From Deltaproteobacteria bacterium (GTDB lineage Bacteria > Myxococcota_A > Polyangia > Polyangiales > JADJMO01), in the NCBI GenBank assembly GCA_022843175.1, contig JALHOE010000060.1, positions 1 to 42,300 of the forward strand: DNA of 42,300 nucleotides, written 5' to 3'. Shown piece after piece: positions 1 through 42,300 of the stretch (within the stretch, counting starts at the first letter, position 1; every line of letters starts with the position of its first letter). Under the pieces are notes generated by a model. That model had not been told where the DNA came from. It saw only the letters and a list, made by a program, of their open reading frames with translations, and ran no database searches. Made by a program: the position numbers and the translations under genes.

Positions 1-763
1 AGAGCGCGAGGAACGCCGCGCCCGTGACCACCGCGGTGCCGCGGGCGAGGGTGCCGCCGAGCGGGGTCGCGAGCGTGAGCGCGACGAACGCGATCGCGAG
101 CACCACCAGGAGCGCGCGCGTGCGCTCGCCACCGACGGCGAGCCCCGCGGCCGCGTACTCGTCCTGCCGGACGAGCGCGATGGCCATGAAGTGCGGGAGC
201 TGCCAGAAGAAGAGGAGCGCGAAGAGGTAGAGCCCGCCGCCTTCCAGATGCCCCGTCGCCGCGGCCCAGCCCATCGCGGGCGGCATCGCGCCGGCGATGG
301 CGCCGACCGGGAGCGCCCAGCGCGTGACGCGCTTCATCGGCGTGTACACGACGACGTATGCGAGCCACGCGAGGACGCCCATCGCCGCGACCCGGGCGTT
401 GGCGAGGAGCAGAAGTGGAATCGACAGAATCGAAATCGCCAGGCCAAAGGCGAGACCGACCGAGGGCGACAGCCGACCGGCGGCGAGGGGACGGTCTCGG
501 GTTCGCTCCATCCGCGCGTCTGTCTCGCGCTCGATCCACATGTTGAGCGCGTTGGCGCCGGCGACGATCATCGCGGTGCCGAGGAGCGCGGGCAGCGCTC
601 GGCCGCCCACCCGCCCCGGCGCCGCGAGCGCGCCGGCGACGCCGGTGGCGACCACCATCGTCGTGATCCGCGGCTTGCAGAGCGCTGCGAGATCGCGCGC
701 GAGGCCCGGAACCGCAGGTGCCCCCACGCGCGCGCGATGGGCTCGTACAACGGCTTCTGTCAT
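1..763 (-). CDS. ctaB: Protoheme IX farnesyltransferase (heme O synthase), 3' end outside window
   Basis: This membrane prenyltransferase of the UbiA family adds a farnesyl group to heme B to make heme O, which A- and B-type heme-copper enzymes use. The translation from the ATG at 763 shows the prenyl-diphosphate site NALNMWIERETDARMERT, the RP that follows it in the family, and the second conserved region with LPHFMA. Several hydrophobic helices are visible. About 254 codons are present and the C-terminus runs off the left edge. The start overlaps the stop of the upstream Rrf2 gene by an ATGA, so the two are translationally coupled. Its place as the last visible gene of a heme-copper enzyme operon fits a role in making that enzyme's heme. 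The family call is firm; which heme the enzyme finally carries is not shown. Confidence 0.92.
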   Translation of the reverse strand, partial: MTEAVVRAHRARVGAPAVPGLARDLAALCKPRITTMVVATGVAGALAAPGRVGGRALPALLGTAMIVAGANALNMWIERETDARMERTRDRPLAAGRLSPSVGLAFGLAISILSIPLLLLANARVAAMGVLAWLAYVVVYTPMKRVTRWALPVGAIAGAMPPAMGWAAATGHLEGGGLYLFALLFFWQLPHFMAIALVRQDEYAAAGLAVGGERTRALLVVLAIAFVALTLATPLGGTLARGTAVVTGAAFLAL

Positions 764-1191
764 GGCGCCCTCCTCCGCAGCGGGGTTAGCCGCGCGTCTG
801 CATACTGCCGCACGTCCTCGAGCGTGGTGCGCGAGGCCCAGCCGTGAATGGAGTCCTTCAGCTCGCTCCAGGTGCCGTGGAGCGGGCACGGGTGCTTGGC
901 GTCGCACTTGCCCCAACCGAACGCGCACGCGTCGGGGAGGCTCGTGTCGGTCGCGTTGAGCACGTCGATGAGGCGGATCTTCTTGGGCGGCTTCGCCAGC
1001 GAGAACCCGCCGCCCGGCCCCTTGCGCGCGTCGAGGATGCCGGCCGCCACGAGCCGCCGCAGCACCTTCTGCAGGTACGGCTGCGGGACGCTCGCCTCGC
1101 CGGCGATCGTCTCGGCGGACACCGTGTCGCCGCGAGTGACGATCACCGCGAGCGCGCGGAGCGCATATTCGGCCGTCTGCGGCAGGTTCAT
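760..1191 (-). CDS. Rrf2-family Fe-S transcriptional regulator (NsrR/IscR-like)
   Basis: This 143-residue protein has the usual Rrf2 length. It has an N-terminal winged helix-turn-helix (TAEYALRALAVI, then PQPYLQKVLRRL and a GPGGGF wing). Three cysteines follow at 89, 96 and 102 (C-x6-C-x5-C, ending CPLH), where NsrR, IscR and RirA bind an iron-sulfur cluster. Family members sense nitric oxide, Fe-S status or redox and repress by binding a dyad. It overlaps the gene before it and ctaB after it by ATGA junctions, so it is made with the heme-copper enzyme. I infer that it senses NO or redox and controls this operon. The cysteine spacing alone cannot separate NsrR from other Rrf2 types. Confidence 0.88.
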   Translation of the reverse strand: MNLPQTAEYALRALAVIVTRGDTVSAETIAGEASVPQPYLQKVLRRLVAAGILDARKGPGGGFSLAKPPKKIRLIDVLNATDTSLPDACAFGWGKCDAKHPCPLHGTWSELKDSIHGWASRTTLEDVRQYADARLTPLRRRAP

Positions 1192-3236
1192 GGGCCCTCC
1201 GAGGAGAAGCCGGCCTCGCGATCGAACAGGACGACGACGCGGCCGGTGTCCCCGAAGGTCATCGTCCGCTCGTGGCGGTGCGTCCACTCGTTCGGGTCGT
1301 GGCTGTCGCCGATCGACACCACCACGCGATGGGTGCCGGGCGAGAGCGCGAGCGTCTCGACCGCGACGCTCGGCCCGTCGCCGCGGAGCCCCTTGGGCGC
1401 GTGCTTGGTCTCGCGAAGCACGACGCCGTCGACCTCGATCCGCAGCCGTACGAGCGCGCGACCGCGCTCGCAGATCTCGTCGCGGCGCATGTGCGGCGGC
1501 ATGGCGAGCTTCTCCTGCTCGGTCACCTTGCGGCAGTGCTCGCCGGTGCGGCGGGGGTGCTTGAACGACACGACCAGCTCGGGCCCGAGCGGCCGCACGC
1601 CGGCGTAGCCCACGGTGCTCCCAGCGCCGATCGACGCGACGAGGAGCGCGGCGAGCGCGAGCGCGGCCCACGGCTTCCCCCGCGCGCCGGGCTCGGGCTT
1701 GCCCTCGCGGAAGTCCTCGGCCGCTCTCGTCAGGTCCGCGAGGCGCGTGCGATCGAGCTCCACCAGGCGCACCCGCTTCGGATCGACCTTGTCTCGCCGG
1801 AGGGAGGGCGCGCGCGTGCCCTCGATGCGCTCGCGGGTGTGCTCCGGTCCCTCGCGGAACTGCGGCTCCTGGCTCCCGCAGGCGACGATGAGGACGCCGC
1901 GCACGCCGTGACGAAGCGCGCGCTCGACGGTGAGCATGTGCACCCATCCGGCGCAGATCACCGGCATCACGTAGTAGCCGGGGAGCGCGTCGCACCGGCC
2001 GGTCTCGGGATCGACCTTCAGCGTGGCGGCCGCCGACCGCGAGCACGCGAACGCGACGTGGGCGCCGGCGCCGTGCTCGTCGATCCAGCGATCGAGCCGC
2101 GCGCGCGCCTCGACCTGCGACACCATCGGCACGCCGATGCCGGCCGAATCGCACGAGCCGGCGCAAATGCCGCAGCCGACGCACTTGTCGGGATCGACCA
2201 CCGCCTGGAGCGCGTGACTGCGCCCGTCGGTGCGGGGCACCATGGAGATCGCGTCGTAGGGGCAATCGACCGAACAGTTGGTGCACCCGTTGCACTTCGG
2301 CAGGTCGACGGCAGCCGGCGCCGCGCGGCCGCGCGCGAGGACCCACGGCAGCGTGAACGCGATGGTGGAGAACAGCACAAGGAGCCACAGCGCGCCGCCG
2401 GAGAGCCGATCGGTGAGCGCGATGGGCAGCTCGTACCACGCGTCGACGCGCATCGCGCCGGTGGTGACGATCATCTTCGCCGACCGACCGGACACCGCGG
2501 GCAGCGCGATCGACAACGCGAGCAGCGACACGCACACGGCGATCGTCATCGGCGCTTTGGTGAGGAACCGCGACCGATTGAGGCGGGTGATGTGCAGCCA
2601 CAGCGCGACCCCCATCGCGAGCGGCAACAGCATGTGAATGAAGAACACCGTGAAGAACAGGAGCGAGTGCACGCTCTTGTCGGCGAGGAACGAGCGGCCC
2701 ATTGGATCGGAGAAGATCGGCAGCACATCGAGCACCTTCGCCGAACCGATGGCGATGCGGCGCGCGGGCTCGTCCCACACCAGCCAGTACCCGAGCCACC
2801 CCACGAACCACAGCGAGCCGATGAGCACGACGCCGGTCACCCACGCGAGCCACCGCGCGCCGGCGAAGCGCCGCGCCGCCGTGAGCCGGAGCGCGTGCAG
2901 CACCACGAACAACATGCACGCGTCGGACGAGTAGCGGTGGATCGATCGCGTGAGCTGCGCGATCAAGCTCCCGCGCATCGCCTCGAGCGACGACCACGCC
3001 TGATACACGCTCGGGCTGTACCAGAGCAGCAGCAGCACCCCGGAGACCGACGCGATGATGAAGCACACGTTGGCGATCGCGCCTGTCTGCGCGAGCGGGT
3101 TGAGCCGCTCGGGCAGGTAGCGATCGAGCCACAGAAACGGCACCTCCAGCGCGGCGAACCCGCGCTCCCCCCGCACGCCCGGATCCGGCCGCGTCTTTTC
3201 GGCCGGCACATCCTGCAGCACGGTGAGGTGCCGCAT
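1188..3236 (-). CDS. Cytochrome b (N-terminal type) / 2x[4Fe-4S] ferredoxin / FlpD(MvhD)-like fusion
   Basis: This 682-residue membrane redox protein appears to be a fusion. Residues 40-300 form a cytochrome b/b6-like bundle with two histidine pairs, H100/H114 and H201/H215, suited to two b hemes. Residues 315-362 carry two ferredoxin motifs, CNGCTNCSVDCP and CVGCGICAGSC. Residues about 380-480 resemble the hydrogenase/heterodisulfide reductase delta subunit (MvhD/FlpD), with conserved cysteines in FACSR, VICAGW and VACGSQEPQFREG. A late membrane helix (about 545-570) leads to a C-terminal domain of about 110 residues that I do not recognise. The ATG at 3236 is chosen because AAGGAG precedes it and it lies 2 bp after the SenC stop. 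It probably passes electrons between the quinol pool or cytosolic carriers and the oxidoreductase encoded upstream; the direction is not known. Confidence 0.82.
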   Translation of the reverse strand: MRHLTVLQDVPAEKTRPDPGVRGERGFAALEVPFLWLDRYLPERLNPLAQTGAIANVCFIIASVSGVLLLLWYSPSVYQAWSSLEAMRGSLIAQLTRSIHRYSSDACMLFVVLHALRLTAARRFAGARWLAWVTGVVLIGSLWFVGWLGYWLVWDEPARRIAIGSAKVLDVLPIFSDPMGRSFLADKSVHSLLFFTVFFIHMLLPLAMGVALWLHITRLNRSRFLTKAPMTIAVCVSLLALSIALPAVSGRSAKMIVTTGAMRVDAWYELPIALTDRLSGGALWLLVLFSTIAFTLPWVLARGRAAPAAVDLPKCNGCTNCSVDCPYDAISMVPRTDGRSHALQAVVDPDKCVGCGICAGSCDSAGIGVPMVSQVEARARLDRWIDEHGAGAHVAFACSRSAAATLKVDPETGRCDALPGYYVMPVICAGWVHMLTVERALRHGVRGVLIVACGSQEPQFREGPEHTRERIEGTRAPSLRRDKVDPKRVRLVELDRTRLADLTRAAEDFREGKPEPGARGKPWAALALAALLVASIGAGSTVGYAGVRPLGPELVVSFKHPRRTGEHCRKVTEQEKLAMPPHMRRDEICERGRALVRLRIEVDGVVLRETKHAPKGLRGDGPSVAVETLALSPGTHRVVVSIGDSHDPNEWTHRHERTMTFGDTGRVVVLFDREAGFSSEGP

Positions 3237-3238
3237 GA

Positions 3239-4162
3239 CTACTCCTTGCTCAGCATGCGGAGCGCGGTGGTGAGCCACTGCTCCTGCCGCTCGCCGAGGC
3301 TGAACCGATACGCGAGCCGGCCCTGCTTATCGACCACCACGAACACGCTGACGTGATCGATGACGCCCGTCTCCGGGTTGCGCTGACGCGCGATCGAGAG
3401 ATCGTCGAGCACGCGATTGACCTCCTTCGGATCGCCGCCGAGCAGGTTGTACTGGGGGGTGTTCATGGCGAGCCCCTTCGCGATGTGCGCGCGGCGGGCG
3501 AGGTCGTCGTGCTCGGGGTCGAGCGTGACCGCGAGCACCACCACCTGCGCGCGCTCATCCGGGTTGAGCGCCGACATCGCCCGGCGAGTCTGCGCCATGA
3601 TCATCGGACAGGCCGCGCTGCACGAGGCGTAGGCGCCCGTGATGAGCACCACCTTGCCGCGGAGCGAGGCGAGCGACACGACCTTGCCGTCGTGGCTCTC
3701 GAGCTCGAGCTTCGGCGGCGCGAACGTGGTGCGGAGCTCCTCGGCGGGGAACGGCAGCTCGCCGGCGGTCGCCTTGGTGCGGAGCGAGCCGAACGCCGCC
3801 GACGCGATCACCACAGTGGTGAGCGCGGCGGAGACGCTCGGCAAGAGCGCGCGCGGTGTGCGCCGGAGGGTTCCGAGGAGACCGCGCCCCCACAGCAGCA
3901 GCACCGCGCCGCCGAGCACCAACGGCTCGGCGAGCATGATCACGACGTAGGCCGACTGCATGCGCCCCGTCGACGGGTCGTAGCCGAAGCACCAGATCTT
4001 GAACTCCTCGGCGAACGCACCGAGGCCGCTGCTGCTCGGGGGAACGAGCAGGATCGCGATCAGGAGCGCCTTGTAGAGGAGCACGAGGGCCAGCATGAAC
4101 GCTGGCGCCCGGTGCCCCACGAAGAGCCAATCCACGGCGGACACGACCCGTGATTTCGACAT
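3239..4162 (-). CDS. SCO1/SenC-family copper chaperone with N-terminal membrane region
   Basis: This 307-residue protein has an N-terminal part (1-130) with about three hydrophobic helices, then a thioredoxin-fold SCO domain. The copper ligands are visible as C181 and C185 (CSAACP) and H270 (IDHVS). SCO proteins deliver copper to, or reduce, the CuA site of subunit II. A CuA subunit is encoded two genes upstream, so that is the likely client. SenC is also a fixed partner in norSY-senC clusters of ammonia oxidisers. GAGGAGG precedes the ATG at 4162, and the stop lies 2 bp before the cytochrome b fusion gene. The extra N-terminal helices are longer than the single anchor of typical SCO proteins. 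Confidence 0.92.
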   Translation of the reverse strand: MSKSRVVSAVDWLFVGHRAPAFMLALVLLYKALLIAILLVPPSSSGLGAFAEEFKIWCFGYDPSTGRMQSAYVVIMLAEPLVLGGAVLLLWGRGLLGTLRRTPRALLPSVSAALTTVVIASAAFGSLRTKATAGELPFPAEELRTTFAPPKLELESHDGKVVSLASLRGKVVLITGAYASCSAACPMIMAQTRRAMSALNPDERAQVVVLAVTLDPEHDDLARRAHIAKGLAMNTPQYNLLGGDPKEVNRVLDDLSIARQRNPETGVIDHVSVFVVVDKQGRLAYRFSLGERQEQWLTTALRMLSKE

Positions 4163-4171
4163 AACGCCTCC

Positions 4172-4339
4172 TCAGCGCACGTGCCAGACGTCGGCGAGCG
4201 CCTTCCAGTTGGCGAAGTAGTAGACGGCGAACGAGATGAGCAACGCGAGCGTGAGCACCACGGTGCCCGGCGTCTTGTGCTCCTCTTCTTCGTGCTCGTG
4301 CGCAAACACTTCGGCGGCTTTCTCTTCGTTCTCGGGCAT
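4172..4339 (-). CDS. Small one-helix membrane protein of the heme-copper enzyme operon
   Basis: This 55-residue protein has an acidic, His-containing N-terminus (residues 1-22) and one membrane helix (about 26-46, TVVLTLALLISFAVYYFANW). AGGAGG stands just before the ATG at 4339. It lies 11 bp after the subunit I gene and 9 bp before senC, so it is surely co-expressed. Such small proteins are often accessory subunits (CcoQ-, subunit IV- or IIa-like) of heme-copper enzymes. The sequence is too short to assign a family. Confidence 0.75.
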   Translation of the reverse strand: MPENEEKAAEVFAHEHEEEEHKTPGTVVLTLALLISFAVYYFANWKALADVWHVR

Positions 4340-4350
4340 GATCGCCTCCT

Positions 4351-5952
4351 TCACCACGGCGTCATCGCGCGGTTCTCGATCTTCTTGCCGAAGAACACCG
4401 CCGCGACGGTCAACAGAATGAACGTGAGCAGGCCGACGAACGCGATGACCGCGCCCACGCCCATCAAGCCGAGCATGACGTGCGCGCCCGAGCCGAAGCC
4501 GGGGGCGAACTGAGCGCCGGTGAACTCGATGTCCCAATGCCGGCGGGGAACGCCGTACGAGCCGGCGAACGACATCCCGAGCGACATCAGCACGATGCCG
4601 ACCGCGAACAGGTACGGCTGCACCCGCGCGAGCCCGCGCGCGTAGTACTCACGCTTGAAGATCAGCGGGACGACGTAATAGGCGAGCCCCATGAACGCGA
4701 GCGAGGTGCCGCCGACCACCGTCGAGTGGAAGTGGCCGGGGATGCGCAGCGTGTTGTGGGCGAGGATGTTGATCTGCTGGGTGCCGAGCGTGACGCCGGT
4801 GATCCCGCCGATGAACCCGAAGATGAGCAGCGAGAGGAAGAACGCCGAGAAGCCGGGGTTCTTCCACGGCGCCGCCGCGAGCCACCCGAAGAGGCCGCGG
4901 TTGTGGCCCTTCTTGCGCATCGCCGTCTCGACCGAGGCCGGAACGGTGAAGCCGTGGATCATCGAGGCGAGCACCGCGAGGTACATCGCGTACGACGTGT
5001 TCCAGATCTTCCACGACGCGCCGACGCCCGGGTCCACGAGGAGGTGGTGGGCGGACGCGAGGTTGATGAACAGGATGTAGAGGACGAACGCGCCGCGGCA
5101 GACCGCCTGATTGAGCGGCTTGGCGCCGGTGGTGAGCGTCGCGAGGAAGTACCAGACCGACACCATGGCGCAGACGTTGACCTGCTGCGACTGGTGACCG
5201 AGCCCCCACCACACGAGGCGATACCAGCCGGCGTCGACCTCCTTCAGGATGTCCATCGACCACAACCAGGTGGGGATCATCACCAGCGCGCCGTGGAGCA
5301 GCGTGACCACCGCGATGATCGCCGCCGCGGTGGCGCCGAACACCACGAGTGGGACCGACCCGGCGTATGTCTTGTCGCGCTTGGCGATGTAGAGGGTGCC
5401 GAAGAAGTTGGCGACCCCGATCAGGGTGCCGACGGCGACCAGGATGATGCCCAGGTAAAAGTTCGAGTGCGCCTTGAGTGGCACATACGAGGTCATCATC
5501 ACGTCGGCCTTGCCGCCGAGGATGGTCACGTCCACCAGCACCGCGCCGGCGACCATCATCACGAACGAGGCCCACGCCATTCCCTTGGAGAACAAGCGTG
5601 AATTGAGCAGCGTGGTCGACGCGAAGTAGAGGATCCCCACCTCCATGAAGAGGATCCAGAAAATGAGCATGTTCAGCCCGTGGAACGTGGTGAGCCGGTA
5701 GTACCAAACCGGATCGAGCAGGTGCACCGCGGGCCAGCGGGTGAGCGCGATGAGCAGCGCGGCGATGCCGCCTGCGAGCAGCGCGACGACACCGAGCACC
5801 GCGTTGAGCCGAATGAACAGCTGCGCGGTGAGGCAGACCGGCAGACCGGTCGTGTCGCAGGTGCGGCTGTTGCCGGCGGCGTGGTTGCCGACCGGCTTGG
5901 TGATGACCTCCGACTCCTCGTGGGAGGCGGGAATTGCGACGGCGTTTGCCAT
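4351..5952 (-). CDS. Heme-copper oxidoreductase subunit I, probable nitric oxide reductase (NorY/sNOR-like)
   Basis: This 533-residue, 12-helix catalytic subunit has all six metal-binding histidines in place: H91 (TFHGLN), H253 (GLGHQSQQ), H302/H303 (ASAHHLL) and H407/H409 (GHFHST). Oxygen reductases have GHPEVY or GHPxVY at the H253 region, where the tyrosine four residues on is cross-linked to the histidine. Here that position is glutamine (Q257). Loss of the tyrosine is a mark of nitric oxide reductases of the heme-copper superfamily. With the CuA subunit and SenC encoded beside it, the nearest described type I know is sNOR (NorSY). The reaction would be 2 NO to N2O, but activity is inferred. 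GGAGG precedes the ATG at 5952. Confidence 0.85.
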   Translation of the reverse strand: MANAVAIPASHEESEVITKPVGNHAAGNSRTCDTTGLPVCLTAQLFIRLNAVLGVVALLAGGIAALLIALTRWPAVHLLDPVWYYRLTTFHGLNMLIFWILFMEVGILYFASTTLLNSRLFSKGMAWASFVMMVAGAVLVDVTILGGKADVMMTSYVPLKAHSNFYLGIILVAVGTLIGVANFFGTLYIAKRDKTYAGSVPLVVFGATAAAIIAVVTLLHGALVMIPTWLWSMDILKEVDAGWYRLVWWGLGHQSQQVNVCAMVSVWYFLATLTTGAKPLNQAVCRGAFVLYILFINLASAHHLLVDPGVGASWKIWNTSYAMYLAVLASMIHGFTVPASVETAMRKKGHNRGLFGWLAAAPWKNPGFSAFFLSLLIFGFIGGITGVTLGTQQINILAHNTLRIPGHFHSTVVGGTSLAFMGLAYYVVPLIFKREYYARGLARVQPYLFAVGIVLMSLGMSFAGSYGVPRRHWDIEFTGAQFAPGFGSGAHVMLGLMGVGAVIAFVGLLTFILLTVAAVFFGKKIENRAMTPW

Positions 5953-5967
5953 GTCTCTCTCGCCTCC

Positions 5968-6492
5968 TTATTCGACGATGATCTTGCCGGTCATCAGGTG
6001 ATGACCGATGCCGCAGAACTCGTTGCAGACGATGCTGTATTCGCCCTTCATCGTGGGGGTGATGGTCAGCACGTGGTCGTACCCGGGCAGAACCTGGAAG
6101 TTCATGTTCATGGGCTGCAGCGAGAAGCCGTGCTGCAGGTCGGTCGAAGAGATGTGCAGTCGGTACGTTTGATTGACGCGTAGCTTGAGCGCCGGGTACC
6201 AGCGCCACATCTGGCCCTGCAGGTACGCGTCGCCGCCGGGGCTCGGCTCCACGACGGGGACGCCGTTGATCTCGGCCACCTTGTTCGTCTTCACGAACTG
6301 CTCGACGCGCGCGGCGAACGCGGCCGGCGTGACTCGGTACGAGTCGCCGGTGCTGTTCTGCTTCCCCTTGAAATGCCAGTACGGCATCATGATCGACAAC
6401 ACGAGACACCAGGCCAGCGCGAGGCCAATCCAGGTGCGTTCGGCGCCCGAGGGTGGCTTGAACCAGTTTGCTTCCGGTGCGTGGATACTCAT
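5968..6492 (-). CDS. CuA-type subunit II of the heme-copper enzyme (NorS-like)
   Basis: This 174-residue protein has one N-terminal helix (about 20-38) followed by a periplasmic cupredoxin domain. The dinuclear CuA ligands are complete: H121 (LQHGF), then C156, E158, C160, H164 and M167 in CNEFCGIGHHLM. It would accept electrons from a periplasmic donor and pass them to subunit I. The single anchor and short length fit the B-type/NorS group better than the two-helix mitochondrial type. GGGAGG lies 7 nt before the ATG at 6492. The gap to the subunit I gene is 15 bp. Confidence 0.9.
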   Translation of the reverse strand: MSIHAPEANWFKPPSGAERTWIGLALAWCLVLSIMMPYWHFKGKQNSTGDSYRVTPAAFAARVEQFVKTNKVAEINGVPVVEPSPGGDAYLQGQMWRWYPALKLRVNQTYRLHISSTDLQHGFSLQPMNMNFQVLPGYDHVLTITPTMKGEYSIVCNEFCGIGHHLMTGKIIVE

Positions 6493-6505
6493 CGAATGCC
6501 TCCCT

Positions 6506-6649
6506 TCACGGCAGCGTGGCTTTGGGCATCGAAGCCATGTCGATCCACCCCCACAGCGTGTAGGAGAGGAACGGGACGATGATGCCGAGCGCCAACAGGA
6601 GCCACGGGTTGTCCATCAATCGCTGAATGGGGTGAACCTTTACCGCCAT
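6506..6649 (-). CDS. 47-residue one-helix membrane protein
   Basis: The translation is a short basic N-terminus (MAVKVHPIQRLMDNP) followed by one membrane helix (about 16-35, WLLLALGIIVPFLSYTLWGW) and a short tail. The ATG at 6649 lies inside the last codons of the upstream gene (10-bp overlap), and the CuA gene begins 13 bp after its stop. It is probably a helper helix of the complex, like subunit IIa of ba3 oxidase, but no family can be assigned from so short a sequence. Confidence 0.7.
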   Translation of the reverse strand: MAVKVHPIQRLMDNPWLLLALGIIVPFLSYTLWGWIDMASMPKATLP

Positions 6650-7983
6650 GCGAGACCTCGCTCGGTGCGCAGTTGAATGAGTCGCCGGCGCCACATCGCG
6701 CCGACAACGAACAAGAAGAGGACCCCGCCGGTGACGGCGACGAGCCCGCCGATGCCCATCACCGCGAGGCCAATGGTCTCCGGGAGCGAGCGAATCACCT
6801 GCTCGCCCCCGTAGGCCTTGCGTTGCATGCCGTGCGCGCCGGCGAGGGCGAAGCCGATCGCGAACACGAGCTGTCCGCCGCCGAGGAGCGCCGGCTGCAC
6901 CGCGGCGATCGCGCGCACGCGCTTCGACGGGGCGGGGAACCCGAGCGCCTCGAGGAGCGGCACCGTCACCGCCATGAACGCGACCGTCACCGCGCCGATC
7001 GACGCGTGATAGTGCGCGGGGATGACGGTGTTTGGCCCGCGGATGGAGGCGCCGAGCGCGAACCCGACGACGGTGAGCGCCGCGCTGGCGATGAAGCCCG
7101 CGTTCGTGGGCCGCGCGCGGACGCAGAGCGCGAGGTAGATCAGCACCGCAGGCGCGATACCGAACTGCATGAGCCTCGTGAAGCCGACGTGATACGTCGC
7201 GGTGGTCACGCCGGCCAGGGGCAGGAGCGGCGCGGCGAACAGCGGCGCGATGAGCAGCGAGAAGACGATCACCGCAGCGCGCCGCGATACGACCGCCCGC
7301 CCCGCGCTCCGCGAGAGGAGGATCGTCCACACCGAGAGCATCGCGGCGACGCTCGCGAACTGCAGCACGTGCCCGCCGCCCCACATCACGATCTCCCAGT
7401 GCGCCTCCGGCGTCAGGCCGGCGGGCATCGCGAGGCGCGTCGAGAAGAACGTGAGCAGCGCGAGGAGCACGGCGAGCGCCGACGCGCGGAGCCCGACCAC
7501 CGCCGCGGGCGGGATGAGCTCCGACTCGCGCTCGGTGCCGGGGAGGAGCTTCGGGTCGAGGAACGTGCACGCCAGGGCGAAGCCGATGGCGACGAGCCCG
7601 CCGATGTAGAGCGGGTGGTCGACGACCGGGATGTAGTTGGCGAGGATCGCGCGGGCGCCCGGCGCACCGGCCGCCGCGAGCAGCAGCGCGACGCCGCCCG
7701 CCGCGAACGCCGACGCGTGGCGCGCGATCGGGTTGGAGCGAATGCGCGACGGGATGAGCGCGAAGAGCGCGGCGACGAACGCGTAGAACCAGACGACGAG
7801 CGCCAGGTCCACGTGCACCACCAGGCAGCGCTTGAAGAACGCCGGATCGGTCACCAGCGTCGCGAGGCGCGGCATGCGCGCGAACACGAGGCCGGTGGCG
7901 AGCACCCCTGCGAGTCCGAGCGATAGAACCGCGACGAGCATCCACTCCCGCGCGCGCTCTCGGTCGTCCCTAAAAGTGGACAT
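6640..7983 (-). CDS. Second, divergent heme-copper oxidase subunit I-like protein
   Basis: This 447-residue protein has about 12 membrane helices and histidines that line up by eye with subunit I: H57 (VVHVDLALVVW, low-spin heme), H205 (GGGHVLQF, CuB), H265 (ATYHVGF) and H324/H326 (IPAHYHASIG). The first histidine of the usual HH pair is a tyrosine (Y264), and the active-site tyrosine after H205 is absent. It may be a second NO reductase type, an electron-entry subunit or a degenerate paralogue. It is the first gene of the operon. The start at 7983 is the most natural N-terminus before helix 1, but its ribosome site is weak. ATG at 7941 is the alternative. Confidence 0.75.
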   Translation of the reverse strand: MSTFRDDRERAREWMLVAVLSLGLAGVLATGLVFARMPRLATLVTDPAFFKRCLVVHVDLALVVWFYAFVAALFALIPSRIRSNPIARHASAFAAGGVALLLAAAGAPGARAILANYIPVVDHPLYIGGLVAIGFALACTFLDPKLLPGTERESELIPPAAVVGLRASALAVLLALLTFFSTRLAMPAGLTPEAHWEIVMWGGGHVLQFASVAAMLSVWTILLSRSAGRAVVSRRAAVIVFSLLIAPLFAAPLLPLAGVTTATYHVGFTRLMQFGIAPAVLIYLALCVRARPTNAGFIASAALTVVGFALGASIRGPNTVIPAHYHASIGAVTVAFMAVTVPLLEALGFPAPSKRVRAIAAVQPALLGGGQLVFAIGFALAGAHGMQRKAYGGEQVIRSLPETIGLAVMGIGGLVAVTGGVLFLFVVGAMWRRRLIQLRTERGLAWR

Positions 7984-8212
7984 AGATGTCCAGTATTCGA
8001 ATACGGCGTCGACTGTCGAGCCCTCGGTCAGGGCCGCATGACAACCATCAGCCTCGCCTCGCGAATGGGCCGCGCGGTGGTGCGGTTCCTCAACAGTCCA
8101 CTCAGCCGCATACACTCACGCGCAAGACATCCGTCATGTCATGGGCCCGCGCACGGTCGTAGCGTCACCCGCGAACCGCCGCCGTTCGGCGACGAGATCG
8201 GAGCTCTCCCCC
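7984..8212. promoter_or_regulatory. Divergent promoter region between the heme-copper operon and the fasciclin gene
   Basis: This 229-bp non-coding stretch separates genes read in opposite directions, so it must hold both promoters. Two inverted repeats stand out. One is the AT-rich 12-bp perfect palindrome GTATTCGAATAC at 7993-8004, ten bases before the predicted operon start. The other is GACAT-CCGTC-ATGTC at 8126-8140. Either could be an operator for the operon's Rrf2 protein or for the Crp/Fnr regulators encoded nearby. I saw no clean TTGAT-N4-ATCAA site. Confidence 0.4.
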
Positions 8213-8752
8213 ATGAAGACGTACCCGTTCGTCCTGACGCTGGCCCTCCTCGGCTGCGAGCGCGAGGCCACGACGCCCGAGGCTGCCCAAGCGCCCACCC
8301 CGCCCGCCGCCGCACCGGTCGCGCCGGCCGTGAAGTCTGCCGGCAACACCGTCGTCGACATCGCCGTCGGCTCGAAGGATCACACGACGCTCGTGACCGC
8401 GCTCAAGGCCGCCGACCTGGTGACGTCGCTGGCGAGCCCCGGCGGCGTCTACACCGTGTTCGCGCCGACCAACGCCGCGTTCGACAAGCTGCCCAAGGGG
8501 ACCGTCGAGGGCCTGCTCAAGCCGGAGAAGAAGGCTGACCTGACCAAGGTGCTCAAGCACCACGCCGCGGTGCCCATGCTCCGCGTTCAGGACATGCGCG
8601 ACGGTGAGACGCTGAGCATGGCCGACGGCACCAAGGTCACCTTCCACGTGAAGGACGGCAAGACCATGGTCAACGACGTGACGATCGTTGCGTCCTACTC
8701 CGCGATCAACGGCATCGTCCACGTCGTCGACGGCGTCATCCTGCCGAACTAG
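8213..8752 (+). CDS. Fasciclin (FAS1) domain lipoprotein
   Basis: This 179-residue protein starts with a short lipoprotein signal (MKTYPFVLTLALLGC, lipobox LLGC, Cys15) and an Ala/Pro-rich linker. One FAS1 domain fills about residues 45-178. The two FAS1 signatures are present: TVFAPTNAAFDKLP (H1) and INGIVHVVDGVILP (H2). FAS1 domains act in adhesion and surface binding. The protein would be anchored in the cell envelope. The ATG at 8213 is chosen because it opens the signal peptide. The upstream in-frame extension is Arg-rich and unlikely. Confidence 0.92.
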   Translation: MKTYPFVLTLALLGCEREATTPEAAQAPTPPAAAPVAPAVKSAGNTVVDIAVGSKDHTTLVTALKAADLVTSLASPGGVYTVFAPTNAAFDKLPKGTVEGLLKPEKKADLTKVLKHHAAVPMLRVQDMRDGETLSMADGTKVTFHVKDGKTMVNDVTIVASYSAINGIVHVVDGVILPN

Positions 8753-8801
8753 AACGGGGCCGATCCCGGACCGTGACGCGGGTAGCCTTGGGGATGACGC
8801 C

Positions 8802-9365
8802 ATGAACGAGCTCATCCCCGAGCAATTCCCCCGCATCGAAGGCGAGCGCGTGCGCCTCCGCGCGATCGTGCCGAGCGACGCGGCAGCCGTGCTCAGCCTC
8901 TACGGCGACAAGGACGCGAACCGTTTCGGCTACTCGCCAAAGATGGATTCGCTCGAGGACGCCCTGGAGTTGATCGCCGACATCCACGAGCTCGCGCGCA
9001 AGCGAACCCTCTTTCACTGCGGGGTCGCCGACCGCGCGACCGACGAGCTCATCGGCCACACCACGCTCTTCAACATCGCCGCCGAGCACCGCCGGGGCGA
9101 GATTGGCTACTCGATGCATCGGCGACGCTGGCGGCAGGGCCTCGCGACCGAGGCAGTGCGCTTGTTCGTCGGCTACGCCTTCGAGCAGTGCGGCCTCCGC
9201 CGCCTCGAGGCCGACGCCGACCCGCGCAACACCGCGTCGCTCCGCCTGCTCGAGAAGCTCGGCTTTCAACGCGAGGGTTACCTCCGCGAGCGTTGGGAGC
9301 TCGCGGGGGAGATTCAGGACGGCGTCCTGTTTGGGTTGCTGAAGCGCGACTTCGTTTCGCCGTAA
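8802..9365 (+). CDS. GNAT acetyltransferase, RimJ/RimL type
   Basis: This 187-residue protein has the layout of the RimJ/RimL/SpeG group: an N-terminal RIEGERVRLRAI strand, a central EIGYSMHRRRWRQGLATEA region holding the acetyl-CoA-binding Q/RxxGxA motif (RQGLATEA), and the late DPRNTASLRLLEKLGF motif typical of the group. These enzymes acetylate protein N-termini or small amines; the substrate cannot be told. It lies 49 bp after the fasciclin gene on the same strand and meets the fnr-like gene tail to tail with a 10-bp gap. Confidence 0.9.
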   Translation: MNELIPEQFPRIEGERVRLRAIVPSDAAAVLSLYGDKDANRFGYSPKMDSLEDALELIADIHELARKRTLFHCGVADRATDELIGHTTLFNIAAEHRRGEIGYSMHRRRWRQGLATEAVRLFVGYAFEQCGLRRLEADADPRNTASLRLLEKLGFQREGYLRERWELAGEIQDGVLFGLLKRDFVSP

Positions 9366-9375
9366 ACGCCGAGGC

Positions 9376-10038
9376 TCAAGCGATGCGCTCGTCGGGCTCC
9401 TGCTCTTGGCGGGGGTCGCGTCGAGTGATCGTCGCGAGGCGCTCGAGGAGCGGACGGTCGAGGATCGCGATGCGATTGCGGGTGGCCGCGATCGCGCCGC
9501 GCAGCTTGAGCGAAGCGATCGCGCGCGAGAGCGTCTCGGGAGCGATCCCGAGCAGCGCGGCGATCACGCGGCGCGGGAGCTCTTGCGAGTCGTGCTCGAG
9601 GATCCACGTCGCGGTGCGGCTCACCGCGTTGCCGTCGCTGCCCGCGGAGCGCGGCGCGGGCACCGAGGAAGCGAGCATCGTCATGACGACGTGCGCGGGT
9701 GAGCCCTCGGAGCCGAGCCACTCGCGGAGGCGATCGGTCGAGACCTCGCACAGCGTGGCGGCCGTCATCGCGCGCGCTGCGTCCGCGTAGCGGGGACGCA
9801 CGAGCGCTTCGACGCCGATCAACGAGCCGGGGTGGACGACGTCGCGGACGACGTCGTTGCCCGAGCGCGTGGAGCGCACCAGGAGGACGGTGCCGCGTTT
9901 GACGAATCGGACGCTCTCCGCGGTCGCGTCCTCGCCGTGAATGGTGTCTCCCGCGGCGAAGCGGCGCGGGAGGAACGGGCACGGGCGCGATGCGCGACCG
10001 AGCGGACAGCGTTCGCAGGCGGTGATTCCGGGCATCAT
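9376..10038 (-). CDS. FNR-like Crp-family regulator with a probable [4Fe-4S] site
   Basis: This 220-residue regulator has an N-terminal cysteine group C8-x2-C11-x8-C20 and a further cysteine at 97 (TLCEVS). These sit at the same places as C20/C23/C29 and C122 of E. coli FNR, so an oxygen- or NO-sensitive cluster is likely. A cyclic-nucleotide-type beta barrel follows. The C-terminal helix-turn-helix carries ETLSR (168-172), matching the ExxSR recognition helix that in FNR reads TTGAT half-sites. The spacing between C11 and C20 is longer than in FNR. It may control the nearby NO-reductase-like operon, but no site was found. Confidence 0.85.
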   Translation of the reverse strand: MMPGITACERCPLGRASRPCPFLPRRFAAGDTIHGEDATAESVRFVKRGTVLLVRSTRSGNDVVRDVVHPGSLIGVEALVRPRYADAARAMTAATLCEVSTDRLREWLGSEGSPAHVVMTMLASSVPAPRSAGSDGNAVSRTATWILEHDSQELPRRVIAALLGIAPETLSRAIASLKLRGAIAATRNRIAILDRPLLERLATITRRDPRQEQEPDERIA

Positions 10039-10123
10039 GACGGCAGCATGTCCGATTACTCCCCTCTCTCGGGATGACCGATCTCAGCGCGCAAGAGACG
10101 CGCGGCCGCGCAAGAGCTGCGCG

Positions 10124-10882
10124 TCAAAGGCTTCGCTCGCCGTCGTCGCGGGCGTAGGTGGCGCGGACCAGGGTCTCCGGCTGGTGGATCTGGAATCCGC
10201 TCGAGGTGGTCTCGACGACTCCGGCCTTTTCCCAGGCGCGGATGGTGCGAATGGTGGTCTCGACCCGGGCGCCGATCAGGCAGGCGAGCTCGGTGCGCGA
10301 GAGGCAGACCGGGATCCCGATCGAGCCGTCCTCGGCCTCGTCGCCGAACCGCTCGGCGAGCCCGAGGAGGAGCGTCGCCAGGCGCTTGGGCACCGAGCCC
10401 GCGCTCATGATGCGGATCTTCTCCTGGAGCATCTGCGTGTGCTCGACGAGGGTGCGGCTCATCGAGCCCGCGAAGTCGGGGCGGGCGTTCATGGCCGCGA
10501 GCACCGGCTCGGCCGGAACCCTGAGAATCTCGGCACTCTCCGAGCAGACGATGGCCGCGGCCGGGTACGGCCGACGCCCGATCACCGCCACGTCTCCGAT
10601 GCTCTCGTGCGGGCCGAAGAGCGCGACGATGGCCTCGGTCCCGTCGGCCGCTGTGCGGATGATCTTGAAGAGCCCCGAGAGGATGAGCGTGAAATGCGTG
10701 GGCGGATCGCCGGCCGACCACAGGCGCTCACCGGCGGTCAGCCGCCGAGCCGTGGCGAGCCGAGCGATGTCGGACAACGCGCCGCGTTCAAGTCCGGAGA
10801 ACAGCCTGGAGGCCGCGAGGAGCTTCTCCGTTCGCCCCATCGCCACGGCGGGCGCCGATACGGTCGACATGCCATCGGTCAT
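10124..10882 (-). CDS. Crp/Fnr-family transcriptional regulator
   Basis: This protein of about 252 residues has a cyclic-nucleotide-binding-like N-terminal barrel (LFSGLERGALSDIA, GERLWSAGDPP, then a GPHESIGDVAV region). A long dimer helix follows, then a winged helix (LSRTELACLIGARVETTIRT). It lacks the N-terminal cysteine cluster of its neighbour, so it would sense something else, such as a cyclic nucleotide or heme ligand. The start is uncertain. ATG 10882 is the first ATG, GTG 10900 and ATG 10870/10840 are possible, and none has a clear ribosome site. It is divergent from the CBS-domain gene. Confidence 0.85.
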   Translation of the reverse strand: MTDGMSTVSAPAVAMGRTEKLLAASRLFSGLERGALSDIARLATARRLTAGERLWSAGDPPTHFTLILSGLFKIIRTAADGTEAIVALFGPHESIGDVAVIGRRPYPAAAIVCSESAEILRVPAEPVLAAMNARPDFAGSMSRTLVEHTQMLQEKIRIMSAGSVPKRLATLLLGLAERFGDEAEDGSIGIPVCLSRTELACLIGARVETTIRTIRAWEKAGVVETTSSGFQIHQPETLVRATYARDDGERSL

Positions 10883-11001
10883 GTACAAGATGCGCGCCAC
10901 ACAGCCGGAGCCGTCCCGGCATGCGATCTGCTGCCTCCCCGGAGGCCGATCCTCGCCGTCACACGACGCTACCGGACCGAGCTGTTGCTGGGAGGGGACT
11001 C

Positions 11002-11448
11002 ATGCGCGTTCGAGAGCTCTGCAAGCGTCTGGTGATCACGATAGATCCGCGCGAGAACGTGCTCGCGGCGGCGAAGAAGATGCGCGACCACCACGTCGGC
11101 GACGTCATCGTCACCGATCCGGTGCGCGGCACGGTGATCGGCATCGTCACCGACCGCGATCTCGTGGTCGGCCTGCTCGCCAAGGAGGTGACCGATCTCG
11201 CGCGCATCGAGGTGCGCGACGTGATGCGGACCGAGCTCGTGACGGCGACCGAGGACGAGGACGTCGACGACGTGCTCCGCCGGATGAGACAGTTCGCGGT
11301 TCGCCGCGTCCCGGTGGTCGGCCCCAACGACGAGATCGTCGGGCTGCTCGCGATCGACGACGTGATCGAGTGGCTGCGCGAGGAGCTGAGCGAGGTCGCC
11401 GCCGTCGCCCGCCGCCAGCGCCACAGCGAGTCGGTCGCGCGCCCCTAG
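11002..11448 (+). CDS. Tandem CBS-domain protein
   Basis: This 148-residue protein is made of two CBS motifs (about 8-62 and 72-128). Each has the usual pattern: ENVLAAAKKMRDHHVGDVIV with GIVTDRDL, and EDVDDVLRRMRQFAVRRVPVV with GLLAIDDV. A stand-alone CBS pair of this type binds adenine nucleotides and acts as a small energy-state switch. GGGAGGGG lies before the ATG at 11002, which supports this start over an upstream in-frame one. Its partner is unknown. It is divergent from a Crp-family gene and ends 5 bp from the convergent barrel gene. Confidence 0.92.
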   Translation: MRVRELCKRLVITIDPRENVLAAAKKMRDHHVGDVIVTDPVRGTVIGIVTDRDLVVGLLAKEVTDLARIEVRDVMRTELVTATEDEDVDDVLRRMRQFAVRRVPVVGPNDEIVGLLAIDDVIEWLREELSEVAAVARRQRHSESVARP

Positions 11449-11453
11449 ACCGC

Positions 11454-12062
11454 TCAGAAGAACGTCACGCCCGCGTCGAGCATCAGGCCCATGGTCGTGA
11501 AGCCGACGCGGTGCGTGTCGGTCTGCGTGCTGCTCGTGCCGCTGAACCAGCCGGTCGAGGTGTACGTCGAGGTCTTGCTGAAACGCAGCAGATCGGATTC
11601 GAGGGTCGCGGTGCCGCCGAACTGGAAGCGGCGCGCGCCAGAGCCGATCTGATAGCTCACCCGCGAGCGCCCGCCGGCGAACGGCGTCGACCCGCTGACG
11701 CCGGGATCGCTGCTGAGGATCCCGCTACCGACGCCCTCGTAGTGGTGCACGCCGAACACGCCGAGGAGATCGAGCCCGAGGCCGTTGTCGTGGCGGTAGG
11801 AGACGCCGCCGAGGACGCCCGCGCCGACGCGCGCGGCGAAGAGAGCGCTGGCCTCCGCGGTGGCGCCGGCTCCGAACATGCCGCTCCGCGCGAGGGCGCT
11901 CACGCCGATCAACGCGCCCGCATAGCCGCCGCCGCCGGTGCCGCCGACGTGGCCGGTGACGTCGACGCTGGAGGAAGAGGGCGAGAGCGGCGCGGTGTCG
12001 GCGGCGCCGGCGCTCGTCGCAGCGAGGAGGATGGTGGCGAGAGCGGCGAGGGGTGCGTGCAT
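11454..12062 (-). CDS. Predicted outer-membrane beta-barrel protein
   Basis: This 202-residue protein begins with a Sec signal peptide (MHAPLAALATILLAATSAGA, cleavage near AGA-AD). Alternating polar and hydrophobic strands rich in Gly, Ser and Thr follow. It ends in VTFF, a terminal aromatic residue of the kind the Bam machinery recognises. These features point to an 8-10-strand barrel, but no family is recognised. GAGGGG precedes the ATG at 12062. A flexible Ser-rich stretch (PLSPSSSSVD) follows the signal. Confidence 0.65.
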   Translation of the reverse strand: MHAPLAALATILLAATSAGAADTAPLSPSSSSVDVTGHVGGTGGGGYAGALIGVSALARSGMFGAGATAEASALFAARVGAGVLGGVSYRHDNGLGLDLLGVFGVHHYEGVGSGILSSDPGVSGSTPFAGGRSRVSYQIGSGARRFQFGGTATLESDLLRFSKTSTYTSTGWFSGTSSTQTDTHRVGFTTMGLMLDAGVTFF

Positions 12063-12179
12063 GGACAGCCCCTCAGCAGCGGCTGTGCCACCACGATTTC
12101 CCGTAGTTTCTCGCGAGGAGTAGCCGGAGACAGCGTGGTGAAACGACGACAGGTGCCGTGCGGCGACGCGTAGAGCGCT

Positions 12180-13223
12180 TCACTCCGCGTTCGGGAGCTT
12201 AACGGTCGTAACAATCGGGTAGTGGTCCGACGGATAGCGCCCGGCCTCGTTGTAGTGATCGATGTGGGCGCCGAGCACGTCCTTCGTCGCCATGTAGATG
12301 TAGTCGATCTTGTCGCCCTTGATGGCGCCGCTGAAGCCGTGCGCGGTTCGCGCGTTGGGGTCTCCGGGGTGGAGCACGCGGAAGGTGTCGAACAGCGGAA
12401 TGGGGTTGGCCGCGCCGTCGATCTTCGCGTCGCCCTTGAAGTAGCGGGTGACGACGTTGTCCTCTTGCACGTTCAGATCGCCCATCACCAGGAACGCCGC
12501 CTTCGGCGTGCGCTTCTGGATGGTGTTCATCATGAGCAGCGCGCTCTTCTCGCGCGCGTTCTGCGACGCGTGATCGAAGTGCGTGTTGTAGAGATAGAAC
12601 TCGTACTTGGTGGCCTTCACCGAGAAGAGTCCCCACGTCACCACGCGTGGGTGCTCGTTGCCCCACGTCGCCGAGCCGGGCTCGTTGGGCTTGCCCGAGA
12701 GCCAGAACGTCCCCGAGTCCTTGAGCGCGAGCGTCTCGCTGCGGTAGAGGATCGCGCAGTGCTCGCCATCGGTCTTGCCGTCGCGCGCGCCGACGCCGAT
12801 GCGCTTGTAGCCGGGCACCGCGTCCATGATCGCGGAGATCTGGAACCCGAGATCTTCCTGCAGTCCGACGAGATCTGCGTCTTGGTTCCTCACCACCTTG
12901 AAGACCATGTCCCGGCGGAGCGGCCACGCGTCCGGCCCGTCGGCGGCGGTGCCGACGCGGATGTTGAAGGACATGGCCTTGAGCTTCGGCCCGGGAGTGG
13001 GCGGGGCGGCGGTGTCGGCCGCGGCCTCGGCGACGCGGGTGTCCTCGACGATGGCTGCGTCGGCGGCGACCACGGTGTCTTCGACCTCGACCGCTGCGTC
13101 CTCGCGCGCGCCGGTATCGGAGAGCTCGGCGACATCGGGCTCGTCGCTCGCCGTGGTGGCGGCGTCGCCGCACGCGGTGAGGGAGAGCAGGGCGGAAGAG
13201 AGGAAGAGGCTACGGAGCTGCAC
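12180..13223 (-). CDS. Endonuclease/exonuclease/phosphatase-family lipoprotein
   Basis: This 347-residue protein starts at a GTG at 13223 with a lipoprotein signal (lipobox LTAC, Cys18), then an Asp/Glu/Ala/Thr-rich linker to about residue 78. The EEP domain follows with its usual catalytic blocks: SFNIR (N87), LQE (E123), NTHFDH (H225), GDLN (D259, N261) and a terminal SDHYP (D333, H334). The fold covers DNases, sphingomyelinases and inositol phosphatases. The WGNEHPR-like segment and NTHFDH spacing resemble secreted phosphodiesterases. The substrate is unknown. An ATG at 13277 would add 18 residues and bury the lipobox, so I prefer the GTG. Confidence 0.88.
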   Translation of the reverse strand: MQLRSLFLSSALLSLTACGDAATTASDEPDVAELSDTGAREDAAVEVEDTVVAADAAIVEDTRVAEAAADTAAPPTPGPKLKAMSFNIRVGTAADGPDAWPLRRDMVFKVVRNQDADLVGLQEDLGFQISAIMDAVPGYKRIGVGARDGKTDGEHCAILYRSETLALKDSGTFWLSGKPNEPGSATWGNEHPRVVTWGLFSVKATKYEFYLYNTHFDHASQNAREKSALLMMNTIQKRTPKAAFLVMGDLNVQEDNVVTRYFKGDAKIDGAANPIPLFDTFRVLHPGDPNARTAHGFSGAIKGDKIDYIYMATKDVLGAHIDHYNEAGRYPSDHYPIVTTVKLPNAE

Positions 13224-13338
13224 GCCCTTCGATTCGCAACAAACCGGCCAGCGAAAAAGACGCAAGAAGCCGCGCATTTCACCGGTCACAAGAGTGACCG
13301 GGGAATCGACCGAGTGACACCCTACGAAGGTGCCGCCC

Positions 13339-13402
13339 GAGCCGCGACCGTCAGGGAGCGGGTTGTAACGCACGACAACCCGCTCGCTCACGCTCGCGGC
13401 TC
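13339..13402. repeat. Long imperfect inverted repeat (REP-like element)
   Basis: Arms at 13339-13366 and 13375-13402 are 28 nt each, pair at 25 positions, and enclose an 8-nt loop. With one bulge the pairing extends to about 13329-13416. The core CGCTCACGCTCGCGGCTC resembles dispersed palindromes found between genes in some planctomycete and myxobacterial genomes. It lies between the EEP lipoprotein gene and the fusA terminator and codes for nothing recognisable. Confidence 0.75.
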
Positions 13403-13428
13403 CGGCGGCAACCGTCGTCAAAAGCGAA

Positions 13429-13454
13429 GAGGCGCCCGATCGCTCGGACGCCTC
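13429..13454 (-). terminator. Rho-independent-type terminator of fusA
   Basis: A 10-bp stem with one mismatch (GAGGCGCCCG with CGGACGCCTC, loop ATCGCT) lies 22 bp beyond the fusA stop. On the minus strand it is followed by the T-rich tract TTCGCTTTTG. Confidence 0.7.
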
Positions 13455-13476
13455 TCCTCGCACGACGCTCCGGCGA

Positions 13477-15615
<2,139 letters not shown>

Positions 15616-15836
15616 GGGAGTTCTCTCTTCGTAAAGGGGGCGCCGGGGCGCCCGGAACGGGGGCGCTCAGTTACCACGTCGGCGGCCAGTTGTAGCGATC
15701 ACCCAGCGGGCCCACGGCTGAGACCGCAAAATTCGCGGAAAAATGCCCGTTCCGACCTCGGCGGGAGGGCCGGATCCGGGCCCCGGCCCGGCCCGACGGG
15801 TCATCCGGCACCCCTCGGCGGGGATACGCTGCGGCG

Positions 15837-16421
15837 ATGCCTCTCTCGCCCATTTACGACGAGGCCCTCGGGTTCGCTGCCGCGTTGCACCGCAGCCAGA
15901 CGCGCAAGGGCACGCCCGTCCCCTACATCTCGCATTTGCTCTCGGTCTCCGCCCTCGTGATCGAATACGGCGGCGACGAGACCGCCGCGATCGCCGCGCT
16001 GCTCCACGACGCGCTCGAGGACCAGGGCCGCGACGGGCAGACCGAGCGCGAGATCCGCGCGAGGTTCGGCGAGGAGGTGCTCGCGATCGTGAAGGGCTGC
16101 ACCGACACCGAAGCGACGCCCAAGCCGCCGTGGCGCGCGCGCAAGGAGGCCTACGTCGCGCACCTCGCGCACGCGTCGCCCCGCGTGCACCTCGTGTCGT
16201 GCGCCGACAAGCTGCACAACGCGCGCTCGATCGTCTCCGACCTGCGGGTGCTCGGCCACGCGCTGTGGTCGCGGTTCACCGGCGAGAAGGACGGCACGCT
16301 CTGGTACTACGACGCGCTCGCCCGGGCCTTCGCCAACGCCAGCATCGGCCCGCTCGCGGCGGAGCTGGAGCGAACGGTCGCGGAAATGCACGCGCTCGCA
16401 GCCCTCACTCCGCGCGCTTGA
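15837..16421 (+). CDS. HD-domain (p)ppGpp hydrolase-like protein (Mesh1/small alarmone hydrolase type)
   Basis: This 194-residue, hydrolase-only HD protein resembles the N-terminal domain of SpoT. The metal-binding histidines and aspartates are visible: H33 (ISHLL), H57-D58 with E61-D62 (LLHDALED), and D123 (CADKLHNAR). The RKGTPVPYISH block is typical of SpoT/Mesh1. No synthetase, TGS or ACT domain is attached, so it would only break down alarmones or a similar nucleotide. It ends 17 bp inside the convergent LysR gene. Specificity for (p)ppGpp is inferred; related proteins also act on NADPH. Confidence 0.88.
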   Translation: MPLSPIYDEALGFAAALHRSQTRKGTPVPYISHLLSVSALVIEYGGDETAAIAALLHDALEDQGRDGQTEREIRARFGEEVLAIVKGCTDTEATPKPPWRARKEAYVAHLAHASPRVHLVSCADKLHNARSIVSDLRVLGHALWSRFTGEKDGTLWYYDALARAFANASIGPLAAELERTVAEMHALAALTPRA

Positions 16422-17289
16422 GCGCCGCCGAGAGCCGCTCGAGCACCCGCTCCGCCCCCGCGCGCACCTGCAGCAGCCGCGGCGACCACGCGAGGTGCAG
16501 CCGCGACGCGTGCCGCCCCGCGACCGTCACCGATCGAAACCGCGAGACCGGGAGCTCACCTGCCGCCCACGTGGGCAGGAGCCCCGCGAACGCGCCCGAT
16601 TGCACCGCGCGCAGCACCTGGGGGAACGACTCGCAGCGCAGCGCGATCTTCAGCGTCTTCCCTCGCTTGCCCGCGTGCTCGTTGAGGCGCGCGAGGAAGT
16701 CGGTGTCGGCAATTTGCAGCGCCACGGGGACCTTGAACAGGAGCTCGTCGTCGGCGACACCCCGCCCGAGCGCGCGCGGCACAAACAGCGCGTGCTCGAC
16801 CGAGCCGATGAGGTGGCGGCTCAGCTCCTTGCGCACGTCGTCCGCGCGGACGATGCCGAAGTCGGCGCTGCCGTCGAGCAGCCGCGCGACGACGTCCTCG
16901 GCGGGGAGCGCGACGATCTCGAACGCGGCCCCGACCTCGGCGATGCGCGGGAGCACGAGCCAGTGCAGCACCGCGTCGCCGGCGGCGAGCACGAAGGTGG
17001 GCGTGGACTCGGCGGCCTGCCCCGCTTGGAGGTCGACGAGGCCGGCGAACGTCCAGCGAATGTGCTCGGCGAGGCGCCGCCCGTGTTCGTTGAGCACGCG
17101 CCGCCCGCCGCGCCGCTCCATGAGCGGGCGACCGAAGAACGCCTCGAGCTCGCCGAGCTGCCGGCTCAATTGGCTCTGACGCGTGGCGCTGCCCCGCGAC
17201 GCGCGAGAGATTCCGCCCGCGTCGGCGATCGCGAGAAAGGCGCGCAATCGCTCGAGCGAGAGCCCGCTGTGGGCCAGTAGCTCGGACAT
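16405..17289 (-). CDS. LysR-family transcriptional regulator
   Basis: This 294-residue regulator has the usual LysR layout. The N-terminal winged helix (SLERLRAFLAIADAGGISRA, then RQSQLSRQLGELEAFFGRPL) is followed by a periplasmic-binding-protein-like effector domain. The ATG at 17289 is chosen because longer in-frame starts would run into the divergent gene. The gene faces an HDAC-like deacetylase, and a perfect 18-bp palindrome lies 19-36 bp before its start, the normal layout for a LysR protein that controls itself and its neighbour. The effector is unknown. Its 3' end overlaps the HD-domain gene by 17 bp. Confidence 0.92.
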   Translation of the reverse strand: MSELLAHSGLSLERLRAFLAIADAGGISRASRGSATRQSQLSRQLGELEAFFGRPLMERRGGRRVLNEHGRRLAEHIRWTFAGLVDLQAGQAAESTPTFVLAAGDAVLHWLVLPRIAEVGAAFEIVALPAEDVVARLLDGSADFGIVRADDVRKELSRHLIGSVEHALFVPRALGRGVADDELLFKVPVALQIADTDFLARLNEHAGKRGKTLKIALRCESFPQVLRAVQSGAFAGLLPTWAAGELPVSRFRSVTVAGRHASRLHLAWSPRLLQVRAGAERVLERLSAALKRAE

Positions 17290-17307
17290 GACTCCATGGT
17301 AATGCAG

Positions 17308-17325
17308 CATGCAATCACTTGCATG
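17308..17325. promoter_or_regulatory. Perfect palindrome, likely LysR operator
   Basis: CATGCAA-TCAC-TTGCATG has 7-bp perfect arms. It lies between the divergent LysR and deacetylase genes, 18 bp from the LysR start and 34 bp before the deacetylase start. LysR-type boxes are short interrupted dyads in just this position. Confidence 0.6.
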
Positions 17326-17359
17326 GTGGGCCATGTCTGCGATGGCCATGCTCTCCGGC

Positions 17360-18199
17360 ATGGACGTCTTCTTCGCACCGCAAATGATCGCCGCGCCCGA
17401 GTCGTTCTCGCCGAGCGCGCAAAAGCCCGCCGCCGTCGTCGCGCACTGGCAGGCCCTCGGCCTGCCGCTCGACGTCCGCGCACCCACGCCCGCCACCGAG
17501 GCCGATCTCCTCCGCGCCCACGACCGAGGCTACGTCCGCGGCGTCCTCGACGGCTCGGAACCCAACGGATTCGGCTGCCGCTCACCGCAGGTCGCCGCGT
17601 CGCTGCCGTGGACCTCGGGGGCGATGCTCAGCGCGGCTCGTCACGCGCTCGTCACCCGCGCCGCGGTCGCCGCCCCCTGCTCGGGGTTCCACCACGCCGG
17701 CTGGGAGCACGGCCACGGGTTCTGCACGTTCAACGGGCTGATGGTCACGGCGCTCGCGCTCCTCGCCGTCGACCGCGTCGGGCGCGTCGGCATCCTCGAC
17801 TGCGACATGCACTACGGCGACGGCACCGAGGACATCCTCGAGCACGTCGGCGCGCGCGCGCGTGTGGCGCACTTCACGGCCGGAGCGCGCTACTACCAGC
17901 CCGCGCACGCGGCGCCGTTCCTGGCGAAGCTCCCCGGCATCGTCCGCACAATGGCCGACTGCGACGTCATCCTCTACCAGGCCGGCGCCGATCCCCACAT
18001 TCGCGATCCGCTCGGCGGCTTTCTCACCGACGAACAGCTCGCCGAGCGCGATCGCATCGTGTTCTCGACCGCGCGCGCGTGCGGCGTGCCGATCGCGTGG
18101 AACCTCGCGGGCGGCTACCAGCGCGACCCCCGCGGCGGGATCGCGCCGGTGCTGGCGATCCACGCGGCGACGGCGCGGATCTGCATCGAGACCTACTAA
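17360..18199 (+). CDS. HDAC-family zinc deacetylase (AcuC/acetylpolyamine amidohydrolase-like)
   Basis: This protein of about 279 residues has the arginase-deacetylase fold motifs: the active-site histidine pair H111-H112 (GFHHA), GFCTFNGL, the zinc ligands D149 and H151 (LDCDMHYGDG), and the third ligand D211 (GADPH). A glycine-rich AGGY segment follows. It would remove acetyl groups from lysines, polyamines or similar amines. Bacterial members are often larger (about 310-370 residues), so this is a short one. ATG 17360 opens at the typical MDVFFAP start. ATGs at 17333 and 17342 are possible. The divergent LysR gene and the palindrome between them suggest specific control. Confidence 0.87.
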   Translation: MDVFFAPQMIAAPESFSPSAQKPAAVVAHWQALGLPLDVRAPTPATEADLLRAHDRGYVRGVLDGSEPNGFGCRSPQVAASLPWTSGAMLSAARHALVTRAAVAAPCSGFHHAGWEHGHGFCTFNGLMVTALALLAVDRVGRVGILDCDMHYGDGTEDILEHVGARARVAHFTAGARYYQPAHAAPFLAKLPGIVRTMADCDVILYQAGADPHIRDPLGGFLTDEQLAERDRIVFSTARACGVPIAWNLAGGYQRDPRGGIAPVLAIHAATARICIETY

Positions 18200-18248
18200 C
18201 CAAGCGGGTGCTTGCTGCCCGCGCCGACAGCGGTGCAAGAAGACAAGC

Positions 18249-21200
18249 GTGACGCCCACGCTCCCTCGCACGCTCTCTGCTCTCGCGACCGCGGTCGCAA
18301 TCTGCGCTGCCTCGGGGGTCGCCGCCGCGGCGACCTGGTCGAGCGCCGGGTTCGCGGTCCCGCCGCGCAACGGACACATCGCCGAGCGCCTCGCCGACGG
18401 CCGGGTGCTGGTCGCCGGCGGCGCGTGGGACGACGACGCGGGCAACTACGCGTCCGCCATCCTCTTCGATCCGAAGAACGGCACCTGGTCCAACACCGGT
18501 TCGCTCTACGAGGGGAGAGGCGTCGCGTGCAGCGCGCGGCTCGCCGACGGGCGGGTGCTCGTCGCGGGCGGCGCGAAGCGCTCGCTCACCGGCACGCTGG
18601 GCACGGCCGAGACGTACTCGCCGGCGACGGGCACGTGGACCTCCGTGGGCGCGATGAAGTACCCGCGCTTCTGGGCCGCGTGCGTCACGCTCCCCGACGG
18701 TCGCGTGCTCGCCGCGGGCGGCGCGCCGACGCCGGAGACCGACTCGGCGGACGCCGAGCTGTTCGATCCCGGCACCAACACTTGGAGCACAGCCGCGTCG
18801 CTGCCGATGCTCACCCACAACCCGCGCGCGGCGCTGCTGCCCTCGGGCCGCGTCGTCGTGGTCGCCGGTGGCTCAATCAGCGAATACGACCCCTACGCCA
18901 ACACCTGGCGCGCGCCGGTCGCGCTGCCGAGCCCGGTGCGCGTCGCGATCGCCGTGCTGGCCGACGGCAACGTGCTCATCGTCGGAGACGGGACCCCGAG
19001 CGCGGTGCTCTACGACCCCGCCAAGGGCACCGCCACGCCCACGACGCCGACGAACGAGAAGCCGCGCGGCGCGGCGCGCCTCGTCACCCTGCCCGACGGA
19101 CGCGTGCTCGCGATCGGCGGCATCAACGCGGCCGGCAAGCCCCTCGCGAGCGCCGAGATCTACGATCCGAAAGCCAAGACCTGGACGACGATCGACCCGC
19201 TCGCCGACGCGAGCGCGCTGCACACCGCCACGCTGCTCGCCGACGGGCGCGTGCTCGTCGTCGGAGCCGGGGCGACCGCGTCGATGCCGGCGCAGCTGTT
19301 CAACGCGGTCGACGGCACGACGTGCGATCGAGGCGAGCACTGCCTCTCGGGATACTGCACCGACGGCGTGTGCTGCAGCGCCCCGTGCGGCGGCCCCTGC
19401 CAGGCATGCGACGTCAAGGATCGCCGCGGACAGTGCGAGCTGATCAGCGGCCCGCCGCGGCCGGGGCACTCCACCTGCGCGCCCTACCTCACGTGCGACG
19501 CGGGCCGGTGCACCAGCAAGTGCACCTCGGACGCGGAGTGCAGCAAGGGCAACGTCTGTCACGTCGAGGTCGGGCGCTGCGGACCGGACAAGAACCTGTG
19601 CGGACCGAACGACTCGGTCATCGACCGCAAGACCGGCGCCACGACGTCGTGCACCCCGTATACCTGCTCGCTGCTCGGCACCTGCCTCTCGGCCTGCGCC
19701 TCGAGCCTCGACTGCGCGGCCGGCTTCGCGTGCAACGCGCCGACCTGCGTGCCGGTGGGAGGCGCCGAGGCCGAGGAGAGCGGCGGCTGCGCCACCACGG
19801 CCGGACGGAGCGACGGCATCGCGGCGCTCCTCCTCGTCAGCGCGCTCGCGTTCGTGCGGCGGCGCCGCGCGCTCCCGACGCTGGCGCTGTTCGCGGCGTT
19901 GATGTTCGCGTGCGGTTGCGACTCCGGTCCGCGCCCCGAGCCGCCCACGGGGGAGCTCTCCGCGCCCCTCGAGTGGTCGGCCGCGGGCTCGATGAAATAC
20001 GCCGTGCGCGTGTTTCACTCGGCGACCGCGCTCGCCGATGGTCGCATCCTCGTCGCGGGCGGGAGCGGCGCCGCCGTGCTCGCGTCGGTGGAGCTCTTCG
20101 ATCCCTCGAAGGAGAAGTGGGTCGACGCCTCGCCGATGAAGCGCGCGCGCGCGGCGCACGGCGCCACGCGCCTCAACGACGGGCGGGTGCTCGTCACCGG
20201 CGGTCGCGACGCCTCGGGCAAGCAGCTGGCGAGCGCGGAGCTCTACGATCCGGCGGCAGACACGTGGACCGAGGTCGCGATGTACGGGGCGCGCGAGGGA
20301 CACGTCTCCGTGCTGCTCGCGGACGGCCGCGTGCTCGTGGCCGGCGGTTCGCGCGGCGTCGGAGCGCCCCTGTCCACCGCGGAGCTCTTCGACCCGAAGA
20401 CCGACACCTGGTCGGAGACCGGCGCGCTCTCCGCGAAGCGCGTGCTCGCGGCGGCGCACCTCCTCACCGACGGGCGCGTGCTGGTCGCCGGCGGCGAGGG
20501 GGGCGCGACGAGCAGCGAGCTCTTCGATCCCGCCACCGGCACGTTCGGCGCGGGCCCCGCGCTCACCGGCAACGCCCAGGGAGCTTCCCTCGTGCGCACG
20601 GGCCCGAGCCAGCTCGTGCTCCTCGCGGGTCGAAGCAAGAACGTGCAGCTCCTCGACGAGAAGACCATGACGTTCCGCGCCGGCGCCGCGTCGGCGCTCG
20701 TCCGCATGGACGGGATCGGCGTGCCGCTCGGCGGCCGCGTCACGGTGATCGGCGGCTCCGAGCCGGCGACGTCGACCGCGCACGACACCTACACGACCTA
20801 CGATCCCGCGACCGACGCGTGGTCGCCCCCGCGGCGCATGACGGTCCCGCGCTTCGCCCACACGGCCACGCTGTTCGGCACCGGCCGGATCCTGGTGGTC
20901 GGCGGGCTCGGCACCTTCACCGACGGGCTGCCGCTGATCGGACCGCCCGAGATCCTCAACCTCGGCAACGGCGCGGCGTGCGGCAAGGATCCGGAGTGCA
21001 CGAGCGGCTTCTGCGTCGACGGCCGGTGCTGCGATCGATGGTGCGCGGGCGCGTGCGAGGCGTGCGATCTCCCGGGCAGCGAGGGCGTGTGCACGCTCGT
21101 GACCGGAGCCCCCCACCCCGCGCGCGAGGGCGTCGGGCCGCGTCGCCCGTCATGCAGTCCCTTCGGCGCGTGCGTCGAGGGCGCGTGCGTCGCGAGCTGC

Positions 21201-21554
21201 GCCTCCGACGCCTACTGCGACGCCGCGCACGTGTGCGATGTCGCGACCCAGACCTGCGTCGAGCCGGTGGCCACGTGCGACGGCGCGAGCACGATCACCG
21301 CCAAGACCAGCGGCGAGTCGAAGAGCTGCGCCCCGTATCGTTGCCTGCCGAACGGCTCGTGCCTCACCAAGTGCTCGACGAGCGACGACTGCTCGGCGGG
21401 CACCGTGTGCGACGGCAACCGGTGCTTCGCGCCGGCCGCCTCCACGGACGGCGGGTGCGCGACCTCGCCCGCCTCGGCGGGAAAACCGTTCGTGTTCGCG
21501 TGCTTCGCCGCGATGCTCGGCGCGTGGTGGCTGCGACGACGCGGACGTGCGTAG
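18249..21554 (+). CDS. Double seven-bladed Kelch-type beta-propeller protein with two Cys-rich domains and two MYXO-CTERM-like tails
   Basis: This 1101-residue open reading frame starts at a GTG (18249) with a signal peptide. Copy 1 (residues 1-535) has seven DGRVL-VAGG blades, a Cys-rich domain (CLSGYCTDGVCC, CQACD), then GGCATT, a hydrophobic helix and RRRR, a MYXO-CTERM-like tail. With no stop codon, the frame goes straight into a second lipoprotein-like signal (LFAALMFACGCDSG) and copy 2, again seven blades, the Cys-rich domain and a second tail (GGCATSP, helix, RRRGR). MYXO-CTERM tails direct surface sorting in myxobacteria. A GTG at 19854 could start copy 2 separately. The function of the propellers is unknown; it may be a fused tandem duplication or two overlapping genes. 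Confidence 0.82.
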   Translation: MTPTLPRTLSALATAVAICAASGVAAAATWSSAGFAVPPRNGHIAERLADGRVLVAGGAWDDDAGNYASAILFDPKNGTWSNTGSLYEGRGVACSARLADGRVLVAGGAKRSLTGTLGTAETYSPATGTWTSVGAMKYPRFWAACVTLPDGRVLAAGGAPTPETDSADAELFDPGTNTWSTAASLPMLTHNPRAALLPSGRVVVVAGGSISEYDPYANTWRAPVALPSPVRVAIAVLADGNVLIVGDGTPSAVLYDPAKGTATPTTPTNEKPRGAARLVTLPDGRVLAIGGINAAGKPLASAEIYDPKAKTWTTIDPLADASALHTATLLADGRVLVVGAGATASMPAQLFNAVDGTTCDRGEHCLSGYCTDGVCCSAPCGGPCQACDVKDRRGQCELISGPPRPGHSTCAPYLTCDAGRCTSKCTSDAECSKGNVCHVEVGRCGPDKNLCGPNDSVIDRKTGATTSCTPYTCSLLGTCLSACASSLDCAAGFACNAPTCVPVGGAEAEESGGCATTAGRSDGIAALLLVSALAFVRRRRALPTLALFAALMFACGCDSGPRPEPPTGELSAPLEWSAAGSMKYAVRVFHSATALADGRILVAGGSGAAVLASVELFDPSKEKWVDASPMKRARAAHGATRLNDGRVLVTGGRDASGKQLASAELYDPAADTWTEVAMYGAREGHVSVLLADGRVLVAGGSRGVGAPLSTAELFDPKTDTWSETGALSAKRVLAAAHLLTDGRVLVAGGEGGATSSELFDPATGTFGAGPALTGNAQGASLVRTGPSQLVLLAGRSKNVQLLDEKTMTFRAGAASALVRMDGIGVPLGGRVTVIGGSEPATSTAHDTYTTYDPATDAWSPPRRMTVPRFAHTATLFGTGRILVVGGLGTFTDGLPLIGPPEILNLGNGAACGKDPECTSGFCVDGRCCDRWCAGACEACDLPGSEGVCTLVTGAPHPAREGVGPRRPSCSPFGACVEGACVASCASDAYCDAAHVCDVATQTCVEPVATCDGASTITAKTSGESKSCAPYRCLPNGSCLTKCSTSDDCSAGTVCDGNRCFAPAASTDGGCATSPASAGKPFVFACFAAMLGAWWLRRRGRA

Positions 21555-21644
21555 CGAAGTACGCAGTTTCTCTGCGCGGGCGAGCTGAGGCGGAGGAGCT
21601 TTTGGCCTGTACCGCCGCACCCCATCCGGGTAACTGCCTCGGCC

Positions 21645-22799
21645 ATGCCGAAGACCGTCCACGACTTTGTCACCTTTGGGGATCCCGGACTCTCGCGCGA
21701 GTGGTCCAACAAGAAGGTCCCGATGTCCGAGCTGTACCACGCGTACATCGACGGGCGCGTCGACATCCCCGCTGACAAGTGGGAGCCCTTCTTCCAGTCA
21801 CGGCACGAGACGGTCGCTTTCCAGCTGACCCCCGACCACTTCAAGTGGGCGGCCACGAACTTCTTCCCCGAGGTCCTCATCCACTCGAAGGACCAGGACA
21901 GCCGCGTCGTCGGCGAGCACTACAACCGCGGCAACGACTTCTTCGGCTGGTTCCTCGGCGAAGCGATGGTCTACACCGCGGCCTGGTACAAGGATCCGAG
22001 CGTGTCCCTCGAGGACGCGCAGTACGCGAAGATCGATCGCGCGTGCCGCAAGCTGCAGCTGAAGAAGGGCGAGTCGCTCCTCGACATCGGCTGCGGCTGG
22101 GGCACCTTCGTGGCGCGCGCCGCCCGCGACTTCGGCGCCAACTCCTACGGCGTCACGCTCGCCCAGGAGCAGGTCGACTTCGGCACCGACCGCATCAAGA
22201 AGTACGGCGTCGCGGACCACGCCAAGGTCGAGGTCTGCGACTACCGCAACATCAAGGGGCAGTTCGACAAGATCGTCAGCCTCGAGATGGTCGAGCACGT
22301 CGGCACCAAGAACCTGAGCCAGTACTTCACCAAGGTGCACGAGCTCCTCAAGGACGACGGCCTGTTCGTCCTCCAGTGGACGGGCATCCGCAACCTCTAC
22401 GCGCCCCGCAACCCCTTCACGGCGCTCAGCCTCCGCCCCGAGGACCTGATCTGGTCGCTCTTCATGGCGCGCTACATCTTCCCGGGCGCCGACGCGAGCC
22501 TCCCGCTCTCGGCGATGCTCCGCGCGGCCGAAGAGGCCGGCTTCGAGATCGCCGACGTCGAGCGCATGAGCGGTCACTACGTCCGCACGCTGCGCCAGTG
22601 GCGCGATCTCTGGGTCTCGAACCGCGAGGACATCGTCAAGGCGTACGGCGAGCGCTGGTTCCGCCTCTGGTACTTCTTCCTCCACTGGTCGGCGCTCATG
22701 GGCGACCAGGGCACGGGCTTCACCTACCAGGTGGTGCTCCACAAGAACCACGACAGCTTCGATCGCACGAAGCTCGAAGGCCTCCGCACCCAGGAGTAG
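21645..22799 (+). CDS. Cyclopropane-fatty-acyl-phospholipid synthase-family methyltransferase
   Basis: This 384-residue SAM-dependent enzyme has the CFA-synthase hallmarks: GEHYNRGNDFFGWFLGEAMVYT (compare HYDxGNDFY in CFA synthase), the SAM-binding motif LLDIGCGWGTF (about 145-155), and EMVEHVGTKN with the conserved glutamate used for bicarbonate in that family. It would methylate or cyclopropanate an unsaturated acyl chain, or a related lipid. The N-terminal part (1-85) differs from classic Cfa, so the lipid substrate is open. It stands alone, with two hairpins after its stop. Confidence 0.87.
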   Translation: MPKTVHDFVTFGDPGLSREWSNKKVPMSELYHAYIDGRVDIPADKWEPFFQSRHETVAFQLTPDHFKWAATNFFPEVLIHSKDQDSRVVGEHYNRGNDFFGWFLGEAMVYTAAWYKDPSVSLEDAQYAKIDRACRKLQLKKGESLLDIGCGWGTFVARAARDFGANSYGVTLAQEQVDFGTDRIKKYGVADHAKVEVCDYRNIKGQFDKIVSLEMVEHVGTKNLSQYFTKVHELLKDDGLFVLQWTGIRNLYAPRNPFTALSLRPEDLIWSLFMARYIFPGADASLPLSAMLRAAEEAGFEIADVERMSGHYVRTLRQWRDLWVSNREDIVKAYGERWFRLWYFFLHWSALMGDQGTGFTYQVVLHKNHDSFDRTKLEGLRTQE

Positions 22800-22809
22800 C
22801 CACGACGAC

Positions 22810-22875
22810 GGGGCCGCGCGCATCAGCGCGCGGTTGCCCCTCAAAGGAAGGCGTCGGACCGAGTCCGGCGCCTTT
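22810..22875 (+). terminator. Double hairpin terminator after the methyltransferase gene
   Basis: The first hairpin (22810-22840) pairs GGGGCCGCGCGC with GCGCGCGGTTGCCCC around ATCA. The second (22848-22874) pairs AAGGCGTCGGAC with GTCCGGCGCCTT around CGA and runs into TTTCGTCATTTC. The second has the form of a Rho-independent terminator. Confidence 0.75.
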
Positions 22876-22930
22876 CGTCATTTCAGTGAGGCGCTCGCTG
22901 ACGCGCGCGCCTATCGATCGAATCGCAGGC

Positions 22931-23620
22931 TCACACCCAGTGCTGCACGCCGCGCGTGGCACGAGCCGCGAGAACCTGCGCGCGGGCCGCGCTGAGCCGA
23001 GCGACCACGCGCCCCACGTCCTGCCGGCTCACGGTCGCGAAGTAGAGCACCTCGGTCGCGTTGCGGGCGCGATCGGCTGCGGACGCCTCGTGGTCGCGCG
23101 GCGCGTCCTCGTGGATGGAGCGGAGGAACTCCGCGATCTCCTCGGGGAACTCGATCGGCGCGCCGGTCGTCATGACGAAGTCGCCGAGGTCGAGGAGCCG
23201 CGCCGCCATGAGCAGGCCCGGGTAGCCCTGCTCGCCGAGGAGACAATCGGCGAGGAAGCGCTCGCGCTGGAACAACAGGTCGTGCACGCGCGCGCCGACG
23301 CCGGGGACGATCTCGACGACCTCGATCACGGTCATCTCGGCCCGCGTCATCGCGTCGAGCACCCGCGCATGGACGCTGCCGGTGCGATACGTCGCGCGCG
23401 CCGCGTGGCGCTCGACGAGGTTCCGCCCACCGACGAGGTGGTCGTAGAACGCGCAATCGGTGAGCAGCGCCGCGTCGTCCTCGTCCAGCGGGGCGCCGCT
23501 CATCCCCAACGAGAGCGCCACCGCGCGCACGGCGGTGCGCGACATACGCGGGAGGATGTCCTCGTTGATCTCGCGGTGGGCGGCGCGTGCGAGCTCGTAG
23601 CGTTGGGGAAGAGCGTCCAT
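22931..23620 (-). CDS. Protein of unknown function
   Basis: I do not recognise this 229-residue protein. It is soluble and mostly helical, with Arg/Ala-rich segments and no signal peptide, membrane helix or metal motif. Notable pieces are FYDHLVGGRNLVERHAAR (about 60-77) and FPEEIAEFLRSIHED (about 155-170). ATG 23620 is the first true ATG. Codon use matches neighbouring genes, which supports it being real. It lies on the same strand as the carbonic anhydrase gene, 81 bp after it. Confidence 0.7.
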   Translation of the reverse strand: MDALPQRYELARAAHREINEDILPRMSRTAVRAVALSLGMSGAPLDEDDAALLTDCAFYDHLVGGRNLVERHAARATYRTGSVHARVLDAMTRAEMTVIEVVEIVPGVGARVHDLLFQRERFLADCLLGEQGYPGLLMAARLLDLGDFVMTTGAPIEFPEEIAEFLRSIHEDAPRDHEASAADRARNATEVLYFATVSRQDVGRVVARLSAARAQVLAARATRGVQHWV

Positions 23621-23701
23621 GCCTGTTTGATGCGGCAACCTTCGGCCGGCACCAAGTGGAAGAGCTGTGGACGGGGCGTGGAAAGGGTGTGGGGGCGGCC
23701 C

Positions 23702-24379
23702 TCAGCCCGCCCGCAGCCGCTTGACGTCCTCGCGGGTGAAGACGTTCGCGTCCTCGTAGAACTCCACGATGCCGGTGTCGAGATTGTGCATACCGCCGAC
23801 GACGGCGATCTTGCCGTCCTCGATGGCCTGCTCCAGGAGGAAGCTGCGCTCGACAACGGCCTTCACGGAGCGGAGCACGTTGATGCGCGCGACGTTCTCG
23901 ACGAACGGCCTGTTCTTCGCGTTGCGCTCGGCGGGATCGAGGACCGTGCGCTCCTGATAGACGGCCGGCTGGAGCTTCGCGAGCAGCTCGGTGAGGTTGC
24001 CCATCTCGACGTGGTCGCACGCGCCCTTGATGGCGCCGCAGCTGGTGTGGCCGAGGACGACGAGCAGCTTGCTGCCCGCGACGTTGCACGCGAACTCCAT
24101 GCTGCCGAGGATGTCGGTGTTGATGATGTTGCCGGCGATGCGAATGGAGAAGATGTCTCCGAGACCCTGGTCGAAGATCAGCTCGGCAGAGGTGCGGCTG
24201 TCGATGCATGAGAGCACGGTGGCGAACGGCCACTGCCCCTCTCGCGTCTCGTTCGCCTGGGCAAGCAGATCGCGGTTCGCCTTGAGGTTGTTGACGAAGC
24301 GCGCGTTGCCCTCGCGGAGAAGCTCGAGCGCTCGCTGCGGCGTGGTGCTGGACTGGGTCTCTTTGGTGTGTGCCTTCAT
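23702..24379 (-). CDS. Beta-type carbonic anhydrase
   Basis: This 225-residue enzyme interconverts CO2 and bicarbonate. The zinc site is complete: C58 with D60 and R62 (CIDSR), and H111 with C114 (GHTSCGA). The segment SAELIFDQGLGDIFSIRIAGN is typical of the family. No signal peptide is seen, so it is cytoplasmic. ATG 24379 gives the normal length. The CFA-type methyltransferase two genes away uses bicarbonate in its active site in known relatives, but nothing here ties the two together. Confidence 0.95.
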   Translation of the reverse strand: MKAHTKETQSSTTPQRALELLREGNARFVNNLKANRDLLAQANETREGQWPFATVLSCIDSRTSAELIFDQGLGDIFSIRIAGNIINTDILGSMEFACNVAGSKLLVVLGHTSCGAIKGACDHVEMGNLTELLAKLQPAVYQERTVLDPAERNAKNRPFVENVARINVLRSVKAVVERSFLLEQAIEDGKIAVVGGMHNLDTGIVEFYEDANVFTREDVKRLRAG

Positions 24380-24484
24380 TGCGCAGCAAATTGGGTAGAT
24401 ACGCGCGCCGGGTTGGTCAAGTCTCAGCGATCGAGTGTCGGGTGCAGCAGACACAGTCGACCTTTCTTGCGTTGAAGCTTGGCG

Positions 24485-25267
24485 CTAACCGCGCCCGAGC
24501 TCGAGCCCCAACACCGCCGCGTTCCAGGTGGCGTGCACCAACATCGACGGCAACAGGCTCGACGAGGCGCGACGGAGCGCACCGAGCACCAGCCCGATCA
24601 CGAAGTGGCTCACGAACACCATCGGCAACAGGTGCGCGAGGGCGAAGAGCCCCGCCTGGATGAACATCGCGTCGCGCTCGCCCGCGACCCGCGCGACGCG
24701 TGTGTAGATGTACCCGCGGAAGGCGATCTCCTCGACGACGGGAGCGACGACCGCGAGGAGCACGAACGCGCTCCAGACCGGCCAGCCCGCGTCGCGATAC
24801 GGCTCGACAATCGCGATCTCCTGGACGTCGAGCAGCCGAAACGCACGCAGGTAGAGCAAGATGAAGCCGATCACGAAGACCGCGGCCGCCGCGGCGAGCC
24901 CGAGCTCTCGCGCGCCGAGCGCGCGCACCCGTAGGAGCGGGAGGATTCGCTCGCGTTCGCGAGTGGCGAACGCGAAGACGATCGCCGCCTCGACGCCCAT
25001 CGCGATCACCTCGTGCCGCGGCTGCGCCCTCGGCGCGTATTTCGCGGCGAGGACGAGCGCCCCGGCGATCGCGAGGAAGAGCCCGTACAGCCAGGCCACC
25101 GGGCGCAGCAGGCTCTCCTCGACGGCGGGCAGCGCGATCTCGGCGGGCGGTGCTTCCTCGGGTTGCTCGTCGAGCACGGCGAGCGTGCCGCCACAGGACG
25201 GACAGAACCGCGCGGATGCGCGCCGGGTACGCAGACCACACGCGTCGCACGAGCTCACCACGCTCAC
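24485..25267 (-). CDS. CPBP-family intramembrane metalloprotease with N-terminal zinc ribbon
   Basis: This 260-residue protein begins with a zinc ribbon (CDAC and CPSC, residues 7-25). About eight membrane helices follow, with the CPBP/CAAX-protease motifs EEIAFRG (E179, E180, R184), FALAH (H212) and HATWN (H245). Family members are Rce1-like proteases or, in some cases, factors for bacteriocin self-protection. The GTG start overlaps the stop of the upstream zinc-ribbon gene by GTGA, so the two are coupled. The substrate is unknown. Confidence 0.88.
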   Translation of the reverse strand: MSVVSSCDACGLRTRRASARFCPSCGGTLAVLDEQPEEAPPAEIALPAVEESLLRPVAWLYGLFLAIAGALVLAAKYAPRAQPRHEVIAMGVEAAIVFAFATRERERILPLLRVRALGARELGLAAAAAVFVIGFILLYLRAFRLLDVQEIAIVEPYRDAGWPVWSAFVLLAVVAPVVEEIAFRGYIYTRVARVAGERDAMFIQAGLFALAHLLPMVFVSHFVIGLVLGALRRASSSLLPSMLVHATWNAAVLGLELGRG

Positions 25268-25902
25268 TCCGACGCTTCGGTGCGGAGCGCCGCCGCGCGC
25301 TCGGCCAGCGCAGCTCTGAGCCCCGCCGACAGCGCGATGAGCGATCCGATCTTGATGATGAGCCCTTGCAGGATCGTCGCCGGATCGATGAGGAAGCTGA
25401 CGAACCAGAGCGTGATCAGAGCGCCGATCGCCGTGACGAGCGCCGCGAAGGCCGCGCGCCGCGACCAGACGAAGAGGCCGCCCATCACGAGCGCGAGCGT
25501 CAGGTTCACCGCGAGGATCTGTCGCGGCTCCGAGTCGAGCTTCGCGCGAAGGTCTCGGACGCTGTAAGTGACGCCCTCGATCGGCGTCGGGAACACCTCG
25601 TGGTCCTGCATGCCATGCAGGTTGCGCAGCGCCTTATCGGCAGCGGCGCGCTGGAACACGTACGCGCCCAACCCGGTGACCAAGAAGAGCGCGGCGAGCA
25701 GCGCGAGCATTCGCGACGCCTTGCGCACCGACGCACGCCGCTCGCGCACCAACGCGCGCGCGTCCTCGGCCTCGCCGCGCTCCCACTCGGCGAGCTGCAG
25801 CATCCGCGCCTCGCGCACGGCGGCGCCGCACGCGTCGCAGAACTGATCGCCGGGATATACGTTCGCACGGCACGATTCGCACGGAAGTGAGGGCTTGGAC
25901 AT
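25264..25902 (-). CDS. Zinc-ribbon membrane protein of unknown function
   Basis: This 212-residue protein starts with a zinc ribbon (CESC and CDAC, residues 8-25) and an acidic/basic helical stretch. Four membrane helices follow (about 65-83, 129-146, 150-168 and 178-197), with a loop of about 45 residues between helices 1 and 2. It is translationally coupled to the CPBP protease, which carries the same kind of N-terminal ribbon, so the two probably work together. No family is recognised for the membrane part. Confidence 0.8.
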   Translation of the reverse strand: MSKPSLPCESCRANVYPGDQFCDACGAAVREARMLQLAEWERGEAEDARALVRERRASVRKASRMLALLAALFLVTGLGAYVFQRAAADKALRNLHGMQDHEVFPTPIEGVTYSVRDLRAKLDSEPRQILAVNLTLALVMGGLFVWSRRAAFAALVTAIGALITLWFVSFLIDPATILQGLIIKIGSLIALSAGLRAALAERAAALRTEASE

Positions 25903-25923
25903 CGCGGCCTCCTGACGAACGAA

Positions 25924-26193
25924 TCAGCGAATGTTCTCGGTGAGGGTGCGCGCCGTGCGCTCCGCGCTCGTCTCGACGTGCCGCATCGGACCCGGCCGTT
26001 CCTTGACCGTGACGTTCGAGAGCCGCTCGAGCTTCGCGAGGAGCTCGAGGTGCTTGTGCTGGTAGGTCGCGGCCATCGGATCGGGCCTCGCCGCGGTGGC
26101 GGGCGCGTCCTCCGGGGGGCCGGCGGCGGGCTCGGCGGGGGCGGGGTTGTTGGCGGCGGAGACGACGTGGGGGCGGATCGCGGAGATCATCAT
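25924..26193 (-). CDS. Small protein of unknown function
   Basis: This protein of about 89 residues has an Ala/Pro-rich N-terminal half and a basic, helical C-terminal half (HKHLELLAKLERLSN, then RHVETSAERTARTLTENIR). GAGGTG stands 7 nt before the ATG at 26193. It is followed by the zinc-ribbon gene after 21 bp and may share its transcript. It is the last chromosomal gene before the island. Confidence 0.55.
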   Translation of the reverse strand: MMISAIRPHVVSAANNPAPAEPAAGPPEDAPATAARPDPMAATYQHKHLELLAKLERLSNVTVKERPGPMRHVETSAERTARTLTENIR

Positions 26194-26448
26194 GGGCGGC
26201 ACCTCGTGAAAGAGAGGTCGACCAGGAGCGCGCCGCAGTTGCGTGGATTCGACTGGGGAGACGCGGACCGCGTCGGGATCGCCGTAGCGCCCGCACCTTC
26301 GACTCGCTGAGCGCTACGCGATCGCGCTCGCGCTCGCGCGGCAGACGTCGTCCACCGCGAGCTCGCAGCCGAGAGTCTCGACCGAGATGGGGCTCAACGA
26401 GCTCCGGCGTCGCACGCGTCGCCGACGATGCGTTCGGCGCAAGAGAAA
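26194..26448. other. Non-coding chromosomal flank of the island
   Basis: No convincing gene was found between the small gene and the tRNA terminator. The only structure seen is an 8-bp perfect inverted repeat, CGTAGCGC at 26283-26290 with GCGCTACG at 26311-26318 (20-nt loop). The promoter of the small gene must lie near its left end. Confidence 0.5.
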
Positions 26449-26478
26449 AAGCGCCTGACGACTTCTCGCCAGACGCTT
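26449..26478 (-). terminator. Ancestral terminator of the tRNA-Gly gene
   Basis: An imperfect stem (AAGCGCCTG with CAGACGCTT) is followed on the minus strand by TTTTTCTC. A close copy lies beside the intact tRNA at 41890-41927. This copy is next to the 3' tRNA fragment and so is probably the original terminator. Confidence 0.6.
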
Positions 26479-26494
26479 GTTTCTCGGCCTCTTC

Positions 26495-26545
26495 TTGAGC
26501 GGGAAACGGGATTCGAACCCGCGACCCTCAGCTTGGGAAGCTGAT
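26495..26545 (-). repeat. attL: 3' fragment of tRNA-Gly
   Basis: The block matches 41939-41989 except at 26511-26512. It spans the acceptor 3' strand, T-arm, variable loop and anticodon stem-loop, but the 5' part of the tRNA is missing, so it cannot be a working tRNA. The repeat ends at the 5' side of the anticodon stem, a usual crossover place for tyrosine recombinases. Confidence 0.88.
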
Positions 26546-26646
26546 TCGGGCCTGTTTCCTGGTGTTTCGTGGTGTTGCGGATCGCAGGGATTCCGCGCAC
26601 TTGCTGTTTCTGGAGCGAGCTCGGGCGTTCGCTTCGTTGCGGGCAG

Positions 26647-26669
26647 GTGGTGTGCTTGGTGGTGTGCCT
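26647..26669 (+). repeat. Left copy of a 23-bp subterminal direct repeat (possible integrase arm site)
   Basis: This copy is identical to 41850-41872. Each copy contains GTGGTGTGC twice, three bases apart. A weaker version (TGGTGTTTCGTGGTGTTGC) lies at 26560-26578. After excision the two perfect copies would flank the attachment core at about 70-100 bp on either side. Confidence 0.6.
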
Positions 26670-26757
26670 CAGAACGCTCATGGGATGCCCGCTGCCTTCG
26701 CAAACGTTGGCCACGATAGGCTCGTGGGACCACGCGAACACGGCGGTCGGCCGTCAG

Positions 26758-27999
26758 TCATTCGCCGCCGCGCAGGTCCGCCAGCAAGTCGTTCAGGACC
26801 GTCTCTTCGTGCACGGCGACGCCGCGCTTTACCATCGCGGTCGACAGCGACGCGTCCCACGGCGTCTCGATTGGCTTTCCGTCGAGCGCGGGACCACCAG
26901 CCGCCGCTGCGTAGTCCTCGCTGCCCATCCGCCAAGGCACGGCCTCGTCTCGCGAGTAGAGGCCGCGCGCGATAGTGACGCCCGGCCAGTCGAAGTCCCC
27001 GTGGTAACGAACCTGCGCGCCTCCGATGCGCAGGCGTCGAAGGAGCTCGCGAAGCGCGCTTCTCGCCTGTCCACTCGTGCAGATCAGAGGATGCGCCGAG
27101 GCGCCAAGCGCGTCGGCCGCAGCGGCGAGGATGGTCGGGTTCTCGCATGCGTAGACGACGTGCCCTCGCGGAAGGTCGAAGGTGAGGTTCTCGCGCAGGA
27201 TCTGCCGGAGGGAGGTGTGTAGCGGCTCGCCGGCGTCGGCATATCGATTGAGCGTTGTCGCGAGGAGCCCAGTCGACGCCCCACGCAAGTTGAGGACGAG
27301 CACGGGTGCGCTCAGGTCGTCGACGACGATCCCGACCTTCGCGAGAATGTCGCGCCGAGGCACGTCGAGGCCGGCCACACCAAGGGAATGTGCTGCGCCG
27401 TGGACGAGGAGCGTCCCCAGCGGCTCTCCTTCGTCGAGCGCATGGCCATCGCCGCACACGTCGGCAGCGAGCTGGGCGACGCGAACATCTGCAAACGGCG
27501 TACGGCGAAGGAGATGTAGTGCGAGCTCGAACCAGCGTCGGGCATCACGCGAGGCACCGCGCGACAGTCGCCGAAGTAGGCCGGTGGAGAGCAGTTCGGA
27601 GATCCACGCCATCGCCCAGGGCGGGTCGCCAACCACGGTGGTGGGCAGCGACGCCTCGAAATCACTCCACGCCGTCTCCATGGCGAGAGCGGCGTCGCGC
27701 GCGGCGACGATCGGACCTTCCAAGAGCTCGATCGCGTCGACCAACGAGGGCGCTAGTCCGGCGTTCCTTATCAGCCGATCGAGCTCTGTGAGATTGATGG
27801 TGAGGCGGCCCGACGTCGGCCTGCGCCCGAAGAGAGCGTCTACAGCGGCACGCTCGTCAGGCGTCGGCTCCGGAACCACGACAAGTCCGTCGAGCTCGCC
27901 GGAGCGACGAAGCCGTGCGGTGAGACGCTCACGAACGCGCGCCAACGCGTCGGTGCCTAGTACTCGCCTCACGCGCGCGTCGTCAATCACGCTGCTCAT
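26758..27999 (-). CDS. jetD: Wadjet type II JetD (TIGR02679, Toprim nuclease subunit)
   Basis: This 413-residue protein is of the DUF3323/DUF2399 type. The Toprim-like catalytic acidic residues are visible: E286 in VVYACENP and D335/D337 in YHGDFDWPG. In Wadjet, JetD is the topoisomerase VI-A-like nuclease that cuts circular plasmid DNA once the SMC motor has extruded it. ATG 27999 is chosen because it gives a 17-bp overlap with jetC; longer starts run deep into jetC. It is the last gene of the operon, and 758 bp... of downstream sequence is not needed to explain it: the left attachment site begins 212 bp beyond its stop. Confidence 0.9.
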   Translation of the reverse strand: MSSVIDDARVRRVLGTDALARVRERLTARLRRSGELDGLVVVPEPTPDERAAVDALFGRRPTSGRLTINLTELDRLIRNAGLAPSLVDAIELLEGPIVAARDAALAMETAWSDFEASLPTTVVGDPPWAMAWISELLSTGLLRRLSRGASRDARRWFELALHLLRRTPFADVRVAQLAADVCGDGHALDEGEPLGTLLVHGAAHSLGVAGLDVPRRDILAKVGIVVDDLSAPVLVLNLRGASTGLLATTLNRYADAGEPLHTSLRQILRENLTFDLPRGHVVYACENPTILAAAADALGASAHPLICTSGQARSALRELLRRLRIGGAQVRYHGDFDWPGVTIARGLYSRDEAVPWRMGSEDYAAAAGGPALDGKPIETPWDASLSTAMVKRGVAVHEETVLNDLLADLRGGE

Positions 28000-30900
28000 C
28001 TCGAATTCGTTGCTTGCCGTTCCACACCAGTCGCGTGGTGTGGACGGCATCGATCCCAGGTCGGGTGGTGAGCTGGTAGATCGCGAGGGCCGGAACGACT
28101 GGATAACAGCCCCATTCCCTCTCGCTGGTCATGACGAAATCGAGATCGAAGGCGCCGAGGAGCTCGAAGCACTTCCCTCGCATGTCGTTGTCGACACCGA
28201 CGAACGCCTCGTCGAGCAGGATCAGCCTCGGAGCTTCATGCGAGGCGCTCCGGTAGTGCGCGGCCGCTGCCGCGAGCTGCGGCAACGTAAGTGCAATGGC
28301 CTTCTCGCCGCCGGATCCGGTGCCGTGCGTGCGACGGGTGAGCGCCATCCACTTCTTGTCCTGATATCGGTCGATGCCGAACCGGTGCCACTGGCGGTAG
28401 TCGAACGCCTCCGACAGATGTTCGCGCCACGTCCCCGAATCGCGTTTCGCGCGAACCTGCTCGATCTGCTGTTGGAGAAAATCCGCGACCGCGCGTCGTT
28501 CGTCCGCAGACCACAGTCCCTGTGTCGCGAGTAGCCGCGGTCGAACGGCAGCGAATCCTGGCGGCGCTTCCGGATGGGGTGTCCACGTGAACCGAAGCTT
28601 CATGCCAGTGCTCATCGGCCGATTTTCGATCTCGGTGTTCATCCGCGCGACCAACTCCTCCGCGCGACGGAGCTGCTCGTGAAGGTGCGTGGAGATCTCG
28701 CCCAGGAGGTGCGACTCGATGATCTCCCGCTCACGCGCAGCCAGAATGCGATCACGGCTGTTGATGTCGTCCTCGAGCGTTCGCGAGAGCTCGTGAATGT
28801 CCATCTCACTGCCTCGGAACGGCACTCGAACGACCCTGACCCCAGCTTCGTCGACGAGCCCAGGGCGATATCCGTGAGATCCCAGCGCCCCGTCGAGTTC
28901 ACCGAACCGCGCATTCAAATCGCTCTGCACCTTCGCCCACGCCGTCTCGTCGTGAGCGACCGACGACAGCAACGACTCGATGCTTCGGGCTAGCTCGACG
29001 ATCGCCGTCGTCGAGGTTCGTTCCAAATCCACGGCGAAGCCGTCGCCCAGGACAGCGAGCACCCTCGTCTGAACCAGGTCGCGGAGGCTCGCGGCCGCGA
29101 GATCGCGAAACCCTACACGTTCCGAGACCGATACCTCGAGGCGCGTGACGCGCTCGTTCAGCGTCGCCACGTTGTTTGTGGCCGCCATCAGGGCGTCTTC
29201 GGCGCGCCGTTCCTCCACGCGCGCTGCTTCCAAGCTCTTCTTCGCGGCGTCGAGTTGGGCGAGTGTTTCCTGAACGGAACGGCCGATGCTCTTGTCGAGC
29301 GCCTTGGCGTGCGCCGCGGCCGCGGCGTGGTCGGCGTCGGCCTGCTGCAATTCCGCTTCGGCGCGCGACAGGTCAGCTGCGGCTTGGTTCAATAACGAGG
29401 TCGCCTGCGCGGTCTGCGAGATGGTGACGCCGAGGAACTCGATCGACGTCCACAACTGAGCGGCTGCGTTCTCCGTATCACGCAGGTGTTCCCCGAGCAC
29501 GTCCAGCCGATCGATGTGATCCTGCAGGCCCATGGCAGTAGCCGCCTCAACCAACGCTTCGCGAGCCGCGCAGAATGCCTCGCGCGCAGCGTCGAGTGCC
29601 TCCTCAGCAGTGGTCACCGCTGTCGACGCCCTCGCAAACGCCGACTCGTGCTGCGCAACCCTTTCGATCGCCGCACGTAGTTCGTCGTCGGTTGGCGCGC
29701 TGGCCCGTTCGGCGTCGAGTTTCCTCCGTCGCGCATCATGGTCGGCGAGTTCCTGCTCGATCTGCGAGACGTTCCACCTCGCCGCCTCGAGCTCCTGCTC
29801 GAGCGCGATCAGGCGCAGCCGACGGGCTTCCTCTCGAGCGCCGTGACCGACGTATTCGGCTGCGGACTTCGTCCACCCTCCCCGAACCGCACCGATCGCG
29901 AAACGACCTTCGCGATCGATCCATGTGTGCTCCTCGCATTCGCCGTCGCCGATTCGTTCGAGTACGCGCTGAATCGACTCGTTGGAGAGGGCACTCACGC
30001 GTGCGTTTCCGTGATCGACCGCGGGGCGCAGGACTGCAGCCAGGGACTGGGCAAGCGTTCGCCCGGAGGCACTGAGATAGAGCTCGCCGTCGGGTTGGTG
30101 GATGGTGATGCCGTCGGGAGTCACCCAGGAATCCAGGAGCCCAGAAGCTTCCAGAGCAGCTTCGTAGCCTGCGCGTTCCGCTTGAGCGACCTCATCGCGG
30201 AAGTCGCAGACGGCCCATAGCGGGGCGCCGTCACGTAGGTCGCGGCCGCCGGAGACGACGTGACGCCGCGGTGGCTCACGGTGCCGTCCCGCCTTGAGGT
30301 CATCGTGTTCCTGTTGAAGCGCGTCGACGTTCCTCGTGCTCTCCGTCAGCCGCGTGAGAATCTCCGTGCGCGAGCCGGCCATCACCTCGGCGGTCGTCTG
30401 AAATGCGTGATCAATCGCGCGTCGGATGGGTGAGTCCGCGCCGCTGCCGGTGTCCGTCCACACCTCGACGTCGGACTGGAGTTCGTCTGCGGTTGGCACC
30501 GAAAAGACCTGCACGTCGGCGCGCCACCTGTCGTAGTCCGCAAGAAGTCGGTCGCGAGCGGCGTCACGTTTCACGCGGCTCGATGCGCACTCGTGAAACT
30601 CGTGGTCGCGCGCGAGCCGTGCGCGCTCGACTTCGTCGCCGCAGCGCTTCTGCTTCTCGCCGCGCGTGTCCATCTCCTTTCGAAGCGGAGTCAACGCCTT
30701 GAGGTGTTGCCTTCGATCCGCAAGCTCGCGCTCGATCGTCTTGCGTACCTTCGTAACAGCATCGACATCGACGCTGTCGAGACCAATTCGATCGCCCTCG
30801 CGTACGACGCGAGGAAGCTCCGCCGCGGTGGCTTCGGCCGACAGTGCCTTCAATCGGAGGGCTGCGTTCTGTCGGCGTCGCTGGGTCTCCTGATTCGCGG

Positions 30901-32029
30901 TCGCGACGCGATCTTGGTGCGCACGGACTTGGTCCGCGGCCCGTTCATGCGCGGCCGCAGCTGTCTTCGCAGCCTTCTCGGAGGCGCGAGCCGCTTCGTG
31001 GGCTGCCTGCAGCGCCTGAGCGTTGCGCATTTCCGGGCTGCTCTCGAGGGTGCGCACCGTCTGATCTGCGGCGAGGGCGTTGTTTCGCGTCTCGCCGCGA
31101 CGAGTTCGCGCGGCGGCGGCTTCGCCTTTCCCGGCTTCGAGTTCGGCCTCCGCGACGCGAAGCTCACGATTCGCCCCCTCGAACGCAGACTGCGCCGTGC
31201 GCACTTCTTTCGCTCGCCGGCGCGCGGCAACTCCGACGTAGCGACGGTAGCCGTCCAGAAATGTTCGCGTCGCTTGGACTGCAGCACGCGACGCGTCAAG
31301 GTCCGCGCGCTCCGTCTCCAACCCCCTGAACGCCTCCGCGACGTCGGCGAGCACCTCCGTCGACACCGGAGGCAGCGCCTCGCTCAATGCCGACGAGAGG
31401 CGCTCCTCCTCGAGGTTCCGGGAGAGTTGCGGCTTTCGCAGCGCGATCAACAGGTCCAGCAGGGCGCGGTAGCGGGCGTGTCCGAGTGCGAAGAACTCTC
31501 GGTCCACGGCGGCTCGGTACTTCTCTGCGGAGTCGAAGACCTCTCCGGATCCGCGGACCGCGTCATCGAGTCGAGCCCTCGTGAGTGGGGCGCCGCCGGT
31601 GCCAACGAGCGCGAACTGCTCGCCAACGCGCTGCTTCGTGAGAAAGAACCACTTCGTCGGCGCTCCCTTCCCCTGGACCGCGTGCATCCCGCACCCGATG
31701 GTTCGGAACTGAGGGCCATCGTCTGTCATGCGCCCGAATTCGAGCCAGGTGTAACCCGTTCGGTCCGGGTACCGACCATTCATCAGGAGATGAAATTCGA
31801 TTCGCTTGTGCGGGTCGCCGTCCGGCTCGAGGCGATCAGGGCGCGTCTCTCCATCGAGCAAGAACGGAAGCTGCAGCGCAAGGACGCGGGACTTTCCGCT
31901 GCCGTTGTTGCCGCGCAGGATCAGGCGACCATCTTCGTACTCGAAGATCTCGTTGTCGTAGAAGTAGAGGTTCAGCAGCCCGCCGCGCAGCGGCTGCCAA
32001 CGCTCCTTGCGCGGAACGGGCAGCCTCAT
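27983..32029 (-). CDS. jetC: Wadjet type II JetC (TIGR02680, SMC/MukB-like ATPase)
   Basis: This 1348-residue SMC-type motor has its N-terminal Walker A at 40-47 (GNNGSGKS) and long charged coiled-coil stretches between about 220-560 and 700-1030. The central hinge-like region carries SGGRDLRDGAPLW. The C-terminal ABC signature is GTGSGGEKAIAL (SGGE at 1239-1242) and Walker B is RLILLDEAF (D1273, E1274). The head is complete, so ATPase activity is expected. JetC would extrude DNA loops with JetA and JetB and so detect small circular DNA. It overlaps jetB by ATGA and jetD by 17 bp. Confidence 0.93.
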   Translation of the reverse strand: MRLPVPRKERWQPLRGGLLNLYFYDNEIFEYEDGRLILRGNNGSGKSRVLALQLPFLLDGETRPDRLEPDGDPHKRIEFHLLMNGRYPDRTGYTWLEFGRMTDDGPQFRTIGCGMHAVQGKGAPTKWFFLTKQRVGEQFALVGTGGAPLTRARLDDAVRGSGEVFDSAEKYRAAVDREFFALGHARYRALLDLLIALRKPQLSRNLEEERLSSALSEALPPVSTEVLADVAEAFRGLETERADLDASRAAVQATRTFLDGYRRYVGVAARRRAKEVRTAQSAFEGANRELRVAEAELEAGKGEAAAARTRRGETRNNALAADQTVRTLESSPEMRNAQALQAAHEAARASEKAAKTAAAAHERAADQVRAHQDRVATANQETQRRRQNAALRLKALSAEATAAELPRVVREGDRIGLDSVDVDAVTKVRKTIERELADRRQHLKALTPLRKEMDTRGEKQKRCGDEVERARLARDHEFHECASSRVKRDAARDRLLADYDRWRADVQVFSVPTADELQSDVEVWTDTGSGADSPIRRAIDHAFQTTAEVMAGSRTEILTRLTESTRNVDALQQEHDDLKAGRHREPPRRHVVSGGRDLRDGAPLWAVCDFRDEVAQAERAGYEAALEASGLLDSWVTPDGITIHQPDGELYLSASGRTLAQSLAAVLRPAVDHGNARVSALSNESIQRVLERIGDGECEEHTWIDREGRFAIGAVRGGWTKSAAEYVGHGAREEARRLRLIALEQELEAARWNVSQIEQELADHDARRRKLDAERASAPTDDELRAAIERVAQHESAFARASTAVTTAEEALDAAREAFCAAREALVEAATAMGLQDHIDRLDVLGEHLRDTENAAAQLWTSIEFLGVTISQTAQATSLLNQAAADLSRAEAELQQADADHAAAAAHAKALDKSIGRSVQETLAQLDAAKKSLEAARVEERRAEDALMAATNNVATLNERVTRLEVSVSERVGFRDLAAASLRDLVQTRVLAVLGDGFAVDLERTSTTAIVELARSIESLLSSVAHDETAWAKVQSDLNARFGELDGALGSHGYRPGLVDEAGVRVVRVPFRGSEMDIHELSRTLEDDINSRDRILAAREREIIESHLLGEISTHLHEQLRRAEELVARMNTEIENRPMSTGMKLRFTWTPHPEAPPGFAAVRPRLLATQGLWSADERRAVADFLQQQIEQVRAKRDSGTWREHLSEAFDYRQWHRFGIDRYQDKKWMALTRRTHGTGSGGEKAIALTLPQLAAAAAHYRSASHEAPRLILLDEAFVGVDNDMRGKCFELLGAFDLDFVMTSEREWGCYPVVPALAIYQLTTRPGIDAVHTTRLVWNGKQRIRDEQRD

Positions 32030-33201
32030 GACGCCCTCTCGACTCGCGGCGGAAGAAGTGCGAATCGGGCGACAGCCGGGAGAGGCTCGACGCCGTCTCG
32101 AACGCGCCGGACCAGGTCGAGGGCGACGAGTAAGTCCACCGCTTCAACCGCGAGGTGGATCTCGGCGCCGTCTTCCCGCGCGGCCTTCCGCCAGTACTTC
32201 CCGTGAACGGCGATGAGTTCTCGAAGGTGTCGCGAGAGATCGACGTTGGACACGAAGGTGTCGCCGGCGCGGATCCGCATCGCGAGGAAGTCCGCGATGA
32301 GGAGCGCCACGTGACCACTCGTGCCTTCCTCGGGTAGAGACACGTCGGTGAGCTCACGCTGTGGATCGACGAGCGCGAGGCCTTCCGCGCGGGCCTCGAC
32401 CTCGAGCCCCGTGGCCTCAAGAATAGGCTTCAGGATCGCCGCCCGTGCTCGATGGAGATACTCGCGTTCCTCTACGGAGAGATCGGCGTAATAGAGCACT
32501 GGGTCGTCAATCAAGCGCCGAGCGAGCCGGTGTCGCAGCGCGCGTCGATTCGCTTCCTCGGTCTCGACGTGCGGCTCTTCGACGAGCGCTTCGACTCGCT
32601 CATGACCCGCGGGCGCACCCAGGGTCGAAGGCGGACGGCGCGCGTTGATGAGACGGGCGAGGACCGTTCGATCGATCCGGTACAACGCGTCGCCCTTGTC
32701 GGCGACGAACGCCTCCTCGTCGCCCTGCACACGTCGTAGGACGCCGAGGCCGAGCAGTGTTCGCACCACTGCGACGAGCTCACGGCGATCGTCACGAACG
32801 GTGAGTGAGAACGTGAAGCCGACGTCCGAAACGGCAACGGCTGCCAGAGACACGATGTCCTCGGCGATCCGTTGGAGCGTCGTCTGTCGATCCATGCGCT
32901 CGACGGCGGCGAGGGCCAGACAGAAGACCACGTAGCGGCGCTTCGTGAACGGTGCTGCTTCCCCCTGCATCGCCGCGCGGTTTCCGGCGGCCGGATTGCC
33001 TGGCGTTTTGCCCAGGCGGACGAGCTCTCGCTCGACGTAGAGCGTCCATCCGAAATTCTCGCTGAAGAAATCGCGCAGCCACACCACATGCCGACGAACC
33101 GCGGCCAGAGACGCCTCCGAGCTCGCCGTCAGGAGCGGCTGTTTCAAGAGCGCTCGAACCGCCGTACGTCGCTCGGCAAGAACCGCTTCGTCCATACTCA
33201 T
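32026..33201 (-). CDS. jetB: Wadjet type II JetB (TIGR02678, DUF2398, MukE-like)
   Basis: This 391-residue protein has the winged-helix-rich make-up of the DUF2398 family, with YLHRARAAIL and DFLAMRIRAGDTFVSNVD among its clear blocks. In the Wadjet complex JetB is the kite-type subunit that joins JetA to the JetC heads. Both junctions are ATGA overlaps (with jetA before and jetC after), so the three are made in step. The family call rests on the gene order and overall resemblance, not on a catalytic motif. Confidence 0.88.
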   Translation of the reverse strand: MSMDEAVLAERRTAVRALLKQPLLTASSEASLAAVRRHVVWLRDFFSENFGWTLYVERELVRLGKTPGNPAAGNRAAMQGEAAPFTKRRYVVFCLALAAVERMDRQTTLQRIAEDIVSLAAVAVSDVGFTFSLTVRDDRRELVAVVRTLLGLGVLRRVQGDEEAFVADKGDALYRIDRTVLARLINARRPPSTLGAPAGHERVEALVEEPHVETEEANRRALRHRLARRLIDDPVLYYADLSVEEREYLHRARAAILKPILEATGLEVEARAEGLALVDPQRELTDVSLPEEGTSGHVALLIADFLAMRIRAGDTFVSNVDLSRHLRELIAVHGKYWRKAAREDGAEIHLAVEAVDLLVALDLVRRVRDGVEPLPAVARFALLPPRVERAS

Positions 33202-34772
33202 TCCGCCGCCTCCCGGTGTTCAGGTGCGAGGGCATCGACGATCTCAATCTCCCGATCGGCGCAGCAGAGGACGCCGTCGTCCGTCATGATCGCGGCCTCT
33301 GCGCCGTCGATAGGCGCGCCGAGCCGAATCAACAGCGAGCCGTCCGTGGAGGAAGCTTCCACGATCGGTTCCTTCGGCGTAGCGAGCGTGAGGGCGGCGC
33401 CCAGGAGGTCGAGGAAAAGCTCGAACACGTGCCGATCCATCTCGCCGACGTCCGACAGGCGACGTCGGCCGCGCCCGAGCAACCACAGCCTGGCAGCTTC
33501 AAGTTGCCGATGTTCCGCTGCGGCGTACTCGGCGAGCTGCGCCTTCTCCTTGCTGCGATCGACAACCGCGCGGGGCGCGCCCGGTCGATCGTAGCGTCCC
33601 GAGAGGCGAAGCCGCGGCGCAATGCGAAGCGGGGGCGCCTCGAGCCAGCTCGAACGCGCCGTCACGTCGTCCGACTGCCAGTCAGCGAGCGACTCCTCGT
33701 TGATCCACAGGTGTCGACACGGAGCGAGGCCGAATGCGGCGCGCCAGAGCCGATGCGCTCCCGCATCGTCGTCGGCCTCCGCAAACCAACGTGCGAGCGT
33801 CAGGAAGTCCTGGTGCCGGTCCGCGCGACGAATTCGTCGGTCGTGGATCGCCTGCGCTGCCGCGAGCAGCGCGGGGATCGCGGCGAGCGCGCGCGTTCGC
33901 AACACATGCGCTTGCGACGGCTCGCCGTCGTCGCTGACGAACCAGCGACAGACGCCGCGCCATCGGCCATTCCAAAGTTCGCGCGTTTCGATGAGCGCGC
34001 GCTCGTCAACCTCCAAGCGGTCGGCGACCGAACGTTCCGCCGCAACGCCGAGCAACGCGGGCGCCGCCGGCTCCAAGTGACGAAGCGTCGCGGCAATCTC
34101 GATCGATGCAGCAGTGAGATCGCCGACGAAGCGTTCGAGGTAGTCGATCAGCCGCTCCTTGTACGCGAGGAACACGACCTCCTCCGTCTGGAGGTCGACG
34201 CTTCGCTGCAAGCCACCGATGAAGATCTGCGCCTTGCTCGTCAGCTCCTCGAATCGGCTGTAGAGGGCCTGGAGGGACCGGTGGACCTTCCCCGCATCGA
34301 GCGTGCTTTCGCGCGCGAGTAGTTCGAGCTCGGCAAGATGCTCGCGGATGTCGGTGAGCGCCGAGGTTTGGAGCTCGCCGGGCACGTTCACGAGCTGCTC
34401 GAAGAGCAGCAACGCGCGCTCCGCGGCCTCGCCGCGGCTCGTGAGCTGGTAGAGGAGCCGCTCGCGATAGAACTCTTCGAGCGTCTCGACGTCGGCGGTA
34501 TCCGGGTCCGCGCGGAGGTTCTCCCAGGTCCGAAGCTGCTTCAGCGCGACATCGACATCCGAGTGCTCGACCGCAGCCCCCGCGTCGCGGAGCTCGCGAT
34601 GAACGTCCTCGGGACGAAGGTGAAGCGAAAAGCGCTCCTTGGCGTGGATGAAGACGCGCATGATCGCGCGGTAAAGCGCGGCCTTCTCCGCATCGACGTA
34701 GGCGAACACCGGCAGCCGCGCGTCATCAGCGCGTGCCATCAGCATCGGGCCGTTCGATCGCGTCGGCGTCAT
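33198..34772 (-). CDS. jetA: Wadjet type II JetA (TIGR02677, DUF2397, kleisin/MukF-like)
   Basis: This protein of about 524 residues is the first gene of the Wadjet operon. Typical DUF2397 features are the N-terminal winged helix (FAYVDAEKAALYRAIMRVF), a helical middle, and a C-terminal region with LWINEESLADW and WLEAPPLRI. It would act as the kleisin bridging the SMC heads. The start is uncertain: ATG 34772 has only a weak GAG before it, and ATGs at 34745 and 34739 are possible. Its promoter lies in the 274-bp region shared with ietA. Confidence 0.88.
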   Translation of the reverse strand: MTPTRSNGPMLMARADDARLPVFAYVDAEKAALYRAIMRVFIHAKERFSLHLRPEDVHRELRDAGAAVEHSDVDVALKQLRTWENLRADPDTADVETLEEFYRERLLYQLTSRGEAAERALLLFEQLVNVPGELQTSALTDIREHLAELELLARESTLDAGKVHRSLQALYSRFEELTSKAQIFIGGLQRSVDLQTEEVVFLAYKERLIDYLERFVGDLTAASIEIAATLRHLEPAAPALLGVAAERSVADRLEVDERALIETRELWNGRWRGVCRWFVSDDGEPSQAHVLRTRALAAIPALLAAAQAIHDRRIRRADRHQDFLTLARWFAEADDDAGAHRLWRAAFGLAPCRHLWINEESLADWQSDDVTARSSWLEAPPLRIAPRLRLSGRYDRPGAPRAVVDRSKEKAQLAEYAAAEHRQLEAARLWLLGRGRRRLSDVGEMDRHVFELFLDLLGAALTLATPKEPIVEASSTDGSLLIRLGAPIDGAEAAIMTDDGVLCCADREIEIVDALAPEHREAAE

Positions 34773-35046
34773 CGCTCGGAATCGTACTGCTCAACGAGCG
34801 GCGAGCGCCTCGCTTCATCCCGGCGGTCGGACGAAGAATGTCCGCGGCTGCGACCGACACGCGCAGCGATGCGTCCTCGTCCCGTCCGGTGCCTCGCTTG
34901 GCCTTGAAATCGCGCTGGACAAGACCTGTTCCCCCGTTCAGCATAACCGCGCTCTGCCTGTACACCCGCGGGAGGGGCGCCGAGCCCGGCAATTGCAGCG
35001 GTTCGGTTGGCCGCACCGCAGCTGCTCGGGCTAGAAGAAGACGACG
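34773..35046. promoter_or_regulatory. Shared divergent promoter region of jetABCD and ietAS
   Basis: This 274-bp stretch holds no gene and must carry both defence promoters. It is less GC-rich in places (GGCCTTGAAATCG and GTTCAGCATAACC around 34900-34960). I saw no clear -35/-10 pair and no long palindrome. Confidence 0.5.
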
Positions 35047-36033
35047 ATGGCCACCGCCGATCAGGTCAAAGCGCTCATCCGGAGCCACGCCGACGGCGAC
35101 GACTCGCGCTTCTACGCGATCGCGATGCAGGTCGCGGCGCAGGCGGCGCGGAGCGGCCATGGGAAGTTCGCCCAGGAGCTCCGCGACCTGGTCGACAAGG
35201 CAAAAGAGCGCGCGAGGGCGATCGAGCCGACGCGAGGTCCGAAGCCGGTGCCGCTGGCGCAGCCAAGGGGCGAGCTAGCGGGCCTCGTCACCGTCGGTTA
35301 CCCAAAGACGCGCGTAGGCGACATGGCACTCGCCGACGCGCTCCGCGCGCGTCTCGAACGTGTTTTGACCGAGCAACGTGAACGCGGTCGAATCCGTGAC
35401 CACGGCTTTGCCCCCATGCGGAAGCTTCTTCTCGTCGGCCCGCCGGGCACCGGCAAGACGATGACCGCCGCCGCGCTCGCTGGCGAACTCGGGTTGCCGC
35501 TCTTCGGCATTCAGCTCGACTCGCTGATCAGCAAGTACATGGGCGAGACGGCGGCAAAGCTGCGCATCGTCTTCGACGCGATCCAGTCGTCGCGCGGTGT
35601 CTACCTGTTCGACGAATTCGACGCGCTCGGGGGTGACCGAGCCACGAAAAACGACGTCGGCGAGATCCGGCGGGTTCTCAATTCGTTCTTGCAGTTCCTC
35701 GAGCAGGACGACTCCGACAGTCTCGTCCTCGGGGCGACGAACCACGCCGCCCTCCTCGATCGCGCGCTCTTCAGGCGTTTCGATGCCTTGCTTGAGTATG
35801 ACCTACCGACCGCTGACGTCGCGGCGCGCGTGATGAGGGGGCGTCTCGCTCTACTCGACACGTCGGCGATCGATTGGGCGCGCGCGTCTGTCGCCGCAGC
35901 GGGGCTGAGCCACGCGGAGATCGCGATGGCGTGCGAGCAGGCCGCGAAGAACGCCATCCTCGACCACTCGACGGCGGTGCGCGATTCGGAGCTCGCTCTC
36001 GCACTCGAGGAGCGGCGAAGCTCCCACGCGTAA
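35047..36033 (+). CDS. ietA: AAA+ ATPase of an ietAS defence/toxin-antitoxin pair
   Basis: This 328-residue protein has an N-terminal helical part and one AAA+ module. The module shows Walker A GPPGTGKT (131-138), Walker B YLFDE (D189, E190), sensor 1 N232 (GATNHA) and an arginine finger in LFRRFD (243-244). The layout is close to FtsH/spastin-like ATPases. IetA from the Ti plasmid is the antitoxin partner of the subtilisin-like IetS, and the pair has also been reported to act against phage. The gene ends 21 bp before ietS. AGAAGA precedes the ATG. Confidence 0.88.
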   Translation: MATADQVKALIRSHADGDDSRFYAIAMQVAAQAARSGHGKFAQELRDLVDKAKERARAIEPTRGPKPVPLAQPRGELAGLVTVGYPKTRVGDMALADALRARLERVLTEQRERGRIRDHGFAPMRKLLLVGPPGTGKTMTAAALAGELGLPLFGIQLDSLISKYMGETAAKLRIVFDAIQSSRGVYLFDEFDALGGDRATKNDVGEIRRVLNSFLQFLEQDDSDSLVLGATNHAALLDRALFRRFDALLEYDLPTADVAARVMRGRLALLDTSAIDWARASVAAAGLSHAEIAMACEQAAKNAILDHSTAVRDSELALALEERRSSHA

Positions 36034-36054
36034 ATCCGTAAGGGGGGACGAGGA

Positions 36055-38577
36055 GTGGCTGCTCCGCGAAATCGAAAGCACATCGTCGTCCCCGGCGCGC
36101 CCACGGCCGACGCGTACACGCCGCACGGGCGGAAGATCGACGTTCCGAAGGCGCCGGCGCCGACGAGCCGCGCCGGGCATGGCAAGGCGCTGAAGAAGGC
36201 TCTCGCCGCGGCCGTCAACGAGGCGCACGAGCGTCGACGCGACGCGGGGATCGAGGTGCACGGGGCGTTGCCCGGCCTCTATGTCCAATTCGAGAGCCAG
36301 CCCGGAGTCCCTCTCAAGCTCTCGTCGCTCGAGGACGCGCGCCAGCGTATCGAGCTCGTCGCCGTGACACGCCTCTCTACAGACGCTGCGTCCCCCGTGA
36401 TCGAGCGCGCGACCGTGTTCGTCCCCGATGGGAAGGTGAAGCACTTCGTGCAGCGATTCGAGCGCTACTCGAAGACCACGCCCAAGGCGAAGGGCGAACG
36501 CCGTCACGAGGACATGCTGGATCCGGTGGCCACCCTTCGGCTCGCAACCTTGCGCGGTCTGTGGACCGATACCCCGGACGCGTATCCCGCCGACGGCGAT
36601 GCCATTTGGTGGGAGGTATGGCTTCGGCGCCACGACGGCAACGAACTCGCACGACTGATGGAGTTCACCGGCCTCACGGGCATCGACGTGGCCGCGCGCC
36701 GGCTCCAGTTCGACGACCGGATCGTCACGCTCGTGCGGGCGACTCCCGAGCAGCTTGCCGCCTCGATCGACGTCCTGAACGACATCGCCGAGGTGCGACG
36801 CGCGAAGGAGACGGCGACCTTCTTCGTCCACTTGGCGCCTGAAGACCAGGGAGACTGGGCGAAGGATCTCCTCGCGCGGACTACCCGACCTGCTGCAAAC
36901 GCGCCTGCGGTCTGTCTGCTCGATACGGGCGTTACGCGCGGCCACCCGCTCATCGCGCCTTCCCTTGACGCCAACGACTGTCACGCGTGCGACCCCGCTT
37001 GGGGGACGCACGACCACGATGGGCACGGCACCGAGATGGCGGGAATCGCGCTCTACGGCGATCTCACGCCGGTCGTCGCGGGATCGGGCCCCGTGCTTCT
37101 TCGTCACGGTCTCGAATCCGTGAAGATCCTCCCGCCGAATACCGCGAATCCGCCGGAGCTCTACGGGACGATCACTGCCGAGGCCGCGAGTCGCGTCGAG
37201 ATCCAGGCGCCGGATCGAAGGCGGGTCTTCTCGATGGCGATCACGGCGACGGACGAACGTGATCGCGGTCAGCCTACGTCGTGGTCCGCTGCCGTCGACG
37301 CGCTCGCCGCGGGGCGTTCGTTCGACCCGACGGAGCAAGGACTGGTGTACTTCGACGACGTCGCAGACGCGCCTCGACGGCTGTTCGTCGTGAGCGCCGG
37401 GAACATCGACGTCAACGGGCTACAAGTCGCGCACCTCGATCGAAGCGACACCGACGCCGTGCACGATCCGGCGCAGGCGTGGAACGCGCTGACGGTCGGC
37501 GCGTTCACGGAGAAGTCGGTCGTCCGCGATCCGAAGTGGAACGGCTGGCAGCCGATCGCGCCGACAGGCGAGCTCTCACCGTGGAGCACGACAGGGGTCG
37601 TGTTCGCCGACGCTTGGCCCATCAAGCCGGACGTCGTCTTTGAGGGGGGGAACATCGTCAGGAACGCGAAAGGCGAGCTCGACTTCCCGTGTCCCGACGT
37701 CTGCCTGCTCTCGACACATTACGACCCCGCGAAGAAGTCCTTCGTCCTCACGTGGGCGACGAGCCCCGCCGCCGCGCAAGCCGCACGCATGGCCGCTGTC
37801 ATCGCGGCTGAGTACCCGTCCTTGTGGCCCGAGGCCATTCGCGCCCTCGTCGTTCACTCGGCCGAATGGACGCCACAGATGCGAACGCACCTCCACGGAG
37901 CTAGCGGGAAGAAGGCGCGGGCGCGTCTCGTGCGGCGCTACGGATTTGGGGTCCCGCAGTTGGACCGCGCGATTCGAAGCGCAGGCGACGCGCTGACGCT
38001 CATCGCGCAGAACAGCATCCGGCCGTTCACCGACGGGAAGATGCGCGAGATGCATCTCTACGAGCTCCCCTGGCCTCGAGAGGTGCTTCAAGGGCTCGGA
38101 GGGACGCCCGTGCGCCTGCGCGTGACGCTCTCGTACTTCGTCGAGCCGAACCCGGGGCGTCGCGGCTGGAAGAAACGGCATCGGTACGCCTCGCACGGCC
38201 TACGCTTCGAGGTGAAGGGTCCGACCGAGTCGGTCGACGAGTTCCGCAAACGCCTAAACCAGAAGGCGCTCGACGAGGACGAGGAGAAGCCCACGACGGG
38301 CGGCGACTCCGCCGAGTGGTACCTCGGCGAGCAGGCCCGCAACCGCGGATCGATCCACTCGGACATCTTGCAGGGCTTCGCTGCCGACCTCGCCGATCGC
38401 GGCGTCGTCGCCGTGTACCCGGTGAGCGGTTGGTGGAAGGACCAGCCGAAGCGAGATCGCAGCGAGCAGGGAGCGCGCTATGCGCTCGTGCTCTCGATCG
38501 AGACGCCCGGCGTCGACACAGACATTTGGACGCCCGTCGCGCAAGAGGTCGGGATACCGCTCGCCGTGGAAACCTGA
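36055..38577 (+). CDS. ietS: Subtilisin-like serine protease of an ietAS pair
   Basis: This 840-residue S8-family protease starts at a GTG preceded by GGGGGGACGAGGA. The catalytic triad is complete: D290 (LLDTGV), H324 (HDGHGTEMAG) and S570 (TWATSPAAA), with the oxyanion asparagine N450 (SAGN). There is no signal peptide, so it works inside the cell, as expected for IetS. The N-terminal 280 residues and the last 200 flank the protease domain and may hold the sensor or the contact with IetA. The usual GTS around the serine is ATS here. What triggers it and what it cuts are unknown. Confidence 0.88.
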   Translation: MAAPRNRKHIVVPGAPTADAYTPHGRKIDVPKAPAPTSRAGHGKALKKALAAAVNEAHERRRDAGIEVHGALPGLYVQFESQPGVPLKLSSLEDARQRIELVAVTRLSTDAASPVIERATVFVPDGKVKHFVQRFERYSKTTPKAKGERRHEDMLDPVATLRLATLRGLWTDTPDAYPADGDAIWWEVWLRRHDGNELARLMEFTGLTGIDVAARRLQFDDRIVTLVRATPEQLAASIDVLNDIAEVRRAKETATFFVHLAPEDQGDWAKDLLARTTRPAANAPAVCLLDTGVTRGHPLIAPSLDANDCHACDPAWGTHDHDGHGTEMAGIALYGDLTPVVAGSGPVLLRHGLESVKILPPNTANPPELYGTITAEAASRVEIQAPDRRRVFSMAITATDERDRGQPTSWSAAVDALAAGRSFDPTEQGLVYFDDVADAPRRLFVVSAGNIDVNGLQVAHLDRSDTDAVHDPAQAWNALTVGAFTEKSVVRDPKWNGWQPIAPTGELSPWSTTGVVFADAWPIKPDVVFEGGNIVRNAKGELDFPCPDVCLLSTHYDPAKKSFVLTWATSPAAAQAARMAAVIAAEYPSLWPEAIRALVVHSAEWTPQMRTHLHGASGKKARARLVRRYGFGVPQLDRAIRSAGDALTLIAQNSIRPFTDGKMREMHLYELPWPREVLQGLGGTPVRLRVTLSYFVEPNPGRRGWKKRHRYASHGLRFEVKGPTESVDEFRKRLNQKALDEDEEKPTTGGDSAEWYLGEQARNRGSIHSDILQGFAADLADRGVVAVYPVSGWWKDQPKRDRSEQGARYALVLSIETPGVDTDIWTPVAQEVGIPLAVET

Positions 38578-38686
38578 CGATCGCGTACGCTGCCACGGTG
38601 AGCGCCCACGCGAACGGTTGGATCACCCGCAGCGACGATCGCTTCGTCACCATCATCGCCGGCCGCGAACGGTTGCGTCCGCGAGT

Positions 38687-39410
38687 CTAGGGACTGATCA
38701 TCCCGCGCCACGGCGACGGCTCGTGAGCGGCGTCCTGCGCCGCAACGAGACGCTTCGGCGCTGCCGCCACGACCTGCATGATCAGCGCGTGCGTCTCGGC
38801 GAGCGTCAGCTCTCCCCTCGCGAAGTCGTTCATCACCGTCATCACCGAGCGCAGGTCCATCGGCGACCCGCGCAGCATGTGAAAGAGCAACGACTCCCCT
38901 TCGGGGCACCCGCATGTGTCATTGGCACTGCCATCCGGCACCCTCCGCGCCGAGCATCTCCGACGCACCCGGCGCAGATGCTTCAGGTGCTTCTCGTGAG
39001 TCGATCGTGTCGTCGGCACTGCCATCGGCACCCGACGCCTTCGTGAGCATCGCCGACGGCCCCGCGTCGGCGATGAATTCCCCGAAGCCGATCGTGTCGG
39101 TGGCTGTGCCAGCGACACGGGCCTCGGCGCGGAAGACGATCACCACCGCTTCGACGTCGGCGGGCGCCCTGCCGACGGCGCGGGCCAGCGCGTCACGAAG
39201 GTGGTCATTCGCCGCGGTGGCGGGCGGCTTCCCGATCGAGCGCGCGTAGGCCTCGACCTCCTCGCGATCGAACACGACGCCGCGCCCCGTACGCATCGGC
39301 GTCAGCGCGACGCCCTCCAACCGGCGCACGCTCGACTTCGAGATTCCGAGGAACCTCGCGACATGCATACGGGTCATCCGCCTCTGGGGCGGCGGCAAAC
39401 GATCGGTCAT
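38687..39410 (-). pseudogene. Helix-turn-helix DNA-binding gene broken by a one-base insertion
   Basis: The N-terminal part (ATG 39410, GGGAG before it) encodes a MerR/excisionase-like helix-turn-helix: MTRMHVARFLGISKSSVRRLEG, then FDREEVEAYARS. The frame stops at 38919. A neighbouring frame carries on with a sensible C-terminus (DTCGCPEGESLLFHMLRGSP, then MDLRSVMTVMNDFARGELT). The break is seen by comparing two internal copies of one repeat. GGCACTGCCATCGGCACCC at 39015-39033 has an extra C in the copy at 38924-38943, and removing that C joins the two frames into a protein of about 240 residues. It may be a true pseudogene, a phase-variable site or a sequencing error. Confidence 0.65.
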
Positions 39411-39482
39411 GGTGGGCACTCCCTTCGGAGGCCAACATGAATCGATGTGCGAGGTTCACGATGCGCAGGTACCGCGCAGCGA

Positions 39483-40217
39483 TCACGACTCCTTGGCCGT
39501 CCTCCGCTGACGAGGGCGACGCGCGCGCTCGACGTCGCGCTTGAACGCCGGAACGTCGATGGCGAACGCCTCGCAGAAGCGCTTCATCGCGCCGTAAGGC
39601 CCGACAGTGCCGCCGCCCGGCGTCTTGTCGTAGATGATGCGGAGGTCGCGCATGGCCTGGACAGCACCGGCGACGGCATCATCGCTCGGCGCCCTCAGCG
39701 CTTCGGGGTAAACCGGCGCGCGCTCGTCCAGCAGATCGAGGATCTCCTCGACCGCCGCCTTGGGGTCGACGAACCTCTGCTGGTCGTCGCGATCGAACTT
39801 GGGCACCTCCCACTGGAAGATGCGCTCGAGGATCACCTGCCAGGGCTCCTGTCCGATGTTGGTCGCGATCGACGACTCCACGATCGACGTGGCCTTCGCG
39901 ATCAACGCCGCCGACGCCCAGCCGAAGTAACCCACGAGCATGAGCTGAACGGCCAGGCTGCGCGCGTGGAGCGCCAGCGCGGGCTCCACCTCGATCAGGT
40001 CGGTCATCGCCTCGTGCTCGGTGCGAACGCGCGCAACGATCGCACGAGAGAAGAGCGCGTAGTCGAGATCGTTCACCGCGGTGAACCAACCGCGCCTCTC
40101 CGGAATGGGGAACGGCCCGTCCCAGGGGTCGTGCACGGCGAACGCCTTCGTCGCGATCGCCATCCTCAGATCTGAGAACACCATCCTGTACGAACGCTGC
40201 AGCGAGAAGGTCGACAT
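39483..40217 (-). CDS. Island protein of unknown function
   Basis: I do not recognise this protein of about 244 residues. It is soluble and helical, with a long central segment (ARSLAVQLMLVGYFGWASAA) and an acidic DRDDQQRFVDPKAAVEEILD stretch. It ends in basic residues (RARRPRQRRTAK) that could bind nucleic acid. The start is uncertain (ATG 40217, 40184 or 40163; none with a good ribosome site). It is followed after 72 bp by the broken helix-turn-helix gene on the same strand. Confidence 0.6.
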   Translation of the reverse strand: MSTFSLQRSYRMVFSDLRMAIATKAFAVHDPWDGPFPIPERRGWFTAVNDLDYALFSRAIVARVRTEHEAMTDLIEVEPALALHARSLAVQLMLVGYFGWASAALIAKATSIVESSIATNIGQEPWQVILERIFQWEVPKFDRDDQQRFVDPKAAVEEILDLLDERAPVYPEALRAPSDDAVAGAVQAMRDLRIIYDKTPGGGTVGPYGAMKRFCEAFAIDVPAFKRDVERARRPRQRRTAKES

Positions 40218-40419
40218 GAACCGGAGGTTGGATCGCGAACCGCTCCATGTCGAATCGGCCGCTTCCCTCCATGCGCACGAATTTGCGCGCAAAACGTTTC
40301 ACAAATCCATGAGCACAGAACGTCGCGCACAACGGTGCGCACCAACCATGTCGTGATCGATCATTGCGCGCGCACCGCGCAGCGTTCGCGAGGGCGGATG
40401 CGCAACCATCAGCGCAGAG

Positions 40420-41046
40420 ATGAGCCGCCGCCTTCTCACCACCCGCGAAGCCGCCGCCTACTGCGGCTACCGCACCCCCGCCGGCCTCCGCAAAGCAGCC
40501 TTCGACGGCAAGGTCCGCCCCGTCGGCCGCCGAGGTGGAACCGGCCCGTGCATGTGGGATCCCGCCGACCTCGATCGGTTCCTCCGCGGCGCTGCTAACC
40601 TGGAAGACGAACGCCCGAGCTCGTCTCCCCATGGAGGCGAGCATGTCGAAGTCGCAGTTGGTTCTGAGGTGGAAGAGCTGGATCGCACCGAAGCCGGTGC
40701 TCCCTGGCGTGTTCCGCAGGAAGGAAGGAGGGTGGCTCGTCCGGGGTCGGGCGATCGACGCGAAGACGGGCAAGATGAAAGAGGTTCGCATGACCCTCAT
40801 GGAGGGCGACGCGCGCAACGCGTACGACGTCCTGCAAGAGGAGCTGCGGAAGATCCGCACCGGCGAGAGGCCGATCGTTCCCGAGAAGACGCGCTTCGAC
40901 GCATACAGCGCGTCGTTGCTGGAACGAAAGGTCGCGACGGGCGAGATCGCGTCGGCGAAGACGCGCGAGCTGTGGGGTCTCGTGCTCACCAAGCACCTGA
41001 TCCCGTTCTTCGGCGCAATGTTCGTCGACGAGATCCGACGCGCTGA
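40420..41046 (+). CDS. Excisionase-like helix-turn-helix protein overlapping the integrase
   Basis: The first 65 residues are a clear small DNA-binding domain of the excisionase/AlpA kind: RLLTTREAAAYCGYRTPAGL, then MWDPADLDRFL. The frame has no stop for another 140 codons and runs 404 bp into the integrase gene in a different frame. That part is Arg/Gly-rich and looks like a shadow of the integrase. Either the stop codon has been lost or the true gene is longer than it needs to be. A short Xis in front of int is the expected arrangement for such islands. Confidence 0.5.
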   Translation: MSRRLLTTREAAAYCGYRTPAGLRKAAFDGKVRPVGRRGGTGPCMWDPADLDRFLRGAANLEDERPSSSPHGGEHVEVAVGSEVEELDRTEAGAPWRVPQEGRRVARPGSGDRREDGQDERGSHDPHGGRRAQRVRRPARGAAEDPHRREADRSREDALRRIQRVVAGTKGRDGRDRVGEDARAVGSRAHQAPDPVLRRNVRRRDPTR

Positions 41047-41899
41047 CATCGAGCGGTGGCGAACCGAGACCGGAAGGAAGATCCAGTCGGGCGTGTACAC
41101 GCCCCAGTACTGCAACGGGTGGTTGAGGATCCTTCGGACGATCATGAACGCTGCGACCGACGAGCACGAGCTTGCGAAGAACCCGCTGAACGGCGTGAAG
41201 CCGTTCGACGAGTCGACGCACGTCCCGTTCTCCGAGGAGCAGCCGAACTCGCTCGAGCCCGAGGAGGTGCCGCTGTTCCTCGCGGAAATGCGGCGCATGT
41301 ATCCGCAGCACTACGCGATGGTGGTCCTCGGCTTCGTCACGGGCCTCCGCCCGTCGTCGCTGCGGCCGCTCCGTCGCAAGGGCCCAACCCCCGACCTGCT
41401 CCTCGATCAAGGCGTGCTGCTCGTGAGGCAGTCGCACACGCTCGGCGACGAAGTGATGCAGACGACCAAGACGCGTCGTCGGCAGCGCATCGCCCTTCCG
41501 AGCGCGGTCGTGGAGATCTTGCGCGCGCACATCGAGTCCCTCCCCGAGGGTCCGATGCGCGACTCCGATCTGCTCTTCCCGAGCGAGACCGGAGGATTCC
41601 GCGCCAGCTCACTGCTCAAGAAGCCGTTCGACGCCGTCGCGAAAGCGATGGGCATGAAGAAGCACATCTCGCCGAAGGCGATGCGCCGCACCTTCCAGGA
41701 CCTCGCGCGCGAGGCCTCGGTCGGCGACCTCGTCACGCGTGCTGTCTGCGGTCACCAGACCGAGGACATGACGCGTCGCTACTCGACGGTGCGCGCTGAC
41801 GAGATCCGCCGTGGTCTCTCCGCCGTCGTCGACATCGCGTTCCGGCCGAGTGGTGTGCTTGGTGGTGTGCCTACGAAAGGAGAAGCACAAAGCGCCTGA
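40643..41899 (+). CDS. int: Tyrosine recombinase (site-specific integrase) of the island
   Basis: This 418-residue enzyme integrates and excises the island. GGAGG lies 6 nt before the ATG at 40643. An arm-binding and core-binding N-terminal half is followed by the catalytic domain with R (TGLRPSSLR), K (TKTRRRQR), the box II arginine (SPKAMRRTF), H (CGHQTEDM) and the nucleophile Y in RRYST. In box II the usual HxxR is KxxR, a known variation. The last codons overlap one of the 23-bp subterminal repeats. It lies next to the tRNA-Gly target. Confidence 0.93.
   Translation: MSKSQLVLRWKSWIAPKPVLPGVFRRKEGGWLVRGRAIDAKTGKMKEVRMTLMEGDARNAYDVLQEELRKIRTGERPIVPEKTRFDAYSASLLERKVATGEIASAKTRELWGLVLTKHLIPFFGAMFVDEIRRADIERWRTETGRKIQSGVYTPQYCNGWLRILRTIMNAATDEHELAKNPLNGVKPFDESTHVPFSEEQPNSLEPEEVPLFLAEMRRMYPQHYAMVVLGFVTGLRPSSLRPLRRKGPTPDLLLDQGVLLVRQSHTLGDEVMQTTKTRRRQRIALPSAVVEILRAHIESLPEGPMRDSDLLFPSETGGFRASSLLKKPFDAVAKAMGMKKHISPKAMRRTFQDLAREASVGDLVTRAVCGHQTEDMTRRYSTVRADEIRRGLSAVVDIAFRPSGVLGGVPTKGEAQSA
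41850..41872 (+). repeat. Right copy of the 23-bp subterminal direct repeat
   Basis: This copy is identical to 26647-26669 and in the same orientation. It lies within the last codons of int and contains GTGGTGTGC twice. It is a candidate arm-type binding site of the integrase. Confidence 0.6.
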
Positions 41900-41927
41900 C
41901 GATCTCTCGCCAGACGCCTTGTTTTTT
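41890..41927 (+). terminator. Terminator of int, shared copy of the tRNA terminator
   Basis: The stem AAGCGCCTG with CAGACGCCTT (one bulge) is followed by GTTTTTTC on the plus strand and begins within the last codons of int. It is a near copy of the structure at 26449-26478, so the island carries its own version of the tRNA-adjacent terminator. Confidence 0.6.
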
Positions 41928-41938
41928 CTATCGATCCG

Positions 41939-41989
41939 TTGAGCGGGAAACGGGGCTCGAACCCGCGACCCTCAGCTTGGGAAGCTGAT
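41939..41989 (-). repeat. attR: repeat forming the 3' part of the intact tRNA-Gly
   Basis: This 51-bp copy matches 26495-26545 except at 41955-41956, which lie in the T-loop. It restores a complete tRNA after integration. Confidence 0.88.
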
Positions 41990-42014
41990 GCTCTACCAAC
42001 TGAGCTATTCCCGC
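41942..42014 (-). tRNA. tRNA-Gly (anticodon CCC)
   Basis: The minus strand folds as a cloverleaf: acceptor GCGGGAA/TTCCCGC, D-arm with AGTTGGTAGA, anticodon stem TCAGC/GCTGA around loop TTCCCAA (anticodon CCC), and T-arm GCGGG/CCCGT around TTCGAGC. The discriminator is T and no CCA is encoded. The gene is the island's integration target and stays intact. Confidence 0.93.
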
Positions 42015-42060
42015 AGAGCGACCCCAAGGTAGTCCGGCGCGGCGCCTCGGGCAAGCCTCC

Positions 42061-42300
42061 TCAGGGCGCGCAGGTGATCAGCTTCTGCTCGCACGCGCTC
42101 GCGCGGATCTCGTGGCTCCACGGCGCGAACGCCTCGGTGCGGAAGGTGAATCGCGTGTCGCCGGGGAGGGTCTTGAGCTCGGCCGGCGTGAAGTCCTTGA
42201 ACCCCATGCCGCCACCGCCACCGCCACCACCACCACCACCGCCGCCACCGCCACCGCCACCACCACCGCCGCCGCCGCCGCCGGGGAAGCCGCCGCCGCC
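42061..42300 (-). CDS. C-terminal end of a glycine-rich protein, start outside window
   Basis: The last 79 codons are visible. A run of some 30 glycines, interrupted by FP, leads into MGFKDFTPAELKTLPGDTRF and a short C-terminal segment with two cysteines (SACEQKLITCAP). The opposite-strand reading is only a Val/Ala repeat and is not a gene. The C-terminal part may be a small secreted domain with a disulfide, but no family is recognised. Confidence 0.65.
   Translation of the reverse strand, partial: GGGGFPGGGGGGGGGGGGGGGGGGGGGGGGGMGFKDFTPAELKTLPGDTRFTFRTEAFAPWSHEIRASACEQKLITCAP

Follow-up and report, generated by a model that had tools for sequence, protein, structure and literature searches.

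The window analysed here, a 42.3 kb stretch of DNA that constitutes one entire contig (G000:C60) of a host genome of 9.75 Mb in 470 contigs, begins with an operon that very probably encodes an extended nitric oxide reductase of the eNOR type. Judged from its sequence, the enzyme is likely to turn nitric oxide into N2O. The catalytic family, eNOR, is already known; what appears new is a pair of additional proteins, a second subunit I-like protein (I2) and a cytochrome b fusion (CYB). Nine contiguous minus-strand genes occupy positions 1-7983, with a gene-to-gene spacing of -10 to +15 bp, in the order I2, S, II, I, T, SCO, CYB, Rrf2, CtaB. The features are as follows.

7983-6640, minus: I2, 447 aa, most likely a paralogue of eNOR subunit I without catalytic function (profile match, tree, AlphaFold2 model)
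6649-6506, minus: S, a small single-helix transmembrane protein of 47 aa, comparable in place and size to the IIa subunit of B-type enzymes
6492-5968, minus: CuA subunit II, with the full CuA ligand set (family search and alignment)
5952-4351, minus: catalytic subunit I, assigned to the eNOR family, H253-x-S-Q-Q257 (alignment to ba3 and tree)
4339-4172, minus: T, a small transmembrane protein, the detached C-terminal helix of subunit I
4162-3239, minus: SCO/SenC copper chaperone, with C181, C185 and H270 conserved (family search)
3236-1188, minus: CYB, a cytochrome b6 domain, two [4Fe-4S] motifs, FlpD, a transmembrane segment and a C-terminal beta domain
1191-760, minus: Rrf2-family regulator with three conserved cysteines, C89, C96 and C102
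763-<2, minus: CtaB/CyoE heme O synthase, running off the contig end (family search)
7973-7996, minus: putative Rrf2 operator ATACTGGACATCTATGTCCACTTT, overlapping the I2 ATG (weight matrix)

An operon of nine genes for a heme-copper enzyme, including genes for its assembly and regulation, had been predicted originally, and the family matches (COX1, COX2, SCO1-SenC, Cytochrome_B+Fer4+FlpD, Rrf2, UbiA/CyoE) agree with that prediction, down to the presence of the CuA subunit, SenC, heme O synthase and Rrf2 in a single operon. The CuA ligands H121, C156, E158, C160, H164 and M167 are complete and at least 98% conserved (alignment, n=93). By its place and size S, for which the alignment comprised 91 rows, resembles the subunit IIa described for B-type enzymes (PMC3128077). 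The counterpart of T is fused to subunit I in most relatives and is split off in 18 of the 89 loci examined, a count that excludes three rows from a list of 21 that are actually fused and had been missed by the search pattern.

A scan of named genomes returned 448 relatives, mostly from Myxococcota, and the closest 80 were kept for counting the neighbouring genes. Where the flank was long enough, subunit II was present in 75/75 loci, SCO in 71/74 (it is split in the remaining three), CYB in 67/67 and I2 in 57/65; since these are the closest relatives, the counts describe this lineage and not all eNORs. Among the same 80, going by their record titles, the block occurs in about eight phyla: Myxococcota, Planctomycetota, Verrucomicrobiota, Balneolota, Rhodothermota/Bacteroidota, Spirochaetota, Calditrichota and Acidobacteriota. 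Nearly every named locus that can be tested preserves the block, so the operon is not a chance arrangement. On a Defluviimonas plasmid (L065), the eNOR gene is accompanied by CtaB, SCO, a cytochrome b protein and then a hemerythrin-family gene.

Subunit I and its place in the eNOR family

Subunit I retains all six metal-binding histidines (H91, H253, H302, H303, H407 and H409) and, as originally predicted, carries glutamine (Q257) in place of the active-site tyrosine. Both features were borne out by alignment with subunit I of the B-family enzyme Thermus ba3, its closest solved relative (E 3e-43), in which the CuB ligand H233 corresponds to H253 and the cross-linked Tyr237 to Q257. The H-x-S-Q-Q motif is kept by all full-length orthologues found in the phylum, and glutamine occupies the tyrosine position in 27/27 rows of the clade to which subunit I belongs (the Q clade), including the eNOR of Rhodothermus marinus DSM 4252, whereas all B-type oxygen reductase rows of the alignment have tyrosine. 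Helix VI of subunit I reads HxxxQ rather than the HxxxE of cNOR and qNOR, and these two families were rejected for it; the HLWVE protein of the host is the product of another gene (L004). Y268, S330 and H333, which align with Y248, S309 and T312 of ba3, are also conserved in the Q clade and are candidate residues of the single conserved proton channel expected of an eNOR.

The residue at the tyrosine position is diagnostic: Y in oxygen reductases, E in cNOR and qNOR, N in sNOR and CuANOR, D in gNOR and Q in eNOR (PMC8756737 Table A4, which follows Hemp & Gennis, 2008). Because subunit I has glutamine at this position and the table gives asparagine for sNOR, the signature is that of eNOR, and on sequence grounds we conclude that subunit I belongs to the eNOR family and not to sNOR. 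eNOR has been characterised biochemically and reduces NO under micro-oxic conditions (PMC11388526).

A careful tree of 56 rows, including 27 Gln rows, 14 Tyr-bearing B-type rows and 12 I2 rows, placed subunit I in the Q clade together with the R. marinus eNOR (RMAR_eNOR_L208; support 88/88). The Tyr-bearing B-type rows form a group of their own (99/97), with subunit I outside it, and the I2 rows form another (100/100) that adjoins the Gln rows (Q and I2 together, 100/99). A position of subunit I inside the A- or B-type oxygen reductases, the result that was to count against the original reading, was thus not recovered. sNOR, bNOR, gNOR and nNOR, whose reference sequences lie outside this tree, are excluded by the residue alone. 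The eNOR of R. marinus reportedly reduces NO, in work ascribed to Murali et al. in 2024.

The R. marinus DSM 4252 genome (G447) was recognised by a contig of 125,133 bases that is 100% identical to plasmid NC_013502 over the 3 kb tested; its other contig has 3,261,604 bases. It encodes a protein with GHGSQQIN, preceded by S and II genes, and a separate Tyr-bearing ba3. The window subunit I shares 44% identity with the GHGSQQIN protein and 29% with this ba3; its identity to two Tyr-bearing B-type proteins is 28-29%. The R. marinus eNOR and that of the window have in common the glutamine, a CuA subunit II, a small IIa-like protein and membership of one clade. In contrast, the R. marinus locus consists only of S-II-I, with no I2, SCO, CYB, CtaB or Rrf2 gene nearby, and the window encodes the last helix of subunit I separately. 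I2 and CYB are likewise absent at the loci of other distant Gln-bearing relatives, in Thermus and Thermomicrobium. Since both are missing beside the R. marinus eNOR, eNOR activity in general does not depend on them and, as this is the characterised enzyme, the form found in the phyla considered here appears to be uncharacterised.

Some departures were seen among the relatives. In helix X of subunit I, the Thermus plasmids L067 and L068 have GHFK rather than GHFH, with lysine in place of the expected low-spin heme histidine. Two subunit I genes, G129:C1:5658699-5660258 and G506:C54:46997-48526 (L197), contain one in-frame stop each (TGA and TAA, respectively), reflecting either decay or sequence error.

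I2 and CYB, the additional proteins

The second subunit I-like gene was correctly perceived as a relative of subunit I, but two of the three CuB ligands are gone. A profile built from 39 I2 proteins matches Thermus ba3, the best solved relative of I2 as well, over its length (E 9e-10) and aligns H57, H205, H324 and H326 of I2 with H72, H233, H384 and H386 of ba3; H57, H324 and H326 are heme histidines and H205 is the one CuB-type histidine. All four are invariant (n=69), and Q208, three residues after H205, is 91% conserved. The helix VII pair H282/H283 of ba3 is without a counterpart in I2, being missing in all I2 rows, as are counterparts of Gln257, Glu104, Ser330 and His333 of subunit I. 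The AlphaFold2 model (pLDDT 94.7) has the heme-copper fold (Foldseek TM 0.75 to ba3; VIA Z 32.2, rmsd 3.7, 411 residues aligned). The ligand alignment and the fold together indicate that I2 retains the ligands of both hemes and that no normal CuB is possible; H205 may act as a distal ligand to a heme. By sequence, I2 is related to eNOR subunit I but degenerate, having lost the CuB site. I2 was also considered as a second catalytic site and rejected, as it lacks the helix VII histidine pair, the Gln at H+4, Glu104 and the S330/H333 pair. We infer that it is most likely a non-catalytic, heme-bearing partner beside subunit I, with a structural role or as an electron relay.

Identity to the window protein ranges from 38 to 75% for I2 and from 57 to 87% for subunit I, so that I2 evolves faster. 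As to its origin, an approximately unbiased (AU) comparison of a position at the base of the Gln clade with one inside the CYB-bearing lineage favours neither (p 0.504). The plasmid collection contained no match to I2. In 14 further whole genomes, I2 was absent from seven (three with no match and four matching only at subunit I), and it lay on another contig in three Planctomycetota; some genomes have eNOR and CYB without I2.

The predicted cytochrome b fusion is present and is larger than was first described, as family searches add two [4Fe-4S] motifs and an FlpD domain, and there is a beta domain at the C terminus. Its histidine pairs, H101/H115 and H202/H216, are each 14 residues apart, as in cytochrome b6, and the four histidines and eight FeS cysteines are invariant (n=79). 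The FlpD cysteines C399, C429 and C454 are found in most relatives and lost in some, for example in Pelagicoccus (L129). Profile matches were to cytochrome b6 (7e-32), HdrA and MvhD, with which CYB has its b6, FeS and FlpD domains in common. In the model (pLDDT 90), residues 36-306 match cytochrome b (Z 22.4, rmsd 2.9, 254 residues aligned); no separate fold match to the C-terminal beta domain was among the matches listed, which were all to cytochrome b. From the helices and flanking charges, judged by eye, the FeS/FlpD part would be cytoplasmic and the C-terminal beta domain periplasmic. A Chloroflexi ORF, RME88945.1, has a C1 cytochrome alongside cytochrome b6, FeS and FlpD domains (PMC8756737 appendix). 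In contrast to that protein, no c-type heme domain was found in CYB, which ends in a transmembrane segment and the beta domain and is fixed in the eNOR operon. The original prediction had set both this fusion and the additional subunit I-like gene outside the known NorSY sets, which fits, as the two belong to a widespread eNOR lineage. No description of I2 or CYB was found in the literature searched, which did not include Murali et al., 2024.

By analogy with other quinol-fed periplasmic reductases, the simplest reading is that the b hemes of CYB oxidise quinol and pass electrons to CuA, and CYB thus probably feeds the NO reductase. From synteny, both CYB and I2 would join the complex. There is, however, an appreciable chance, if well short of even, that the two stand apart from catalysis, I2 as an assembly factor or structural placeholder and CYB as a separate quinol:FeS oxidoreductase that shares only its regulation with the reductase. 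The genomes that have eNOR and CYB without I2, and the faster evolution of I2, are consistent with such a separation, whereas the adjacency of both genes (57/65 and 67/67 loci) argues against it, and four histidines invariant in 69 I2 sequences are hard to explain without heme.

Probable nitric oxide reduction in genomic context and a proposed model

A function in NO reduction is supported, beyond the glutamine signature and the placement with the R. marinus eNOR, by the company that the gene keeps. In a sample of 379 genomes of the phylum, 48 carry an eNOR gene by strong match; NosZ was detected in 35/48 of these and in 78/331 of the others (p 4e-11), and NirK in 25/48 and 54/331, respectively (p 2e-7), both p-values being optimistic because the genomes are related. 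The eNOR gene lies on the same contig as nirK, within about 10 kb, in four genomes (G188, G091, G149 and G309), and is similarly linked to nosZ in three (G065, G196 and G057). In Ardenticatena, eNOR shares one operon with NirK (PMC4653789). In the host genome, one NirK and two NosZ of the Sec type exceed the cut-off, both NosZ genes being full-length (G000:C58, L151; C23, L152); NirS/cytochrome d1 was sought in the host genome and none was found. The host also encodes an A-type oxidase and a 737-aa qNOR-like protein (L004) with an HLWVEG motif, and because of the latter the eNOR-type enzyme may not be the main NO reductase of this organism. An 849-aa protein in which a cbb3-like subunit I is joined to a FixO-type cytochrome domain is encoded at G000:C50 (L002).

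A B-family enzyme whose main activity under micro-oxic conditions is the reduction of oxygen, or of oxygen and NO, and for which NO detoxification is secondary, would share the fold and the CuA donor site; CtaB and SCO have a role in oxidases as well, and at the thresholds applied 8/48 carriers lack both NirK and NosZ. However, given that the tyrosine of all B-type oxygen reductase rows is absent, that carriers are enriched in NirK and NosZ and linked to them, and that the operon includes an Rrf2 regulator, we consider this unlikely. An oxygen reductase was rejected as the best reading on account of the missing tyrosine and the position in the tree outside the Tyr-bearing rows. That the enzyme is of the sNOR (NorSY-SenC) type, as was originally proposed, is very improbable, for although its CuA subunit and SCO/SenC share an operon and the tyrosine is lost, SCO also adjoins Tyr-bearing B-type enzymes, every relative has glutamine and not the tabulated asparagine, and subunit I clusters with the R. 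marinus eNOR. Indeed, sNOR and bNOR/CuANOR resemble the window enzyme in having a CuA subunit II, SCO/SenC and a small IIa-like protein, but have asparagine at the tyrosine position (PMC8756737 Table A4; PMC3475470 for B. azotoformans), with no I2 or cytochrome b fusion reported.

Based on these observations, we propose a model for the eNOR-type reductase. Quinol oxidation at the diheme domain of CYB, which is of the cytochrome b6 type, would supply the electrons, and the FeS/FlpD clusters in the cytoplasm would offer a second point of redox entry or exit. From CYB the electrons would pass to CuA and on to the low-spin heme of subunit I, which T completes. At the heme/CuB site, with glutamine in place of the cross-linked tyrosine, 2 NO + 2 e- + 2 H+ would yield N2O + H2O. 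I2, presumably a duplicated subunit I that lost CuB, the glutamine and K-channel-like residues while keeping its heme histidines, would adjoin subunit I to form a pseudo-heterodimer. SCO would load copper, CtaB would make heme O and Rrf2 would repress the promoter from a palindromic operator. A stronger version, which we regard as doubtful, makes I2 a CuB-less diheme electron-transfer copy in a heterodimeric NO reductase coupled to the cytochrome b/FeS/FlpD protein, with electrons being split. If true, quinol electrons would be divided between NO at high potential in the periplasm and FeS-FlpD at low potential in the cytoplasm, so that NO respiration would drive the formation of low-potential reductant.

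NO reduction makes N2O, a greenhouse gas. Databases usually name such genes as oxygen reductases or 'cbb3-type oxidase', and carriers in Myxococcota, Planctomycetota, Verrucomicrobiota, Balneolota and Spirochaetota are therefore easily missed. Furthermore, a CuB-less heme-copper subunit would be a natural experiment in the conversion of a catalytic subunit into a partner.

Probable regulation by Rrf2

A palindrome, AATAGA-N8-TCTATT, with a 20-bp consensus of about RATRGACTTGACAGTCYATT, recurs upstream of the operon among 22 loci that have a divergent rrf2 gene; it occurs within two mismatches in 16/22 intergenic regions compared with 0.5 per 22 in shuffled sequences. In seven of these loci (L147, L114, L143, L131, L149, L108 and L084), a further palindrome lies exactly 33 bp away; on visual inspection, a -35-like TTGAC falls under the first copy and a -10-like TATAGA under the second. 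These paired palindromes are probable Rrf2 operators of the eNOR operon, and the pair offers a direct regulatory test. A weight matrix built from the loci of relatives, with the window left out, scores 21.9 at 7973-7996, the next best site in the 42.3 kb window scoring 1.2. The putative operator overlaps the I2 start in the window and in L071 and L072; as its right half corresponds in all three to the first codons ATG-TCC-AYT, part of the match could be coding. A search of the host genome for an Rrf2 regulon with an 18-bp pattern, which misses the window's own site, gave seven sites compared with five in the control and hence no signal.

By analogy with NsrR, the regulator may be an Fe-S, NO-sensing repressor. 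It exceeds the Rrf2 superfamily threshold (100.8 vs 73.3) and falls below the curated NsrR model (25.6 bits vs 182), for which reason NO sensing is an analogy. On the Thermus plasmids L067 and L068, genes for Rrf2 and for a DUF542 protein are among the neighbours of the eNOR gene. In the window, two Crp/Fnr-type regulators (9376-10038 and 10124-10900, both minus), possible oxygen or NO regulators, are encoded directly upstream of the operon, and a gene for a fasciclin-domain protein (8141-8752, plus) is divergent from the operon.
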